Assembly (NCBI RefSeq): GCF_013839515.1
Contig: NZ_JACDNQ010000003.1
Location: forward strand, 1-64,000
Source of the DNA: Natronomonas salinimetallica
GTDB lineage: Archaea; Halobacteriota; Halobacteria; Halobacteriales; Haloarculaceae
Length of the DNA stretch: 64,000 bases
Direction of reading: 5' to 3'
Shown: positions 1-64,000 of the stretch, in pieces
Layout of the letters: every line of letters starts with the position of its first letter
Numbering within the stretch: the first letter of the stretch is position 1
Translations under genes and position numbers: made by a program
The notes under the pieces: generated by a model
Seen by the model: the letters and a program-made list of their open reading frames with translations, nothing else
The model's database searches: none
Told to the model about the DNA's origin: nothing

Positions 1-96
1 CGTGCTTTTGAGACTCATATCGTGCTTTTGAGACTCATATCGTGCTTTTGAGACTCATATCGTGCTTTTGAGACTCATATCGTGCTTTTGAGACTC
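1..96. repeat. 20-bp tandem repeat, four full copies plus a partial one
   Basis: The unit CGTGCTTTTGAGACTCATAT occurs four times without change at 1-80, and a fifth copy runs to position 96 before it diverges. A degenerate relative lies about 40 bases further on (around 118-137). The array is cut by the window edge, so its real length is unknown. There is no spacer between units, so it is not CRISPR. It lies downstream of the minus-strand PrsW gene. Confidence 0.95.
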
Positions 97-244
97 GTGG
101 CCGGGGTCGTTCACACTCTTGATACTCATTTCGTGACTGTCCTTTCGACATAGCGCTGCCCCCGGCCACGTCGCCGGACATCCGTTCGGGGCGTACACCG
201 CATCCACGGAGTGCGGAAATCCCGAGGGGGGACGTCCGACGGTA

Positions 245-1297
245 TCACCCGTGTGTTTCGGGATCGAACTCCGTCAGCTCCGACTCGACGCTCTCGGCGG
301 TCCTTCGGACGGCCGTGTTCCGCCGGAACGCGGCCTCGTATCGTTTGAGCTTCCGGTAGAGGATATAAAAGAAGACCCCCTGGTAGACGACGACGAACCC
401 GAGGAACAACACGACGATCGGCACGCCGGGCACGAGCAGGCTGACGATTCCGGGAACGATCCCGACGAGAGTGTTGTACGTCGCGTGGATGAACGCTGCG
501 ATGAGCAGTCCCTTCGCGACGATCGGGCCGGCGTTCTCGCGGTTGAACTTCGCCAGCCCGAGATAGTAGCCTGCGAAGGCCGAGTAGACGACGTGGCCCG
601 GCCCCGCCAGTCCGCGAACGGCGGTGATCTGCCCGCCGGCCTCCAGCGTGTCCGCGAACCCGTCGACGAAGCCGATCCCCGTCTGGATCAAAATCGAGGC
701 GGGCGTCTGGAGGTTCTGGGTGATATAGAGGACGTTCTCGATGGCCGCAAAGCCGAGCCCCGCGATAGCCCCATAGACCGCGCCGTCGACGACCGAGTCG
801 AACCGCGAATCACGGTAGGGATACAGCCAGACGGCGAGCAGTTTGACCGACTCCTCGACCGGCCCGACGACGAGATAAAAAAACAGGACGATCCCGAAGA
901 ACGGAAGCAACTGCAAAAACCCGAATACGCTGTTGATGACCGCGGCAAAGCCCGCAAACAGTACCGCGAGGATGAACGTCACGACGAGCAACGACGCCGG
1001 TTCCTTCGTCGTGATGTCCGTCCGATAGATGTACAACGCCAGGACGGCGGCGGGAATGATCGAGAGCACCGCCAGTGCGAGGATGAACGGATCATCGATG
1101 ATGAGCCCCCCGGTACCGCCCGCCACGAAGATGACGAGAAATATCAAGACACCGAGACCGACTAGGAGCCGCCGTCCGGCCCGGACGACGCTGCGGTGGG
1201 TTCGGATCGCCAGCCGATCGAGCGCCGTTCGCGGCTCCCACGAGGCGATATCGTAGAGGTCCTCGTCGTCGGTCCGTGCATCCACCGGATCCTTCAT
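245..1297 (-). CDS. PrsW-family intramembrane metalloprotease
   Basis: Predicted polytopic membrane protease of the PrsW family (CPBP-related glutamic metalloproteases), about 350 residues. After a hydrophilic N-terminus of about 45 residues there are eight or so hydrophobic stretches. The family signature is visible: a PVEESVKLL segment (paired Glu before a Lys), then GLGFAAIENVLY (FxxxEN motif), and later two membrane His residues (GPGHVVYS and AAFIHATYN). The substrate is unknown; the bacterial namesake cleaves an anti-sigma factor, and haloarchaeal members are uncharacterised. I chose the ATG at 1297; an in-frame GTG at 1312 would add five residues. It is divergent from the FAU-1 gene pair across a roughly 175-base region that contains a 33-bp tandem repeat. 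Confidence 0.88.
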   Translation of the reverse strand: MKDPVDARTDDEDLYDIASWEPRTALDRLAIRTHRSVVRAGRRLLVGLGVLIFLVIFVAGGTGGLIIDDPFILALAVLSIIPAAVLALYIYRTDITTKEPASLLVVTFILAVLFAGFAAVINSVFGFLQLLPFFGIVLFFYLVVGPVEESVKLLAVWLYPYRDSRFDSVVDGAVYGAIAGLGFAAIENVLYITQNLQTPASILIQTGIGFVDGFADTLEAGGQITAVRGLAGPGHVVYSAFAGYYLGLAKFNRENAGPIVAKGLLIAAFIHATYNTLVGIVPGIVSLLVPGVPIVVLFLGFVVVYQGVFFYILYRKLKRYEAAFRRNTAVRRTAESVESELTEFDPETHG

Positions 1298-1374
1298 GCA
1301 GGGCTTTCTCACGGCGTGACCCTAACTGTTTGGTCCGCCACATATTCCGCGGCCGGTCCGGGTTCCGGGGTGGC

Positions 1375-1456
1375 GACGGTTTCGGCTCCCGAGCGCCCCG
1401 ATGCCGGGACGGTTTCGGCTCCCGAACGCCCCGATGCCGGGACGTTTTCGATCCCC
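1375..1456. repeat. 33-bp tandem repeat in a divergent intergenic region
   Basis: Two consecutive 33-base units at 1375-1407 and 1408-1440 differ at one position (GAGCG versus GAACG), and a third unit begins at 1441 and fades by about 1456. They sit directly upstream of the small gene at 1474, so they cover the region where its promoter should be. No clear TATA box is visible inside the repeats. Confidence 0.9.
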
Positions 1457-1473
1457 CGCCCCATAGGCCACCC

Positions 1474-1668
1474 ATGTACTTCGATCAACGGACGCGGGCG
1501 GCGATTCGAGCGCTCGGCCTCGATACCGCCGAAACCACCCAAACGTCCGAGCCGACCGCCGACGCGGTCGCTGCCGAGAGCACCCTTTCGGAGCCCGCCG
1601 TCGGATCGACGTTCGGCGCGATGGCCTACGATCGAGCCTGTCCCGCCCACGGCCGTGAGGAGCCATGA
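1474..1668 (+). CDS. small conserved-looking protein coupled to FAU-1 gene
   Basis: A 64-residue ORF starting MYFDQRTRAAIRALGL and ending CPAHGREEP. It overlaps the FAU-1 start by four bases (ATGA), the usual sign of translational coupling. The codons are GC-rich with third-position bias like the neighbours. No domain is recognised; the N-terminus is helical and the rest is Ser/Thr/Ala/Glu-rich. The function is unknown, and the coupling suggests co-expression with the RNA-binding protein downstream. Confidence 0.6.
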   Translation: MYFDQRTRAAIRALGLDTAETTQTSEPTADAVAAESTLSEPAVGSTFGAMAYDRACPAHGREEP

Positions 1669-3068
1669 ACGTCCGGGTTCGCGGGATTTACACGACGGCA
1701 CTCACCGAACTGCTTCGCGAGGACCACGACGTCGTCTCGGCCTCGCCGCCGATACGCGAACGGTTCGGGGAGCCCTTCGACGTCGACGTCGCCGGCGCGA
1801 CCGTCCGGACGACCGACGACCGCGAGGGGATCGCCGTCACCGGGGAGAACGAGGCTGTCTCCGACCTACGCGACCGGCTCGCGGCCATCGGTCGCGACAC
1901 GCTCGCCTGGGACGCGACCGCACCCCCCGGATCGGTCTTCCTCGCCGAGGTGATCGATACTCTCGGCTCGGGGGCGATCGTGGACCTCGGCTCGGTCGAC
2001 GGCACGTCGGTCTCGGGGTTTCTCCCCTACGACCGCGTCGACGGATACGTCGAGGAGGGCGACAGCTATCGGCTACAGGTCGCCGAAGCGGAACCGCCCT
2101 GGAGCGACGACCGCCCGACGCTCGCCCGTGACCTGCGGATCCCGGGCGGACTCGTCGAACTCCGGCGGGGCGACGGCGGACCGATGAGCGAGACCGCCCG
2201 ACTGGCCGACATCCTCCCCGTCGACCCGATCGACGGGTGGACACCGCGATGGTCCCACGCCGCCGACGACGCCTCCCTCGACGCGATGGCCGCGGCCCTC
2301 GATCGAGCCAACGACCGCGCCGAACGCGTGATGTCGGCGATCGCCTCGGCCGAGGGGGAGGGTCCACGCAGGGTTGTCACCCCCGTCTCGGGCGCGTGGC
2401 TGTGGTTCGGCCGCGAGAGCCGCTTCGAACTGGACTCGATCCGCCGCCGGGTCTCGACGACGATGGCCGGCCACCATCGCACGAAGGCCGCGACGGACGC
2501 CGCGAGCTCGGCCGTCGACTTCGTCGAGGCGCTCTGTGGTCCCGCCGCCGAGGACGGCAACGACGAGACCGGCTTCCCCTTCGACGTCGTTACCCGCCAG
2601 TTTGGCCCACAGACGGGCGATTCGGTCGCCATCCGCCACGGTAAACCCGCCGGCCGAACGATCACCCTCGGACGCGGCGAGGTGACGGAGCGCGACCCCG
2701 GAGGCTCGATCACCGTCGAACGCGAGATGTCCGGCGGCGGGACCTACGACGCCATCGGCGTCGAACGAACCGCCGGGGACGTCGCGAGAACCACCTTCGT
2801 CGAGGGGCGGTGGTGGTACGCGACGGTTTATGAAAGTGCGGCGGGCGAGCGGCGTGGTACCTACGTCAACGTCTGCACGCCCGTCGAGATCTTTCCGCGG
2901 GCGGTCCGCTACGTCGACCTCCATGTCGACGTGGTCAAAGGCCCCGACGGCGACGTCCGACGCGTCGACGACGACGAACTCGATGCCGCCGTGGTCGCGG
3001 GGACGGTTCCCGAACCGCTTGCCGCCCGCGCCCGCGAGGTCGCCGCTTCGATCGAGAACGTGTTGTGA
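1665..3068 (+). CDS. FAU-1 family RNA-binding protein / RNase E/G-like
   Basis: A 467-residue protein matching archaeal FAU-1 (AU-rich RNA-binding protein, related to the RNase E/G S1-domain family). An S1-like segment spans about residues 80-155 (PPGSVFLAEVIDTLGSGAIV through the FLPYDRVDGYVEEGD stretch), followed by a central region with a WLWFGRESRFELD motif and a C-terminal DUF402-like domain (about 330-467, containing GRWWYATVYES and ending in a VVKGPDGDVRRVDDDELD segment). FAU-1 is known to bind and cleave AU-rich RNA and has been linked to 5S rRNA precursor processing. Start ATG at 1665 overlaps the preceding stop and has a purine-rich GAGGAG just upstream. Confidence 0.85.
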   Translation: MNVRVRGIYTTALTELLREDHDVVSASPPIRERFGEPFDVDVAGATVRTTDDREGIAVTGENEAVSDLRDRLAAIGRDTLAWDATAPPGSVFLAEVIDTLGSGAIVDLGSVDGTSVSGFLPYDRVDGYVEEGDSYRLQVAEAEPPWSDDRPTLARDLRIPGGLVELRRGDGGPMSETARLADILPVDPIDGWTPRWSHAADDASLDAMAAALDRANDRAERVMSAIASAEGEGPRRVVTPVSGAWLWFGRESRFELDSIRRRVSTTMAGHHRTKAATDAASSAVDFVEALCGPAAEDGNDETGFPFDVVTRQFGPQTGDSVAIRHGKPAGRTITLGRGEVTERDPGGSITVEREMSGGGTYDAIGVERTAGDVARTTFVEGRWWYATVYESAAGERRGTYVNVCTPVEIFPRAVRYVDLHVDVVKGPDGDVRRVDDDELDAAVVAGTVPEPLAARAREVAASIENVL

Positions 3069-3172
3069 TCTGGAACCGTTTCGGCCTTCGAAGCGGGGCT
3101 TCATAGAGCGTATTCTTTCAAACACCGCCACCGAAGAGATCTTAAGACAGACGGCGGTATACCCGACGTACT

Positions 3173-4180
3173 GTGCAGCGACGACATCTCCTCGGTACGG
3201 CAGGCGGGTTGGTCTGTGCCGGGTCCGCGGGCTGTCTCGGGCGGTTCGATACCGACGACGCGGCGACGTCGGTACGAACGATCGAAGTCGAAAGCAGCAT
3301 CAGCGCCGCCGTTTTCAGGTGGGGGATTCGGGAGAACGTCTGGAGCGATCGCGGCATCGATCTGTCCTTCGAGACCGCCCCTTACGGGCGGTACAACCGA
3401 CAGATCGTAGAAGGAGAGGCCGACGTCGGCGCGCCCTCGACGGTCGCACAGCTGCAGCTCATCGACCAGGGGGAGCCGCTGACGTTCGTCGCCCCTCAAC
3501 AGAACATGTTCAACCGGATGTTCGCGCGGGCCGACGATCCGAGCATCGAGGGCCCGACGGATCTCGCGGAAAAAACGCTCGGGCTTCCGGCAGCGCTGAG
3601 TTCGACGACGAGCACCGTCCATCGCGTGCTCATCGAGGACGAGTACGGGTTCGACATCGTCGAGGACACCGCCGACACGCGGGCTGCGGAGCCGCCCGCA
3701 CTCTGGGAGTTCCTCCAGGACGGTGAACTCGACGCCATCTCACAGTTCTCCGGGTTCACGATCAAGGGCATCGCCGACGACAGCGTCGAGACGATCTTCG
3801 ACCCCTACGAGCTGTGGCGCCGCCGGACCGACAGCGGGATCCCGACGACTACGTTCACCGTCCGGCCCGAGTGGCTCTCGGCGCACCGGACCGTCGTCGA
3901 CGATTTCCTCGCCGGCTGGGAGGCGGCTCTCGCATCGTTCGCGGCGAACACGCGAGCGGCGCTCGAGCGGTTCGGCGCCGACGCGGGTATCACGGCGGAC
4001 GAAGACGCCGACGTCGTCGTCGAACTCATGAACGACGGGATCGTCTTCGGCCCCGCCTACTACGACGAGGAGCTAGCCGCCGCCCACTGGTCGTTCTTCG
4101 AGTTGCTCGCCGAGGCCGACGTCGTCGACCTCGGTGATCGAGACGAGACGTTCAGGACCGCCGGGGAACTACGGGAGTGA
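3173..4180 (+). CDS. ABC transporter substrate-binding lipoprotein (NMT1/SsuA-like)
   Basis: A 335-residue solute-binding protein. The N-terminus MQRRHLLGTAGGLVCAGSAG followed by Cys has a twin-arginine motif and a lipobox (Ala-Gly-Cys), so it should be Tat-exported and lipid-anchored, as is usual in haloarchaea. The mature part resembles the NMT1/THI5-SsuA-TauA fold (ISAAVFRWGIRENVW near the start, GEADVGAPSTVAQLQLIDQG, a TDLAEKTLGLP segment). Start is GTG at 3173. It is the first gene of a four-gene uptake operon with two permeases and an ATPase. The ligand cannot be read from sequence: sulfonate, nitrate-like anion or a thiamine pyrimidine precursor are all used by this family. Confidence 0.85.
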   Translation: MQRRHLLGTAGGLVCAGSAGCLGRFDTDDAATSVRTIEVESSISAAVFRWGIRENVWSDRGIDLSFETAPYGRYNRQIVEGEADVGAPSTVAQLQLIDQGEPLTFVAPQQNMFNRMFARADDPSIEGPTDLAEKTLGLPAALSSTTSTVHRVLIEDEYGFDIVEDTADTRAAEPPALWEFLQDGELDAISQFSGFTIKGIADDSVETIFDPYELWRRRTDSGIPTTTFTVRPEWLSAHRTVVDDFLAGWEAALASFAANTRAALERFGADAGITADEDADVVVELMNDGIVFGPAYYDEELAAAHWSFFELLAEADVVDLGDRDETFRTAGELRE

Positions 4181-4257
4181 GATATCGGGACCGATGGGGC
4201 CACATCCTCCGACGGTCGGACGGGTAGGGACGACGACCACCGTTTTCGGGTACACAC

Positions 4258-5082
4258 ATGAGCACTGACGACGACCGTCGTTTCCGATCGCTGCGGACGA
4301 TCACGGCCCCCCGGCCGGCGACGGTCGTCTCGGTCCTCACCGTCCTTGCCGGCTGGCAGCTGTTTTCGACGTTCTTTTCGCCCTATCGGTTTCCCGGACT
4401 GTGGACGCTCGCCGGAAACGTCACGACGGTCCTCTCGGGCGGGACCCGGTTCGATCCGTTCACCCAGTTCGGGGCGACTGTCGCCCGCGTCGCCGTCGGA
4501 TTCGGCCTCTCTATGATGTTTTCGACCATCTGGGGCGTCGCGATGGGGGCTCGCTCGACCCTCGGGGAGTACCTGTCCGGACCGCTTTTCGTCCTCTTGA
4601 CCGTTCCCTCCGTGGTGTGGGCGTTCGTCGGCGTCATCTGGTTCGGTCTGACGGAGTTTCTGGTCCCGGTGTTCGTCGTCACCCTCGTGGTGTTCCCGTA
4701 TCTGACCGTCGTCGTCTGGGAGGGAATGGGGGACGTCGACGAGTCGCTGGTCGAGATGGCGGAGGCCTTCGGCGCGAGCACGGCCGCGACGTGGCGATAC
4801 GTCTATCTTCCCCAACTGCGCCCGCACCTCTTCGGGGCCGCCCGCATCGGGCTCGCGGTCTCTTGGAAACTCGCGCTCGTCGCCGAGGTGTTCGGCTCCG
4901 CGACCGGCGTCGGCGTCGCGGTCAAACACCACTTCGAGACCTTCGAAAACGGGATGGTCCTCGCGTGGGCAGTCCCGATGATGGCCTTGATTTACGGAGC
5001 CGACCGCCTCCTCCGGCGGGTCGAACGCCGCGCGGCCCGCTGGAAGTCCGAGGCGACCGAACGGCAGGGGGCCTTGGAGTGA
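4258..5082 (+). CDS. ABC transporter permease (SsuC/TauC-like), first of two
   Basis: A 274-residue inner-membrane permease with about six transmembrane segments. The EAA loop typical of binding-protein-dependent permeases is present (EMAEAFGASTAATWRYVYLP, residues about 165-184), which docks on the ATPase. It lies 77 bases after the binding-protein gene and overlaps the ATPase gene by four bases (GTGA). With the second permease at 5825 it probably forms a heterodimeric channel. Confidence 0.88.
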   Translation: MSTDDDRRFRSLRTITAPRPATVVSVLTVLAGWQLFSTFFSPYRFPGLWTLAGNVTTVLSGGTRFDPFTQFGATVARVAVGFGLSMMFSTIWGVAMGARSTLGEYLSGPLFVLLTVPSVVWAFVGVIWFGLTEFLVPVFVVTLVVFPYLTVVVWEGMGDVDESLVEMAEAFGASTAATWRYVYLPQLRPHLFGAARIGLAVSWKLALVAEVFGSATGVGVAVKHHFETFENGMVLAWAVPMMALIYGADRLLRRVERRAARWKSEATERQGALE

Positions 5083-5828
5083 CTCGCCTTCGGATCAACG
5101 GCGCAACGAAACGCTTCGAGGGGGTGGACGGACCCCTCACCGTCTTCGAGGGGTTGGATCTCGTCATCGGCGACGGCGAGTTCGTCACCGTCATGGGGCC
5201 CTCCGGCTGTGGGAAGACGACGCTTTTGAACGCGGTCGCGGGGGTCGTCGACCTCGACACTGGAACGATCGAGTTCGGCGGTGAGCCGGTCGAACCGGGC
5301 GCGTTCCCGTTCGGCTACGTCTTCCAGGAGCCGCGCCTGCTGGAGTGGCGCACCGCCGGACAGAACATCGCGTTCGCCCTCGAGGCAGCCGGCGTCGACG
5401 CGTCCGAGCACGACCGTCGGATCCGGACGTGGCTCGAGCGGGTCGGCCTCGCCGACGAACGGGACAGCTACCCCCGGCAGCTCTCGGGCGGCCAACGCCA
5501 GCGCGTCGGCCTCGCGCGCGCGCTCGCGGTCGGTCCGGAGCTTCTGTTGATGGACGAGCCGTTCTCCTCGCTGGACGCGGTGACCGCACGGAACGCCCGA
5601 CGGAACCTGCTCGACCTCTGGGCGGACACCGGCGCGTCGGTGTTTTTCGTCACCCACGACGTCCACGAGGCCGTCGTCCTCTCGGATCGCATCGTGTTCA
5701 TGAACGGGGACGGCGACGTCTTCGAGGCGGTGACCGTCCCACACGACCGCCCTCGGGAGTTCGATGACCCCGCCCTCCGGGAGACCGAGGCGGAACTGAC
5801 GCGGACGTTCTTCGAGGAACTAGAATGA
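5079..5828 (+). CDS. ABC transporter ATP-binding protein (SsuB/TauB-like)
   Basis: A 249-residue ATPase. Walker A is GPSGCGKTT (about residues 41-49), the Q-loop lies in GYVFQEPRLLEW, the signature is LSGGQRQR, Walker B is LLLMDEPFSSLD, and the switch His is in VFFVTHDVHEA. The GTG start at 5079 overlaps the permease stop, and its end overlaps the second permease (ATGA). A much longer reading of the same frame to 4401 runs antiparallel through the permease and has no support. Confidence 0.93.
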   Translation: MTRLRINGATKRFEGVDGPLTVFEGLDLVIGDGEFVTVMGPSGCGKTTLLNAVAGVVDLDTGTIEFGGEPVEPGAFPFGYVFQEPRLLEWRTAGQNIAFALEAAGVDASEHDRRIRTWLERVGLADERDSYPRQLSGGQRQRVGLARALAVGPELLLMDEPFSSLDAVTARNARRNLLDLWADTGASVFFVTHDVHEAVVLSDRIVFMNGDGDVFEAVTVPHDRPREFDDPALRETEAELTRTFFEELE

Positions 5829-6562
5829 CCCGCCGTGGCGCCGTCGCGGGCGGGGGATTCCTTCTCCTCTGGACGGTCGCTAGCGCGGCCGCCCCGGCGC
5901 TGTTCCCCGGCCCCCTCGCCGTGGCCGGACGGCTCCCCGACCTCATCGGCCCGGGCCCCGGCGGCGAGGTGTTCGGCCACCTGGGCGCGAGCCTCCTCCG
6001 GGTAGTGCTTGCGACGGCCGTCGGGCTCGCGACCGCGGTTCCGGTCGGCGTCGTCATGGCCGTCGACGACCGGATCGAGACCGGTGTCTCGCTGTGGCTT
6101 CCGTTTTTTATGACGGTTCCGACGCTGGTCGTCGTCCTAGTGGCGATGGTCCTGTTCGGATTCAGCGATCTCTCCGTCGTGGTCGCCGTCGTCGTGGCCG
6201 CGACCCCGTTTGCGACTGTCACGGTATACGAGGGCGCAGCGGACGTCGATCCGGCGCTGCTCACGATGGCCGACGCCTTCGGGGCCGACCGCCGTGCCGT
6301 CCTGCGGGAGATCTATCTGCCGGCCATCCTCCCGTCGGTGTTCGGGAGCGCCCGATACCTGTTGAGTATGGTCTGGAAAGTGGTGGTGCTCGCCGAGACG
6401 TTCGGCATGAATCGGGGGATGGGAGCGCTGTTCCGCTACTGGTTCAATCAGGGAGACCTGACCGCGTTGCTCGCGGCCCTCTCGTGTTTCGTCGCCGTGA
6501 TGGTCGGCCTACAGACCGGGGTAAGCCGGCTGGAACACCGGCTATTCCACTGGCGGGCGTAG
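5825..6562 (+). CDS. ABC transporter permease, second of two
   Basis: A 245-residue permease with about six hydrophobic segments and an EAA-type loop (TMADAFGADRRAVLREIYLP, about residues 149-168). The ATGA overlap with the ATPase gene makes it the last cistron of the operon. Two different permeases flanking one ATPase imply a heterodimeric membrane part. Confidence 0.87.
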   Translation: MTRRGAVAGGGFLLLWTVASAAAPALFPGPLAVAGRLPDLIGPGPGGEVFGHLGASLLRVVLATAVGLATAVPVGVVMAVDDRIETGVSLWLPFFMTVPTLVVVLVAMVLFGFSDLSVVVAVVVAATPFATVTVYEGAADVDPALLTMADAFGADRRAVLREIYLPAILPSVFGSARYLLSMVWKVVVLAETFGMNRGMGALFRYWFNQGDLTALLAALSCFVAVMVGLQTGVSRLEHRLFHWRA

Positions 6563-6587
6563 GGGCCGGACCGACCGGATCGACGCC

Positions 6588-7370
6588 CTACCGCGCGACC
6601 AGCGCCGCCTGCCCGCCCGCGACGAACCCCGCATCGACGTTAACCACGGTCAGGTACGTACACGACTGTAACATCCCCATCAGTGCGGCCTCGCCGTCGC
6701 CGCCGTACCCCGATCCCGTCCCGACCGGGAGGCCGATGACCGGCGACGACACCAGCCCGGCGACGACCGTCGCGAGCGCCCCCTCCCGCCCCGCGGCGAC
6801 GACGACGCAGTCACACGCTTCGAGGGTCTCGCGCTCGCCGAGCAGCCGGTGGACGGCCGAGACCCCGACGTCGTAGACGGTTTCGACGGCACAGCCCATC
6901 TCACCGGCGATCGCGGCCGCCTGCTCGGCGACGGCAATATCGGACGTCCCCGCGGTGACGACGCCGACCCGTCCCCGCTGTTCGGGCGGTTCGTACCCGT
7001 CTGCACGGAGCACGAGCGTCCGGGAGCGCTCGTAAAAATCGTGATCGGCCGCTTCCGTCTCGGCTTCGAGGTCCTCGCGTACGGACGCCGGCACGCCGGT
7101 GAGAACGGCCACGCCGGCCGAGGACAACAGCTCGCGTCCGATCCCGAGTAACTCCTCGTCGGTCTTGCGCTCGGCTTCGACGACCTCCGGGATGCCGGTT
7201 CGCTCACCCTGTCTCGTGTCGACGCGGGCGAAGTCACCGATCCGATGTACACCACTAAGCCGCTCTTTGGCCTCCGAAACGGAGATCTCGCCGCGGTCGA
7301 GCGCCTTCAGGACGGCGTCCGTCCCCGCGTCGGCGTCGGCACGCGTTCTTTCGTTCGAATCGTCGCCCAT
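6588..7370 (-). CDS. larB: LarB-like carboxylase (nickel-pincer cofactor biosynthesis)
   Basis: A 260-residue LarB homologue. LarB carboxylates and hydrolyses nicotinic acid adenine dinucleotide in the first step of nickel-pincer nucleotide synthesis. The N-terminal part has the family's LDRGEISVSEAKERL helix, and the C-terminal PurE/AIR-carboxylase-like domain has VVTAGTSDIAVAEQA, CVVVAAGREGALATVVAGL and the glycine-rich GTGSGYGGDGEAALMGML. Start ATG at 7370. LarC, LarE and a racemase are not in the window, so the complete pathway is not shown here. It lies 31 bases downstream of a nicotinate phosphoribosyltransferase in the same direction, which fits a shared nicotinate nucleotide theme. 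Confidence 0.85.
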   Translation of the reverse strand: MGDDSNERTRADADAGTDAVLKALDRGEISVSEAKERLSGVHRIGDFARVDTRQGERTGIPEVVEAERKTDEELLGIGRELLSSAGVAVLTGVPASVREDLEAETEAADHDFYERSRTLVLRADGYEPPEQRGRVGVVTAGTSDIAVAEQAAAIAGEMGCAVETVYDVGVSAVHRLLGERETLEACDCVVVAAGREGALATVVAGLVSSPVIGLPVGTGSGYGGDGEAALMGMLQSCTYLTVVNVDAGFVAGGQAALVAR

Positions 7371-7401
7371 GCCCCCTGTTCGTTCCCCCCGGGTCCTATG
7401 T

Positions 7402-8541
7402 CTACCGCTCGAAGACACCGCGGCCGGCCAACGGATCGATCGCCGTTCGTGCCCGCTCGCGGGCCGAATCGAGGTCGAACGTCCGGACCACCCGGCCGTT
7501 CTCGACGAGCGGCTCCAGTAGGTCGCTTCCCGCCGCCGTTTCCTCACGCGCGACGACCGTATCCTCGTACCCGTCGCGGTAGACCGTCTTCGCGCCCGGC
7601 TTGACCCCCCGTTTCGTTCGCGGCTCCCCGTCGACCTCGACGATGTTCAACGAGAAATCGACCGGATCGGCGTTGGCGATCGCTCCGCCGACCCCGAAGC
7701 CGTCGGCGACGTCCCGCAGGCGCTCGATCTCCGGGACGCCGATCCCGCCGCTGACCAACACGTCGACGTCCCCACGGCCGCGTTGTCGTAGCGCCCAGCG
7801 GACGTCCTCGACGATGGCTCGCATATCCCCCCGTCTGGACGACGTCGTATCGAGGCGGACACCCTCCAGTGCCTCCCCGAGACAGTCCGCGGCCCGGCCC
7901 GCCTCGTCGGCCTCGTCGCCGAAGGTATCACAGAGCATCACGCGAGGTACGTCCGGATCGAGCGCGTCGTCGAACGCGCTCCAGGCCGCTTCCGACGATC
8001 CCAACGCGATCGCCAGGGCGTGTGGCATCGTTCCGCCGGCCTCGACGCCGATCACCTCTCCCCCGGCCACGTTGCCGATCCCGTCGACGCCGCCGACCAG
8101 AGCGCTCTGCTCGATCATCGCGCCCAGTGCCGGATGCTGCCGGCGGGTCCCGAAACTCAACACGGTTCGATCGCGGGCGGCCGCCCGGACCCGCCACGCG
8201 GCCGACGCGATTCCGGAGGCGTGGGCGAGAAATCCCAGTATCGAGGACTCATACCGGCCGAACGCCCGATACGGTCCTTCGATGCGTAGGACAGGCCCGC
8301 CGGAGATCGCCTCCCCTTCCCGTGGTGCGTACACGTCGATCGGAATCCCTTCGAGGAGCCGTGCGAGATCCCCGAGACCCGCGAGCACGTTCCAGCCGTC
8401 GGGTGCCGACAGCTCCGCGACGACGTCCGGGTCGGTGCCGACGTCCTCGAGTACCTCCTCCGTACGGAGGAAGTACGCTGCCGTCGCCCGTCCCTCATCG
8501 ATCTCGTCCGCAGTGAGTAGGTCGTACGTCCGGTCGGTCAT
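7402..8541 (-). CDS. nicotinate phosphoribosyltransferase-like protein
   Basis: A 379-residue enzyme of the NAPRTase/QAPRTase fold, expected to convert nicotinate and PRPP to nicotinate mononucleotide (NAD salvage). Visible features: VLRIEGPYRAFGRYESSILG (subunit and substrate region), SFGTRRQHPALGAMIE, GTMPHALAIALG, VMLCDTFGDEADE, RLDTTSSRRGD and VSGGIGVPEIERL near the phosphate-binding end. Start chosen at the ATG at 8541 (MTDRTYDLLTADEI); upstream extension is less plausible. It precedes larB and may be co-transcribed with it. Confidence 0.87.
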   Translation of the reverse strand: MTDRTYDLLTADEIDEGRATAAYFLRTEEVLEDVGTDPDVVAELSAPDGWNVLAGLGDLARLLEGIPIDVYAPREGEAISGGPVLRIEGPYRAFGRYESSILGFLAHASGIASAAWRVRAAARDRTVLSFGTRRQHPALGAMIEQSALVGGVDGIGNVAGGEVIGVEAGGTMPHALAIALGSSEAAWSAFDDALDPDVPRVMLCDTFGDEADEAGRAADCLGEALEGVRLDTTSSRRGDMRAIVEDVRWALRQRGRGDVDVLVSGGIGVPEIERLRDVADGFGVGGAIANADPVDFSLNIVEVDGEPRTKRGVKPGAKTVYRDGYEDTVVAREETAAGSDLLEPLVENGRVVRTFDLDSARERARTAIDPLAGRGVFER

Positions 8542-8621
8542 CGGGTCATCGTTTCGGGGGGTCGAATAAGGGTGTTTGGCCCCGCTCTGTGCCCGCCCGC
8601 CGTCGGCGACGGTCCCCTCCG

Positions 8622-9758
8622 TCACTCGATGTCGTCTTCGAGTTCGATGTCGGCGCTGTCGACCTCTAGATCCACGTCGCCGTCCCCCGCCGCGAGCTCC
8701 TCGATGCTGTCGATGCCGAGCATCTCGCGGGTCTCTTCGTCGAAGCCCATCGACTCGAGGCTGCTTTCGGTCGATCCGACGTCGCTGCCGGTGAGATGCT
8801 TGCCGTAACGGCTCAAAAGCGAGGTCATCTCCTGGGGCAGCACGAACGTCGTCGAATCGCTCGTCCCGATCTCCTCGAGCGCCTCCATGCCGCGCTCGAT
8901 GATCGCGCGTTCGCCCATCGACTCGGCCGACTTCGCACGCAACACAGTCGAGATGGACTCCCCCTGGGCTTCGAGGACGCTCGCTTGCTTTTCGCCCTGG
9001 GCTTCGAGGATGTTCGCCTGCTTGTCGCCTTCGGCCGTCTCGACGGCCGAACGTCGTTCACCCTGGGCTTCGAGGATCATCGCCCGGCGTCTCCGTTCTG
9101 CGGAACTCTGTTTTTCCATGGCGCGCTGGACGTCGGGACTCGGGTTGACCTCCCTGACCTCGACGGCCTCGACGCGAACCCCCCACTCGTCGGTCGGCCC
9201 CTCGAGCTCGCGTTGGATGCGGCGATTGATTTTCTCGCGCTTCGAGAGCGTTTCGTCCAGCTCCATATCGCCCAAGACGGCCCGAAGCGTCGTCTGAGCG
9301 AGGTTCGACGTCGCCCGACGGTAGTCGTCGACCTCCAGGAACGCTCGCTTTGCGTCCATGACTTTGATGTAGACGACCGCGTCGGCGGTCACCGGGGAGT
9401 TGTCCTCGGTGATCGCCTCCTGTTTCGGCACGTCGATCGTCTGGGTTCGCATGTCGAACGGATAGGTCTGGGAGACGAACGGCGGAACGAAATGGATCCC
9501 CGGCTCGAGGAGTTCACGGAACTCACCGAAGACCGTCAACGCCTCCTTCTCGTAGGCCTCGACGATCTCGACCGCGCTGGAGACGGCGGCAACGGCGACG
9601 AAAAGAAGCGCCAACCCGGCGACCACGAGCGGACTGAACTCGATCAGATCGAACGTGACCGCCGCGCCCACGGCGAAGAGCGCCAGGACGGTGACCGACG
9701 CGCGTGTGGAGAGCCCCGCGCTCTTTTTTCCGAGCTCGCGGGCAGCGCTGTCTGACAT
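8622..9758 (-). CDS. SPFH/stomatin-like membrane protein
   Basis: A 378-residue band-7 protein. Two short hydrophobic helices near the N-terminus (about 22-65) are followed by the SPFH domain (EKEALTVFGEFRELLEPGIH through REVNPSPDVQRAMEKQ), then a long Ala/Glu/Gln helix with near-repeats built on ILEAQGE (about residues 218-275), which forms the oligomerising coiled coil. The tail is Asp/Glu-rich. Homologues make membrane ring or cage scaffolds and often pair with NfeD proteases; no nfeD gene is adjacent here. Confidence 0.9.
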   Translation of the reverse strand: MSDSAARELGKKSAGLSTRASVTVLALFAVGAAVTFDLIEFSPLVVAGLALLFVAVAAVSSAVEIVEAYEKEALTVFGEFRELLEPGIHFVPPFVSQTYPFDMRTQTIDVPKQEAITEDNSPVTADAVVYIKVMDAKRAFLEVDDYRRATSNLAQTTLRAVLGDMELDETLSKREKINRRIQRELEGPTDEWGVRVEAVEVREVNPSPDVQRAMEKQSSAERRRRAMILEAQGERRSAVETAEGDKQANILEAQGEKQASVLEAQGESISTVLRAKSAESMGERAIIERGMEALEEIGTSDSTTFVLPQEMTSLLSRYGKHLTGSDVGSTESSLESMGFDEETREMLGIDSIEELAAGDGDVDLEVDSADIELEDDIE

Positions 9759-9893
9759 GCTCTACGTTTGTACCCGACGATACTTGAACCCACGCCGCGC
9801 GAAACGGGTTTTCATACCACATCCGTCGTCCGATGCCGTCAAGCATGTCGCCGATACCATCAATTATACCGTCGGAGCCCCACGTCAACGTGT

Positions 9894-10091
9894 ATGCAAT
9901 TTAGCCTCCCCGTCTCGCTCGGTGGGTTGCTCGCCATCGTCGCCGTCGGTACCGCCGCCCTCGTCGGTAGCGGTATGATGGCCCTCGAGACGACGCTGAT
10001 GATGGTCACACCGTCGATGCTCGCCTTCGGGCTCATCGCCTTCGCCCTCGGGATGAAATACGGCGAGTTCCGCTCCGGCTCCGGGCGGTAG
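9894..10091 (+). CDS. small two-helix membrane protein
   Basis: A 65-residue protein with two hydrophobic segments (about 5-25 and 37-55) and a short basic C-terminus (KYGEFRSGSGR). The ATG at 9894 is preceded by the AATTATACC element around 9861-9870, a plausible TATA box for a leaderless transcript. It is divergent from the SPFH gene. No function is recognised. Confidence 0.6.
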   Translation: MQFSLPVSLGGLLAIVAVGTAALVGSGMMALETTLMMVTPSMLAFGLIAFALGMKYGEFRSGSGR

Positions 10092-10146
10092 TGTAGGCCG
10101 CCCCCGGCGACTACGACCTCTCACGCCGTCGCCGCCTCGAACGGAT

Positions 10147-11511
10147 TCACGACGCCGTCGCCGCCTCGAACTCCCGTCCGAAGACGAGAAACAGCCCGAA
10201 ACCCACCAGACCGATGGCTGTCGCTCCCAGGAAGGCGGTCTCCGGGGAAACGGCGTATATCCCGCCGCCGATCGCGGCCGAGGGGACGACGACGGCGTTC
10301 CTGACGAGGTAGTACGATCCCGTCACCCGGCCCCCGGTTCCCGCCTCGGCCGGGCCGACGATGAGCGCCTTGTGGGCCGGCAGCCCCGCGAACCGAAGCC
10401 CCGAAAAAGCGAAAAGCAACGCCAGCGCGGCCGCGCTCTCGGGTGCGTGTATCAACAGCGCCGGAAAGACGGCGTAGACACCGAATCCGAGCGCGACGAC
10501 CGGCTTCAGCCCGACGCGGCGCGACAGCCGCGAAACCGGGACCATCACGACCAGCGCGACGAGCATTTCGATGGCGAGCAACACGCCGAAGTACGCGTCC
10601 GGCGAGAGCCGGCCGACGGCGGGAAGCCGAGCGCCGACCGCGAGAAACTCCGTGACGACGATGACAACGAACACGTAGATCATCCCGTTTGCGAACCGGA
10701 CGAGCGTATCGGCGGCGAGCAGCGGCCGCAACGCCGGTGGCATCGCCCGGAGGTCCGAAACCACCGTCGAGACGCCCTCGAAGGACGTTCCGAGACGGTC
10801 CTCGCCCACGTCATAGAGGACGTGCTGTGCGAGCGTCGCCCCGAGGCCGAACGCCGCTGCGACGGCAAGGAGCAGGCGAAACCCCGTCTCGAAGGCGAAG
10901 GCGCTCAACACGCCGGCGGCGAAGAGCGGCCCCAAGAGGAACGCCGTCCGACGGAACGTTTCGGTGCTCGCGAAGCCGATCGCAAGCCGTTCGGGGGCGA
11001 GGGCCTGTTTGACGACCGCGAACGTCGCCCCGAGGCCGAAGGACTTCCAGGCCTGTGCGAACACCACTCCGAGAAAGATCCCGACCGGGATCGAGGCGGG
11101 TTCGAGCCAGCCGAGGACGAGTTCGCGGCCGAGGAGTTCGACAGTCGTTCCGACGGGCGGGACGGTGACGACCCCGAACCGATCCGCGAACAGCCAGATC
11201 ACGAACCCGAGCGTCGACGTGAGCCCAAAGAGCGTCAACGCGAGCCGCGATCCGATCCGATCCGAGACGGCACCGCCCGGATAGGGATAGACCGCGCCGA
11301 TCAGGTTCCCGAACGTGCCGAACAGCCCGATCGCGACCGCCCCCGCGCCGAGGACCGACATGTATCGGGGAACGTATCGGCTCGTCATCTGGAAGCCGAG
11401 GCTGAACGCGAACATCGCGACCGAGAGGACCACGACGTCGCGTTCGAGCGCCAGGAACTCCCGGAGTAGCGCCCGAAGGCCGTTCGTACTGCCGTCCTCG
11501 CTACCCCTCAT
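10147..11511 (-). CDS. MFS transporter
   Basis: A 454-residue major facilitator superfamily protein with about twelve hydrophobic segments. The loop between TM2 and TM3 carries the motif GGAVSDRIGSRLAL, close to the MFS motif-A consensus GxxxDRxGRR. The substrate is not inferable; drug efflux and metabolite export are both possible. It stands alone between convergent and divergent neighbours. Confidence 0.87.
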   Translation of the reverse strand: MRGSEDGSTNGLRALLREFLALERDVVVLSVAMFAFSLGFQMTSRYVPRYMSVLGAGAVAIGLFGTFGNLIGAVYPYPGGAVSDRIGSRLALTLFGLTSTLGFVIWLFADRFGVVTVPPVGTTVELLGRELVLGWLEPASIPVGIFLGVVFAQAWKSFGLGATFAVVKQALAPERLAIGFASTETFRRTAFLLGPLFAAGVLSAFAFETGFRLLLAVAAAFGLGATLAQHVLYDVGEDRLGTSFEGVSTVVSDLRAMPPALRPLLAADTLVRFANGMIYVFVVIVVTEFLAVGARLPAVGRLSPDAYFGVLLAIEMLVALVVMVPVSRLSRRVGLKPVVALGFGVYAVFPALLIHAPESAAALALLFAFSGLRFAGLPAHKALIVGPAEAGTGGRVTGSYYLVRNAVVVPSAAIGGGIYAVSPETAFLGATAIGLVGFGLFLVFGREFEAATAS

Positions 11512-11580
11512 ATTGGGCCTCCGGCGGCTCGAATAATAAATCTCGGCACTCGGGTGATTCCCGACGGGGGGCGGGCGCGC

Positions 11581-12630
11581 CTAGACGTCGACGCCGATCG
11601 CCTGCTCGATCGAATCGAACCCATCGCGTTCGAGCCGTTCGAGCAGGCCGCGGTTGATGTCCCGTGCGATCGAGGGACCCTCGTAGACGAGCCCCGTGTA
11701 CAACTGGACGAGACTCGCCCCGGAACGGATCTTCTCGTAGGCACCCGCCGCGTCGGAAACGCCGCCGACCCCGACGATCGGTTTCTCGGTCCGTTCGGCG
11801 ATAAACCGGATCCGACCGGTCGATTCGTCTTCGATCGGTTCCCCGGAGAGTCCACCCGCCTCGTCGGCGTGTGTTCCCCGAAGCCACGGGGGCCGATCCG
11901 TCGTCGTGTTCGTCGCGATGACGCCGGCCAGATCGAGGTCGTCCACGACGCCGAGGGCATCCTCGACGGCTGCCTCCGTGAGATCCGGCGAAAGCTTCAC
12001 GAGAAGGGGGTCGGCTCCGGCCTCGGAGAGCGTCCGAAGGATCGACGCCAGCCGGTCCCGTTCTTGGAGCGCTCTGAGTCCGGGGGTGTTCGGCGAGGAG
12101 ACGTTGACGGCGAAGTACTCGCCCGACCCGACGCGTTCGAACGTGTAGAGATAATCCTCCTCGGCGTCCTCGTTGGGGGTCGATTTCGACTTCCCGATGT
12201 TGACGCCGACGGGGACGGGACAGTCGGTCCGTTCGAGGCGCTCGCCGATGACGTCAGCACCGTCGTTGTTGAACCCGAGCCGATTTATCAGTGCGCCGTC
12301 CTCGGGGAGCCGAAACAGCCGCGGCCTGGGGTTTCCGGCCTGTGGCTCGGCGGTCACACCGCCGACCTCGACGTGTCCGAAGCCGAGTGCGGCGAGCGCG
12401 CTCGGAGCCGTCGCGTTCTTATCGAAGCCCGCCGCGACGCCGATCGGGTTCGGGAACGACTGTCCAAGCGTCTCCACGCGCAACCGCGAGTCGACGACGG
12501 TGTAGTGGTCGGCGACGACGCGCTCGAGCGGTGTCCCCTGTATAGCCTCGAGGAGTCGGTGTCCGAGTCCGTGGGCCGTCTCGGCGTCGAGCCGGAACGC
12601 GAACAGCTTGAGAAGATCGTACAGCGTCAT
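11581..12630 (-). CDS. pyrD: dihydroorotate dehydrogenase (quinone), class 2
   Basis: A 349-residue membrane-associated flavoenzyme oxidising dihydroorotate to orotate in pyrimidine synthesis. The class-2 N-terminal helices (MTLYDLLKLFAFRLDAETAH) are present, as are NPIGVAAGFDKNA, VEVGGVTAEPQAGNPRPRLF, INRLGFNNDG, NVSSPNTPGLR (with the catalytic Ser characteristic of class 2), the Lys of LLVKLSPDL, and the FMN phosphate loop (VGVGGVSDA, LVQLYTGLVYEGP). Start ATG at 12630; an extension to 12675 is possible but the chosen start matches the family. Confidence 0.95.
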   Translation of the reverse strand: MTLYDLLKLFAFRLDAETAHGLGHRLLEAIQGTPLERVVADHYTVVDSRLRVETLGQSFPNPIGVAAGFDKNATAPSALAALGFGHVEVGGVTAEPQAGNPRPRLFRLPEDGALINRLGFNNDGADVIGERLERTDCPVPVGVNIGKSKSTPNEDAEEDYLYTFERVGSGEYFAVNVSSPNTPGLRALQERDRLASILRTLSEAGADPLLVKLSPDLTEAAVEDALGVVDDLDLAGVIATNTTTDRPPWLRGTHADEAGGLSGEPIEDESTGRIRFIAERTEKPIVGVGGVSDAAGAYEKIRSGASLVQLYTGLVYEGPSIARDINRGLLERLERDGFDSIEQAIGVDV

Positions 12631-12699
12631 TGTCCGATGGCGTCGGCCGACGTGCTTAAATATCGTGGTCCGCACCTCGATGGGGCGTCCGATTCGGCT

Positions 12700-12897
12700 C
12701 TAGAAGTCGTGTTCGACGTCGTCCGGGTCGGCCTTTTGAATGATGATCTTGCCGTCCCGGACGCGGACGAACACCTCGTCGCCGATACTCATGCCGGCGA
12801 CGGCCAATTCGTCCTCGTGGATGTTTACGTGGACGTTGTGATACTTGCCGTCGTCGTCTTTTGCGCCACTGGGGCTGAGCTTCTTCTTTCGCACCAT
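12700..12897 (-). CDS. small AbrB-like protein
   Basis: A 65-residue protein starting MVRKKKLSPSGAKDDDGKYH with a beta-rich middle (VHVNIHEDELAVAGMSIGDEVFVRVRDGKIIIQKA) that resembles a swapped-hairpin AbrB/SpoVT fold. Dimeric DNA binding is likely, but the target is unknown. It sits 69 bases upstream of pyrD in the same orientation. Confidence 0.75.
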   Translation of the reverse strand: MVRKKKLSPSGAKDDDGKYHNVHVNIHEDELAVAGMSIGDEVFVRVRDGKIIIQKADPDDVEHDF

Positions 12898-13290
12898 CGC
12901 GTTGTGTTGGGTCGTTCACCACACGAGATACATAAGTGTACCGTGCGAGCTACGCCCTCCGGCCTAATACTGACGGACAAAAGAATGTACACACGACGCA
13001 CGAGGATCACGCCGTTCGACGGAGCGAACGGCGGATCACTCGTGAGTCGGTTTCATTCGATTTCGTCCACCAGTATAACGTACGTCGGCCAGCGTGATAG
13101 CCTCCGGTGCTCCGGGGTAGTGGCCCTGCCGTGTTCATCGCCGAGTCGAGATCCTGTGGACGACGGACATCACTCGGTGTCCGTCCCGACAATCCCGCCG
13201 TGACCTGGAGCGAAAATCGTCTGACGGGGGCGCTATCGGGGGTATATTTATATTGGCGTGTGTGCAGAAATCACACGGAGGAAACAACCC
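12898..13290. other. intergenic stretch with the MC1 promoter
   Basis: A 390-base stretch without a convincing gene. Its right end holds the MC1 promoter (TATA-like 13243-13252) and a Shine-Dalgarno-like GGAGG at 13277-13281. The left part should hold the promoter of the small AbrB-like gene. Confidence 0.5.
13243..13252 (+). promoter_or_regulatory. TATA box of the MC1 gene
   Basis: TATATTTATA lies 38-48 bases before the MC1 start codon. This predicts transcription start near 13275 and a short leader with GGAGG at 13277-13281. Confidence 0.65.
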
Positions 13291-13599
13291 ATGCCACGTG
13301 ACGATGATACGCGGAATTTCGCGCTTCGAGAGAACGGCGGCGAAACCAGTGTCTTTTCCGGGCGGACCCCCAGACAAGCAGCCCTGAAAGCGGCCCGGAG
13401 ACTCGATCCCGCACCGAGCGAGGACGCCGCCGAGGAGACGGAGCTCCGGCTCCGCGAGAAGGGAACGAAAAAAGTCCACATCTACGAGGGCTGGGCGTGG
13501 GAGGAGACGGCCCCCGACGACAGCCCCGACTGGATGCCCGAAGAAATAACCGAAGCAAACGTCTCGAAACAGGGGATACAACACCTCGAAGAGCTGTAA
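13291..13599 (+). CDS. non-histone chromosomal protein MC1
   Basis: A 102-residue protein of the MC1 family, a monomeric DNA-bending chromatin protein of haloarchaea and methanogens. Family landmarks: NFALRENGGETSVFSGRTPR, QAALKAARRL, LREKGTKKVHIYEGW, and the proline turn before WMPEEITEANVSKQGIQHLE. Start ATG at 13291, with GGAGG ten bases upstream. An extension to 13258 is not needed. Confidence 0.95.
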   Translation: MPRDDDTRNFALRENGGETSVFSGRTPRQAALKAARRLDPAPSEDAAEETELRLREKGTKKVHIYEGWAWEETAPDDSPDWMPEEITEANVSKQGIQHLEEL

Positions 13600-14033
13600 T
13601 CGGAACGGCTATGACCTCGGCGCGGGTACGCAGACATGCGCGGCAACTCACACGGCCCGACCGCGTACGCACGCGCGTAGGATGACGGGTCCGACTTCTA
13701 CCCGCGCAACATCCCCTGGGTACGTAGCATCGCCACCGCCCGTTGAACGGCTCTCGGATTTCGCTTCTTCGATCACCCCGCTTGTCACCCGACCGTTCGC
13801 CCCTCCGCTTTCCGGCCCGCCACCCCTTTGGCTCGTCCATCCCTTCGCCGTATAAATCATATATCTAACATATCCTCGACCGTCCGCCCCGGCGACCGCG
13901 CGCAAACACACGGGGGACAACGGGCGAGATACCTCCCGGCGGCCCCTGGCTGGCGGTTCGGGACACCCTCTCCACCGAGGGGAGGACTCACACGCCCCGA
14001 GCGGCATGAAATCGCGTGACGTAGCGGCTCTAC
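13600..14033. other. intergenic stretch upstream of the rRNA promoters
   Basis: No gene is supported in these 430 bases. There are AT-rich patches around 13851-13875 (ATAAATCATATATCTAACAT) that could act as promoter or upstream control DNA for the rRNA operon. Confidence 0.5.
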
Positions 14034-14078
14034 TTCGACGGGCTTAATATGCCGACTCCCATCGAATGAAATGCGAAG
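14034..14078 (+). promoter_or_regulatory. rRNA operon promoter P1
   Basis: TTCGACG (14034-14040), an AT-rich CTTAATATG box (14043-14051) and ATCGAATGAAATGCGAAG near the expected start follow the layout described for haloarchaeal rRNA promoters, where TTCGACG precedes the box A and a GCGAACG-like motif lies at the start site. Confidence 0.75.
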
Positions 14079-14201
14079 AACGCGGGGCGCGACGCCCCAA
14101 CGGGATGGCCCTTGGGGCCGTCTCGTTCCAGTGCTCACACGTGCGGTCGCATCCGAGCGGGACCCACCGACCCCGGAACGCCCGGGCCTTCGGCGGTCCG
14201 T

Positions 14202-14258
14202 TCCGATGCCCTTAAGTGTAACAGGGCATTTGGGTTGAAGTACGAAGGGCGATCCGGA
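14202..14258 (+). promoter_or_regulatory. rRNA operon promoter P2 (duplicated unit, copy 1)
   Basis: A 57-bp unit beginning TCCGATGCCCTTAAGTGTAA and ending CGAAGGGCGATCCGGA is repeated almost exactly 81 bases downstream. CCCTTAAGT serves as TATA-like box and GTACGAAG as start region. The sequence also has a dyad (GCCC...GGGC) around the box. Confidence 0.8.
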
Positions 14259-14282
14259 ACCGCATTCCGGCGTCGCCTTCAC

Positions 14283-14339
14283 TCCGATGCCCTTAAGTGT
14301 AACAGGGCATTTGGGTTGAAGTACGAAGGGCGATCCGGA
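14283..14339 (+). promoter_or_regulatory. rRNA operon promoter P3 (duplicated unit, copy 2)
   Basis: Second copy of the 57-bp promoter unit, near identical to 14202-14258. Tandem duplicated promoters are common in haloarchaeal rRNA operons and raise transcription. Confidence 0.8.
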
Positions 14340-14360
14340 CTCCGTTCGGTTCGCCTCCGA

Positions 14361-14388
14361 TCCGATGCCCTTATACATACGAGGGCAC
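14361..14388 (+). promoter_or_regulatory. rRNA operon promoter P4 (diverged unit)
   Basis: TCCGATGCCCTTATACATAC keeps the first 13 bases of the P2/P3 unit, 78 bases after P3, but has TTATACATA as its box and then a different start region. A further dyad GATGGGTTTATGACCCATC lies at 14453-14471 and could be either a leader hairpin or another promoter element. Confidence 0.7.
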
Positions 14389-14569
14389 TGGACAAAGACA
14401 CGACGTGGTCGAAGTCGGCTCGAAACCGTCTTCGCTCACGGATCGACGTAATCCGATGGGTTTATGACCCATCGTGGGTTACTGTTAGATCCGAAGGAAA
14501 TGAGGATTCCACCCCTGCGGTCCGCCGTATAGATGGGATCTGATGTTAGCCTTGGCAGTTCGGTGACAC

Positions 14570-14601
14570 TCGGTCGGTCCGATGTCATCGATTGCCGATA
14601 G
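14570..14601 (+). other. left arm of the 16S processing stem (bulge-helix-bulge)
   Basis: This arm pairs with 16187-16213: TCGGTCGGTC with GACCGACCGA, CATCGA with TCGATG, and GCCGATAG with CTATCGGC, with small internal bulges. This is the archaeal splicing-endonuclease signal that frees pre-16S rRNA as a circular intermediate. Two further hairpins lie between here and the mature 5' end (14607-14629 and 14642-14669). Confidence 0.8.
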
Positions 14602-14673
14602 TATGGTACACACCTGTTTCAGGTGTGTCCCGCCAAACCCTCCCCGAGCTGGGAATTTAAGCTCGGGGAACGC

Positions 14674-16140
<1,467 letters not shown>

Positions 16141-16186
16141 AACGTCCGGGACTGAGGCTTCGGCCTCAGCCCACCTTTGGCGATAT

Positions 16187-16213
16187 CTATCGGCGTCGAT
16201 GCGTGACCGACCG
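16187..16213 (+). other. right arm of the 16S processing stem
   Basis: Partner of 14570-14601; see there. It lies in the 16S-tRNA-Ala spacer about 45 bases after the mature 16S end. Confidence 0.8.
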
Positions 16214-16244
16214 AGCACCTTTGAACTGCCAAGGCTAAATGGTA

Positions 16245-16316
16245 GGGCCCATAGCTCAGCGGTAGAGTGCCTCCTTTGCAAGGAGGATGCCCTGGGTTCG
16301 AATCCCAGTGGGTCCA
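16245..16316 (+). tRNA. tRNA-Ala (TGC)
   Basis: A 72-base cloverleaf in the 16S-23S spacer. Acceptor GGGCCCA pairs with TGGGTCC, anticodon stem CTCCT/AGGAG encloses TTTGCAA with anticodon TGC, and the T arm is CTGGG-TTCGAAT-CCCAG. No CCA is encoded. This is the position expected in euryarchaeal rRNA operons. Confidence 0.97.
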
Positions 16317-16340
16317 TCTCACGTAGCCGGATCGAACCGT

Positions 16341-16380
16341 GTCCCTTAAGTGGGAAACACGGTACGGTTCGGGTACGAAG
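16341..16380 (+). promoter_or_regulatory. spacer promoter in the 16S-23S region
   Basis: GTCCCTTAAGTGGGAAACAC followed by GGTTCGGGTACGAAG matches the core of the upstream units (CCCTTAAGTG ... GGTTGAAGTACGAAG). Haloarchaeal rRNA operons are known to carry an internal promoter here, which would give extra 23S-5S transcription. Confidence 0.65.
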
Positions 16381-16466
16381 AACCAATGCACCACTCCGTG
16401 CAAGCGCGAGTGGGAAGGGTGGACACAGATCCGCAGTCAACGGATGTGTGTATGAGACCGTGTGTA

Positions 16467-16504
16467 CATGCGATCCAGACGCTCACTGGACCCGTTTCAT
16501 CGGG
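16467..16504 (+). other. left arm of the 23S processing stem
   Basis: Pairs with 19449-19487: CATGCGATCCAG with CTGGATCGCATG, GGACCCG with CGGGTCC, and TTCATCGGG with CCCGATGAA, leaving a central bulged region of the bulge-helix-bulge type cut by the splicing endonuclease. Confidence 0.82.
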
Positions 16505-16527
16505 TTTATGAGCGATCTATCATTACC

Positions 16528-19437
<2,910 letters not shown>

Positions 19438-19448
19438 TCATTGCTCCG

Positions 19449-19487
19449 CCCGATGAAGCGGGTCCGGGCGTAAACTGGATCGCATGT
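19449..19487 (+). other. right arm of the 23S processing stem
   Basis: Partner of 16467-16504; see there. It begins about 12 bases after the presumed 23S 3' end. Confidence 0.82.
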
Positions 19488-19501
19488 ACAAACGAAGTCC
19501 A

Positions 19502-19563
19502 CCGGCGTTGGACGACACGAGAGGACTGCCTCTCGTACCGTGGTTCGATTCCACGAGCCGGCA
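19502..19563 (+). other. tRNA-like t-element upstream of 5S rRNA
   Basis: CCGGC (19502-19506) pairs with GCCGG (19557-19561), a 7-bp hairpin CGAGAGG-ACTG-CCTCTCG occupies 19518-19535, and a perfect T arm GTGG-TTCGATT-CCAC spans 19540-19554. There is no D arm. The element ends one or two bases before the mature 5S start at 19564, so cutting after its 3' end would produce the 5S 5' end. In Haloferax volcanii tRNase Z matures 5S rRNA through just such a tRNA-like structure (Hoelzle et al. 2008, RNA). Confidence 0.8.
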
Positions 19564-19685
19564 TTAAGGCGGCCAAAGCGGCGGGGCGACTCCCGTACCC
19601 ATCCCGAACACGGAAGATAAGCCCGCCAGCGTTCCAACGAGTACTGGAGTGCGAGAGCCTCTGGGAAAGCTGGTTCGCCGCCTAC
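19564..19685 (+). rRNA. 5S ribosomal RNA
   Basis: About 122 bases. TTAAGGCGGC pairs with GCCGCCTACC at the ends, and the core CCCGTACCCATCCCGAACAC plus AGTACTGGAGTGCGAGAGCC matches haloarchaeal 5S. It is the last rRNA of the operon. Confidence 0.95.
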
Positions 19686-19692
19686 CATTCAT

Positions 19693-19728
19693 TAACCCTC
19701 ACACAGCACCTGCTGTGTGGGGGTTTTT
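19693..19728 (+). terminator. rRNA operon terminator hairpin with T tract
   Basis: AACCCTCACACAGCA and TGCTGTGTGGGGGTT form a 13-15 bp stem with a two-base loop, followed by a run of T residues. The T tract is the effective archaeal signal; the strong hairpin makes it resemble a bacterial intrinsic terminator. Confidence 0.8.
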
Positions 19729-19834
19729 TTCGTATTTTCAACGGTGAGTGACAACCACTGCCCGACCGGGGGCCTCTCTCGTCCCCCGGACCGACCCCAA
19801 GCACTGGAGCGAACCGCTGCGGGCAGTACCGCTA

Positions 19835-19843
19835 CCCTTAAAT
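19835..19843 (+). promoter_or_regulatory. promoter of tRNA-Cys
   Basis: CCCTTAAAT is centred about 30 bases before the tRNA start, so the tRNA probably has its own transcript after the rRNA terminator. Confidence 0.6.
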
Positions 19844-19868
19844 CGCCGTCGCCGTTACTGTGTGATGC

Positions 19869-19944
19869 GCCAAGGTGGCAGAGTCTGGCCTTACGCGGTT
19901 GCCTGCAGAGCAGCTACACGCCGGTTCAAATCCGGCCCTTGGCT
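19869..19944 (+). tRNA. tRNA-Cys (GCA)
   Basis: A 76-base cloverleaf: acceptor GCCAAGG with CCTTGGC, anticodon arm GTTGC-CTGCAGA-GCAGC with anticodon GCA, T arm GCCGG-TTCAAAT-CCGGC, discriminator T, no encoded CCA. Everything to its right looks accessory, so its 3' end is a natural candidate for an integration site. I did not find a second copy of the 3' half further right in the window. Confidence 0.96.
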
Positions 19945-20043
19945 TAATCCTTTAGGTTCAGAGCGTCTACCGGCTGGTTTCGGCAGTTCAGCCGTTCCAG
20001 AATCACCCGATATCGGGTTCGAAGCCACGGGGGGTGTTGCGGC

Positions 20044-20187
20044 ATGAGTTCCTACAGCTTCGGGCCGCGGTGTGGCTGTATAGACTGTACGGAACCGAAG
20101 GTCGCCGAGGTCGAAATCCCTGGCAAAGGCACGCGGGCGGTCTGTGCAACGCACCGCGAGCAACTGGAGGTGAACGGCGGTGCTTGA
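20044..20187 (+). CDS. small zinc-finger protein
   Basis: A 47-residue ORF (MSSYSFGPRCGCIDCTEPKV, ending HREQLEVNGGA). It has CxCxxC near residue 10 and a later C...H pair (VCATH), a likely treble-clef or knuckle zinc site. The stop overlaps the next start by eight bases. Small CxxC proteins are typical of haloarchaeal viruses and plasmids. Function unknown. Confidence 0.6.
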   Translation: MSSYSFGPRCGCIDCTEPKVAEVEIPGKGTRAVCATHREQLEVNGGA

Positions 20188-20500
20188 AAGCGACGAGGAG
20201 CGCGTCCTCCCGAAGGTCGCTGTTCGGAGTGCCTTCACCGAATCATCACTGTCCAGCGGGGCGACGCGACTCGTCTACGACATCGAGTACGCCGAGAAGA
20301 GCATCTCGGGGGGCGACAGCTACACCCGAGAGATTATCGGCTACGTCGAGACGGAACCCTACACACTGTTCGATCGGTGTGAGAACTTCCGCGAGTTCGT
20401 TGCCCAGGTCGAGGCGAAGAGCCGGTATCACTCGTGGATCCCAGAGCGGCTCACAGATCGGGAGGAGACTGCTGTCGGGGGTGACGCCGATGGGGAGTGA
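20180..20500 (+). CDS. hypothetical protein of the MCM-associated cluster
   Basis: A 106-residue acidic protein, GTG start at 20180, overlapping the genes on both sides. The composition (VYDIEYAEKSISGGDSYTRE, then IIGYVETEPYTLFDRCENFR) suggests a small alpha/beta domain, but no family is recognised. The tight packing with its neighbours argues for a real cistron. Confidence 0.6.
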   Translation: MLESDEERVLPKVAVRSAFTESSLSSGATRLVYDIEYAEKSISGGDSYTREIIGYVETEPYTLFDRCENFREFVAQVEAKSRYHSWIPERLTDREETAVGGDADGE

Positions 20501-20969
20501 TGAGGACCTCCCGGACGTCACACCGCGGGACGCGATCCAGATCGCCCAACGGGCGCTCGCAAAAGCGAACCGTGTCGATGACCTCCAGGAACGCGTCGAC
20601 GAGCTCGAGGACCAAGTGACCGAGCTCGAACTGCGACAGTCTGGCCGTGACCAAGATCGCGAGTACGCCTCACTGTCGCTTGACGAGAAGATCGGGATGG
20701 TGCGGGAACACGCCTTCAGGAAGGCCACCTCGACCAACGGCTACGCGAAAGTCGACTACAACGGCGTCAGATGGGAGGTCTTCGACAGCGACCCCAGCAC
20801 GAAGCACTGCTACAAGCTGCTGCGACTCGCCGCCGAGGGCGTCGACGGGTTCGAGTACTGTGACCCGGACGGGGAGTCGAAGCACCTGCGGGTCGACGCC
20901 ACGGCGGCAAAACGGAACGCGGCGTTTTTCCAGGAAAACAAAACCCGAGAGGAGGCACGGGGGCGATGA
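20490..20969 (+). CDS. coiled-coil protein of unknown function
   Basis: A 159-residue protein with start ATG at 20490 (MGSDEDLPDVTPRDAIQIAQ), overlapping the previous gene. Residues about 20-50 form a coiled coil (LQERVDELEDQVTELELRQ). The rest has a WEVFDSDPSTKHCYKLLRLA segment that resembles a small winged-helix or basic DNA-binding domain seen next to MCM genes on haloarchaeal elements; this is a weak similarity. A longer upstream reading of the frame is not supported because other genes occupy it. Confidence 0.65.
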   Translation: MGSDEDLPDVTPRDAIQIAQRALAKANRVDDLQERVDELEDQVTELELRQSGRDQDREYASLSLDEKIGMVREHAFRKATSTNGYAKVDYNGVRWEVFDSDPSTKHCYKLLRLAAEGVDGFEYCDPDGESKHLRVDATAAKRNAAFFQENKTREEARGR

Positions 20970-21016
20970 ACCGTCATATAGCCCGCTGGATCCCACCGCC
21001 GGTTGTACTCTAGACA

Positions 21017-21050
21017 AGTGCAGTTGTGTTAGTGCAGTCCGTTAGTGCAG
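21017..21050. repeat. three AGTGCAG direct repeats upstream of the first MCM gene
   Basis: AGTGCAG occurs at 21017, 21031 and 21044, the last two inside GTTAGTGCAG. Spacings are 14 and 13 bases. Iteron-like or operator-like; a role in MCM control or replication initiation is inference. Confidence 0.5.
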
Positions 21051-21088
21051 AGTACGCCGAACGAGACGCCGCCGGACGCCTTGTTTGC

Positions 21089-21123
21089 CCGGGGGAAACG
21101 TGAATTTCGGTTTTGTTTCCCGG
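21089..21123. repeat. inverted repeat just upstream of the first MCM gene
   Basis: CCGGGGGAAAC and GTTTCCCGG face each other across about 15 AT-richer bases, 33 bases before the MCM start codon. It would overlap the promoter or leader. Confidence 0.55.
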
Positions 21124-21155
21124 AAAAAACGGTCCGGCACTTACGACCCCACGAG

Positions 21156-23291
21156 ATGGCCACCACGACTTCCCACGACCCGACCGAATCGAGTCACGCC
21201 GAGTTGAGCAAAGACGAGTTCGACGAACTGATCGCGTTCGTCCGGGACTACTACCGCGAGGAGCTGGGCACGTTCGTCCAGCAGTATCCGAAGGACACGA
21301 CGCATTTCCCGATCGCCTTCGAGGACCTCCAGCGGGGCGTGTCGATCACGACACCTGGTCCCGGCAGTTTCGCCGAGACGTATCTCGAGCACCCGGACGC
21401 GTACGACGACCACCTCGTCGACGCGCTCGATCACGTTGACCTCCCCGTTGAGGTGGATCTCTCGCACGCGACCGTCCAGGTGATCGACCTCCCGGAGTGG
21501 CACACCTACTACCCCGGCGACTTCAGCCCGAAGGACGAGGCCGGCCACTACCGAGCAGTCACAGGCGAGATCGCGCGCGCCACGGACGTGTACGCGCGCC
21601 TCGAAGTAGCGGCCTTCGAGTGCCAGCGCTGCGGGACGCTCTCGAAGATCCCCCAGACCGACTCGTCCTTCCAGGAGCCGCACGAGTGCCAGGGCTGTGA
21701 ACGGCAGGGCCCCTTCGACGTCAACCTCGACGAGTCCGAGCTGGTCGACGCCCAGATGCTGCGGCTCCAGACACCACCGGAGGTGGCCCAGGGCGCGGGC
21801 CAAGAGATCGACGTCTACCTCGAAGGCGAGGAGCTCGTCGACAGCGCCTCCGTTGGCGACCGCGTCACCGTCACCGGGACGGTCCACCTCGAACAGCTAT
21901 CGTCGGGCAACCAGAAGACGCCGAAGTTCGAACCGTACGTCGATGCCCGCCACGTCGCCCTCGAGGAGTCCGATCACACCGAGATCGACATCTCGCCGGA
22001 GGAACGCGAGCGGATCCGAGCGCTCGCGAACGGTGCCGAGGGCGAGCCCCTGGAGGTGGCCGGCCAATCGCTCAAACCCGAGGTGTACGGCCACGAGACG
22101 GTCAAGCAGATGCTCGTGCTCGCGATGGTCGGCGGGGCGGGGCCGGGCGACCTCCGCGGGGACTTTCATATTCTCTGTCTCGGCGATCCCGGTACGGCGA
22201 AGTCTGAACTGCTGGATCGCGTCGAAGAGATTGCCCCGCGCTCGGTCGGCGTCTCCGGGAAAGGTGCGACCGAAGCCGGTGTCACGGCGAGCGCCGTCCA
22301 GGACGACTTCGGCGACGGGAACGCGGCCACTCTCAAGGCGGGTGCGCTCGTGAAAGCCAATGGCGGGGTGGTGTGCATCGACGAACTCGATGACATGCCC
22401 ACCGACGTCCGCGCCGCCATGCTCGGGCCGATGAGCAAACAGCGGATCCACGTCAACAAGTGGGGCATCAACGCCCGACTGTCGACGGAAACCGCGGTGA
22501 TCGCCGCCGGCAACCCCAAACACGGGCGCTTCGATCAGTATGAGCCGATCGGTGATCAGTTCGACCTGGCGGCGAACCTCCTCTCACGGTTCGATCTCAT
22601 CTTCACGTTTCATGACCAGCTCGACGAGGATCGCGACGCGAAGATCGCCGACCGAATTCTCCGAGCAAGGGATGCGAAGAAGCGCTCGGCCGCAGGTGAC
22701 GACCTCGAGGGCGACGAGAAGACGGTCGAGGGGCCGATCGACGCCGATCTCTTACGGAAGTGGATTGCACTCGCGAAACAACAGCCCGATCCAGTGTTCG
22801 CAAACGATGAGGTCCGACAGGCTCTCCAGGAGCGTTTCACCGCACTCCGCGGGATGCACGATTACGCCAGCGACCAGCCGGTCCCAGTGACGTTCCGGAA
22901 GCTCCCCGCCACCGTCCGGATCGCCGAGGCCGCGGCAAAGTTCGAGTTCTCCGAGACGATCGAGCCGCGACACGCGAAGATCGCGACCGAGGCCGTTGGG
23001 GAATCCATGCAGGACTTTGGCGTCGACGAGGATGGGAACCTCGACGCAGATATCCAGGAGACTGGGGCGAGCATGACACAAAAAGACAAGATCCGCTTCA
23101 TCGCCGACACGATCGCTGAGATCCAACAGGAGACAGAGAGCGGCCACTGCCTGATCGAGACGCTCGTTGAGCGGGCCACCGAGGAGGATCTCGGCCCGAA
23201 CCAGGTCGATCATTACGTTGGAAAGCTCAAAGACCAGGGCGTCGTATACGAGCCCGCGACAGATGCTCTGAAATACGTGGGGGGTGCCTGA
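21156..23291 (+). CDS. mcm: MCM replicative helicase, mobile-element type, full length
   Basis: A 711-residue minichromosome maintenance helicase. The N-terminal domain carries a C4 zinc site (CQRC about 155 and CQGC about 178) and the OB-fold (VGDRVTVTGTVHLEQL). The AAA+ domain has Walker A GDPGTAKS (343-350), Walker B VCIDELDD (about 404) and the arginine finger LLSRFDLIF (about 475). A C-terminal winged helix follows (about 635-711, with LIETLVERATEEDLGPNQVD). All catalytic motifs are intact. Start ATG at 21156. MCM genes are repeatedly captured by archaeal mobile elements (Krupovic et al. 2010), which fits the location just inside tRNA-Cys. Confidence 0.93.
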   Translation: MATTTSHDPTESSHAELSKDEFDELIAFVRDYYREELGTFVQQYPKDTTHFPIAFEDLQRGVSITTPGPGSFAETYLEHPDAYDDHLVDALDHVDLPVEVDLSHATVQVIDLPEWHTYYPGDFSPKDEAGHYRAVTGEIARATDVYARLEVAAFECQRCGTLSKIPQTDSSFQEPHECQGCERQGPFDVNLDESELVDAQMLRLQTPPEVAQGAGQEIDVYLEGEELVDSASVGDRVTVTGTVHLEQLSSGNQKTPKFEPYVDARHVALEESDHTEIDISPEERERIRALANGAEGEPLEVAGQSLKPEVYGHETVKQMLVLAMVGGAGPGDLRGDFHILCLGDPGTAKSELLDRVEEIAPRSVGVSGKGATEAGVTASAVQDDFGDGNAATLKAGALVKANGGVVCIDELDDMPTDVRAAMLGPMSKQRIHVNKWGINARLSTETAVIAAGNPKHGRFDQYEPIGDQFDLAANLLSRFDLIFTFHDQLDEDRDAKIADRILRARDAKKRSAAGDDLEGDEKTVEGPIDADLLRKWIALAKQQPDPVFANDEVRQALQERFTALRGMHDYASDQPVPVTFRKLPATVRIAEAAAKFEFSETIEPRHAKIATEAVGESMQDFGVDEDGNLDADIQETGASMTQKDKIRFIADTIAEIQQETESGHCLIETLVERATEEDLGPNQVDHYVGKLKDQGVVYEPATDALKYVGGA

Positions 23292-23292
23292 G

Positions 23293-23721
23293 ATGGCTGG
23301 CGACGATCTCGCCGACGCCCTTCTCGCCGGCGTCGGGCTCACGAATACAACCAAAGAGGTCCTCATCCCGGCCGCTGACGCTGCCGGGGAGTGCTATCAC
23401 GCAGTCGGAGGCTGTGGCGGCCACCTCGTGATACGCGTTGAGGCGACCGCCGCGACCCTCATTGACAATCGTGACCTCCGACCCTGCCAGGCCCGCGGTT
23501 GCACTGCAGCCGACATCCCACTTCTAGAGCGCTGCGACGGCTGTGGACTCCCCGTCTTCGAGCCGGAGGAGTTCAACGGCGCGGCCTGCTGCACCGAGTG
23601 TGCGATGTATCTGCATATACATCAAAGCGAGCAGGACCACGAGCAGTACACGCTTCGGGAAACTACCTCTGGACCTAATATATCATCTCCATTCTATCTC
23701 CAGTCTATCAGGTGGATCTGA
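23293..23721 (+). CDS. zinc-ribbon protein downstream of MCM
   Basis: A 142-residue protein one base after the MCM stop. Cysteines occur as two pairs in CDGCGLPVFEP and CCTEC (about 86-107), plus CYHAVGGCGGH and CQARGC earlier, so one or two zinc sites are likely. The last 20 residues (after TTSGPNISS) have a different composition, and the gene may have been extended by a recombination junction. Unknown function; probably co-transcribed with mcm. Confidence 0.6.
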   Translation: MAGDDLADALLAGVGLTNTTKEVLIPAADAAGECYHAVGGCGGHLVIRVEATAATLIDNRDLRPCQARGCTAADIPLLERCDGCGLPVFEPEEFNGAACCTECAMYLHIHQSEQDHEQYTLRETTSGPNISSPFYLQSIRWI

Positions 23722-23862
23722 CTGGTCACTCGTTGTAGTGTATATGGAGGTTGTCGAAATCCTGCTAGTTCTGTAGGAGGTAGTTTTGCATCCGCCAGAA
23801 TGAGTAGCCGCCTTCGAACTATACCTTTCTTTCCCCATCACTACCGGGTGGTAGCCATACAC

Positions 23863-24894
23863 TCACCCTGAGGGCGAGAACTCCGCCTTATGACTGTCAT
23901 CAGGTGCGTCCACCAGTAGGTCGTCGTACAGCTGGCTGATTTGGGTGCGAAGTACAGTCATGGAGACGCCAAATCGCTCAGCCAGGGCGAGTCCGCCGCC
24001 CATCCCGGCCCCTTCCTTGACTTCCCCTCGTATGTACGCATTCATCCCGGGGTGGTCGATGTGTTCGAACCCCGGGTCAGTAACCGTGAGAGTAAGATCT
24101 AAATCCGATGCTAGTCGCCGGACGCTCGCACTCTCGTCGCTTGCGACGAAAGACGTGGTTGCGTGCTCTAGTGATGCATCGATGCCCCAGTGACGAACGA
24201 GTGCGCCGACTGCACTCATCTGTGTCCCACCGGCGAGAGTAACATCGGTGCCAGTCCGAAGCGCACCAACGACTAAACCCGCGGCAGTAGCCTGCATTGG
24301 GTCGCCAACGGCGGAAACAGCTTCGAGTGGCTTACCAACCAGACTCCCCGGCGCAACGTCACTTGCGCTTAACCCTTCGTCTACGACAGTTCGTTTGAGG
24401 GTGATCGGATTATCGGGTAACGAAGACGATACCTGACTCCGTTCACCCAGGGCCGTTAGTACACCGAGCGCAGTCGTCGTACCACCCGGAACGACTTCTC
24501 CGACCACGAGCTCGTCATCTGGGAGCGCCTCTCCGAGTTCACGAGCGGCTTCGAACTTGGCAGTTGGCTCGGCGACAGCAGTTGGGGTACGTATATCGTC
24601 GCCGGTCGTCCCAGGCATTGTTACTGTCGGCGTAACGGTTCCCTTCGTTACACCAGCATCGACAACGAGGGTCTCAAATCCACATAGTTCCCGCACTGCA
24701 CGCGTGACGATTGCGGGTGTCGGTGCTCCCGTGGGTGTAACGGGAACGACAGGTGCTCGAATCGGGTGCCCAAATTCAACGATTTCAGCGTCGCCTGCGG
24801 GCGTATGTAGCATTACCTGCGAATTCGAACCAGCTGCACTGATGCCATCTATCCGTGCCGTCTCTGTGGTCGCAATCACGAGTACAAATCTCAT
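23863..24894 (-). CDS. cobT: CobT homologue (nicotinate-nucleotide:base phosphoribosyltransferase)
   Basis: A 343-residue archaeal CobT-type enzyme that activates the lower-ligand base of cobamides with phosphoribosyl from nicotinate mononucleotide. Visible: TTETARIDGISAAGSNSQ at the N-terminus, MPGTTGDDIRTPTAVAEPTA, LVVGEVVPGGTTTALGVLTAL, LAGGTQMSAVGALV and MNAYIRGEVKEGAGMGGGLALA (the glycine-rich end). Length and order fit the archaeal family. Start ATG at 24894, with an alternative at 24900. It is a lone metabolic gene among replication and defence genes, so it is probably cargo. Confidence 0.85.
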   Translation of the reverse strand: MRFVLVIATTETARIDGISAAGSNSQVMLHTPAGDAEIVEFGHPIRAPVVPVTPTGAPTPAIVTRAVRELCGFETLVVDAGVTKGTVTPTVTMPGTTGDDIRTPTAVAEPTAKFEAARELGEALPDDELVVGEVVPGGTTTALGVLTALGERSQVSSSLPDNPITLKRTVVDEGLSASDVAPGSLVGKPLEAVSAVGDPMQATAAGLVVGALRTGTDVTLAGGTQMSAVGALVRHWGIDASLEHATTSFVASDESASVRRLASDLDLTLTVTDPGFEHIDHPGMNAYIRGEVKEGAGMGGGLALAERFGVSMTVLRTQISQLYDDLLVDAPDDSHKAEFSPSG

Positions 24895-24938
24895 AGGCAT
24901 ACACTGCCTCCCACAACGCGATGGAGACAATTGGACTT

Positions 24939-24948
24939 GTATTTATGC
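24939..24948 (-). promoter_or_regulatory. promoter of the cobT homologue
   Basis: On the minus strand GCATAAATAC is a good TATA box 45-54 bases before the start codon. It is enclosed by the dyad ACTTG...CAAGT (24935-24952), which could be an operator. Confidence 0.5.
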
Positions 24949-24973
24949 AAGTATACCTTATCTTTTTTGATGA

Positions 24974-25054
24974 ACATGTGACCACGCCAGACAGATCAGA
25001 GAGGAGACCGACCTATTAGCGGTCAAAGAGAAGTTACAAGCGTTCGATCTCTAG
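24974..25054 (+). pseudogene. possible 3' fragment of an unidentified gene
   Basis: A short frame without start codon reads CDHARQIREETDLLAVKEKL then QAFDL and a TAG stop. Its charged helical composition looks coding but no family is recognised, and it is blocked upstream by TGA. It may be a relic left by recombination. The rest of the 24895-25258 gap has no gene. Confidence 0.25.
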
Positions 25055-25218
25055 TTAGGGTTCCAGTGAAGTACCGGGGGTCATTTTGCGCCTCGCGGAA
25101 GACAATACAATAGATGAAATGATAGATGTCTAATAGTAAGGCCCATACTGAACAAACACCCTCTACTTAATAACCTACGCCAGGATACGTTAGCTGCCGA
25201 GGATTTCAACAGAGCCGA

Positions 25219-25228
25219 TTTTAAATAA
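25219..25228 (+). promoter_or_regulatory. promoter of the type IIG-like gene
   Basis: TTTTAAATAA lies 31-40 bases before the ATG at 25259, giving a transcript with little or no leader. Confidence 0.6.
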
Positions 25229-25258
25229 CGGTGGTGGGTATGCAGTCACAACTGACGA

Positions 25259-28200
25259 ATGAATGACCCTCCGACCACCCCTGCTGCTGGAAAAGACGAG
25301 TTCGTCGAGGACGTCATCATCGAGTACCTCGACCTCTACACAGAGATTCAAGAAGGAGAACGCGCTGAACACGATTTAATGCCTCGGCTCGTAGATCACC
25401 TCTTCATTAACGCCCTCGGCTGGGAGAAATCCGACTACACCCAAGAAGACGACTGGAACGATGTCCGATTTTACGATGACGACAGAAACCCAGCCATCAT
25501 CGTCGAAGGGAAGCGCCGCGACGTGGATGTCGAAGAAGGAATTCAGCAAGTCTTCAGATATGCCTCAGAAACTCCCTACGCTCGCTATCTCATCTCTACC
25601 AACGTAGACAAATTCATCGTCTACAAGCGATGCGACGACACCTACGAAAACGCGGTCACCCACCACGGAGTATCCGCTCGCAAAGTCGCTGACGTGCCCT
25701 TCCAAGGGATCTGTAACCGCGCAAGCGGAAACGCCATCAGCAGCGACCTCACGCTCCAAGAACGACAAGCAATCAAGCAACTCTTCCAACTCCGTCGCGA
25801 AGAAGTCACAAACGCGGAACGCTACGGAGACTTCACTCTTACCAGTAGACAAGATGTCGATACCGACACTGGGTTCGACAACCTCATTGACTCTCTCAGG
25901 CTCTGCCTCGAAGACTATCTCTTACCGTACACGCTCTCCGCGTTCGACGAGTTCACCGAACGTTACAAAGAATTCGAGAGAGAACGCCGCGACCTCAAGA
26001 ATCAAATCGAACAACTCGAAGAAATCGGACACGACGACTCCGAAATCGCGACCCTCCGTAACAAACTCAGCGAACTCGAAGACGAATACGAAGTCTACCA
26101 GCGCTTCCATTCTGACTACGGAACCTGGGTACAGCTCTCGAATCGCCAAGACAATGACGAAGAGGAGAACAAGGAGGTCTTTTGCCGGGAATCAGTGTAT
26201 GTCCAACTCAACAAAATCCTCCTCATCCGCATCGCCGAAGACAAAGACCTCGTTAATACAATGGTCTCCAACGGCGGGGTGCATCGGTACTTCGACTTCT
26301 GGGAAGACTACACCCGTTATGTCTCTCGCGACTATATCGACCTATTCGAAACCGCGTCTGAGGAGCTCAGTGAGGTCTACGACTACCTGTACTCCCGGCG
26401 ACTCTTCGACTGGGAGATCCAGCCCGATAGCGACCTGAACGATGTCCTACAACGCACACTCTGGCATCTAAACCACTTCGACTTTGAGAACGTTGATAGG
26501 GATGTTCTCGGCCACCTATACCAAGAACACCTCCCGCCAGAGGAACGCAAAGCCCTCGGTGAATTCTACACACCAACAGCCGTCGTAGACCTGATCCTCG
26601 ACAGTGTTGGGTACACCTCAGACAAACAGCTCGAACGGCAAGAATACGACCTCATCGACCCTGCGTGCGGATCCGGTACATTCCTTGTCCGTGCGGCAGG
26701 GCGGCTCCTCGACAGACTCGACAAGAAGGGTGTACCGCCACGTGATGCCATCGAAATCGTTCAACAACGCATCCACGGGCTCGACCTGAACCCCTTTGCG
26801 TGCCACATCGCCGAACTCAACCTGCTGTTCCAGGTCATCGACCTGTACAAAAATGTCAAAGATGAAAATCCCGAGTACACGCTTGATAGGTTCCAAATCT
26901 ATCGAACTGACAGTCTTCGGAATGAGGCGAAAGAGAGTTTAGCAACGCTCCAGAGCTCAGCGATACAGCGACAATACCGTGAAGAACGCCGGCGTGCCTC
27001 TCAAATCAAGGAACGCGAAGACTACGGTTTCGTAGTCGGGAACCCACCGTACGTCCGTATTCAAAACCTCGCGAAAGGTCAGGCACGAGAGGAATACGAC
27101 GATTACGACACCGCGCACTACAACTACGACATTTACATCCTGTTCATCGAACGAGCCGCCAAATGGCTCGCAGAAGACGGCCAGCTTGGATACATAATTT
27201 CCAACAAGTTCACCGAAAACCGCTACGGAGAGAAAATCCAGGACTACATCTTACAACACTACCATCTGCAGGAAATCATCAACTTCGGCGACGTGAGTGT
27301 GTTCGAAGGCGTACAGTCCTATCCGATGATCATCACCGGTAAACGCATCAACAAAGACCAGGGCTCTAGCCTGAGGGGCGATTATCGACTTCCTGAGGAC
27401 TACGCGTTCACGTACGCTGAGGTTACTGAACGTCTCCCGGAGATCACGCAAACTGCGCTCACAAGTGGTGACGAAGAACTAACTAGCGCTGAAGAGCGCG
27501 AACAGGAAGGTGGGAAGATTGCCGAGATTATTCGAGCCAGTGTTCCTAGCAAACATGGAGAGGAGCCACCGAGCGAAGAAAAGGTACTGAGCCGTCTCGA
27601 GGACATCGCCCCCAGCGTCGAACTGGAGAAACCTCCGCTCAAAACGTACCCGATGAACGCGTCCGGGCTGCTAGACGCGGATGAATGGCAGTTCGTTCCG
27701 AAAGACGAATATGACGTGCTTGAAGCCATGGAGGCCGGCGGGCGTGAGTTCGACGAGTACGAGGGATCTATCGCTAAGAACGGGATACAGACGGGGTCAA
27801 ACGATGTATTCGTCCTCGACCAAGCAACGATCAATGAGTACGATATCGAGGGCGAGGTCGTGTTTCCCACAATTGGTGGACGCGACATCACTCGCTGGTA
27901 CACCCCTCGGCAGGACAAGTACATCTTGTATATGACTCCAGATGCTGACCTCGACGAAACTCTTGGAGCGAAAGCATATCTCGAAGCAAACCGCGAAGAG
28001 CTGGAGTCTCGTTACTGCGTTGAGCAGGGGAAACACTGGTACCAACTAGCGCGCCATCGCCCAGGAATCTTCGCACGGGAAAAAGTGATTACGCCCGACA
28101 TCTGCTACTACAACAACTTCTTCCACGACAAGGATACAGAGTTCCACGCTCTCAACAGCGCCTACGTCCTCTATGCCGATAATCTCGCGAACAACTACCT

Positions 28201-28882
28201 CGTAGGTGTTCTGAACAGCGACGCCGTTCAATTCTACATGAGGAGAACGGCACCGCAGTACGGAAACGACTACCTCCGCTACGTGACGAGCTACCTCTTC
28301 GAGATCCCGATCCCCGACCCAGAAAACAACGAGGGGGATCTCGTTGAAACGGTCAAAGAGGCTTCGGACTCGCTGAGAGAATTGGCGAAGGACTACCGGG
28401 AAGCCAAAGGCCTCCTCGAAGCACCCGAAAAAGTGTACGAGCGAACTTCAGGCGTCGAGATATCGACCCTCTCCTTCGCAGGATACATCGATGCGATGAA
28501 TATCAGTGGTGAAGGTGGGGACGTGTCCGCCACGGTCGATGGGGACACCGTTCGACTGAACGTACAGGATGAGATCTCGTTCGTGTCTGAACGTGAAGCG
28601 GCGGCGTTTGAGTCACTTCTTCAAGCGTTCGAGGTTGACTCGGTTGATGTGCTTGAGGATCTTGAGGTTCCGAAGTCTACTGAGGGGTTGTTACAGGTTG
28701 TAGATGCGTTTGAGGAGGCGGACCGACTGCGTAAAGAAGCGGTGAGCGACGCCGCAGAACTCGAAAAGACACTGAACGATGCGGTATACAAGCTCTATGG
28801 GTTCGACGACGAGCACCGAGAGTTGATTGAGGAACGCATTGATAAGCCAGAAGATCTACTGGAGGCAAAGGTAAGGACGTAG
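25259..28882 (+). CDS. type IIG-like restriction-modification enzyme (nuclease-methylase-specificity fusion)
   Basis: A 1207-residue single-chain enzyme. The N-terminal 150 residues resemble the HsdR_N endonuclease fold: a D-rich stretch, then PAIIVEGKRRD with the E-x-K pair near 84-86. A coiled-coil helical connector follows (about 230-290). The gamma-type N6-adenine methylase domain starts with GEFYTPTAVVDLIL, has motif I DPACGSGTF (467-475) and motif IV NPPYV (595-599). The remainder includes a TaqI/Eco57I-like target-recognition region (GNDYLRYVTSYLFEIPIPDP near 1010-1035). Cleavage and methylation would be in one protein, as in type IIG systems such as Eco57I. All key residues look intact. 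Start ATG at 25259 fits the TATA position. Confidence 0.87.
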   Translation: MNDPPTTPAAGKDEFVEDVIIEYLDLYTEIQEGERAEHDLMPRLVDHLFINALGWEKSDYTQEDDWNDVRFYDDDRNPAIIVEGKRRDVDVEEGIQQVFRYASETPYARYLISTNVDKFIVYKRCDDTYENAVTHHGVSARKVADVPFQGICNRASGNAISSDLTLQERQAIKQLFQLRREEVTNAERYGDFTLTSRQDVDTDTGFDNLIDSLRLCLEDYLLPYTLSAFDEFTERYKEFERERRDLKNQIEQLEEIGHDDSEIATLRNKLSELEDEYEVYQRFHSDYGTWVQLSNRQDNDEEENKEVFCRESVYVQLNKILLIRIAEDKDLVNTMVSNGGVHRYFDFWEDYTRYVSRDYIDLFETASEELSEVYDYLYSRRLFDWEIQPDSDLNDVLQRTLWHLNHFDFENVDRDVLGHLYQEHLPPEERKALGEFYTPTAVVDLILDSVGYTSDKQLERQEYDLIDPACGSGTFLVRAAGRLLDRLDKKGVPPRDAIEIVQQRIHGLDLNPFACHIAELNLLFQVIDLYKNVKDENPEYTLDRFQIYRTDSLRNEAKESLATLQSSAIQRQYREERRRASQIKEREDYGFVVGNPPYVRIQNLAKGQAREEYDDYDTAHYNYDIYILFIERAAKWLAEDGQLGYIISNKFTENRYGEKIQDYILQHYHLQEIINFGDVSVFEGVQSYPMIITGKRINKDQGSSLRGDYRLPEDYAFTYAEVTERLPEITQTALTSGDEELTSAEEREQEGGKIAEIIRASVPSKHGEEPPSEEKVLSRLEDIAPSVELEKPPLKTYPMNASGLLDADEWQFVPKDEYDVLEAMEAGGREFDEYEGSIAKNGIQTGSNDVFVLDQATINEYDIEGEVVFPTIGGRDITRWYTPRQDKYILYMTPDADLDETLGAKAYLEANREELESRYCVEQGKHWYQLARHRPGIFAREKVITPDICYYNNFFHDKDTEFHALNSAYVLYADNLANNYLVGVLNSDAVQFYMRRTAPQYGNDYLRYVTSYLFEIPIPDPENNEGDLVETVKEASDSLRELAKDYREAKGLLEAPEKVYERTSGVEISTLSFAGYIDAMNISGEGGDVSATVDGDTVRLNVQDEISFVSEREAAAFESLLQAFEVDSVDVLEDLEVPKSTEGLLQVVDAFEEADRLRKEAVSDAAELEKTLNDAVYKLYGFDDEHRELIEERIDKPEDLLEAKVRT

Positions 28883-28965
28883 ATGCGGCAGTACTCCCTC
28901 GGTGAGTCGGTACGTATCGATATTCCGGATCCGACGACTGCTGGATCCCCGTCTCTGAACCCCTT

Positions 28966-29043
28966 CGTTTCCCCTCGAACGAGCGCTTCAAACTCCGCAG
29001 ATTCGTACTGCTCGCGATGAGCCAGCACTCGCTGCCCTGACAC
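28966..29043 (-). pseudogene. truncated duplicate of the phiH1-repressor-like regulator
   Basis: On the minus strand this reads SGQRVLAHREQYESAEFEAL then VRGETKGF, which matches the C-terminal end of the intact gene at 31183-31464 (SGERALAHREQYGSAEFEAL). The DNA at 28966-29033 and 31192-31260 differs at only a few positions. The DNA-binding N-terminal two thirds are missing. The break coincides with an inverted-repeat-like sequence starting at 29048, so a mobile element probably cut it. Confidence 0.75.
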
Positions 29044-29047
29044 GAGC

Positions 29048-29105
29048 CTGTCATAGAAAGCGTCGCGTACGAAGCAGCAGGGTGCGGGAACTGTTGCATG
29101 ACACT
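29048..29105. repeat. inverted-repeat relic related to the 35.6-36.0 kb mini-element
   Basis: TGTCATAGAA begins at about 29049 and the opposite end reads GGAACTGTTGCATGACAC (up to 29104), close to the right end of the 397-bp element (GCGAACTGTTCTATGACAC). A third CTCATAGAAC lies at about 29106. The interior is only some 30 bases. It looks like fused or decayed ends of the same transposon family. Confidence 0.5.
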
Positions 29106-29250
29106 CTCATAGAACACATCCAGTAAAATCAAAGAGCAATCAGTAGAGATGAGATGAATCACGTTAATATTGAATAACCTGGCGGAACACACGAGCTGCG
29201 AAGGCCATAGTATATCAATACTTATCGGCGTCCTCTATGACCACATCAAC

Positions 29251-30051
29251 ATGGCTGCCCTGAACTCCCTCCACCCAGCCGTCCGTGCCCTCATCCGTAA
29301 TCCGATCCTCATCGTCATTGTCGGCCTCTACGGCCTTGTACAACTCCCACAACTAGCCCTGCAACCGACACAGCCAATTGTGGCCGCGATCATCTCACTC
29401 GGGATAACCGGCCTCATGCTCGTCGTCATGCCGTTCTTCCAAGGTGGCTTACTCGGGATGGCTGATGAAGCACTCAACGGACAAACCAGCCTCGGAACAC
29501 TTGTTTCCGAAGGAAAAACGAACTACATCCGTCTGCTCCTCGCATATCTCGCACTCTTCGCAGTAAATCTCATCTTCGGATTCATTGCATTTATCGTGGT
29601 GCTACTCGGTGGGGTCGGGTTATTCGCAGGCGATAGTCGCCCCGGCCTTGCGGCTCTTGGTGCCATTGCAGTAGTCGGGATTCTGTTTGCGCTTGCGTAT
29701 CTGCTTGTCATTTTCTTCATCCAGTTTTACGCCCACGCAATCGTCTTGACCGATACCACTCTCGTTGACGGGTTCAAACGGAGTGTCAGCCTGGTTCGGC
29801 AAAATATAGTGAGTACGCTTGGATATACGCTGATCCTCTTGGTAGGCAGTCTCGTCTTCGGCGGTATCGGTAGTATCGCCTCATTGCTACTGTCACCCCA
29901 AGCAACAGAATTGCCGCTGCCCGATGTCTCAATGCCCGTGTTGGCTGGAGCAGCAATCGTCTACGTGGTTGCGCTTGCCATTCTTGGAGCCTTCTATGCG
30001 ACGTACTCCGTCGCGTTCTACCGATCAATTGAACAGAAGATGCCTTGTTGA
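29251..30051 (+). CDS. six-helix membrane protein (haloarchaeal DUF7847-like)
   Basis: A 266-residue integral membrane protein with about six hydrophobic segments (near 20-40, 45-65, 95-125, 145-170, 195-220, 235-258). It has the VDGFKRSVSLVRQNIVSTLG segment before TM5, typical of a family of uncharacterised haloarchaeal membrane proteins (DUF7847-like, from memory). Start ATG at 29251; upstream in-frame codons are less likely. It stands alone between a gene relic and a transposase. Confidence 0.75.
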   Translation: MAALNSLHPAVRALIRNPILIVIVGLYGLVQLPQLALQPTQPIVAAIISLGITGLMLVVMPFFQGGLLGMADEALNGQTSLGTLVSEGKTNYIRLLLAYLALFAVNLIFGFIAFIVVLLGGVGLFAGDSRPGLAALGAIAVVGILFALAYLLVIFFIQFYAHAIVLTDTTLVDGFKRSVSLVRQNIVSTLGYTLILLVGSLVFGGIGSIASLLLSPQATELPLPDVSMPVLAGAAIVYVVALAILGAFYATYSVAFYRSIEQKMPC

Positions 30052-30239
30052 ACGCAAGACAGCGTCGGGGTAGGGTCGATAACTAACGGCTTTACGGCGT
30101 CAAAGAGCGGTTCTTGCGCTCAGAAGATGCAGTAGCTGCCACTATCGGTGTTCATCAAAGGGGCAAAACTATGGTATCTTACTCCCTTGGTCAGGTGACG
30201 ACGGCGATGCCTCTCCTGGATACGTCCAGAGAAGGGGGA

Positions 30240-30269
30240 GCAGGCGGCGAGCCTTAACTCGCCGCCTGC
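30240..30269 (-). terminator. hairpin at the transposase 3' end
   Basis: GCAGGCGGCGAG and CTCGCCGCCTGC form a perfect 12-bp stem around CCTTAA; the transposase stop codon lies in the loop. Possible transcription barrier or structure protecting the element from read-through. Confidence 0.5.
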
Positions 30270-31069
30270 GTCAGGTTATGGATGATGCACTTCCGCGTGA
30301 GCTCCCGGAACTGGCCGTGCCAGCTCCGGGAGCGAAGCTTCTCGCCGTCGTCTTCCTTCAACTGCGAGAAACCTGTTTCACTCATCCACTGCTGGTTGTA
30401 ATCCTCGTTCATCCGTGCGTTGTGCGCCTTCTGCAACGGCGTTTGCTCCCTGTGCTTGATCAGCGGTCTCGTTGATTCGGAGCGACACTCCTCACGGAGC
30501 TCACCCCACGAGTAGTTCGCATCAGCGGAGAGGACACGCAGGTCTTCCGCGTTCCGGCGGAAGACCTGCATCCCGATGTGCCCGTCCCACGCCTTCTGCG
30601 TCGTGAAATGAACATCTTTGATCGCCAGCGAGTTCACGTCGATCAAGATCGTTGTCTTCATCGACTGGAACGAGTAGTTCGCGCGGTCGCGGTAGTGGTA
30701 GCTGGTTTGATCGCGTTGAAAGCCGCTTGCGTCAATTGCAGCTTCACCACTCCAGCCCGCCTGCTCCGCGCTTCGGCGGAGCAGGCGGCGGAGTTCACGC
30801 ATCCGGTATTCGCTTTCCCACCGACAAAACGAACTGTAGTGCGGTGCCTCGTTGAGATCAAACACAGCGAGAATGCCGGGCATCTCGTTAAGATAGTCTT
30901 CCGTCTCGCGGAGACTCTTTTCGAGCTCAACGCGGTACAGAATCAACGCGATCTGCGTCCACTCGGCGTACCCGTCCGCGCCGTCCGGCGCGGCGGGTAC
31001 GTCGGGGTCGTCAACGTGCTGTTTGGCAAGGTCTCGACACATCCAGGCAAGCCGTCTGAGCGATGCCAT
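30254..31069 (-). CDS. IS5-family transposase
   Basis: A 271-residue DDE transposase of the haloarchaeal IS5-like type. The first catalytic Asp lies in AAIDASGFQRD (about 110), the second in LSADANYSWGEL (about 186), and the Glu in SETGFSQLKEDD (about 235). The ORF is complete and could be active. I could not recognise terminal inverted repeats or a target duplication, so the element's ends are not given; it must lie within about 30052-31182. It separates the membrane gene at 29251 from the regulator at 31183. Confidence 0.85.
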   Translation of the reverse strand: MASLRRLAWMCRDLAKQHVDDPDVPAAPDGADGYAEWTQIALILYRVELEKSLRETEDYLNEMPGILAVFDLNEAPHYSSFCRWESEYRMRELRRLLRRSAEQAGWSGEAAIDASGFQRDQTSYHYRDRANYSFQSMKTTILIDVNSLAIKDVHFTTQKAWDGHIGMQVFRRNAEDLRVLSADANYSWGELREECRSESTRPLIKHREQTPLQKAHNARMNEDYNQQWMSETGFSQLKEDDGEKLRSRSWHGQFRELTRKCIIHNLTQAAS

Positions 31070-31182
31070 ATCGCCAGACGGCGTCCAATTCCCGGTTAGC
31101 TTGACGGAATCCTTCCGTGAGAGCGTCTGAGATAGCCGTCAGTCGGCGGCAAAACAAGGCAACAGAAGACCTACTGAGACGG

Positions 31183-31464
31183 TTACCACTCCGTTTCCCC
31201 TCGAACGAGCGCTTCGAACTCCGCGGATCCGTACTGTTCGCGATGAGCCAGCGCTCGTTCCCCCGAGGCAGTAATCTCGTAGAGTCCGGACCTGTCGCCC
31301 GGCCCGATTCGTACGACGAGCCCATAGTCCAGCAGCGCCGGCAGCCGCGTATTGATATAGGCACGATCGCGATCGAGACGCTCGGCGATGTTCACCGCCA
31401 CGTCACGTTTTCCACCGGAGAGTGCAGCTAGGATATCGAAGTCGGTCGGCCGTGTGAGTCGCAT
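31183..31464 (-). CDS. winged-helix regulator, phiH1-repressor-like
   Basis: A 93-residue winged helix-turn-helix protein (MRLTRPTDFDILAALSGGKR, then the recognition-helix region IAERLDRDRAYINTRLPALL and a wing LVVRIGPGDRSGLYEIT). It resembles the small repressors of haloarchaeal virus phiH1 and relatives. It ends SAEFEALVRGETEW, and a diverged copy of that end lies at 28966-29043. Targets unknown; an adjacent element gene is likely. Confidence 0.8.
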   Translation of the reverse strand: MRLTRPTDFDILAALSGGKRDVAVNIAERLDRDRAYINTRLPALLDYGLVVRIGPGDRSGLYEITASGERALAHREQYGSAEFEALVRGETEW

Positions 31465-31760
31465 ACGCGTCCGTATTCACCGATAGTATATGTTGGCTTG
31501 CCGACTTTCAAACGATGAACCACAGCGACAGCGGGGTATCGCGCCTTCCTCTTTGGGCCGTCCCGTCCAGTAGTTCCGAACGACAGAATCTGTGCATGGT
31601 TTGGGGTAGTCGTAAGAATGACTGATTGAAAACTGGATATCCTCTTCAACTATCCCCTGTTACGTCGGCCAGCTTCGATTAATCTGGATACCTTTCAGTG
31701 GGGATGATTTATTAATCAGCGGAATACTATCCATTCTAAGGCAAACCACTATGACCCAAT
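31465..31760. other. intergenic stretch before the GHKL gene
   Basis: About 300 bases with no gene. From about 31670 it becomes AT-rich (GATTTATTAATCAGCGGAAT at 31706-31725), which should contain the promoter of the GHKL-methyltransferase pair. Confidence 0.4.
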
Positions 31761-34250
31761 ATGTCTACCGATAATACAACTCAAAAGGTTCTTGACGCCT
31801 TCCAAGCTGAAGCACGAGATGATACAGAGATCACGATCGAAATAAACGGAAATATTCTGAGGGAGGTCTCTTCACAATTATACGACAATCCTCGAAGGGC
31901 CATAGAAGAACTCGTTTGTAATAGCTACGATGCCTACGCTACCGAATGTTATGTCTCTACTCCGAATGATGAAGACGATGTTCTGCAGGTCCTTGATAAC
32001 GGGAAATCGATGGACGAAGATGAGCTGGGTGATATGTGGGAGGTTGCTGGAGGTCCGAAACAAAAGCTTGCAGAGAAGGGTGTGGAACGAGAGATAGAGG
32101 GTAGGAAGCAGATTGGCCGTTTCGGTGTAGGAAAATTAGCTGCTTTCGCTATCGGCAGTGAATTAACTCACGTAGCCACTGTTGATGGTACAACGAGAAT
32201 TATTTCAGTTTCTCAGGGAGCTATCCGGAATCAGAGCTTTACTGACCCACCAACTACGAAAATATGGGAGGTAGAGGAAGATCGGGCACGTGAGCTCCTT
32301 GGCTCATATTTAGATGGGATTCCCGACCCTTGGGAAAAAGATTGGGAGAGCTGGACTCTTGCTGTCGTTGACGACGTTGATGAAGAGAATACAGGACGGA
32401 GGCTGAAGCCGGAGCATCTAAATCGTATGATTCGGACGGCTATTCCGTTAGAAGCGGATTTTGAGGTGGCAAGGAATGGAGATAAAATCCAGCCCAGAAA
32501 CCTCACAGAGTCCGTTGACGTTAAATTGGACATTTCCCAGGATGAAGAGTACCAAACGAAATTAAAGAAAGAGCTTCAGAAATTTTGGTCTGAGTACCGG
32601 GAGGATATTGATGATGAAGATGATGTTCCGGATAGGTTACTAAATCTTGACCCCGTATATGATGATTCTCACTACGCTGTGGACTCGGAAGAGTTGGAGG
32701 ACTCAAACGGGACTCCCGAGCCGAATGCTCTTAAGATTCCTAAACTAGGCGTTGTACATGGCGAAGCTGCAATATATTCGGAAACTCTCACCCCAAGAAA
32801 ATTGGCAAGTAGAGACATATACGACCACGGTCACAAGGTGCGCGTACGTGGGAAGTTACTCAACCGGACTGACCCTCTCTTTGGAACTTCCCCAAAATCA
32901 CACAAGTTCTGGAATAGGTTCCGATCTGAGTTCGAAATGCCGGTTCTGGACGATGATCTTCTTGTTCAGAGAGATACACTCCAAGATGGTGTCCACAAAG
33001 AGGTTAGCAAGAAAGTTCTAGATAGCGTATTTAATATTCTTCGCACCCGCGCAGATGAAGAAGAAGAAACGGATCCTGGGCGGTTTGGACACCATCTACA
33101 TACCTTATCACCTGGGAAAGCAGGAGAGGCCCTCGCAGGACTCACAGGAGAAGATGCTGAATTCCCTGAAGGCGGATGGGATGACGTCGACGTAGAGTTA
33201 GCAGAGTTCGAAAAAACTGATAGTGCAGTAGAATACGATGACTCAGACCACGCAATCTACATCAATGATAACCATCCTCTATTCACCGCGCTTGAGGAAC
33301 GAAACGCACCTACGAAACTTCGGAAAGTTGTGGGTGAGGCATTAGCTGGTAACGAGATTGCGTTTGGGTATTTAACATTCTCTGGCGTCCGTAAGGATTT
33401 GATTCAGGATGGGAAAGATATCTCAGAGACAGCCTTAGAAATTGCTTCCCGATATATCGAGGACCCCTTTGACTACCACAAAGAGCAGGTGAAGAAAATG
33501 TCGCACGAGACTGATGACCCATTCGAAGAATCAATTGTTGACGCTTTGAACGAACTGGGCGTTACGACGGACCATATGGGCGGATCAGGGGATTCTGACG
33601 CTGTCGCTAAGTTCGCTACGCCCGATAATGAAGAAGATATCGTCATCTCAATCGAGGCAAAGGGTGCAGAGGAGGGGAGTGTTTCACACTCTGAGGCTAA
33701 TATTGCAACCATCCGGGAACACATGCAGCAAGATGAGTGCAACCATGCTCTCCTCGTTGCTCGAGAATTCACTAAACGAGGCACGGAGAAGAATGAAGAC
33801 GGTGAATACGTAGATAGTAAACTCATTAACCAATTAGGGATGTATGAAGATGTATCAGCCATTAATATTGAGGCGTTCCAGCATCTCTTAGAAACTCATA
33901 GAGATACGCCACTTGATCATCGGCAACTCCAGAAGATCCTCACCAATCAAAAACACCCTGAGGAGCTTGTTGGCTTTATTGATGAGTGTGCTCAGGCAAT
34001 GCCTGCAGAACCTGAAGTTATGTACCGCGTTCTGGAGGTGGCGTGGGAGATTCAAAAACAGGACGACCGTTCTCAGAGAATTGGTCTAATAATGGGAGAG
34101 GTGGATATAGATGACAACCACGTAATTAGCATACTTGATGCGGCGCAAGTAAGCACCGGGATGGTTGTACTAAGAGAAAATGAAAGCAAGTTTTCCATTT
34201 TCCAAACACCGAACCAGGTGATGCGAGCGATGGGGGCCAATCGAAGCTAA
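31761..34250 (+). CDS. GHKL ATPase fused to a PD-(D/E)XK-like nuclease
   Basis: An 829-residue protein. Residues about 48-130 hold the GHKL (Hsp90/MutL) motifs: N box EELVCNSYDA (about 49), G1 DNGKSMD (79-85), G2 GRFGVGKLAAF (119-129). The middle is a transducer-like region. The C-terminal part has a nuclease-like core: GGSGDSDAVAKF then IVISIEAKG (acidic residue near 612, E632-x-K634), followed by helices. GHKL proteins of this kind in restriction-modification operons were described by Iyer, Abhiman and Aravind (2008) as relatives of MORC ATPases. It lies 57 bases before a DNA methyltransferase. Codon use is AT-richer than the host genes, which suggests recent transfer. Confidence 0.8.
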   Translation: MSTDNTTQKVLDAFQAEARDDTEITIEINGNILREVSSQLYDNPRRAIEELVCNSYDAYATECYVSTPNDEDDVLQVLDNGKSMDEDELGDMWEVAGGPKQKLAEKGVEREIEGRKQIGRFGVGKLAAFAIGSELTHVATVDGTTRIISVSQGAIRNQSFTDPPTTKIWEVEEDRARELLGSYLDGIPDPWEKDWESWTLAVVDDVDEENTGRRLKPEHLNRMIRTAIPLEADFEVARNGDKIQPRNLTESVDVKLDISQDEEYQTKLKKELQKFWSEYREDIDDEDDVPDRLLNLDPVYDDSHYAVDSEELEDSNGTPEPNALKIPKLGVVHGEAAIYSETLTPRKLASRDIYDHGHKVRVRGKLLNRTDPLFGTSPKSHKFWNRFRSEFEMPVLDDDLLVQRDTLQDGVHKEVSKKVLDSVFNILRTRADEEEETDPGRFGHHLHTLSPGKAGEALAGLTGEDAEFPEGGWDDVDVELAEFEKTDSAVEYDDSDHAIYINDNHPLFTALEERNAPTKLRKVVGEALAGNEIAFGYLTFSGVRKDLIQDGKDISETALEIASRYIEDPFDYHKEQVKKMSHETDDPFEESIVDALNELGVTTDHMGGSGDSDAVAKFATPDNEEDIVISIEAKGAEEGSVSHSEANIATIREHMQQDECNHALLVAREFTKRGTEKNEDGEYVDSKLINQLGMYEDVSAINIEAFQHLLETHRDTPLDHRQLQKILTNQKHPEELVGFIDECAQAMPAEPEVMYRVLEVAWEIQKQDDRSQRIGLIMGEVDIDDNHVISILDAAQVSTGMVVLRENESKFSIFQTPNQVMRAMGANRS

Positions 34251-34307
34251 GAAAAAACATCGGATTTCTTATCGAAAGCTTGACGTCGACGAACGCTAAG
34301 TAAGAAT

Positions 34308-35621
34308 ATGAGCAGCCAAAGTGGGGACGAACTAAAGCCACTAGATTTACCGAATCGGCAAGAGTACACACATCGGGCACACCGTTTCCCAGGTAAGTTT
34401 CACCCACCGCTTATCGCAAAGATAATCGAAGATCACCCTGAATACGATGTTATAGCGGATCCTATGTGTGGATCCGGAACCGTCGCTGTGGAAAGTGCGG
34501 TCGCTGGTCGAGAAGCCCTCTGTATCGATATTGACCCCCTCAGCGAGCTGATGACACGTGCGAAGTCGCAGCCGATCCCAACCGACGAACTCCTTGACGT
34601 CGGTGAAGAGATTCTGTCGGCGTCAGGGCCTGTACCTGAAGAGGGGGAACTGAGTGAGGATGAAGCTCGAGAAGAGGTCAAGTCAAACCTCTCTGGGACA
34701 CGGTACTGTGTTCCGTACAACCTTCTCCACTGGTTCGATCCATATGTTGCCGTCGGATTTTCTCGCCTTCTCTCAACCGCTAATGCGGTGCTGGAGGACG
34801 AGAGTGATGAGATTGCCGATGCAATCCACCTATGCTTTGCAGCATCTGTTCGCCGTATTTCTAGGGCAGATCCACAGCCGGTAAGCGGCTTAGAGGTTAC
34901 AAAAGTCCGACGACAGGAGCTAGAGAAAGGCATTGACTTTGACGTCACTGGTACGTTTGAACAGGTACTCAACCGCCTTGGAGCAGGTTACGACGAGCTC
35001 CATGATATTGACGAACTCGGTGATGTGACTACGGTCCACGGTAATGCGAAAAACTTCGAAGGGGTCTGTGAGGAACACAATAAACAACCAGAACTCGTCA
35101 TCACGTCACCGCCATATTGCATGGCCATCGAGTACCACCGACGTCACCGTCTCGAGTATGAATGGCTTGGTCTATTCAATGACGAGGATGTCGAAGACCA
35201 GCGAAATGAACGGATAGAAACGTCTAGAGATTTCTTTGGCAGCACCTCAGCAAAACAAGATACGTTACGGAATCTTCCAGAAATCAAGCATGAGGAGATC
35301 TCTACCCTTATGAACAACATTGAGGAAGACGGGAAAGAACGGAAAGCGAACCTTCTGCGAAAGTACTTTCTTGACGCTTATGACTGGATTGAACAGGTCA
35401 AAAAAGCACTGCCAGAGGGGGGGCTGTTCTGTATGACTGTTGGACCTAGCACCTCATACGGCCATTCAATCGATACACCGAAGTTCCTTACTGATATTGC
35501 AAAGGAGGTCGGTTTTGAGGTAGTGTCTGAACAAGCATACAAGTTAACAAATAATAAGATGCAGTACCCCACTGACGGCGAGACTACTGAGATGGAGTCA
35601 TTGATCAAACTTCGCGTATAG
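34308..35621 (+). CDS. DNA methyltransferase paired with the GHKL-nuclease
   Basis: A 437-residue site-specific DNA methyltransferase. AdoMet motif I is DPMCGSGTV (51-59), preceded by the FPGKFHPPLIAKII segment found in N4/N6-aminomethylases, and the catalytic motif is TSPPY (266-270). The TSPPY form is common in N4-cytosine enzymes but does not decide the base. No separate specificity subunit is visible. Together with the ATPase-nuclease it should form a two-gene modification-restriction unit. The mini-element follows six bases after the stop. Confidence 0.85.
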   Translation: MSSQSGDELKPLDLPNRQEYTHRAHRFPGKFHPPLIAKIIEDHPEYDVIADPMCGSGTVAVESAVAGREALCIDIDPLSELMTRAKSQPIPTDELLDVGEEILSASGPVPEEGELSEDEAREEVKSNLSGTRYCVPYNLLHWFDPYVAVGFSRLLSTANAVLEDESDEIADAIHLCFAASVRRISRADPQPVSGLEVTKVRRQELEKGIDFDVTGTFEQVLNRLGAGYDELHDIDELGDVTTVHGNAKNFEGVCEEHNKQPELVITSPPYCMAIEYHRRHRLEYEWLGLFNDEDVEDQRNERIETSRDFFGSTSAKQDTLRNLPEIKHEEISTLMNNIEEDGKERKANLLRKYFLDAYDWIEQVKKALPEGGLFCMTVGPSTSYGHSIDTPKFLTDIAKEVGFEVVSEQAYKLTNNKMQYPTDGETTEMESLIKLRV

Positions 35622-35682
35622 CGAGCGTGTCATAGAAGAGTTCTCATGGTTTGTTGAATCAGCTCTAACGAATTGAAAGCGC

Positions 35683-35699
35683 CGTGCACTTGGTGCACG
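35683..35699. promoter_or_regulatory. palindromic operator candidate, upstream copy
   Basis: CGTGCAC-TTG-GTGCACG lies 22 bases before the ribbon-helix-helix start codon, where a repressor would block transcription. The same half-sites recur at 35937-35953. Confidence 0.6.
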
Positions 35700-35721
35700 C
35701 TGTTCTTAGATTGTCGTAGCT

Positions 35722-35862
35722 ATGGCGAAAGAGAAGTTCGGAGTCGCTGTTGACGAGGAAATCGTGCGAGAAGTGGATGAACTAGTCGCTGAGTGTGACG
35801 ATCTCGGAGTCAGCCGCTCCGAGATCGTCGAAGCGATCCTCACAGCATCCGTTCAATCCTAG
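35722..35862 (+). CDS. ribbon-helix-helix (CopG-like) DNA-binding protein
   Basis: A 46-residue protein: a short basic strand (MAKEKFGVAVDEEI) and two helices (VREVDELVAECDDLG and SRSEIVEAILTASV). This is the RHH fold of CopG/Arc-type dimeric repressors. It lies inside the 397-bp inverted-repeat element and is flanked on both sides by an identical-half-site palindrome, so autoregulation is likely. It might serve as a partitioning or antitoxin-like protein, but no partner gene is adjacent. Confidence 0.75.
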   Translation: MAKEKFGVAVDEEIVREVDELVAECDDLGVSRSEIVEAILTASVQS

Positions 35863-35936
35863 ACAAACCACGTTGAACGGGTGCGAGAAATCATTATTCG
35901 GAAACGAAAAGGCACTCTTTGACCGGTTCTAAACGT

Positions 35937-35953
35937 CGTGCACCCAGTGCACG
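35937..35953. promoter_or_regulatory. palindromic operator candidate, downstream copy
   Basis: CGTGCAC-CCA-GTGCACG has the same arms as the upstream site and only the three-base centre differs. Spacing between the two centres is 254 bases, which would allow looping by bound dimers. Confidence 0.6.
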
Positions 35954-36145
35954 CAACTCTAAGTCAGTAACCCGCTATAATAGTAATCAAACTGACTGTA
36001 GTATGCGAACTGTTCTATGACACCCTCATTGACATCTTAGCGCTTTCGTAACCTTGCAGAATCCGTCCTCAGAATAGAACTACGTGCCTCCATTTCGTAT
36101 AGCACTATATACTGTATAATAGGCCAAAACACCGCCAAATAGGCC

Positions 36146-36180
36146 CGAAACAGCCGATATCGGGCGTTTCAGCTGTTTCG
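36146..36180. repeat. nested palindrome upstream of the recombinase
   Basis: CGAAACAGC (36146-36154) and GCTGTTTCG (36172-36180) face each other around CCGATATCGG, itself a palindrome. It lies 70 bases before the integrase start and could be an operator or a recombinase arm site. Confidence 0.55.
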
Positions 36181-36215
36181 GTAATCACTTTGTTAAACAA
36201 TAGTTTGACCAAGTG

Positions 36216-36222
36216 TTTTTAT
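36216..36222 (+). promoter_or_regulatory. promoter of the tyrosine recombinase
   Basis: TTTTTAT lies about 30 bases before the ATG at 36251, so the mRNA is probably leaderless. Confidence 0.5.
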
Positions 36223-36250
36223 CCACCCGCCCGCCGTACCACAAACACGA

Positions 36251-37414
36251 ATGCCTCCAGCACCGAGCAGCCGCCCTGCATCCGGGGATGTGCCTATCGA
36301 TGCGGCGATCGATCGGTATCTCGACTCGCTGAATTCGGATGGCTCCCGCACGACAATGGCTCCGCCACTTCGGGGCTTCGCACAACATGCTCGCGAGCAG
36401 GGGACCAACCGCGTCGATGACCTCGAGCCCGCCACGCTCCGCGAGTACGGGCTCACACTTCGGGATCGGCATACAGCGGGCGAGTTGCAGGCCTCGACGG
36501 CGAATACCTACTTCAAATACGTCCGGGCCTTCCTCTCGTTTTGCGTTCGCGACGAGCTCCTTGATCGCAACCCTGCCGCCACAACCCGCGCGACAGAGTT
36601 CCTCCCCGAAGACCGGGGCGACCCCGACCGCCAGTTCTGGACGCCCGAGCAGCGAGCCCAACTTATCGAGTACGCGAACACGCGCGTCGACGCGGCCCTC
36701 GAGGCGACCGGTAGGGACGTCAACACTGTCTCCAACGCCGATTCCGATCTCGACACCGCCCCCAGCGACAACGAGATCGACCGCCAGCGTGCCTTCCGCG
36801 ACCGCGCGATCGTCATCTTGCTCGCCGATGCCGGCGTCAGAGGGGCTGAACTCTTCCGGGATCCTCGCGATGCCGACCGCGATGGGGTGACGTGGGCGGA
36901 TCTGGATCTCGAACACAAATTACTGCGCGTCTTCGGGAAGTCCAGACAGTACGAGGACGTCGCCCTTCCAGAGGCCGCCCGTACGGCTCTAAAACAACTT
37001 CGGCGCGTCCAGGAGCCACCGACGGATGATTGGCCGATCTTCCCGACCGGGCACGCACCCTCGAAGTTCGCTGCCTATCGCGAGCATACTGGTGAGGACC
37101 CGCCCGACGATGCCGATATCAACGTCTGCCTCCGGGACGAAGCGATCGCCCCGCCCGCACTCACGAAAGCCGGCGGCCGAGCGATCTGCAAACGCCTCAC
37201 TGTCGACGCCGGGATTGACGTCGACGACGGCTACCTGAAGCCCCACGGAGCCCGCCGGGCGCTCGGGGCCGATCTCTACGCGGCGGGGCATTCCGAACTA
37301 GCCCAATCGGCGCTTCGACACAAATCGATCGAGACGACCCACGACGCCTACGCCGACATCCAGGCTGCCGACGTCGCCGACGATATCGATGCCGCCTGGA
37401 ATGACCAAGAATAG
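36251..37414 (+). CDS. tyrosine recombinase (XerC/D-like integrase)
   Basis: A 387-residue site-specific recombinase. An N-terminal SAM-like core-binding domain (about 15-115, YFKYVRAFLSFCVRDELLDR) is followed by a catalytic domain with the first Arg in ADAGVRGAELFRD (about 197), H-x-x-R in KPHGARRALGADLY (about 335), the second His in LRHKSIETT and the nucleophilic Tyr in HDAYADIQ (about 375). All catalytic residues are present, so it may be active. It is not interrupted by an att site as SSV-type integrases are. It is the only integrase in the window and the best candidate for inserting the element at tRNA-Cys, but that is not shown. Confidence 0.88.
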   Translation: MPPAPSSRPASGDVPIDAAIDRYLDSLNSDGSRTTMAPPLRGFAQHAREQGTNRVDDLEPATLREYGLTLRDRHTAGELQASTANTYFKYVRAFLSFCVRDELLDRNPAATTRATEFLPEDRGDPDRQFWTPEQRAQLIEYANTRVDAALEATGRDVNTVSNADSDLDTAPSDNEIDRQRAFRDRAIVILLADAGVRGAELFRDPRDADRDGVTWADLDLEHKLLRVFGKSRQYEDVALPEAARTALKQLRRVQEPPTDDWPIFPTGHAPSKFAAYREHTGEDPPDDADINVCLRDEAIAPPALTKAGGRAICKRLTVDAGIDVDDGYLKPHGARRALGADLYAAGHSELAQSALRHKSIETTHDAYADIQAADVADDIDAAWNDQE

Positions 37415-37487
37415 TTACTGGCGACTTCGAATAGCTACGCTTACTCCAAAGATTATTACGCCAGAGAACATACTATCCGCTCAGGCT

Positions 37488-38078
37488 ATGGACGACTCGG
37501 AGCCAATCCCACCGGACGTGATCGAGATTTCAGACCAGGATAGCGATCACATCGATGATTGGAAAGCGCACACCCAATCCATCGATCGCGTGATTTCGGT
37601 TGCATTAACGCTGGACCAGCCGCAGACAGCTGATCAGATAAGTGACCGTGCACACGTCTCACCAAGCACGGCACGGGGGCACCTCGACCGACTCGTCGAC
37701 TTGCATATCCTCACGGCTATCGAGCAGCGAGGAACCAAGACCTACCAGCCGGATGCAGCATACCAGCACTTCACGGAGATCTCCGAACTCGTCGCAGCAC
37801 ACAGTCGCGAGGAACTCGAAGAGATGACGATCGGTGCAAAGGAAGATATCGAAGCGCTACAGGAGGAATACGGATGCGAGGAACCTGCCGAACTGCGGTC
37901 ACGGGCAACCGATCCGGATACCAGCGCTGCCGATGCGAAGGAGTATTTCAAACGAGCCTCGGAGTGGGATCACCATCTGAAGATGCTCTCACTGACCGAT
38001 GAGGCCCTTGAGCGATACGCCGAATTCAGTGATTCGGCAGGTCCGACCGATGGATCGCAGTCTCCACTGTCCGCTTGA
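37488..38078 (+). CDS. winged-helix protein, likely antitoxin/regulator of a gene pair
   Basis: A 196-residue protein with a winged helix in the first half (LDQPQTADQISDRAHVSPST followed by ARGHLDRLVDLHILTAI) and a charged helical C-terminal half. It resembles haloarchaeal regulators of the DUF7342 type (family recalled from memory). Start ATG at 37488; in-frame upstream readings enter the integrase end. Nine bases separate it from the next gene, with which it forms a recurring-looking pair. Confidence 0.65.
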   Translation: MDDSEPIPPDVIEISDQDSDHIDDWKAHTQSIDRVISVALTLDQPQTADQISDRAHVSPSTARGHLDRLVDLHILTAIEQRGTKTYQPDAAYQHFTEISELVAAHSREELEEMTIGAKEDIEALQEEYGCEEPAELRSRATDPDTSAADAKEYFKRASEWDHHLKMLSLTDEALERYAEFSDSAGPTDGSQSPLSA

Positions 38079-38086
38079 TAGACCCC

Positions 38087-38590
38087 ATGGAAGCACCTGT
38101 CTTGGTATCGGATGGTGGGTCGACATCGATCGAACTTTCCGGGCGACGGGACCGGATACTGCACCGACTACAGGTCAATCTCAGGCAACACCCTGCGATT
38201 AAGCGAACCCAGTTTCAGCTCACCCGACTCGGCAACGATCACGAACTGGTCGGGCAGTTTGATACCCGCATCCTTGCAGACGGGTGCGTTCAGGTGGAGT
38301 CTGCGAAGTTGGTTATCAACTGGTGGACACACCCGGATGGCATCGACGATCAATTCGTGTTCCACTACTCGGAACCTGCTGGATTTGACTGTGGATGGCA
38401 TCGGCAACCGCATCCCAACGAGCCAGACATCCCGTTCGACCACTTTCAATACCGGTTTGGGGCCGATGACGAATACCGGTACCAAGGTGTCGATTTCATC
38501 GAAGACGACCCCATCGGCCTCTTTTGGGAGGTTTCTCGAACACGCCTCCCAAAGGTACTCCAGTGGCGGTGGAGGGAACATGAGGATTGA
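38087..38590 (+). CDS. possible TumE-like toxin of a toxin-antitoxin pair
   Basis: A 167-residue protein. The centre reads as a strand-rich domain with aromatic and His clusters (VFHYSEPAGFDCGWHRQPHP, then PFDHFQYRFG), a layout that resembles TumE/DUF6516 proteins, which have a YRYHW-type strand and an NxPHxP loop. The similarity is weak. ATG at 38087; a TTG at 38075 overlapping the upstream stop is an alternative. Pairing with a winged-helix gene supports a regulator-effector unit. Confidence 0.5.
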   Translation: MEAPVLVSDGGSTSIELSGRRDRILHRLQVNLRQHPAIKRTQFQLTRLGNDHELVGQFDTRILADGCVQVESAKLVINWWTHPDGIDDQFVFHYSEPAGFDCGWHRQPHPNEPDIPFDHFQYRFGADDEYRYQGVDFIEDDPIGLFWEVSRTRLPKVLQWRWREHED

Positions 38591-38927
38591 GGTCCTCGCT
38601 CACCCAAGATATTACCCACCGACAACGATTTATTCTGGACTTGCTAACGTATGGCTAGCGCCATACGGCGCATACCTGAGTTCGCATTGAGGTGGCGTCC
38701 CGATACCCCTACCCACCTTTCGACAATGTACGATAATAGACGACGACTCCCGAGTGGGGTGGGGATGGTGTGGGGATGCCGTACCAATCGAGAGTCTATC
38801 GTCCGATCTGTAGATCGATGTCTTCCATGATAAAACGGGCGAAGTCGCTTGCGCTACGGAGCTATAGTTCCTCGGTGAAGCTCTCTTTCGGATAAAAGGT
38901 GCGACGAACGTCGCCGCCCTCGGTTGA
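38591..38927. other. intergenic stretch with one strong dyad
   Basis: No gene is supported in these 337 bases. CGTATGGC-TAGC-GCCATACG (38648-38667) is a perfect 8-bp stem, possibly a terminator or operator between the convergent genes on each side. The rest shows nothing recognisable. Confidence 0.5.
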
Positions 38928-39260
38928 CTACAACCTGAGTCGGAGTGAATCGTCCACACACGAGACGACAACGACGTCGTCCGCGGTGAGATCGCGATCG
39001 AAGCAGACGGCCGCCGGCATCGTGATCCCGCTACACCTGCCGAAGCGCACGATCTGGATCTCAAACGCATCGTACCCCGGCCCGAGCCGAATCTCGCCAC
39101 AGTCGGGGAGATACTTGCCCCCGACAGAGTCCCCTGGCTCGATGCCGAGCCGAGCTAAGGCTTGAGGCGGCAACGTGAGCCGTTTCGAGTAGCTCCCGTT
39201 GCACTGAATCCGCCGCTTCGATAGGGTCGTGGCTGAGGCCACACCGGGACTTCCGTCCAC
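38928..39260 (-). CDS. double AbrB-fold regulator
   Basis: A 110-residue protein with two similar beta-hairpin halves: KRLTLPPQALARLGIEPGDS and later ITMPAAVCFDRDLTADDVVV. Both follow the AbrB/SpoVT pattern of a P-x-A/x-L-x-DD-x-V segment. Start taken as GTG at 39260 because a TATA-like element (GCTTATTG on the minus strand) lies about 27 bases upstream; a GTG at about 39242 is an alternative. It is divergent from the large membrane-protein operon, with four 11-bp phased repeats between them, so it may repress that operon. Confidence 0.65.
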   Translation of the reverse strand: MDGSPGVASATTLSKRRIQCNGSYSKRLTLPPQALARLGIEPGDSVGGKYLPDCGEIRLGPGYDAFEIQIVRFGRCSGITMPAAVCFDRDLTADDVVVVSCVDDSLRLRL

Positions 39261-39309
39261 GCGAGAAAAAACATACCGGATTTTCAATAAGCAATCTGGT
39301 AAATGGTGG

Positions 39310-39353
39310 TTGAATCGTGATTGATCCGTGATTGAATCGTGGTTGATAATCCG
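39310..39353. repeat. four phased 11-bp direct repeats
   Basis: TTGAATCGTGA, TTGATCCGTGA, TTGAATCGTGG and TTGATAATCCG follow one another exactly every 11 bases, close to one DNA turn. They lie between the AbrB-like gene start and the TATA box of the 18-ORF operon, a typical place for a cooperative operator. Confidence 0.8.
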
Positions 39354-39354
39354 A

Positions 39355-39363
39355 TTTTTATAT
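39355..39363 (+). promoter_or_regulatory. promoter of the 18-ORF membrane operon
   Basis: TTTTTATAT directly follows the phased repeats. Transcription would start near 39385-39390, leaving a leader of about 35 bases before the first ORF at 39424. Confidence 0.55.
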
Positions 39364-39423
39364 CCAATTCTGGGCATCGGTGTGACAGCCCCCATTGAGA
39401 ACGCACCCGCGGGGTCATGACCT

Positions 39424-39594
39424 ATGGCGACCCGAAATCCCCCCGACGGCACGGGGACTGGCGACTGTATCGATCCGGCGTTCGTTGAAGCGCGCCCCGA
39501 CGCGGATCGCGCGGCCCTCGGCGGTGCCACACGAGCGCCGACGCCGCGTCCGCAACGCGTTGAAACGCATCTGACGATCCCACCGCGCCTATGA
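39424..39594 (+). CDS. small leader ORF of the membrane operon
   Basis: A 56-residue ORF (MATRNPPDGTGTGDCIDPAF, ending THLTIPPRL), rich in Pro, Arg and Thr. It is the first ATG frame after the predicted promoter and ends ten bases before the next start. No domain is recognised. Either a real small protein or a translated leader. Confidence 0.4.
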   Translation: MATRNPPDGTGTGDCIDPAFVEARPDADRAALGGATRAPTPRPQRVETHLTIPPRL

Positions 39595-39604
39595 TGGGGG
39601 CACC

Positions 39605-41440
39605 GTGACGTCCCCAGAGCCGTGGACGCCGGTCGGGATCGACACGACCGAGCGGTTCCGCGCCTACGTTGACCGGCTGCGGGCGACGGCCAGCGCTGCG
39701 CCCGCCCACTCGAAGCACGGCCCGTCGACCGAGACTCGACGCTCTTTCCACGATACGATGTCCACCACCACGACAGCGACGGCCTCAGACAGCGACCGAC
39801 ACACCACTACGCCGGCCCCGGAGTATGGGCTCGCACTCGCCCGCCTCGACGGGGCGGCATTTTACTGGCTCGATGCAGCTGCTCTCGCCCTACCGGAGGC
39901 GACCACCGGAGCCCTCGGCCGCCGGGCGTTCATGCTCGCGGCCGCGGCCGCAGCCGCCTCAACGGTCGGGGTTGGAACGGTGGCGGCCAACGACGCCCAC
40001 GGGCTCAACTACGACTCGGAGCTCATTCCGAATCCCACGATTCCGGCGACGGCGACGATTGCTGAGTCGCGCCCGGAAATGGAGGCGCTCGAGTACATCG
40101 GCGACGGCGGTGATGACGAAATCATTTCCTTGGCCGACCAGGGCGCGACCGTCGCGCCCGGACCCGAGGACGACCCACACAACCCGGTCAGCTTCCGGGC
40201 GGACTACATCGCTGCCAGCGTCTACGAGCGCTTCCCGAACGACGTCACCTACGAGGATACCGACGGCAACGAGCAGGCATTGTCGGCACTCGAGGCCCAA
40301 CACTGGAGTACTGATTCGGCGGTCACCGTCTCGGATACCGAAACCGAAGCGGGCGGCCCCGTACTCAAAATCTCCTCCTCGGGTGTCTCAACCGAAGCGA
40401 CGGCGAACTTCACCGACTACACGCTCGATTCGGGTGTCGATCGGACGCAACTGCAGGTCGGCTTCACGGTCGACAACATCGCTGCCGGCGGGACCGTCGA
40501 GATCCGCCTCAAAGCTGATACCGGCAACTCTCGGGCTGTCGTCATCGATCCCAACGGCACCGAAGACGACACGAACGTTATCGGGACGGGCGATGAAACG
40601 GCAGCGATCCGGCAGGTCGAACTCGGAGAACTGTCGGCCACGCTCGATGCGATCGACGAAGTCGAGATTGCGATCGTCGGAGCGGATGCGACGATCGAGC
40701 TCTTCGCACTGGCGGTCGAACGCGCCGACCGGTGGTCGTTCGGGACTCGGCAGATCGTCGACCCCGATGACAGTGAGGAACTGACGACCGAGACCATCTA
40801 CGAGCCGACAGGACGGTTCAGCCTTACCGATTACGGGTCGCTTCCGGCAACCTTCCGCGAGGAACCGATCGCCGATCACCAAATCGACGTCGAGTTCGAA
40901 GCCCGGAACCTCCCGTCCAGTGCCGTCGACAGCGGCTTCGAGGCCGCCGAGCGATACTCCCAGGATCAGCGCTTCCGCTATATCGCTAATCTCGAACTCC
41001 CAGCCGCCTACGATCTTGATCTCAACGTCGGCAACGCCTTCGACACCCAACGCCTCGGCAGTTCCGCGTATCTGGCTGTCGAGTTACTCGTCGGCGATCA
41101 CGATATGGTACTGCTCGACGACGTCGGCGACTATGAGGACCAACTCACCGACCGGACGACCGCCTTCGACGCCGGCGTCGACGAGGAGATCGACCTCTCG
41201 GCGATGGCGGCCCAGGGCGACCGCGTCACCACCCACTACGAACTGCTCGTCTCCGACGGCCAGGCCGACGAAATCCAACAGGCCTCGGACGGTGGTATCT
41301 TCGGCGGCGGCGGGCGCGAGGGTAGCGGGGGCGTCATGGATATGCTGTTGTCGCTGCCGGGAATGATCGTCACGGCCGTCCTCGGCTACGGCGGCTTCGC
41401 ACTGGCACGGGCCCGCGGCGTCATCGGCGGGGCGAGGTGA
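39605..41440 (+). CDS. Tat-exported, C-terminally anchored ectodomain protein
   Basis: A 611-residue protein. A twin-arginine signal GRRAFMLAAAAAAASTVG occurs at about 105-122, after an unusually long N-region. A C-terminal hydrophobic segment (about 578-600, LLSLPGMIVTAVLGYGGFAL) and basic tail follow a Gly-rich linker (GGIFGGGGREGSGG). Between them is an acidic beta-rich ectodomain of about 450 residues with VEIRLKADTGN and IDVEFEARNLPSS strand patterns. This layout is that of a surface spike. GTG start at 39605; ATG at 39758 would shorten the N-region by 51 residues and is a real alternative. It is followed six bases later by the next membrane gene. Confidence 0.75.
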   Translation: MTSPEPWTPVGIDTTERFRAYVDRLRATASAAPAHSKHGPSTETRRSFHDTMSTTTTATASDSDRHTTTPAPEYGLALARLDGAAFYWLDAAALALPEATTGALGRRAFMLAAAAAAASTVGVGTVAANDAHGLNYDSELIPNPTIPATATIAESRPEMEALEYIGDGGDDEIISLADQGATVAPGPEDDPHNPVSFRADYIAASVYERFPNDVTYEDTDGNEQALSALEAQHWSTDSAVTVSDTETEAGGPVLKISSSGVSTEATANFTDYTLDSGVDRTQLQVGFTVDNIAAGGTVEIRLKADTGNSRAVVIDPNGTEDDTNVIGTGDETAAIRQVELGELSATLDAIDEVEIAIVGADATIELFALAVERADRWSFGTRQIVDPDDSEELTTETIYEPTGRFSLTDYGSLPATFREEPIADHQIDVEFEARNLPSSAVDSGFEAAERYSQDQRFRYIANLELPAAYDLDLNVGNAFDTQRLGSSAYLAVELLVGDHDMVLLDDVGDYEDQLTDRTTAFDAGVDEEIDLSAMAAQGDRVTTHYELLVSDGQADEIQQASDGGIFGGGGREGSGGVMDMLLSLPGMIVTAVLGYGGFALARARGVIGGAR

Positions 41441-41446
41441 TTGCCG

Positions 41447-41836
41447 ATGCCGGGTAGCGGCGATGAGTATACGGGCCAATCGATCGTCGACGATGCCGAC
41501 GGGACGTCACCGACGGAGGCCGTCCAACAGCTCATTTCGGCCCCGCTGTTGGCGGTTGCCGGCGGGCTGTCGTTTCTGATCGGGTCGGCCTTCGAGAGCC
41601 TCGCCGATATCGGCCGGGTCTTCGATGCGGCGTGGTCGTTCATGGGATCGCTGCTTACGTCGCCGGAGATCATCCTCGAGATCACCGCGGAAGCGACCGG
41701 CCTCTCGATCGCCGAGCAGTTCGGCACGTTCGCCTGGCCCGTCGGGGTCGGGATGATCATGCTGGGGTTCTTCCTGTGGGAACAAAGCGGGATCGGCCTC
41801 CCGATCGTCGATCAACTCTGGGGCCGGGGGGACTAA
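41447..41836 (+). CDS. small membrane protein 1 of the operon
   Basis: A 129-residue protein with two or three hydrophobic stretches (about 30-50, 60-75, 93-112). The hydrophilic N-terminus is acidic. Start ATG at 41447, six bases after the previous stop. No family recognised. Confidence 0.7.
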   Translation: MPGSGDEYTGQSIVDDADGTSPTEAVQQLISAPLLAVAGGLSFLIGSAFESLADIGRVFDAAWSFMGSLLTSPEIILEITAEATGLSIAEQFGTFAWPVGVGMIMLGFFLWEQSGIGLPIVDQLWGRGD

Positions 41837-41840
41837 CCTG

Positions 41841-41981
41841 ATGGCAGACACCTGCTCGTCGGGTGTCGCGCCCCGCCGTGAGCCGCTGGTCTCCGTATAC
41901 CGGCCGCCGCACACGCTTGCGCTTGCGCTTACGTCTGCGCCCGTACGCCCGACCACATCGATAGCGGGGTGGCCGCTGTGA
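41841..41981 (+). CDS. small coupled ORF between membrane genes
   Basis: A 46-residue ORF (MADTCSSGVAPRREPLVSVY, ending TTSIAGWPL). It starts four bases after one membrane gene and its stop overlaps the next start as GTGA. That arrangement supports translation, but the peptide shows no domain. It may act as a coupling ORF. Confidence 0.4.
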   Translation: MADTCSSGVAPRREPLVSVYRPPHTLALALTSAPVRPTTSIAGWPL

Positions 41982-42397
41982 CGGGTCCACAAAATGAGTT
42001 GGAGACGATGGAGAACCCGGGGCCAGGCGGCGGCCGGCGGACGCTCTCGGAGATCGCCAAACGCATTGTTGACGGCAACCGGATCCGCTGGCAGGAGCTG
42101 TTTGCCCTCTTTATTTCGGGCGTGTTCCTGTGGGTGGCCGGCCTGCTGTCGGCGTTCATTTCGGGCGTCTACACCGCTCTCGCCCGTGGAGTCTCGTGGG
42201 CCATCGAATTCATCTACGACATCTGGGCGTTGGTGCCCGAGAGTCAGGCCTGGATCGTTCGTGAAGCGTTCGACGCAGCCAGCGAGAGCCTATCGGAGTT
42301 TGGCCCCCTCGCGTTCATCGTCGGCGTCGGGCTGGTCATCGCGTGGTTCGTCGCACTGGAATCGATCATTGCGTTCCTGCGGGGGTGGCTCGGATGA
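41978..42397 (+). CDS. small membrane protein 2 of the operon
   Basis: A 139-residue protein with an N-terminal hydrophilic part containing GGGRRTLSEIAKRIVDGNRI and two or three transmembrane stretches (about 39-65, 72-85, 108-135). Start GTG at 41978 is chosen because it overlaps the preceding stop; GTG at 41969 is also possible. Overlaps the next gene by four bases (ATGA). Confidence 0.7.
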   Translation: MTGPQNELETMENPGPGGGRRTLSEIAKRIVDGNRIRWQELFALFISGVFLWVAGLLSAFISGVYTALARGVSWAIEFIYDIWALVPESQAWIVREAFDAASESLSEFGPLAFIVGVGLVIAWFVALESIIAFLRGWLG

Positions 42398-42978
42398 GCA
42401 ACTCGCCGAATCCTAGTGGTGGAGACGATGACGAACCCGGCTGGTGGAGCGCCGCCGCCACGTTCTTCGGCCGACTGGCGGATTCGTCGGTCTCGCTCGG
42501 TGCGCTGGCCGGCGCGCTCGTGTTGCTGATGACGGAACCGGTCACGTTCATCCGCGAGCACCTCCTCAGTGGTTTCCTCGTCATCCTCGTCGAGACGGCT
42601 ATCCGCGGGTTCTTTGGCCTGTTGGCACAGGCCGCCGCGGAGCTTCAGTTGGCCGCGACACAGTTGTGGGATGGGACGGTCGGAACGCTCCTCGGGGTCG
42701 GCTCCTCGGTGATGGGTCAGGCGATCGAGCCGGCAATCCTGGGCGTTCAGTCGGCGCTGTCAGCCGGCTTCGAAACGCTCGGGCTCGCCGCTCCGTTCGC
42801 CGCGGCGCTGTCGATCGCTGCGACAGCCATCCTCGTGGTCCTCGCGACGACGGTCGTCCTCGAGGTCCTGCGATGGGCGCTCCCGATCGGGGCGCTTACG
42901 CAACCGGCCGCGAACACGCTGTCGGGAGCCCGTGCGACTCTCTCACAACGACTGTTCGGCTCCGGAGGTGATCGATAA
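42394..42978 (+). CDS. small membrane protein 3 of the operon
   Basis: A 194-residue protein, acidic N-terminus (NPSGGDDDEPGWW) and about four hydrophobic segments, the last long (APFAAALSIAATAILVVLAT). It shares with the preceding proteins a pattern of amphipathic, Ala-rich helices (LLAQAAAELQLAATQLWDGT). No family recognised. Stop and next start overlap as TAATG. Confidence 0.7.
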   Translation: MSNSPNPSGGDDDEPGWWSAAATFFGRLADSSVSLGALAGALVLLMTEPVTFIREHLLSGFLVILVETAIRGFFGLLAQAAAELQLAATQLWDGTVGTLLGVGSSVMGQAIEPAILGVQSALSAGFETLGLAAPFAAALSIAATAILVVLATTVVLEVLRWALPIGALTQPAANTLSGARATLSQRLFGSGGDR

Positions 42979-43250
42979 TGGTTGAGACACTTCATGGCCT
43001 TGCAGCCTCGCTTCCGCTGTTCGACCTCGTATTCAACAGCGCGCAGTTCCTGACGATCGCGGCAGATCAATTGCTGACGCCGATGATCCTGTTCAGCTTC
43101 ACGATCTTGCCGAACGTCGAGACCCCGTCGAATCTGGCGTGGCTCGAACAGGCGTTCGTCTTCGCCGTGGTCGTCCTCGGCGGCGTCGTGCTACTCGATG
43201 CCGTCATCAACACAATTCAAACATGGAGACAAACAGATGCCAGTACCTAA
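42978..43250 (+). CDS. small membrane protein 4 of the operon
   Basis: A 90-residue protein with two transmembrane helices (about 22-46 and 55-78) and a short polar tail. ATG at 42978 overlaps the preceding stop by one base. Confidence 0.65.
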   Translation: MVETLHGLAASLPLFDLVFNSAQFLTIAADQLLTPMILFSFTILPNVETPSNLAWLEQAFVFAVVVLGGVVLLDAVINTIQTWRQTDAST

Positions 43251-43338
43251 TCGACCGCTGATGCACGCCTGCGGCCCTCTCGGTCGTCGACACACACCCT
43301 GCGGAGACACCCCCGGATGCGGGGGGTGGGCTCCATGA
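43237..43338 (+). CDS. tiny Cys-containing coupled ORF
   Basis: A 33-residue ORF (MPVPNRPLMHACGPLGRRHT, then PCGDTPGCGGWAP) with three Cys and two His residues. It overlaps the previous gene by 14 bases and the next start by ATGA. Like the ORF at 41841 it sits between two membrane genes; coding status is uncertain. Confidence 0.35.
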   Translation: MPVPNRPLMHACGPLGRRHTPCGDTPGCGGWAP

Positions 43339-44162
43339 GCGCCTCCGATCCGAGCGGGACCGCGACACCCTCTGTCGGCAGTCGCATCTTCAAGGGCCTG
43401 CGTGGGATGTTGTTCAACCCATTACTGTTGGTCTTGGGCGTCATCCTCGCCGCCGCGTGGTACGTTTCGTCGGATCTCTCCCTCGGTGGGCTCCGCGAAC
43501 TCGTCTTCAGCGGCGCGACGGTCGCGTTGCCCATCATCGGAACCGTCGCCGTCTGGCTGGTGGTCTTCGCCGTCGCGGCCGCCGGTGGGTACGTGATCGT
43601 CGTCTCGACTGTCGTCGAGGAGGGCCGCGCCGAAGATGCCGATGGCCCACGCTCCCCGGCGCTCCAAAACGTGGCGACGGTCGTCCAGGCACTCGCGGGT
43701 GGCGTCGCACTCATGACGCTGTGGTTCCTCCGGGAGACGATTCTCACGAACCGTTGGACGATCCTCGTGGGGCTTGGGATCCTCTTTGCGTCGTGGGTGA
43801 CGTACGTCTACCTGAGCAATCGGCAGTCGGCCTCGCGTCGCTCGACAGCCATCCGGCGCACCCAACGAAACGTCGGCAACACCGTCGAGAACTGGGCCGA
43901 AGCCATCCTCGGGGCGGTATTCGTCATCGTCGCGATCGGCCTGTCGGTGCTGTCGGCCGGCTTTGAGGCGCTCGGCTCGCTCGATCAGTTCCTCACGCCG
44001 GTCCTCAACGAGCTGGCGTTTTGGGTGATCACGGCCCTTGGCTACGTCCAGTTGGGTGGTGAGCGACTCCCTGGCTCACAGTTCATCCCCTCGCTGAACG
44101 CCCTGCAGTGGGTTGGGATCGCAGCACTGCTGTTCGCGGCTGTGGTGGTGTTCCGAGACTGA
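43335..44162 (+). CDS. polytopic membrane protein 5 of the operon
   Basis: A 275-residue integral membrane protein with six or seven hydrophobic segments (about 27-44, 62-89, 113-130, 140-158, 187-207, 225-240, 257-274) and one basic cytoplasmic loop (NRQSASRRSTAIRRTQRNVG). This is the most strongly polytopic of the small proteins and could be the channel or scaffold of the complex. Unknown family. Confidence 0.75.
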   Translation: MSASDPSGTATPSVGSRIFKGLRGMLFNPLLLVLGVILAAAWYVSSDLSLGGLRELVFSGATVALPIIGTVAVWLVVFAVAAAGGYVIVVSTVVEEGRAEDADGPRSPALQNVATVVQALAGGVALMTLWFLRETILTNRWTILVGLGILFASWVTYVYLSNRQSASRRSTAIRRTQRNVGNTVENWAEAILGAVFVIVAIGLSVLSAGFEALGSLDQFLTPVLNELAFWVITALGYVQLGGERLPGSQFIPSLNALQWVGIAALLFAAVVVFRD

Positions 44163-46072
44163 TGGCCCGGATACAGCCGCTGTCCCGGTACTGCTGGCTG
44201 GTTGCCGGGGTGATCGTGCTTCTCGGGTTTGCGGCCGCCCCGGCCGCGGCGACCGCTGCGGGACCATCGGGCACCGACACACCCGCGCCCGCGTCGACGC
44301 CCACGTCGACGCCCGCGAGCGACACACCCGAGACACCCGAGACCGACTCACCCGACGACACTGCGCCCCCGGGGAACGCAACCGAAAACGACACCCTGGC
44401 CGCGGAGCTGACGCTCTCGGAGCTGCAACGCGGCGGCGAGCAGTTCCCCGGCGATGATCCCTCGTTGCGCGTCACCGACGAACGGCCGTTTTCGGTTGTC
44501 CACTGGCCGGCCGATCGGGCCTTTTCGAGCCCGGGCAACGACGATAACTGGCGATGGCTCCGCCCCGGCGGGCTTGTCGACCGGAACGCGATCTGGCTGC
44601 GCCACTTCTCGACCGAGGGCAGTGAGCCGTTGACGCTGCATATCGCCTACTACGAGATCGGCGAGCAGCGACGCTCGATCGGTGACGGCGAGACGACCAC
44701 CGAACAGGTCGCGACAAACGTCACCGTCGATTCCGTGAGCCTGGAGTTCGATCGGGGCTTCCCGGCCTGGCAGGAGATCGAACTGCGACAGTCCGATGAG
44801 CCACGGCAGGTGGCGATGTGGATCGATGGCACTGACGCCCGCTGGACCTTCGAGCACCACTCCGTCGCGACGACCCAAGAACTCCCGTTCAGTTCTTGGG
44901 GTGGGTTCATGCAGTGGGCCGCGGTCATCTGGGTGCTGCCCTTAGTCGGCGGCCTGGCTGGGGCGAACTACACGGCCAAGCGCGCAATCGAGCGCATGGG
45001 CGTGTTCACACAGTGGGGGTATGCTCCGTGGCTCGCTCTCTTCGGGCTCGTCGTCGCCGGCCTGGGGCTGTTCGCCTCGACGTGGTCGGCGCGGATCTTC
45101 GTCGACTACCCGTTCATCGTGCCCGCGGTGATCGTCGGCTTTACGCTGTTGTTGATCCTCGAGACGCTGACCGACGGCGTCCGCCGGGTCCGCTTTGTCC
45201 GCGACAACATCGAGAACCGCAAATCGCCGTCGGGGGATCACGCCGTCGAAGCGACGATGCAGGATGAGGTGGAGCTGACGCTGATCGATCGCCCGGACCA
45301 ACCGATTCGGGCCGCCTCACCTGGGCTCCGACCGGCACTGTCGCGGCTGGTCGGTGGGGCCGCCCCCGTGAAGGCGGTGCATCCGGGCGCGGAGGCCGAC
45401 GAGATGGGGGAAGTGCGCCTGCGGGATGCACCCTTACAGACGACGAAAAGCGTCGAAGACGGCCACGTCGACGAAGAGGTGTACGTCCATCCGGACTCGC
45501 CGCGAATCGTCGACTACACGCCCGAGGGGTGGACGTTTGCCCCGCCGACGCCGAGCAGCCGTGGCGGGGTCGTCCGCTGGCTGCTGGGCGCGGGCCTCAT
45601 CGCAGCGCTGGCGTCGCTCATGTTCAACGCCGTCGGCCCGAACGCCGCGATCGTGACGGCCGGCCTGGCGGTCGGCGCAGCGGGCGTCGAACCGCAGTCG
45701 GGCCGCCTGCTGGTGTGGCCGGCGAACTACCACTATCGGTCGGCGCGGGCCTCCTCGAAGTATCTCGCCGAGGAGACGGACAAATACGAGACGATCGAGC
45801 AAGAGCGCGCCGAGAAAGAGAAGGCGAAGATCGAACGGCAAAAGCAGATCAAATCGGCCGTCGATGCGCGGGACTCGACGCTCATCGAGAACATGTTTAC
45901 CGATCCCAGTGCCGCGGTGTCGGTCGAAGAGATGGTCGACCCGATGCACGAGGCGGAAACACCCGCCGAACGCTACGATCGTGAGGAACGGCGCAACGGT
46001 GGCCCATCGATGCCCTCGGATGAGACGACCGACAGCGCTACCGATCCCGACCACTCGGGTGGTGACGCCTAA
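44162..46072 (+). CDS. large signal-peptide membrane protein with cytoplasmic coiled coil
   Basis: A 636-residue protein. A signal-like helix (about 12-32) is followed by a Thr/Pro-rich stalk (TPAPASTPTSTPASDTPETP) and an extracellular beta domain (about 85-240). Three transmembrane helices (about 250-272, 288-306, 313-335), a cytoplasmic domain (about 345-465), two more helices (about 472-512) and a Glu/Lys coiled coil (EETDKYETIEQERAEKEKAK) complete it. The architecture links outside and inside of the membrane, as expected of a hub in a secretion or assembly machine. One-base overlaps with both neighbours. Confidence 0.8.
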   Translation: MARIQPLSRYCWLVAGVIVLLGFAAAPAAATAAGPSGTDTPAPASTPTSTPASDTPETPETDSPDDTAPPGNATENDTLAAELTLSELQRGGEQFPGDDPSLRVTDERPFSVVHWPADRAFSSPGNDDNWRWLRPGGLVDRNAIWLRHFSTEGSEPLTLHIAYYEIGEQRRSIGDGETTTEQVATNVTVDSVSLEFDRGFPAWQEIELRQSDEPRQVAMWIDGTDARWTFEHHSVATTQELPFSSWGGFMQWAAVIWVLPLVGGLAGANYTAKRAIERMGVFTQWGYAPWLALFGLVVAGLGLFASTWSARIFVDYPFIVPAVIVGFTLLLILETLTDGVRRVRFVRDNIENRKSPSGDHAVEATMQDEVELTLIDRPDQPIRAASPGLRPALSRLVGGAAPVKAVHPGAEADEMGEVRLRDAPLQTTKSVEDGHVDEEVYVHPDSPRIVDYTPEGWTFAPPTPSSRGGVVRWLLGAGLIAALASLMFNAVGPNAAIVTAGLAVGAAGVEPQSGRLLVWPANYHYRSARASSKYLAEETDKYETIEQERAEKEKAKIERQKQIKSAVDARDSTLIENMFTDPSAAVSVEEMVDPMHEAETPAERYDREERRNGGPSMPSDETTDSATDPDHSGGDA

Positions 46073-46905
46073 TGGCGACGAACGCTACCGACGCCGATGT
46101 CGACAGCCGAGATGGCACCGGCCACGCCGATCCGGCGGACGTCACCGACTCGGTCCGACCGGCGCTGATCAAGCTGACCGAGGACCTTCGCGACGAACGC
46201 GATCGCCTGCTGGCGGGCTTTGCCTCCCGGCGGGCCGTCCTGGAGTGGGCACAGCGACTGACCGTCCGGACGATGGGGCGGCTCCCCCAGCAGTGGTACG
46301 TCGATCTCGCCGACCAGTTCACCGGTGTCTCCCAGGACGCCCGCCAGCGGACGTTCCTCGCCGCGTTGCTCTCGGATGCGGCCCGCGATCGCGACCTCGA
46401 TCCCGACGCCGCCGCCGAGTACCGCGAACAGCTCGCGGGGAATCTGTTGCGGCAGGCCCAACACGATGCCTTCCGGCATCTCCGCGTCTCGGCCAACGAG
46501 TACACCGACGTCGACGAGTCGGCGCAAAACCCCCTGAAACAGCGCTATATCGCCATGCGCCCGGCGCTGAACGAACTCGATCGCAACCAGACGCGGACGA
46601 TCGACGCTGTGCTGTCGGGCTTCGATGATCGGGCGGCGATCCTCGCGTGGGGTGACGATCTCGAACTCGCCACCCACGGCCAGATCGAGGGGGCATTCAT
46701 CCGGCGCTGCTACGCCGAGGACTCGACGGTCGCGAACCTGCTGTGTGCGGACGGGACGGCGGCCGCGCGCGGCCGGGAGTTGTTCGCCGCGACGTACCTG
46801 CTGCCCGTGTTCAACCAGGGCGTGCGGGATCTGTTGGGCTTCTCCGCGGAATCGGCCGACGAAGAGCACGACGCGATCACCCGGGATGAGCTCCCGATGG
46901 GATAA
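46072..46905 (+). CDS. soluble helical protein preceding the second MCM
   Basis: A 277-residue, strongly helical and acidic protein without membrane segments. Two internal segments resemble one another (GFASRRAVLEWAQRLTVRTM and GFDDRAAILAWGDDLELATH, about residues 48-67 and 183-202), which suggests a duplicated domain. It overlaps the previous gene as TAATG and ends seven bases before MCM. Possible cytoplasmic adaptor. No family recognised. Confidence 0.65.
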   Translation: MATNATDADVDSRDGTGHADPADVTDSVRPALIKLTEDLRDERDRLLAGFASRRAVLEWAQRLTVRTMGRLPQQWYVDLADQFTGVSQDARQRTFLAALLSDAARDRDLDPDAAAEYREQLAGNLLRQAQHDAFRHLRVSANEYTDVDESAQNPLKQRYIAMRPALNELDRNQTRTIDAVLSGFDDRAAILAWGDDLELATHGQIEGAFIRRCYAEDSTVANLLCADGTAAARGRELFAATYLLPVFNQGVRDLLGFSAESADEEHDAITRDELPMG

Positions 46906-46912
46906 CCAAACC

Positions 46913-48817
46913 ATGCCAGACACACCCGACTACGAAGTCGACGCGCACGCGCTCTTCGAGCGGTGCTACGCCGACGCGATCGATCGCCTCGCCGCCGAGT
47001 ACGTCGAGGCGCTGTACCCCGAGCACCTCCAGTTGCGCATCGCGTATGCTGACCTCCACGACAGCAGTGAGGCGCTCGCACAGTTGGCGCTGCGAAACCT
47101 TGCGGAGGCCCACGACGCCCTGGAGGCCGCGCTCGCGACATACGATGAGCGCCCGCTCGGGCAGGCGACCGTCCGCGTGATCGAGCTCCCCGAGGCGGCC
47201 ACCCACACCGTCGGGGCGGCCCGCAAAGGCGACATCGAGCGGCTGATCGGGCTGTCGGGGCAGGTGACCAAACGCACGGAAGTACAGCCGAAACTCGCGG
47301 TTGGCGTCTTCCAGTGTTACGAGTGTGGCACCGAGACCCGGCTCGAACAGGGGTTTGGGGCGATCCGGGAACCCTTCTGTTGTCAGGGCTGTGGGAACAA
47401 AACTGCCTCCTTCCAGTTGTTGACGGGCCGCTCGGAGTGGGTTGATCACCAGTTGATCCAACTCCAACAGCCGCCCGAGGACGCCCGCGGCGGGCAGGCC
47501 GCCTCGATCACCGTCCACCTGACGGAGGGGCTGACCGACCGCGTCGAATCGGGCGATCGTGTCACTGTCAACGGCGAGTGGATCCCCTACTCGCCGACGG
47601 GCCGCACGCGTCATGAGACGCTCCTGGAGGGGCATTCGATCGAACTCGAAGAGACACTCTCGAACGATCTCGACGACGTCGCCGACGCCGATGTCGACGC
47701 CGAGATCCGCCGGCTGGCCGACAGCGACGACCCCTACGGCGAGTTGGTAGCCTCGATTGCGCCCTCGCACAAAGGCGACGTCCACCTCAAGGAGGCGATC
47801 GCGCTACAGCTGTTCGGTGGGTGGCGACGCACCGACGATACCGGGGCGTTCCATCGCGGCTCGGTTCATATGCTCTGGGTCGGCGATCCCGGCACGGGCA
47901 AGACCGGACTGATGGAGGCCGCCGAAGAGCTCGCGCCCCGGAGTGCGATGACCGACGGCACGGGAAGCAGCGAGGCCGGCCTCACCGCCTCGATGACGAA
48001 AGACGACTTCGGCGACGGCGACGAGTGGACCATCGCCGCGGGCACGATCGTCCGCGCCTCCGGTGGGCTCGCGGTGGTTGATGAGATCGACAAGGGCGAC
48101 GTGTCCGACCTGGATGCCCTGCATACGGCTCTCGAAAGCCAACAGGTGTTGGTCTCGAAGGCCGGCCGCCACGCGCGCTTGGACGCGAACACGTCGCTGT
48201 TGGCTGCCGGAAACCCGACGGGTGGGCACTTCGATCCGACCGCACCCTTTGTCGAGCAGATCAAACTCAAGAGCCCGCTGCTCTCGCGGTTCGATCTGAT
48301 CTTCACGGTACGCGAGAAGGTCGACGAAGAACTCGTCGCCGACGTCTCCCGGCACATGGTCGACTCCCGGACGGCCGCCGGGAAGAAAGCGCTCGGGCTG
48401 GAGTTGACGGCAGCCGAGCAGGCGACCGTCGACGGCGGCCACGATCCTGCGACGATCCGGCGGTGGATCGCCTACGCACGCGAGCACTGCCAGCCCATCC
48501 CGACCGAGGCGGCGAAGGATCGGATGGTCGAGTTCTATACCGACCTGAAGATCACGCTCCCCGAGCGCTATGACGGTGCGGAAGCCGACGGCTATGACGG
48601 CCCGCCACTGCCGGTTACGGCGCGCAAGCAGATGGCACTCTTCCGGCTCGCGGAAGCGTCGGCGCGGATCCGGCTGTCGGATACCATTACGGTCGCCGAC
48701 GTCGAGCGCGTCATCCCGAAGATCGAACGCTCACTGGCGGATATCGGCATCGCCCCCGACGCAGCGGCGCTCGGCGAAACGAGTGCGGACCTCGATCTCT
48801 CAGAGATCGGCGTATAA
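46913..48817 (+). CDS. mcm: second MCM helicase, lacking the C-terminal winged helix
   Basis: A 634-residue MCM homologue embedded in the membrane operon. The zinc site is CYEC (about 135) and CQGC (about 161). AAA+ motifs are intact: Walker A GDPGTGKT (about 323-330), Walker B LAVVDEIDK (about 385), arginine finger LLSRFDLIF (about 457). The protein ends soon after the AAA+ lid (VERVIPKIERSLADIGIAPD), so the C-terminal winged helix found in the MCM at 21156 is absent. The two copies are clearly divergent from each other. Start ATG at 46913; a longer in-frame reading runs through the preceding gene. Its company with an NTPase and membrane proteins suggests it unwinds DNA for this module rather than for the chromosome. 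Confidence 0.9.
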   Translation: MPDTPDYEVDAHALFERCYADAIDRLAAEYVEALYPEHLQLRIAYADLHDSSEALAQLALRNLAEAHDALEAALATYDERPLGQATVRVIELPEAATHTVGAARKGDIERLIGLSGQVTKRTEVQPKLAVGVFQCYECGTETRLEQGFGAIREPFCCQGCGNKTASFQLLTGRSEWVDHQLIQLQQPPEDARGGQAASITVHLTEGLTDRVESGDRVTVNGEWIPYSPTGRTRHETLLEGHSIELEETLSNDLDDVADADVDAEIRRLADSDDPYGELVASIAPSHKGDVHLKEAIALQLFGGWRRTDDTGAFHRGSVHMLWVGDPGTGKTGLMEAAEELAPRSAMTDGTGSSEAGLTASMTKDDFGDGDEWTIAAGTIVRASGGLAVVDEIDKGDVSDLDALHTALESQQVLVSKAGRHARLDANTSLLAAGNPTGGHFDPTAPFVEQIKLKSPLLSRFDLIFTVREKVDEELVADVSRHMVDSRTAAGKKALGLELTAAEQATVDGGHDPATIRRWIAYAREHCQPIPTEAAKDRMVEFYTDLKITLPERYDGAEADGYDGPPLPVTARKQMALFRLAEASARIRLSDTITVADVERVIPKIERSLADIGIAPDAAALGETSADLDLSEIGV

Positions 48818-48824
48818 TTTAGTC

Positions 48825-50498
48825 ATGTCACACACTGACGCAGATCCAGACGGATCCGAATCCAAGACGATCAATACCCCCGAGTCGAGCGATGGGACGA
48901 ACCACATTGAGATTCCTGACAGCGGCACCGAACGGAAACTCGGCCGTGGCCCGCCGAACGGCCATGAATTCGGCGAGCGGACGAAACAAAGCGTCGACTT
49001 CCGCGCACCCAAATACTGGCTCTCGGATGCCGAAGAGATACGGCAGTGCCGGTGGCTGTGGGGCGACCAGGAGAATCCGGGTGGGCTCTCGAAGTTCACC
49101 GTCGACGGGTACTTGGAGACGTCGAAGTACGCCCGGATGTGCTATCCTGACGCGATCATCCACGAGCGCGACCCCGAGCTCACGTCCTCGACGAAGGGGA
49201 CGGACGTCCTCTTCAAGGGCGACCGGGACTCGGGGAAGACGACCTATGCCCGACAGCTTGCGGTCCGGCTGATGGAACGCGGCGAGCGCGTCATCTGGCG
49301 GGGCCGCTACGACGGGTCGGGGTGGCTGCCCTTCCGCGAGTGGACGACGCTGTATCTGCCCGCCAACGCCGAGTGTACGCCCCAGTGGATGTACGAGGGC
49401 TCCGATCGGCCGGCCGATACCGACGCTGATCTGGACACGCTCGTCCGGGACGTCTACTACTACGAGGACGTCTTCGATCTCCTCGAGGAGCTGGGCGATC
49501 GCAAGGCTGGGACGTTCAACGTCGTCTACCCCGATCCCTCCTTCAGCGGGTGCGAAGCGGCCACCGAGGCGCTCGAAAACGTTGCTGGCCGGCTGCCGTT
49601 TGTCCCCGAGTGGGAGGCCGACGATCCGGCGGATGCGACGCCACTCATTCAGTGGTGGTTCGGCTTCTGGTTCGCCCGCAAGGAGCACGGCCCCTTCGTG
49701 TGGATGTCGCTCATTTTCGACGAGGTGGGCGATTGGCTCGAAGAGGGGGCTCGCCAGGACGCGAGTCGGCTGTACGATAAGATCAAATCCCTCCGGAAGG
49801 TGTGGGCCGCCTCCCGGAAGCGGTTGATGTCGATGTATTTCTTCGCCCACAAGGAGGCCAACGTCCACTGGATGGTCCGCGAGGAGTTCAAATGGCGGGT
49901 GCATATGCCCGATGGCTCGCCGAATCCCAACCAGAACCAACGGTCGACGATCCCGCAGGGCTTCGACACCGTCCAGATGTACGGCGACATCATGAGCGAC
50001 AAAGACGTCGGCGTCGGGTTGATCTACACCCAAAACGAGTTCGCTTACTTCACGTGGATGGACTCGGGCGACCCCGAGATCGGCGATCGCTGGTTGAAGA
50101 TCGACCTCACGCCACCCGCTGCCGTCGCCGAGGATCTCGATGGCGAGACGGTCGCCCTCGAAGACCCGGAGTACGACGAGGAGATCTTCACCCACTGGCA
50201 CAACGGCGTCCAGGAACGGTTGGTGGTGAACGACCCCGGCTCTGGGTACGTCGATTGTCAGGCCGGCACCCTGAGTGAGGGGCTCGAATCGCCGATTGAG
50301 GCGCTCGAATTCAGCGGCCTTGAGACGAGTGGGGGTGTGGGCCAGGTGTTGATGGAGCCGGTGGAGGCTGACTCGGGCAGTGGGGTCGTCGCCGATGGCG
50401 GCGACTCTGACGCGGCGCCGTTCGGCGACGAGCCGATTTGCGTCGCGAAATTCCGACTCGACCCCGAGGGTGACAGCGGAGCAGGAGGGGCTGCATGA
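48825..50498 (+). CDS. P-loop NTPase of the membrane operon (transfer/packaging candidate)
   Basis: A 557-residue soluble ATPase. Walker A is GDRDSGKTTYARQL (132-145) and Walker B WMSLIFDEVGDW (acidic pair about 299-300). A conserved-looking KSLRKVWAASRKRLMSMYFF segment follows at about 315-335, which could hold the sensor or arginine finger. The overall order, with a short core and a long C-terminal part, is closest to HerA/FtsK- or Zot-like motors that move DNA or assemble virions at membranes. The assignment within P-loop NTPases is inference. Seven bases separate it from MCM and ATGA couples it to the surface protein. Confidence 0.75.
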   Translation: MSHTDADPDGSESKTINTPESSDGTNHIEIPDSGTERKLGRGPPNGHEFGERTKQSVDFRAPKYWLSDAEEIRQCRWLWGDQENPGGLSKFTVDGYLETSKYARMCYPDAIIHERDPELTSSTKGTDVLFKGDRDSGKTTYARQLAVRLMERGERVIWRGRYDGSGWLPFREWTTLYLPANAECTPQWMYEGSDRPADTDADLDTLVRDVYYYEDVFDLLEELGDRKAGTFNVVYPDPSFSGCEAATEALENVAGRLPFVPEWEADDPADATPLIQWWFGFWFARKEHGPFVWMSLIFDEVGDWLEEGARQDASRLYDKIKSLRKVWAASRKRLMSMYFFAHKEANVHWMVREEFKWRVHMPDGSPNPNQNQRSTIPQGFDTVQMYGDIMSDKDVGVGLIYTQNEFAYFTWMDSGDPEIGDRWLKIDLTPPAAVAEDLDGETVALEDPEYDEEIFTHWHNGVQERLVVNDPGSGYVDCQAGTLSEGLESPIEALEFSGLETSGGVGQVLMEPVEADSGSGVVADGGDSDAAPFGDEPICVAKFRLDPEGDSGAGGAA

Positions 50499-53400
50499 CC
50501 GTCTCGTCGCGAAATCCCCCCGATTCCGAACAGCCCTTGTATACGCGAGCGGTTGGACACATACCACGACCTGGGGGCGCGACGCGCGAGGCCGGCTCAC
50601 AGCGGCTCCGTGCGCTGTGTCTCGTCCTGTTGGTGGTGCTGTGGCTCCCTGCTGGGGGGCTCGCCGTTGGGGGTGTTGCCGCCCAAGGGCCGCCCGACGA
50701 CGTGTCCGGCAACGGGAATGGGAACGGGAATTCGAACGGCAACGGGAACGCCGGGAACGGCAACGCCGGGAACGGACAGTCGGGCGGTGCCGATACACCC
50801 GCAGGCGGTGGCGATGGGAGCCCGAGTAACGGGTCGCCTGGCAACGGGAACGGCACCGGTAACGGTGGCGGGCCGCCTGATCACGCCGGCCAGCGTGGCC
50901 CACCCGATCATGCGGCGGTCTCGAACGTCCAGGTTCGGGGCACCGCTGCTCCGGGAGGCAACGCTGGTGGACCACCCGAGCACGCCGCGGCCTGGAACGT
51001 CTCGGCGTCCCATTCCAGTGAGACGATGGACATCGCGATCGCCCTCGGCGATGGGGAGACGCTCACCGCGCAGTTGACCGACGACCAGGTGCACGAGGGC
51101 CGAGAAGTGGCCTTCAACGCGTCGGCGATCGAGGCCGCCGTCGGCGAGCGCCCGCAGTCGGTGCTCGGCGAGCACGCCGCAACCGGTGATGGGTGGACCT
51201 CGAGCGTCCGCTATCAGGGCGGGAAGGCGATCATCGAGGTGCCGCACTTCTCGACGCAGAACGTGACGTTTTCCGGTGGGGTTTCGCTGTCGGGTACTGA
51301 GGCCGTTGATGGGACGACCTTCGAGTACGAGTTGGAGTCACTCGGCGGCGTGGACGATTTCGGGGTTTCGTTGACCGGCGATCGCGTGACCGAGCAGCGC
51401 TCCGTCGGGACGACGGCCGAAAGTGCGACGCTGGATGTCGATCCGGCTGGGACGTCTGCTCCGGAGAATGCGACGATGCGGTTGACGGGGATCGATAACG
51501 GGACGACGGAGACGCGGAGCGGATCGCTCTCCGATGGAGGGTCGGACTCAATCTCGGTCGATGGAGACGACAAACCGACAAACGCGGAGTTGACGATCGA
51601 GGGGGACTATTCAGAGACAACGCAAAGTTCTTCATTCAATATGTATTCCGGCTCGGGTTCTACAACTGTGTCCCCCGGCGGATCGCTTGAGCCACACGAC
51701 GGGGAGATATCCATCGACAGCACCACAAGTTCGACAGATACGATTGACTCCTCGTCTACCGAGGAATACATATCGTATACAGAGGTGTGGTCGCAGTCCT
51801 TCGATACGTCTAACTATGATAATCTTAAATTAACTGCGACTGTCGAGCCATACAACGAACACTATGATGGGACATTCCGCGCCGAAATCGGAGGATCATA
51901 CGGCGATTCAGTCTCATACACGGGTTCGGGTGCAGGTGACCCGGATCAATATAGCATAGACACAGGATGGGTTTCTGTGGATGGTGATTCTACATTTGTC
52001 ACTATCGAAGATACAGAAAACAACAACGATGTGAATTGGAAAGTATTAGAATATACTATTAGTGGAGAAACAGAGCCGTCGAATATTCAGGTAAGCGGGG
52101 ATGCAGGCTCGGCATCGCTTGGCTCCGGCGGATCGGCGTCTCTTAGTAGCCTCTCCTCGGGATCACAAACGATTGATCTAACGTGGGATGGATCGGGGAC
52201 TGATGTCTCCGGAACCGTCTCGTGGACGGAGCGGAGCGGGGTCGAGGACCCCTCCGTCTCGGTCGGCTCCTCGACCGTCTCACACAACGGCGTTTTGGAC
52301 GGTTCGACCACGGAGACGGTTGATCTCTCGACTGGGGGCGAGACGATCGACGCGAGTTATACCGGATCGGGGTTGTCCTATGATCTGGAGTGGGGGGAGC
52401 ATCACTATCCGAGCGATCCAACGATCCAACTCGACGGCGGGTCTCGGACCCTCACCCACACTGGCACCCTCGAAGCGGGCCAAACAGCCACTAAAACGGT
52501 TGACCTCTCCCGCAGTGGCCACTCGGCTTCCGTCTCCTCGGATGGCCCCGTCGAAGCCGAAGTCGTGTGGACGGACGTCTCCGAAACCACGGACCCGGCC
52601 CTGACAATCAACGGCCACGCGACCTCCCATTCGGGCACGCTCACAGAGGGCGAGACCACCAGTCTCCAGACCGATCCCGACTGGATCCAGGCCGGCACGA
52701 ACACCGTCACCGTCGAACTGGCCGACCCAGGGGGCGGCCCGACGCCACAGGTGGGCGTCGAGTACCAACACACCGCCGATTCGGCCTCCAAGACCGTCGA
52801 CGTCAACGCCACGGCGTGGGGGGAATCGTATAACGTCTCGAACACCTTTGCGAGCGAGCAACAGTCGGCGACGGCCACGCTGCCCTTCTCGGGCAACGTC
52901 GTCGGGCTCAACGGCCTCGAGATCCGCGAAAACAACGGCGAGTGGTATACCCCCGTTGAGGACGACATCACCTTCGTCGGCGACGGCCCGCGGGCCGAAC
53001 TCGCGCTTGGGGACGTAGCGGCCGACACGACGGTCGATATCCGCGCCGACGCCCGGAAAGTCTCGGTCCCGAGTGGGGCCGTCGACGTCACGAACCCCAC
53101 CGTCGGCGGGAACACCCTCCAGACGACGTTCGAGGTCACGGATGCCGCCGGCACAGAGCCGGTCGTGATCGATATCTCGAATACATCGGTCGCAAACCCC
53201 GATCACGTCCGGTATCTCCAGTCGTCGTCGTGGGCCGACGCCGCGACGATGGAAACCAACGGTGCCACACAGCGACTCGTCCTGCCGGAGGCGAACACCG
53301 GCGGGACCGCGACCGTCGAAACGCTGCCCGTTGAAGTGCAGCCGGCCCGCGGCGTCGCCGAAATCGACATCCAGGAGGTGACCCTCGACGATGACAGCGA

Positions 53401-54622
53401 AGCGCAACTACAGTTCGAACTCGTCGGGTCGACGCGGACGGCCGAACACGAGGTGATCTGGCACGACACCACCGAGGGCCAAGAGTACGTCCTCTATTCA
53501 CAAACCACCGATGTGGAACTCGATACGGCGACGCCCGCCTCGCCTGCGACGCTGGTGACCGATGGCTCCGAGCAGACCTATACCATCCTCGAACGGCCCG
53601 AACAGGCGGCCTTGGTGGGCGGCGGTGGTGGCCGCGAAGGCGGTGGCTTCTGGGCCTCGATCCCGCTCGTGGGGGCGACGCTGGGGCCGTTGCTCGGCGG
53701 CGGCTCGACGAGCGCGTTGGTGATCTTTCTCGTCGGGCTGGCCGGCATCGCGTTGATCGCCCGCTCGATCGGCGGCCCAACGCCGAGTCCGTCCAGCAGC
53801 GGGGGCCGGACGACCACGACCACCGGCCGCGGCGGGCTCCTACCGAGTCTCTCGTGGCCCTCACTCCCGTCGCTGCCCTCGCTGCCGCGGCCATCGCTGG
53901 GGTGGCTCTCACCACGGCGACTGCTCCCCGGCGGCTCCGGCCGAAGTCGATCGAGTCGCCGAGGGCCGGGCTCGGGCTCGTGGCTGTCACTTCCGTCGCT
54001 GCCCTCGCTCCCACGGCCGAGCCTCCCGTCGCTGCCGCGCCCCAGTCTCTCGTGGGTGCCCGGTCTCGGGACCGGCCGGTCCCAGTCCCGGTCCCGCTCC
54101 GGGTCGCAGTCGACACCGACGGGTTCGGGATCCGGATCCGGATCGATGCTCTCGCGGGGCCTGGGCCGCGGCCGTAGCCTCCTCGTCCGCTTGGCGGTGT
54201 TCGCCGTGGGCGTCGGGGGGCTGACGCTCGTGCTCTTGGAGCTGTCGACGCCGCGTTCCATCGCGGGGACGGCGATCCACTCGCTATCGACGGCCGGCGT
54301 CGTCCCGATCGTCGCTGCGGTCGCCATCCTACTCACGCTGTGGATGATCGACACATGGACCCAGGCGTCGATCCCGCTGTGGATGCAGGCATCGGTCTCT
54401 GTGATCCTCTCGGTGTGGGTGCTTGAAACGCTCGCGCCCGGTACGCTCGAGGAGACGATTTTCACTGCCCTCGCCTCCGGGCTCGAAGACGTGTCGGCGA
54501 TTATCTGGATCGCCGTCGTCATCGGTGGTGGGTATCTTGTCTACCGGTGGCTGAACAACCGCGGCGGAAGCGGTGGTCAAGAGACCCACATAACGCTCAT
54601 CCAGGATGGTGAGAACCGATGA
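50495..54622 (+). CDS. giant adhesin-like surface protein
   Basis: A 1375-residue membrane protein. A hydrophobic signal segment at about 41-62 is followed by a low-complexity Asn/Gly region (NGNGNGNSNGNGNAGNGNAG) with GPPDHA/GPPEHA motifs. Then come many beta-sandwich-like repeats, for example DPSVSVGSSTVSHNGVLDGS, DPTIQLDGGSRTLTHTGTLE and DPALTINGHATSHSGTLTEG (about 585-720). The last 340 residues are Gly-rich linker, one transmembrane helix (about 1070-1090), a Ser/Leu/Pro/Arg repeat region (SLPSLPRP units, about 1105-1205) and three or four more helices. DNA for residues about 366-555 (51590-52160) is markedly AT-richer than the rest. Likely the main cell-contact protein of the element. 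Confidence 0.8.
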   Translation: MTVSSRNPPDSEQPLYTRAVGHIPRPGGATREAGSQRLRALCLVLLVVLWLPAGGLAVGGVAAQGPPDDVSGNGNGNGNSNGNGNAGNGNAGNGQSGGADTPAGGGDGSPSNGSPGNGNGTGNGGGPPDHAGQRGPPDHAAVSNVQVRGTAAPGGNAGGPPEHAAAWNVSASHSSETMDIAIALGDGETLTAQLTDDQVHEGREVAFNASAIEAAVGERPQSVLGEHAATGDGWTSSVRYQGGKAIIEVPHFSTQNVTFSGGVSLSGTEAVDGTTFEYELESLGGVDDFGVSLTGDRVTEQRSVGTTAESATLDVDPAGTSAPENATMRLTGIDNGTTETRSGSLSDGGSDSISVDGDDKPTNAELTIEGDYSETTQSSSFNMYSGSGSTTVSPGGSLEPHDGEISIDSTTSSTDTIDSSSTEEYISYTEVWSQSFDTSNYDNLKLTATVEPYNEHYDGTFRAEIGGSYGDSVSYTGSGAGDPDQYSIDTGWVSVDGDSTFVTIEDTENNNDVNWKVLEYTISGETEPSNIQVSGDAGSASLGSGGSASLSSLSSGSQTIDLTWDGSGTDVSGTVSWTERSGVEDPSVSVGSSTVSHNGVLDGSTTETVDLSTGGETIDASYTGSGLSYDLEWGEHHYPSDPTIQLDGGSRTLTHTGTLEAGQTATKTVDLSRSGHSASVSSDGPVEAEVVWTDVSETTDPALTINGHATSHSGTLTEGETTSLQTDPDWIQAGTNTVTVELADPGGGPTPQVGVEYQHTADSASKTVDVNATAWGESYNVSNTFASEQQSATATLPFSGNVVGLNGLEIRENNGEWYTPVEDDITFVGDGPRAELALGDVAADTTVDIRADARKVSVPSGAVDVTNPTVGGNTLQTTFEVTDAAGTEPVVIDISNTSVANPDHVRYLQSSSWADAATMETNGATQRLVLPEANTGGTATVETLPVEVQPARGVAEIDIQEVTLDDDSEAQLQFELVGSTRTAEHEVIWHDTTEGQEYVLYSQTTDVELDTATPASPATLVTDGSEQTYTILERPEQAALVGGGGGREGGGFWASIPLVGATLGPLLGGGSTSALVIFLVGLAGIALIARSIGGPTPSPSSSGGRTTTTTGRGGLLPSLSWPSLPSLPSLPRPSLGWLSPRRLLPGGSGRSRSSRRGPGSGSWLSLPSLPSLPRPSLPSLPRPSLSWVPGLGTGRSQSRSRSGSQSTPTGSGSGSGSMLSRGLGRGRSLLVRLAVFAVGVGGLTLVLLELSTPRSIAGTAIHSLSTAGVVPIVAAVAILLTLWMIDTWTQASIPLWMQASVSVILSVWVLETLAPGTLEETIFTALASGLEDVSAIIWIAVVIGGGYLVYRWLNNRGGSGGQETHITLIQDGENR

Positions 54623-55935
54623 CCGGCGGATACGATCTTGACCCCGAGGGTGAGCCGACCGAAACGGCCTGTTCCCGCTGTGGCGAGCCGCTGCATACGA
54701 CGCCCACCATCTCGCGGGATGTGCTCGCCTGCACTGCGTGTCCGTACCACGAACTCGTACCCGATCGCTATCCCATCTCGCGTCTCCAACGGACGGCTCG
54801 GTGGGTCAAGCGCCGCCTGTGGCCCCACACCACCGCCGCCGGCGTGGGCGTGTTCGTCCTCGGGAGTGTCCTCGCGAGCGTGTTGTTCACCCTCGGGGCA
54901 CTTTCGACCGTCGGGGCGGGCGTCGGTGCCGGTGTCGCCGCCTACGTCGGGTATCTGTGCAGCCGTTGGTCGCCCACGTCGCGCTGTCGGTCCTGTGGAA
55001 TCGCTCCGACCGACGCCGAGGCGGGGTTTTGTGCGAACTGTGGGGCGTCGCTGGCTGCCCCCTGGACCGATGTCGATCCCGATGCGGTCGGCGTCCTCGA
55101 GGCCCACCCCCTACGCGATCGATTCGCGCCCCCGGCGTGGCTCACACTCCCCGACGGCGTTGAACGGAACGGCATCGGTATCGAGGTGACCGCCACGCCG
55201 ACGGCACTGGTTGATCGGCTGTTGGTCGGCCCGACGCGCTACTGGCGCGGGCTGTTCACGGTCGGTATCGTGGTTGCCGCCGTCGGGCAGGCGCTCCTCG
55301 TGGGGTTCCTCGCCTCGGTGGCCGTCGACGTCCTCGGTGCGCTTGCTGCACCCACGGCTGGGGCGTCGGCGTCCGGCGAGTCGGGTCCTGATCCGCTTGC
55401 GCTGCCGGCCCTGGACGCCGAGCTGCTCACGACCGTCGCCGCCGGCGTCGCGATCGGCGTCGCCGTCCTGTTCGTCTCGATCGCACTCCACGAGCTCGGG
55501 CACGCGATGGCGACCCGCGCCAACGGCGTCGAACTCTCGGAAGTCTCGATGTCCTTCATGGCCGGCCTGCTGCCGATGGGTGGTCACATGGAGGATTACG
55601 ACGGCCGCGGGGACGTGACGGCGCTCGATCGAGCCCGAACGGCGGCCGCGGGGCCGCTGTTTTCGTTACTCGCCGGCCTCGTCGTTGCCGGCCCGTTGCT
55701 CGCGACGGGGATGCTCTCGCCCGGCCTGTCGGGGTCGTCGCTGTCGACGGCCGGGCTCGGTGGCGTGGTGTTCGTGTACCTCAACGTCGTGAGCTTCTTC
55801 GGGAATCTCCTGCCCGCCTTCGGGGCCGACGGCGACCACCTCGTCGACGCGCTCGGTGAGTGGCTGGCCGACAGTCGATCAACTGCGGCTGGAGACCACC
55901 CAGTGGCTACTGACCGCGTGGAGGGGTCGGATTAA
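54619..55935 (+). CDS. M50-like site-2 protease with two zinc ribbons
   Basis: A 438-residue membrane metalloprotease. A zinc ribbon at the N-terminus (CSRCGEPLHTTPTISRDVLA then CTAC, about 15-38) is followed by two helices, a second ribbon (CRSCGIAPTDAEAGFCANCG, 121-140), then the peptidase part: HELGH at 291-295 and NLLPAFGADGDHLVDAL near 395, where the Asp supplies the third zinc ligand in this family. Site-2 proteases cut within membranes. In this operon it could mature surface proteins or clear an anti-sigma/regulatory anchor. Overlaps ATGA upstream and TAATG downstream. Confidence 0.85.
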   Translation: MTGGYDLDPEGEPTETACSRCGEPLHTTPTISRDVLACTACPYHELVPDRYPISRLQRTARWVKRRLWPHTTAAGVGVFVLGSVLASVLFTLGALSTVGAGVGAGVAAYVGYLCSRWSPTSRCRSCGIAPTDAEAGFCANCGASLAAPWTDVDPDAVGVLEAHPLRDRFAPPAWLTLPDGVERNGIGIEVTATPTALVDRLLVGPTRYWRGLFTVGIVVAAVGQALLVGFLASVAVDVLGALAAPTAGASASGESGPDPLALPALDAELLTTVAAGVAIGVAVLFVSIALHELGHAMATRANGVELSEVSMSFMAGLLPMGGHMEDYDGRGDVTALDRARTAAAGPLFSLLAGLVVAGPLLATGMLSPGLSGSSLSTAGLGGVVFVYLNVVSFFGNLLPAFGADGDHLVDALGEWLADSRSTAAGDHPVATDRVEGSD

Positions 55936-56312
55936 TGCCGTCACACCTGGGGTTCGTCGCCACGATTGACGCCTCCGCGGCCATCCAGCCGGCCTTCATC
56001 GGCCTACTCGGGGAGTTGAACCTCGGCTCACAGGTGATGGCCGCTGCGACCTTTTTTCTGTTGGCGTGGTATATCCTGCGGGCCGCCCGCATCGGCTCGA
56101 CGATCGCTGCGGTGTCGGCGACCGCCGTGCAGGTGTCGGTGTCGCTGTTCGTCGTCGCCGCGATCGCGGTCGGGCTCGGCTGGGTTGCCCCGCATCCGGG
56201 GGCGTTCCTCAACGATGTTGTTGCCGCCGGCCGGTGGGCGCTCGGGATGCCCCTTAAGTGGGCGCTCGAGTGGCTCCGATCGGCGTTCGACCAGCTCGGT
56301 TGGGCTGTGTGA
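55935..56312 (+). CDS. small membrane protein 6 of the operon
   Basis: A 125-residue protein with about three hydrophobic stretches (about 10-28, 32-56, 62-88). The C-terminal 25 residues form an amphipathic helix (MPLKWALEWLRSAFDQLGWA). ATG at 55935 overlaps the protease stop by one base. Unknown function. Confidence 0.65.
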   Translation: MPSHLGFVATIDASAAIQPAFIGLLGELNLGSQVMAAATFFLLAWYILRAARIGSTIAAVSATAVQVSVSLFVVAAIAVGLGWVAPHPGAFLNDVVAAGRWALGMPLKWALEWLRSAFDQLGWAV

Positions 56313-56800
56313 TGGGTGGATCTGTGCGTATCGTCTCGACTGTGTTCACCGTCGGCGGGTCGATCGGTGGACTACTCCTCGTCGGCGGGCTGTTTTACGC
56401 GGCCGTGCGGGCTGCTGCCTCGATGTCCACGAGGGAGTCGACCGACCCGACCGAGGTGTATCTCGCCGAGCGTCGCCGGAATCTCCGGGAACAGTACGAG
56501 TTGGGAGAGTGCTCGCTCGCGACCTTCGAGGACCGACTCGTGGTGCTGGAGCTTCCCGGAACGGAGACGATTATGCGCGATGCCGTCGGCGTTGACGGGA
56601 TCGGGCCGCGGACGGCGTTCAAGCTTGCCCGGCACGTCGAGGGCGACGTCGATCGCTATCGGGCGGCCGACCACGAAACGCTCCAGGCGGTCAACGGGAT
56701 CGGCCCGAATCGTGCGAGCGCGATCGTCGCTCGACTGGATGGTATCGACCTGGAGACGGCCCGTGCGAGTACTGTCGAGAGTGGAGGTGTGCAGGGGTGA
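56312..56800 (+). CDS. membrane-anchored SHOCT and helix-hairpin-helix protein
   Basis: A 162-residue protein: one N-terminal transmembrane helix (about 8-32), a SHOCT-like segment (YLAERRRNLREQYELGECSL then ATFEDRL) and two helix-hairpin-helix motifs (VGVDGIGPRTAFKLARHV and VNGIGPNRASAIVARL). HhH motifs bind DNA backbone non-specifically, and SHOCT segments mediate oligomerisation. A membrane-tethered DNA-binding protein fits a DNA transfer role. ATG at 56312 overlaps the previous stop; an upstream reading to 56258 is less likely. Confidence 0.75.
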   Translation: MGGSVRIVSTVFTVGGSIGGLLLVGGLFYAAVRAAASMSTRESTDPTEVYLAERRRNLREQYELGECSLATFEDRLVVLELPGTETIMRDAVGVDGIGPRTAFKLARHVEGDVDRYRAADHETLQAVNGIGPNRASAIVARLDGIDLETARASTVESGGVQG

Positions 56801-57159
56801 GCCAGCGCCGTCGGCCACTCTATGCCCCGCCCGGTCGGCTCGTTCGGGCCGGCTACGCGACGATGTGGATCGTGTGGGGTCTCACCGCGACTGGGCTTGT
56901 ATACGTCGTTCCAGCGTGGGTTCGGACGGCTGCCCATGCCGCACTCTCCCCGGCGCACCGTTCGCTTTTCGTCGAGCCCGATCCGTGGGCCGAGCTCTAT
57001 CTCGCCCATCTCGGAGATCCGGCGCTGTTCGCCTCGCTGTACGGTCTCGCCTGGTGGGTCTGGGCGGTGTATCTATCCAGCACGCTCGCCGGGCTAGTTG
57101 TGGTTGCGGTGGTGTGTGTGCGGTTCCGTCCGCCCGAGCCGCCGCAGCGTGTTGAGTAG
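56797..57159 (+). CDS. small membrane protein 7, last gene of the operon
   Basis: A 120-residue protein with two hydrophobic helices (about 17-42 and 83-112) and an extracellular middle segment. GTG start overlaps the previous stop (GTGA). No family recognised. Confidence 0.65.
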   Translation: MSQRRRPLYAPPGRLVRAGYATMWIVWGLTATGLVYVVPAWVRTAAHAALSPAHRSLFVEPDPWAELYLAHLGDPALFASLYGLAWWVWAVYLSSTLAGLVVVAVVCVRFRPPEPPQRVE

Positions 57160-57296
57160 TCGACGCCAGCATTCGTCTTTGATCGTCTCCAACAGTGCCG
57201 GGGTCGTGAACGCCTCGAACGCTGTGGTGTCGAGTTCGTCACGAGCAGTGTGGGGATGATAGGTGTCGCCATTCTTGGAATCCCGAAAGACAATTT
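57096..57296 (-). pseudogene. 5'-truncated gene relic on the minus strand
   Basis: A frame without start codon reads VFRDSKNGDTYHPHTARDEL then DTTAFEAFTTPALLETIKDE and CWRRLLNTLRRLGRTEPHTH before a TAG. It is blocked upstream by TAA. The amino-acid pattern looks like the genuine end of a protein but I do not recognise it, and about 60 bases overlap the end of the plus-strand operon. Confidence 0.35.
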
Positions 57297-57382
57297 ACGG
57301 ACTCAGAGATAGATACCTCATCAGTAATATATGAGAATCTATCTATTGGAAAATGAACTAATCCTCTCAAATCACGAAAGGG

Positions 57383-57391
57383 TTTTATATA
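57383..57391 (+). promoter_or_regulatory. promoter of the regulator/nucleotidyltransferase pair
   Basis: TTTTATATA is 24-32 bases before the ATG at 57415, so transcription should start at or next to the start codon (leaderless). The region 57290-57414 is AT-rich compared with both neighbours. Confidence 0.65.
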
Positions 57392-57414
57392 TCGTTTGCC
57401 TCTTTTGAGATGAT

Positions 57415-58365
57415 ATGGTCAAAAAGAGTCACTTCCGGGTTGTATCACACCTCATAGATGAGGATGAGTCGGAAGTGAGTATCAGCATGCTCGCTGATCA
57501 ACTCGGATGGAGTCCTGGCCACGTCTCGCGTATCGTCTCCGAACTAGAAGCGTACGGATACGTCCAAACCAAACAAAGCGGTCGGCAAAAGCTGGTCTCG
57601 CTTACGGATATTGAACCGATCGAGCAACTCGAGGGACTCCTCACCGAATACAGCCATATGGATCTCTCCGGCCTCATCGCCGGCTCTGGGTTACAGATTC
57701 TCTATTATCTCGATCAAGGACGGACTGCGACCGAGTTGGCCGAACAGAGTGGTGTTAGCCAGGCAACGGTGTACCGTCGCTTAGATGATCTCCAGCGCGT
57801 TGGTGTTGTCGGGAAATCGAGGTCTCGGTATCGTCTCAACGATCCGTTTACAGTATTGGTCTCGATCGCCAGAGGGCTGTTCCACCAGAAACACCGGCAC
57901 GAAGCAGAAAAATATGCGACTGGACTCAATTTCATCTGGGAAACACACGATGAGTATCTCTTCGCGTGTGGCTCCGATGTTAGCGCTGATGAGTTTTATT
58001 TGACTGGGCCAGCACTGTTCGGTGAGTTCGGCGTCCCGCTTCTCACCCGTGATCGGCGGCATTACTTCCGAACGGACCGACGCTCGAAGATCACCCCTGC
58101 AGAATTAGTCTGCCACACGCTGCTCATCGATGATGACTCGCGATACCGAACGTACTGTCTGTTGTTGATGCAAAAACAGGGAATCGATCGAACTGTACTC
58201 CGAGAGCGTGCTGAACACTACGTATCCGAGTCGGCGACCGATCTACGCGCTATTATTGACGAACTCATTGGATTCCTAGAGTCGGAAGGCACTGTCACGG
58301 CTGAGCAACTCCCCGAATGGGAAGAGTTCAAACAAACAGCCAGCGAGTATGAAGTTACTCTATGA
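57415..58365 (+). CDS. double helix-turn-helix regulator paired with a nucleotidyltransferase
   Basis: A 316-residue protein with a winged helix at about 20-60 (SISMLADQLGWSPGHVSRIV) and a second at about 100-145 (RTATELAEQSGVSQATVYRR), then a larger C-terminal domain (about 150-316). It overlaps the next gene by four bases (ATGA). The arrangement resembles AbiEi-type antitoxins, which combine a winged helix with a C-terminal domain and autoregulate, upstream of an AbiEii-type toxin. Confidence 0.7.
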   Translation: MVKKSHFRVVSHLIDEDESEVSISMLADQLGWSPGHVSRIVSELEAYGYVQTKQSGRQKLVSLTDIEPIEQLEGLLTEYSHMDLSGLIAGSGLQILYYLDQGRTATELAEQSGVSQATVYRRLDDLQRVGVVGKSRSRYRLNDPFTVLVSIARGLFHQKHRHEAEKYATGLNFIWETHDEYLFACGSDVSADEFYLTGPALFGEFGVPLLTRDRRHYFRTDRRSKITPAELVCHTLLIDDDSRYRTYCLLLMQKQGIDRTVLRERAEHYVSESATDLRAIIDELIGFLESEGTVTAEQLPEWEEFKQTASEYEVTL

Positions 58366-59207
58366 GTTCTCGTGAACGATTCGGCCGTGACTATATCGAG
58401 GCCGAACTCCGGCGGATCGCAGATCATCTCCAGACTGACGTCGAGGCGTATCTCATCGGCGGTGGCGCGATGTCTCTCCACGAGCCGTCTCTCAAGGACA
58501 CGACCAAAGATATCGATCTCGTTGTCGTGGACGAAGCGGCTCTCAGCCGCCTGATGGGGGTGCTCGACGATCTCGGATACGAGGAAGTCACCGATCTCGG
58601 TGACGAGTACGATCGATTGGGCGCACGCCACTGCGTACGAAATGACGCCGGCTGCCAGTTCGATGTCTTTTATCGACAGATCGCCGATAAGCTGTTCTTC
58701 AGCGATGGGATGCAAGCGCGAAGCGACCCGTTTCTCTCAGAGGAGTCCTTCTCGGTCGGTCTGGTCTCGTTCGAGGACATCTTTCTTTTCAAAGCCGTCG
58801 CAGAACGCCCGGACGATATCGGCGATATGGCCACCCTCGTCCAAACGGATCTCGACTTCGACGTCATCGAATCCGAACTCGAACGCCAGGTGGAGCTCCT
58901 TGGCGGGGAATTCTTCGTCACGGTGGTCTCCGAATCCCTGGAACGACTCGATGAAAATGAGGGAATACAAACGCCACTCGATGACGTGGTTCAAGAGTAC
59001 TATTTGCGGTATATGGAAGGATACGAACTTCGAATGCAGTTAGACAAGGACACCCCGAAGTCCGTGAACGAACTGGCCACGGAGTTGAGCGTTTCTAGCG
59101 AGGAGATCGAACATCGATATGCGTACCTCGAACAGTACGGGTTTGCTGAACGAACTTCCGAGGGAATTCGGGATACAGGCAGGCACGACGAATTTACGCG
59201 ATCGTAA
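58362..59207 (+). CDS. AbiEii-like nucleotidyltransferase
   Basis: A 281-residue protein of the DNA polymerase beta-like nucleotidyltransferase superfamily. AYLIGGGAMSLHEPSLKDTT (about 28-47) with KDIDLVVVD (about 49-57) gives the GG...DxD active-site signature, and QFDVFYRQIADK supplies the third acidic residue. The C-terminal part includes a small winged helix (PKSVNELATELSVSSEEIEH). Family members transfer nucleotides to RNA and act as toxins in abortive infection. The partner upstream would be its antitoxin; toxicity here is inference. Confidence 0.75.
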   Translation: MSSRERFGRDYIEAELRRIADHLQTDVEAYLIGGGAMSLHEPSLKDTTKDIDLVVVDEAALSRLMGVLDDLGYEEVTDLGDEYDRLGARHCVRNDAGCQFDVFYRQIADKLFFSDGMQARSDPFLSEESFSVGLVSFEDIFLFKAVAERPDDIGDMATLVQTDLDFDVIESELERQVELLGGEFFVTVVSESLERLDENEGIQTPLDDVVQEYYLRYMEGYELRMQLDKDTPKSVNELATELSVSSEEIEHRYAYLEQYGFAERTSEGIRDTGRHDEFTRS

Positions 59208-59812
59208 CTGCTGCCTGTGGTGGTCTCCCCCAGTAGTCGGTCCATTAGATGATAGGCAGTGGTGGATGCTGGAGATCTTCTTCTATCGAGAGTTCCACCG
59301 AAGCGCTGTCTTTACGCGAACATATTTCGAGTGATAGATTCCTGTGTAGCCCCGGTATGACGGGGGGTCCGGCCTTTTTCGAACCTCCCGAAACGATCGA
59401 TATTCAATCTGAAACGCGTGGAGGCGCGCGCCGAACGAGTGAACGGACGCACAGCCACAGCCGGCGCGGCGACGGGCGGCCGCCCTCGGGCACTGCGGCA
59501 CGGGGCCGAGCGAGCGCGCTGCCGGCCGCGGCCCCGCGAAACGCGCCGCGGCGCGCCGCAGCGCGCGATCGCAGTACAACGCGTGAGCACACGACAGGGG
59601 AGGGCGGCCGCACACCCGTCATCGGAGGGGCGGCCGGGCACGCGACATGACGGAAGCACGAGCGCACACGGGTATTTAAAAGCGCGCTCACGCGCGACGG
59701 GTGAGTGTCGCGGAGGCGGCCGTCCGCGGGTGATACTACGTCTCTCCCTGAACTACACTTCTTGTACCCATAGATTTAATATAACCCACTATAGATAGTG
59801 TAGTGTCGAACG
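59208..59812. other. GC-rich, palindrome-rich gap between operons
   Basis: No gene is supported in about 600 bases. 59420-59720 is extremely GC-rich and full of GCGC/GGCC; perfect palindromes include CGCGCCGCGGCGCG (59542-59555) and GGCCGCGGCC (59524-59533). It then switches to an AT-rich promoter region at 59755-59812. Candidate replication origin, transcription barrier or structured RNA; nothing decides between them. Confidence 0.45.
59775..59783 (+). promoter_or_regulatory. promoter of the right-hand operon with adjacent dyad
   Basis: TTTAATATA lies 30-38 bases before the ATG at 59813. CACTATAGATAGTG (59787-59800), a 6-bp inverted repeat, covers the space between TATA box and expected start, a classical repressor position in archaea. 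Confidence 0.65.
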
Positions 59813-60679
59813 ATGCCCCGAACACCGCCCGGATGGAACACAAGCCTGACGTACTATGCCCACTACTGGGGTTCAGCGTTGGGCAAATCCCCGACTCGCG
59901 CCAAACAGCAGATGCGTGATGTCCGCGAGGACGTCTCCGGGACCTGGGGCTCGGCCGATGATCCGTTGGCGTCGCATACGCCGATGGCACAAAATGCGAT
60001 CCTTAACCGGCTCGCGAAACTCGCCGCCGGCCGGATCGACGACTGGGAGTCACACGTTGATCCGACGCTCTCCTCGGGGGAGAACTACCGGATCCTTCTG
60101 GAACGTGGCGGCGAGCTGCCCGCGGACGAAAAACGCGAAATCCGTGAGGCGATCGCCGCGACGGTCGACGAACGAGAACAATCTCGGGCGGCCGACTTGC
60201 TCCGGGAGAATCTTGAGGCGATCGACGCCGGTGACAAACAGCAGCTGACCGACGATATCGCCGCTGAATATGGCGAGGAATTCGTCGCGGAAACGCTGCG
60301 CGATGCCCGTACATCGGTCGAAACGGCCGCCGAAGTGACGATCGAACCCCGCGACGTCGGGGCGGCGACGGCCGCCGACGTCGAGCCGGCCCCGTCGCAA
60401 CCGGCCACATCCAACACAACCGATGCGACGGCCGACGGAACGACCGAATCGGCGGCCAACACGGCCGAACCGGCGGGGGCCGATACGACTGCCACGCCAA
60501 CGACGTCGGAACCGGCCGATCCGACAGCCGAATCGGCCGATCCGACAGCTGAACCACCGTCGCTAAACCTGCTGACGGGGTTGTTCGCGGTGATTTGGGG
60601 CTTTTTCAAACTCGGGTTCCAGGATGCGGCGACCGACGGCCCGATGACCGACACGCAAACCACACTCGATGATTACTAA
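59813..60679 (+). CDS. unknown protein with Thr/Ala/Pro-rich linker and C-terminal hydrophobic helix
   Basis: A 288-residue acidic protein. Residues 1-165 are helical (YYAHYWGSALGKSPTRAKQQ, then several Glu-rich helices). About 180-245 is a low-complexity Ala/Thr/Pro/Glu linker with repeated TAEPA/TAESADP units, followed by a hydrophobic helix (LNLLTGLFAVIWGFFKLGFQ) and a short polar tail. Possibly tail-anchored. First gene of a five-gene operon. Unknown family. Confidence 0.65.
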   Translation: MPRTPPGWNTSLTYYAHYWGSALGKSPTRAKQQMRDVREDVSGTWGSADDPLASHTPMAQNAILNRLAKLAAGRIDDWESHVDPTLSSGENYRILLERGGELPADEKREIREAIAATVDEREQSRAADLLRENLEAIDAGDKQQLTDDIAAEYGEEFVAETLRDARTSVETAAEVTIEPRDVGAATAADVEPAPSQPATSNTTDATADGTTESAANTAEPAGADTTATPTTSEPADPTAESADPTAEPPSLNLLTGLFAVIWGFFKLGFQDAATDGPMTDTQTTLDDY

Positions 60680-60680
60680 C

Positions 60681-61487
60681 ATGTCCGACAATACCACAGA
60701 CTTCGGTGCGATCGAAGCACAGACGACAAACACGACCGACGAAACAACGTTTGCGGACTTCGGCGGCGAGGAGCGCTCGAACCGTGCGGATCCGGAGCCC
60801 CGACTCGAAACCGAGACGGCGACCAAGTTCGGCGTCGACGACCGTGAAACCGCCGAGTCGATCGATACCGGGACGCAAGCCGAGATCGCCGACGATGCCG
60901 AGGACGGCCAGCTCGATCTTGCCGGAAACGTGGCCGAGCAGGGGCCGGCCTGGGCTGATAGCCGGGGTGACGAAGACACGCGGTACCTCGGTGACGTTTA
61001 CGGCCCGACGATGAAACAGCCGATTCCGGCGGTCGAACGGTGCCGATACGACCACTGGGCCACGCCGATCGATGAGCGGGAGCTCGCCGGAACGCCCGTG
61101 ACGCCGCACGATATGGACTGTTGGACAGTCGAACTCGAGACCGGGATCCACAAGGCTGATTTAGTGAGCCCAAACGGCAATTCGACCGAGGACCGTGAAC
61201 ATCGGGCCGCAACCGGCGAGCGCCGCCGAACGCCGGACTTCATCGAGAACCCCGAGGACTTTGCCGACGGGACGTCACCGACGGACACCACAGCCGAACC
61301 GGTCGAACGCGCCGAATACTGCGCGCATCCGACAACGACGGCCCGGACCTGTACCGACCAGTACGGCACCGAACACACGAAACACATCTGTGACGACTGC
61401 AACTTCACGGTCGCAAAACACAGCGGCACCGACAGCGGGCATTGCGACCACTGCGGCGACGCCGAGGCGACGGAGGGCGGCCGATGA
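60681..61487 (+). CDS. acidic protein with C-terminal zinc-binding region
   Basis: A 268-residue protein, very acidic and probably disordered in the first 120 residues. It has a compact part around CRYDHWATPIDERELAGTPV (about 120-150) and a Cys/His-rich end (ARTCTDQYGTEHTKHICDDC, then HCDHCGDA), which predicts at least one zinc site. Start ATG at 60681, one base after the preceding stop. Unknown function. Confidence 0.6.
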   Translation: MSDNTTDFGAIEAQTTNTTDETTFADFGGEERSNRADPEPRLETETATKFGVDDRETAESIDTGTQAEIADDAEDGQLDLAGNVAEQGPAWADSRGDEDTRYLGDVYGPTMKQPIPAVERCRYDHWATPIDERELAGTPVTPHDMDCWTVELETGIHKADLVSPNGNSTEDREHRAATGERRRTPDFIENPEDFADGTSPTDTTAEPVERAEYCAHPTTTARTCTDQYGTEHTKHICDDCNFTVAKHSGTDSGHCDHCGDAEATEGGR

Positions 61488-62500
61488 GCCGTCAAAGCGA
61501 TATCGACGACTTCGCGGTGGCAACCAACGGCGAGACAGTGGACGGGGCAGATGAGGCGGTTGATACCGGCGAGAGAGCCGATACCGATGCAGACGCCGAT
61601 GGCGACGAGGCGACACTGCCCGCGAATGAGTCGGTTCGACTGATTACCGGGATCACGGGTGTGTTGCACTCCCCGGAGATCATCGAGGGCGAGACCTCAA
61701 GCACTGGCAAGACGATCGCCACGACCGAGCCCCACACCGACAGCCAGCTCCGACTCGACACCGACGCGATTCTCGGCGGCGATAGCGAATATCGGGACGC
61801 GCGGTATTACGAACTCTACACGCCCAAACGTTTCCAGAACGCGCAGCGATCGAACCAGCAACCTGGGCCACGGGCCGGCACCAACGGCGTGACCGATGCT
61901 GCCGACCTCCCCGAACCGACCCACTGCCCGCCCGATGAAGACCCATATCCGGCTGACGAAGACGGCGGGGACGACGACGCTCCCGACGGCACGGGCGAGA
62001 CGGGCGACGAAGTCCAAGAGGGTGTGGCGGGTGAGCCGTGGCCGGACGCGCTGGATATGCAGACCTGGAGCCGCGGCGGCGTGATCGAGACGCCCGATCG
62101 GTCACTGTTGCTCACGCGACTGTCCCGGGCGGCTGGGTTCGAGACCGTCCTCCGGGCGGAAGCGGTCGACCGTGACGGTACCGAGTACCAGCTTCGAGCC
62201 CCACGGGATTATGTCCACGTTGAGCGAAACGGTGAACCCTCGGCGGTCGTGGTCGTCGATGACGTGCGCAAATACGACGCCAAGGAAACGAACTATGCCG
62301 GCGTCGACGAGGAACGACTGCGCCGCTGGTTGCGGAATCGGTACGACGATCGGGATGGCGACGGCGATACCGGCGACGGCGGGATCCCCCGAGACGATGA
62401 CGACCCCGACGGCGGGAGCGGGGGCGGGACCGGCGGGACGTCGGCGGGCGATAGCGAAACGCCGACGATTATGACTGATGGCGGGCGGCCGGATCGGTGA
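61484..62500 (+). CDS. acidic unknown protein with two ordered segments
   Basis: A 338-residue protein coupled to its neighbour by ATGA. An ordered segment at about 45-130 (SVRLITGITGVLHSPEIIEG, ARYYELYTPKRFQ) is separated by an Asp/Gly-rich linker from a second at about 185-290 (WPDALDMQTWSRGGVIETPD, YVHVERNGEPSAVVVVDDVR). The tail is Gly/Asp-rich. No family recognised. Confidence 0.6.
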   Translation: MSRQSDIDDFAVATNGETVDGADEAVDTGERADTDADADGDEATLPANESVRLITGITGVLHSPEIIEGETSSTGKTIATTEPHTDSQLRLDTDAILGGDSEYRDARYYELYTPKRFQNAQRSNQQPGPRAGTNGVTDAADLPEPTHCPPDEDPYPADEDGGDDDAPDGTGETGDEVQEGVAGEPWPDALDMQTWSRGGVIETPDRSLLLTRLSRAAGFETVLRAEAVDRDGTEYQLRAPRDYVHVERNGEPSAVVVVDDVRKYDAKETNYAGVDEERLRRWLRNRYDDRDGDGDTGDGGIPRDDDDPDGGSGGGTGGTSAGDSETPTIMTDGGRPDR

Positions 62501-63192
62501 CTACTGCCTGGTGTAAGCACTGCGACAGTGATCGACGCTGCTTCGGGCTGACAGCCCGATGGGACACGCCACGGAGACTGGGACAGGTGTATGGGTACCG
62601 CCGTATAGTATGCCCGCATTCCAACCAGTCCGACCCGCTTGTCCCGTTGGTTTACGTCCCGTCGGGCCAGAACGGAGGTATGAACGATGCCGACGCCAAC
62701 GCCGATACTGACACAGACATGAACACGAACACAGCACAAGACCCTGACGACTCTCGAATTGAACAACTGATGCGCGAGCAAGACATGACCCGCGAACAGG
62801 CCCAGGCGGCCGTCGAGACCGTCCAGGCCGGCGGCGACGACCCGACGGTCTGTAGCGACTGCGGCCGCCCGAAGAACCGCGAGGAGGGTCGCGCCGTCTC
62901 CCAGTATCCCGATCCCGAAACGGGCGAAGAGCGCGCCCTCTGTTCGGCATGCTTCAGTGATCGCGTCGCCGAGTTGACGCTTTTGTCCCCACAGCAGGCA
63001 CAGATTCTTGCCTACGATCTCGCCGACTGGCAGCCGACTGAGATCATGGCGGCGGTCGGCGTCGACTCGGGGAATCTCTCGGGACAGCGCTCGCGGACGA
63101 AACAAAAGCATGTCGACGCGATCGAACAGCTCGAAGAAGCCCAGCGGACGCTCTTCGTCCTCGAAGAGTTGAACCCGGAGGCGGGTCGATGA
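62497..63192 (+). CDS. zinc-finger protein with sigma-70-region-4-like helix-turn-helix
   Basis: A 231-residue reading from the GTG at 62497 (GTGA overlap). It has an N-terminal CKHC site and a distant Cys/His pair (IVCPHSN), a middle zinc ribbon (CSDCGRPKN ... LCSAC, about 125-155), and a C-terminal helix-turn-helix (LSPQQAQILAYDLADWQPTE then IMAAVGVDSGNLSGQRSRTK) resembling sigma region 4 or other recognition helices. An in-frame ATG at 62680 would drop the first finger and give 170 residues. Likely a regulator of the element. Confidence 0.6.
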   Translation: MTTAWCKHCDSDRRCFGLTARWDTPRRLGQVYGYRRIVCPHSNQSDPLVPLVYVPSGQNGGMNDADANADTDTDMNTNTAQDPDDSRIEQLMREQDMTREQAQAAVETVQAGGDDPTVCSDCGRPKNREEGRAVSQYPDPETGEERALCSACFSDRVAELTLLSPQQAQILAYDLADWQPTEIMAAVGVDSGNLSGQRSRTKQKHVDAIEQLEEAQRTLFVLEELNPEAGR

Positions 63193-63596
63193 GCGTCGCT
63201 GGCGTTGAGTGGCCCGACGGCCTCGATCGGACGGCCTACGAGGACCAGGTCCGCTGGCAGGGCACGAGTGGCTACTGTCGGACGCGGGCGAACGCAATTC
63301 TCGACGAGCTCGATCTGATTGGGGCGACGAACAGTGATCTCCAGACGAACATGCAACATATCCACGACGAACCGAACGTCCCCGCCGTCGACGGTGGCGA
63401 TCCCGCCGATCCCGCTGTCGTGCTTCGGTTCGAACTCGACGGCGAGCGGTGCTGTGTCGCCGCCGACGGTGGGTCGCGAGTGAAGGACAACCTCCGGGCG
63501 ATCGAGCAGTATCTGGAGCACCAGCGCTCGGTACATGCCGAGTCGGTGCCGCCACAGGTCTTCCAGACGGTGCGGGCGAATATCGACCGGCCGTAG
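63189..63596 (+). CDS. small protein related to haloarchaeal J-domain-associated modules
   Basis: A 135-residue protein, last of the operon (ATGA overlap). The second half, VVLRFELDGERCCVAADGGS followed by RVKDNLRAIEQYLEHQRSVH, resembles a module seen in haloarchaeal proteins that also contain a DnaJ-like region, where a short strand pair precedes a DNLRAIxxYL helix. There is no HPD motif in this copy, so it is not a J domain itself. Weak recognition. Confidence 0.55.
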   Translation: MSVAGVEWPDGLDRTAYEDQVRWQGTSGYCRTRANAILDELDLIGATNSDLQTNMQHIHDEPNVPAVDGGDPADPAVVLRFELDGERCCVAADGGSRVKDNLRAIEQYLEHQRSVHAESVPPQVFQTVRANIDRP

Positions 63597-63731
63597 CAAC
63601 CGCCATCCGTTTTCATTCAGATACACTTGATCGGTCGCTGTGCTGGCTTCATACATTGCCTCCGGCACGACATCCTTGACAGACAAGCCCCTCCCGAAGG
63701 CATATGTTGATCCTCGTCGTTGCCGAGAACG
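63597..63731. other. short gap, possible right boundary region
   Basis: The accessory operon ends here and a small membrane gene follows. I searched by eye for the tRNA-Cys 3' end (GTTCAAATCCGGCCCTTGGC) and found no copy. A minus-strand reading MSVKDVVPEAMYEASTATDQ occupies part of it and may be chance. Confidence 0.3.
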
Positions 63732-63734
63732 ATG

Positions 63735-63953
63735 ATGCCCCTCCAGATTCCAGGCGGTCCAGAACTGATCTTAATCGTCCTTGCGGTCGGTCTCAATCTC
63801 CTAGTTCTCGTGGGGTTCCTGGGTGGTCTAAGCTACTTTCTCCTCCGGATTCGCTCAGGTGGGAGTGTAAGCGAACGGCTGGATCGAATTGAGCGAAAAA
63901 TCGGTAGATTAGAAGTGCAAGTCGAGCAGCTGCAGGACGACGAATCAGACTGA
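63735..63953 (+). CDS. small membrane protein with C-terminal coiled coil
   Basis: A 72-residue protein: MPLQIPGGPELILIVLAVGL begins a long hydrophobic segment (about 8-40), followed by a basic turn and a coiled coil (RLDRIERKIGRLEVQVEQLQ). Start ATG at 63735 (also 63732). Proteins of this plan are widespread on haloarchaeal chromosomes and recall TatA-like topology, but the TatA amphipathic helix is not clear. Confidence 0.65.
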   Translation: MPLQIPGGPELILIVLAVGLNLLVLVGFLGGLSYFLLRIRSGGSVSERLDRIERKIGRLEVQVEQLQDDESD

Positions 63954-64000
63954 TATCGGCCAACGTTCTATTCACCTCGCGTCTCGAAGCCCGCTGCTTT

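Follow-up and report, generated by a model that had tools for sequence, protein, structure and literature searches.

A haloarchaeal mini-transposon with ISH11-type ends that encloses a ribbon-helix-helix gene between two palindromes

Judged by its copies, its ends and the target duplications of its relatives, a 405-bp stretch of Natronomonas salinimetallica is a real mini-transposon of salt-loving archaea that has moved repeatedly. It lies in the window analysed here, the first 64,000 nucleotides of contig NZ_JACDNQ010000003.1, and encloses a small ribbon-helix-helix (RHH) gene. Comparison of loci indicates that this gene and the two palindromes around it are a module also present between the ends of at least three further kinds of transposon, ISH2 among them. 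We read the element as a coding MITE, or minimal mobile insertion cassette, whose RHH protein would bind both palindromes, repress its own gene and control mobilisation in trans, and we give this reading a probability of roughly 60%.

The element in the window

The features of the element, and one related remnant, are as follows.

35623..36027, no strand: whole non-autonomous element of 405 bp with ISH11-type ends, probably of the MITEHsal2 type (inverted-repeat search, copy alignments)
35623..35647, + strand: left terminal inverted repeat GAGCGTGTCATAGAAGAGTTCTCAT, 25 nt
35683..35699, no strand: left palindrome CGTGCACTTGGTGCACG, 17 bp, putative RHH operator spanning -39 to -23 relative to the start codon
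35722..35862, + strand: RHH gene cut short to 46 aa by an internal TAG at 35860-35862 (ORF list, Pfam, copy comparison)
35722..35922, + strand: original RHH frame of 66 codons and a stop, preserved in copies C12 and C3 (copy comparison)
35937..35953, no strand: right palindrome CGTGCACCCAGTGCACG, 17 bp, putative second RHH operator at +215 relative to the start codon
36003..36027, - strand: right terminal inverted repeat, 25 nt
29044..29108, no strand: ISH11-type IS remnant of about 65 bp, no RHH element (end-pattern search, alignment)

The sequence-only reading had placed an inverted-repeat mini-element of 397 bp at 35627-36023. The element is real, but its edges lie 4 bp further out on each side, at 35623 and 36027, where the copy alignments stop at identical bases. 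The two arms match at 22 of 25 positions (88% complementary). They do enclose an RHH gene and two palindromes, as had been proposed: the ORF passes the gathering score of Pfam RHH_1 and both palindromes are present, and the gene is not part of a larger locus spanning the ends. The RHH frame is the sole gene within the 405 bp, and the ORF list and Pfam revealed no transposase gene between the ends, including a DDE transposase of the kind that makes ISH11 autonomous. The 15-bp end pattern, with at most 2 mismatches, was found 5 times in the window against 0.43 expected by chance, and 0 shuffles reached 5. The related ends at 29048-29105, previously taken as a sign that the family had moved here more than once, are indeed of ISH11 type, but they belong to the IS remnant and not to a second RHH element; 40 nt of this remnant are 95% identical to another IS left end of the same genome (L037). 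An Eco57I-type restriction-modification gene, a large HATPase gene and an N6/N4 DNA methylase gene are located at 25259-28882 and 31761-35621, and the stop codon of the methylase gene directly precedes the RHH element. An 82-bp direct repeat, 88% identical, occupies 28959-29040 and 31185-31266, its second copy falling within a 93-aa winged-helix-like ORF.

The gene had been described as an RHH gene of 46 residues; the family assignment stands, while the length turns out to be a truncation, because the other copies encode 66 residues and an internal TAG common to the window and C29 copies cuts the frame from 66 to 46. The assignment was based on Pfam together with a predicted strand-helix-helix order. 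The Pfam RHH_1 (PF01402) score was 24.3 bits for the window copy and 23.3 for the 66-aa form, with a gathering score of 20.5. The predicted structure of the protein comprises a strand region and helices at residues 12-24, 32-46 and 50-63 (pLDDT 82), and a Foldseek search with it gave no significant match, the best CopG match having an E value of 1.7. According to this model, truncation at residue 46 keeps the RHH core and loses the conserved third helix (...VREIIIRKRKGTL).

Copies, target duplications and the parent insertion sequence

Four copies of the element, 91-100% identical overall, are present in the genome of N. salinimetallica, namely the window copy and those on contigs C29 (99%), C12 (91%) and C3 (91%). 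The C12 and C3 copies are bordered by the direct repeats TGTGTGA and ATCGGAA, and no target duplication was found at the window and C29 copies. For the C12 copy (L003:1497-1901), which splits a 214-aa ORF, there is an empty site. Deleting the element together with one of the repeats restores the ORF; in a relative (L225) this ORF is unbroken, at 91% identity, the junction aligns gap-free at the DNA level, and the 7-bp TGTGTGA occurs there once. The broken ORF adjoins an apparent DNA methyltransferase gene, and a restriction enzyme may thus have been inactivated. Beyond this genome, the expectation that the ends would be found paired at a spacing of about 400 bp was borne out by 49 loci with both ISH11-type ends in many haloarchaeal genera of the same order. 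Their lengths span 395-407 bp, with 405 bp in 32 loci, 395 bp in 9, 404 bp in 6, and 406 and 407 bp also represented. An exact direct repeat of 5-12 bp, with a mode of 6-7, stands directly at the ends in 39 of the 49, as compared with 0.26% for mismatched flanks.

The window copy is the same as the C29 copy apart from four changes within the last 22 bp. The outermost 27 nt of its right end agree at 27 of 27 positions with the right end of an autonomous IS in another genome (G006) and at 23 of 27 with the sister copy, which suggests that the right end was replaced through recombination. Such an end exchange would be the likeliest reason for the missing repeat at this copy.

The element ends GAGSGTGTCATAGAA are common to ISH11 over the first 15 bp. 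ISH11, as annotated in pNRC100, is about 1068 bp long with GAGGGTGTCATAGAA at both ends and a 330-aa DDE transposase, and it provides a full-length IS with the same ends, which the sequence-only reading had proposed to look for; a relative with these ends is found in G006 (L040:2518-3586). This IS5-like element of Halobacterium salinarum also resembles the RHH element in a target duplication range of 6-9 bp (6, 8 and 9 bp according to PMC10264941), but differs in its size and transposase and in having neither the palindrome nor the RHH gene. An origin of the element as a deletion derivative of ISH11 was considered and rejected, the similarity to the IS ending after about 27 bp of the ends. We infer that an ISH11-type transposase acts in trans on the element, as the shared ends would allow. 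A full ISH11-type transposase was sought in the N. salinimetallica genome, and only a fragment near a contig end was found; mobilisation there may therefore have ceased, or the IS may have been lost in assembly, and present mobility within this genome is doubtful. As to its class, the element is short, has IS-related terminal inverted repeats and has no transposase gene, as MITEs do, and target duplications, absent at the window copy itself, are found in its relatives (5-12 bp in 39 of 49). It departs from MITEs in the narrow, non-coding sense because its RHH gene is under purifying selection, and it also agrees with a mobile insertion cassette or transporter IS, in that IS ends enclose a passenger gene and the transposase is absent.

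A gene and two palindromes within several types of ends

The survey comprised 96 typed loci, two of which are listed twice. Type A, with ISH11 ends, accounts for 49 loci with both ends, and 13 more have one type A end. Type B comprises 12 loci with ISH8-type ends, ISH2 itself included, type C 12 loci with CTGTCNCGTTTCGAGTATWTAA ends, and type D 2 loci whose CACTSGTTATCGCTT ends are common to an IS4-family transposase element; the other 8 of the 96 fall outside these groups. In a separate scan of species genomes, a recognisable end was present on at least one side at 67 of 72 loci. The two palindromes are 254 bp apart in most of types A and C, in type D and in L080, and 250-251 bp apart in ISH2-type copies; a loose search gives some spacings of 244-245 in type A, which a stricter search puts at 253-254. 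The arms outside the palindromes range from 60 to 173 bp. For type C, the search for an autonomous partner turned up IS4-family elements in G077 (L203, L204) that have a single end in common with it. The grouping in the protein tree follows end type, except that L080 carries ISH8-type ends and is placed next to the ISH11-type clade (support 98/95), which indicates an end swap; the alignments behind this tree are short (66 columns) and its deep forks uncertain. One type C element (L201:485-2270, G029) is about 1.8 kb long owing to the insertion of an IS605-type TnpB-like gene. At L068:1391-1906 (Halococcus thailandensis), the type D right arm is repeated with N between, possibly an assembly artefact.

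The type B and C proteins score below the PF01402 cut-off. Median dN/dS is 0.11 for types A and C and 0.29 for type B, the pairs not being independent, and by these ratios the complete RHH gene elsewhere is under purifying selection. Of 392 genomes sampled from the order, 43 carry RHH homologues, and these represent 24 of 95 genera. The collection of about 85,000 species genomes yielded 72 loci, all haloarchaeal and none outside Halobacteria, and no carriage by viruses was found in IMG/VR contigs or phage records.

All 8 exact CGTGCACNNNGTGCACG sites of the N. salinimetallica genome fall in the four elements, with one more site that has a mismatch, and no exact palindrome was found in two genomes without an RHH element. 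A host regulon for the palindrome was considered and rejected, there being no exact site in this genome beyond the four elements. In type C elements the palindrome GTTGCAGCNGCTGCAAC stands at the corresponding places instead of CGTGCACNNNGTGCACG, and the N-terminal strand of the protein is also altered (SNTEF vs KEKF or RTKM). RHH proteins read DNA through this strand. The two changes fit a co-change of protein and operator, seen as one event in one lineage.

A broader reading, possible although we hold it tentatively, is that the heritable unit would be the 271-bp RHH gene with its two cognate operators, which would have captured the ends of at least three to four IS types (ISH11, ISH8, CTGTC..CGAGTATWTAA and IS4-like). 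The protein would then act on the ends of the element that encodes it, for example by bridging them, and would regulate or favour its mobilisation by any transposase at hand. If this is true, a transposase-free element would possess its own mobilisation regulator.

Proposed role, alternatives and known relatives

In the mechanism proposed here, an ISH11-type transposase supplied in trans would cut and paste the element, and an RHH dimer would occupy both palindromes. Bound to the left one (-39 to -23), it would cover the promoter and thereby keep its own gene repressed. Occupation or bridging of the two sites, which lie 254 bp apart, may shape the DNA of the element, and so limit or assist the pairing of the ends by the borrowed transposase, which would make the RHH module useful to the element whichever IS provides the ends. 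The window copy, with its conserved C-terminal helix lost and its right end exchanged, would be decaying.

The main rival explanation, which we regard as unlikely, is that the RHH cassette is a plain autoregulated passenger with no part in transposition, any benefit of which would fall to the host or be incidental. The left palindrome is indeed placed where a leaderless archaeal promoter would be, and ISH11-type ends with target duplications also carry unrelated single genes (L034, L035), so that passengers need not serve transposition. However, a second palindrome lies 3' of the gene in all types at a fixed distance, and autorepression does not need it. The absence of palindromes elsewhere in the host genome suggests no host targets, and the occurrence of this module within four end types likewise speaks against a plain passenger.

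Two other roles of the protein have been weighed against control of the element's own mobilisation. That it is an orphan antitoxin or a superinfection-type immunity factor, with the cell depending on the element or resisting further copies, appears quite improbable. CopG/RHH proteins are commonly antitoxins, and RHH antitoxins are among the weak structural matches, but a search for a toxin ORF within the 405 bp found none, and up to 11 nearly identical copies in one genome (Halomicrobium katesii, G183) argue against strict exclusion. That the protein represses, in trans, the transposase gene of autonomous ISH11 or ISH8 seems highly improbable. The element and the IS do have ends and hosts in common, an ISH11-like transposase being present in 19 of 27 genomes with type A RHH and in 86 of the other 365; the enrichment is equally seen in genomes with other RHH types (10 of 13) and is not specific to type A, and the palindrome is absent from ISH11, ISH8B and the ISs of G006 and G183 even when 3 mismatches are allowed. 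The simplest alternative, an inverted repeat that arose by chance around an ordinary small gene, could appeal to the window copy taken alone, which has no target duplication; the copies, the target duplications, the empty site and the conserved length rule it out, and its probability is negligible.

A MITE-like element that encodes its own DNA-binding protein had been called unusual by the sequence-only reading. The description is supported, but "unusual" has to be read in the light of ISH2, a classic haloarchaeal mutator element that has been known as a coding MITE from the 1980s onwards. Like the element described here, ISH2 has no transposase, and its RHH protein is a homologue (53-57% identity) whose gene lies between a pair of CGTGCACNNNGTGCACG palindromes spaced 251 bp; ISH2 differs in its length of 521 bp, its ISH8-type ends, its target duplications of about 10 bp and its outer arms, which are about twice as long. 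MITEs are usually viewed as passive deletion products. In this transposase-free family, selection maintains one DNA-binding protein, which is accompanied by two dedicated sites and occurs within several IS end types. As ISH2 is a member of the family, the function of the ORF noted in it long ago can be tested directly in Halobacterium salinarum. PMC10264941 classes ISH2 as a MITE whose termini are related to those of ISH8 and which the ISH8 transposase mobilises, and the ISH2-encoded protein was detected by mass spectrometry (PMC10134880).

Plasmid pHSAL2 of H. salinarum strain 91-R6 carries an RHH element with ISH11-type ends (L077 2402-2806, 405 bp). The sizes listed for MITEHsal2 in the same strain, 411 and 413 bp, count in target duplications of 6 and 8 bp (PMC10264941, Table A2), and without these they come to 405 bp. 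By this likeness of length and strain the window element is probably of the MITEHsal2 type; in the accessible part of that paper MITEHsal2 appears as a table entry only and no mention is made of a protein. PMC3119063 notes an expressed ORF and, for Haloquadratum walsbyi, the elements HqIRS32, HqIRS33 and HqIRS34, one of them a MITE of the ISH2 type and the other two carrying "homologous short ORFs"; the accessible text of that paper does not term the ORF an RHH gene, name palindromes or draw a tie to ISH11-type ends. In the mobile insertion cassette MIC231 of Bacillus cereus, IS ends enclose a passenger gene and the transposase is absent (cited in PMC6542083). Unlike in cassettes of that type, the passenger here is a 66-aa putative DNA-binding protein that has its own paired sites and recurs with different IS ends. 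A search of the open-access literature found no paper joining MITEHsal2, ISH2 and the Haloquadratum elements as one RHH-operator module. What is new is thus the shared, end-swapping RHH-operator module, whereas MITEs with an ORF were already known from ISH2.

ISH11-type ends also enclose other cargo. In the N. salinimetallica genome, a 3.4-kb cassette (L034:3730-7128; C1:96729-100127) has a 9-bp duplication TCACGGAGT and no transposase; its sole gene encodes a 1039-aa receiver-GAF-PAS-histidine kinase, and two other sensor kinase genes lie on either side. A 1172-bp cassette on contig C7 (L035:2854-4025), flanked by the 6-bp duplication ATCGAA, encodes a membrane protein (321-aa ORF, hydrophobic stretches) for which Pfam gave no match. 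A 562-bp cassette found in G007 (L041:3246-3807) and at L045:1275-1836 holds a further small DNA-binding passenger, a helix-hairpin-helix protein of 60 aa (HHH_2, 3e-9).
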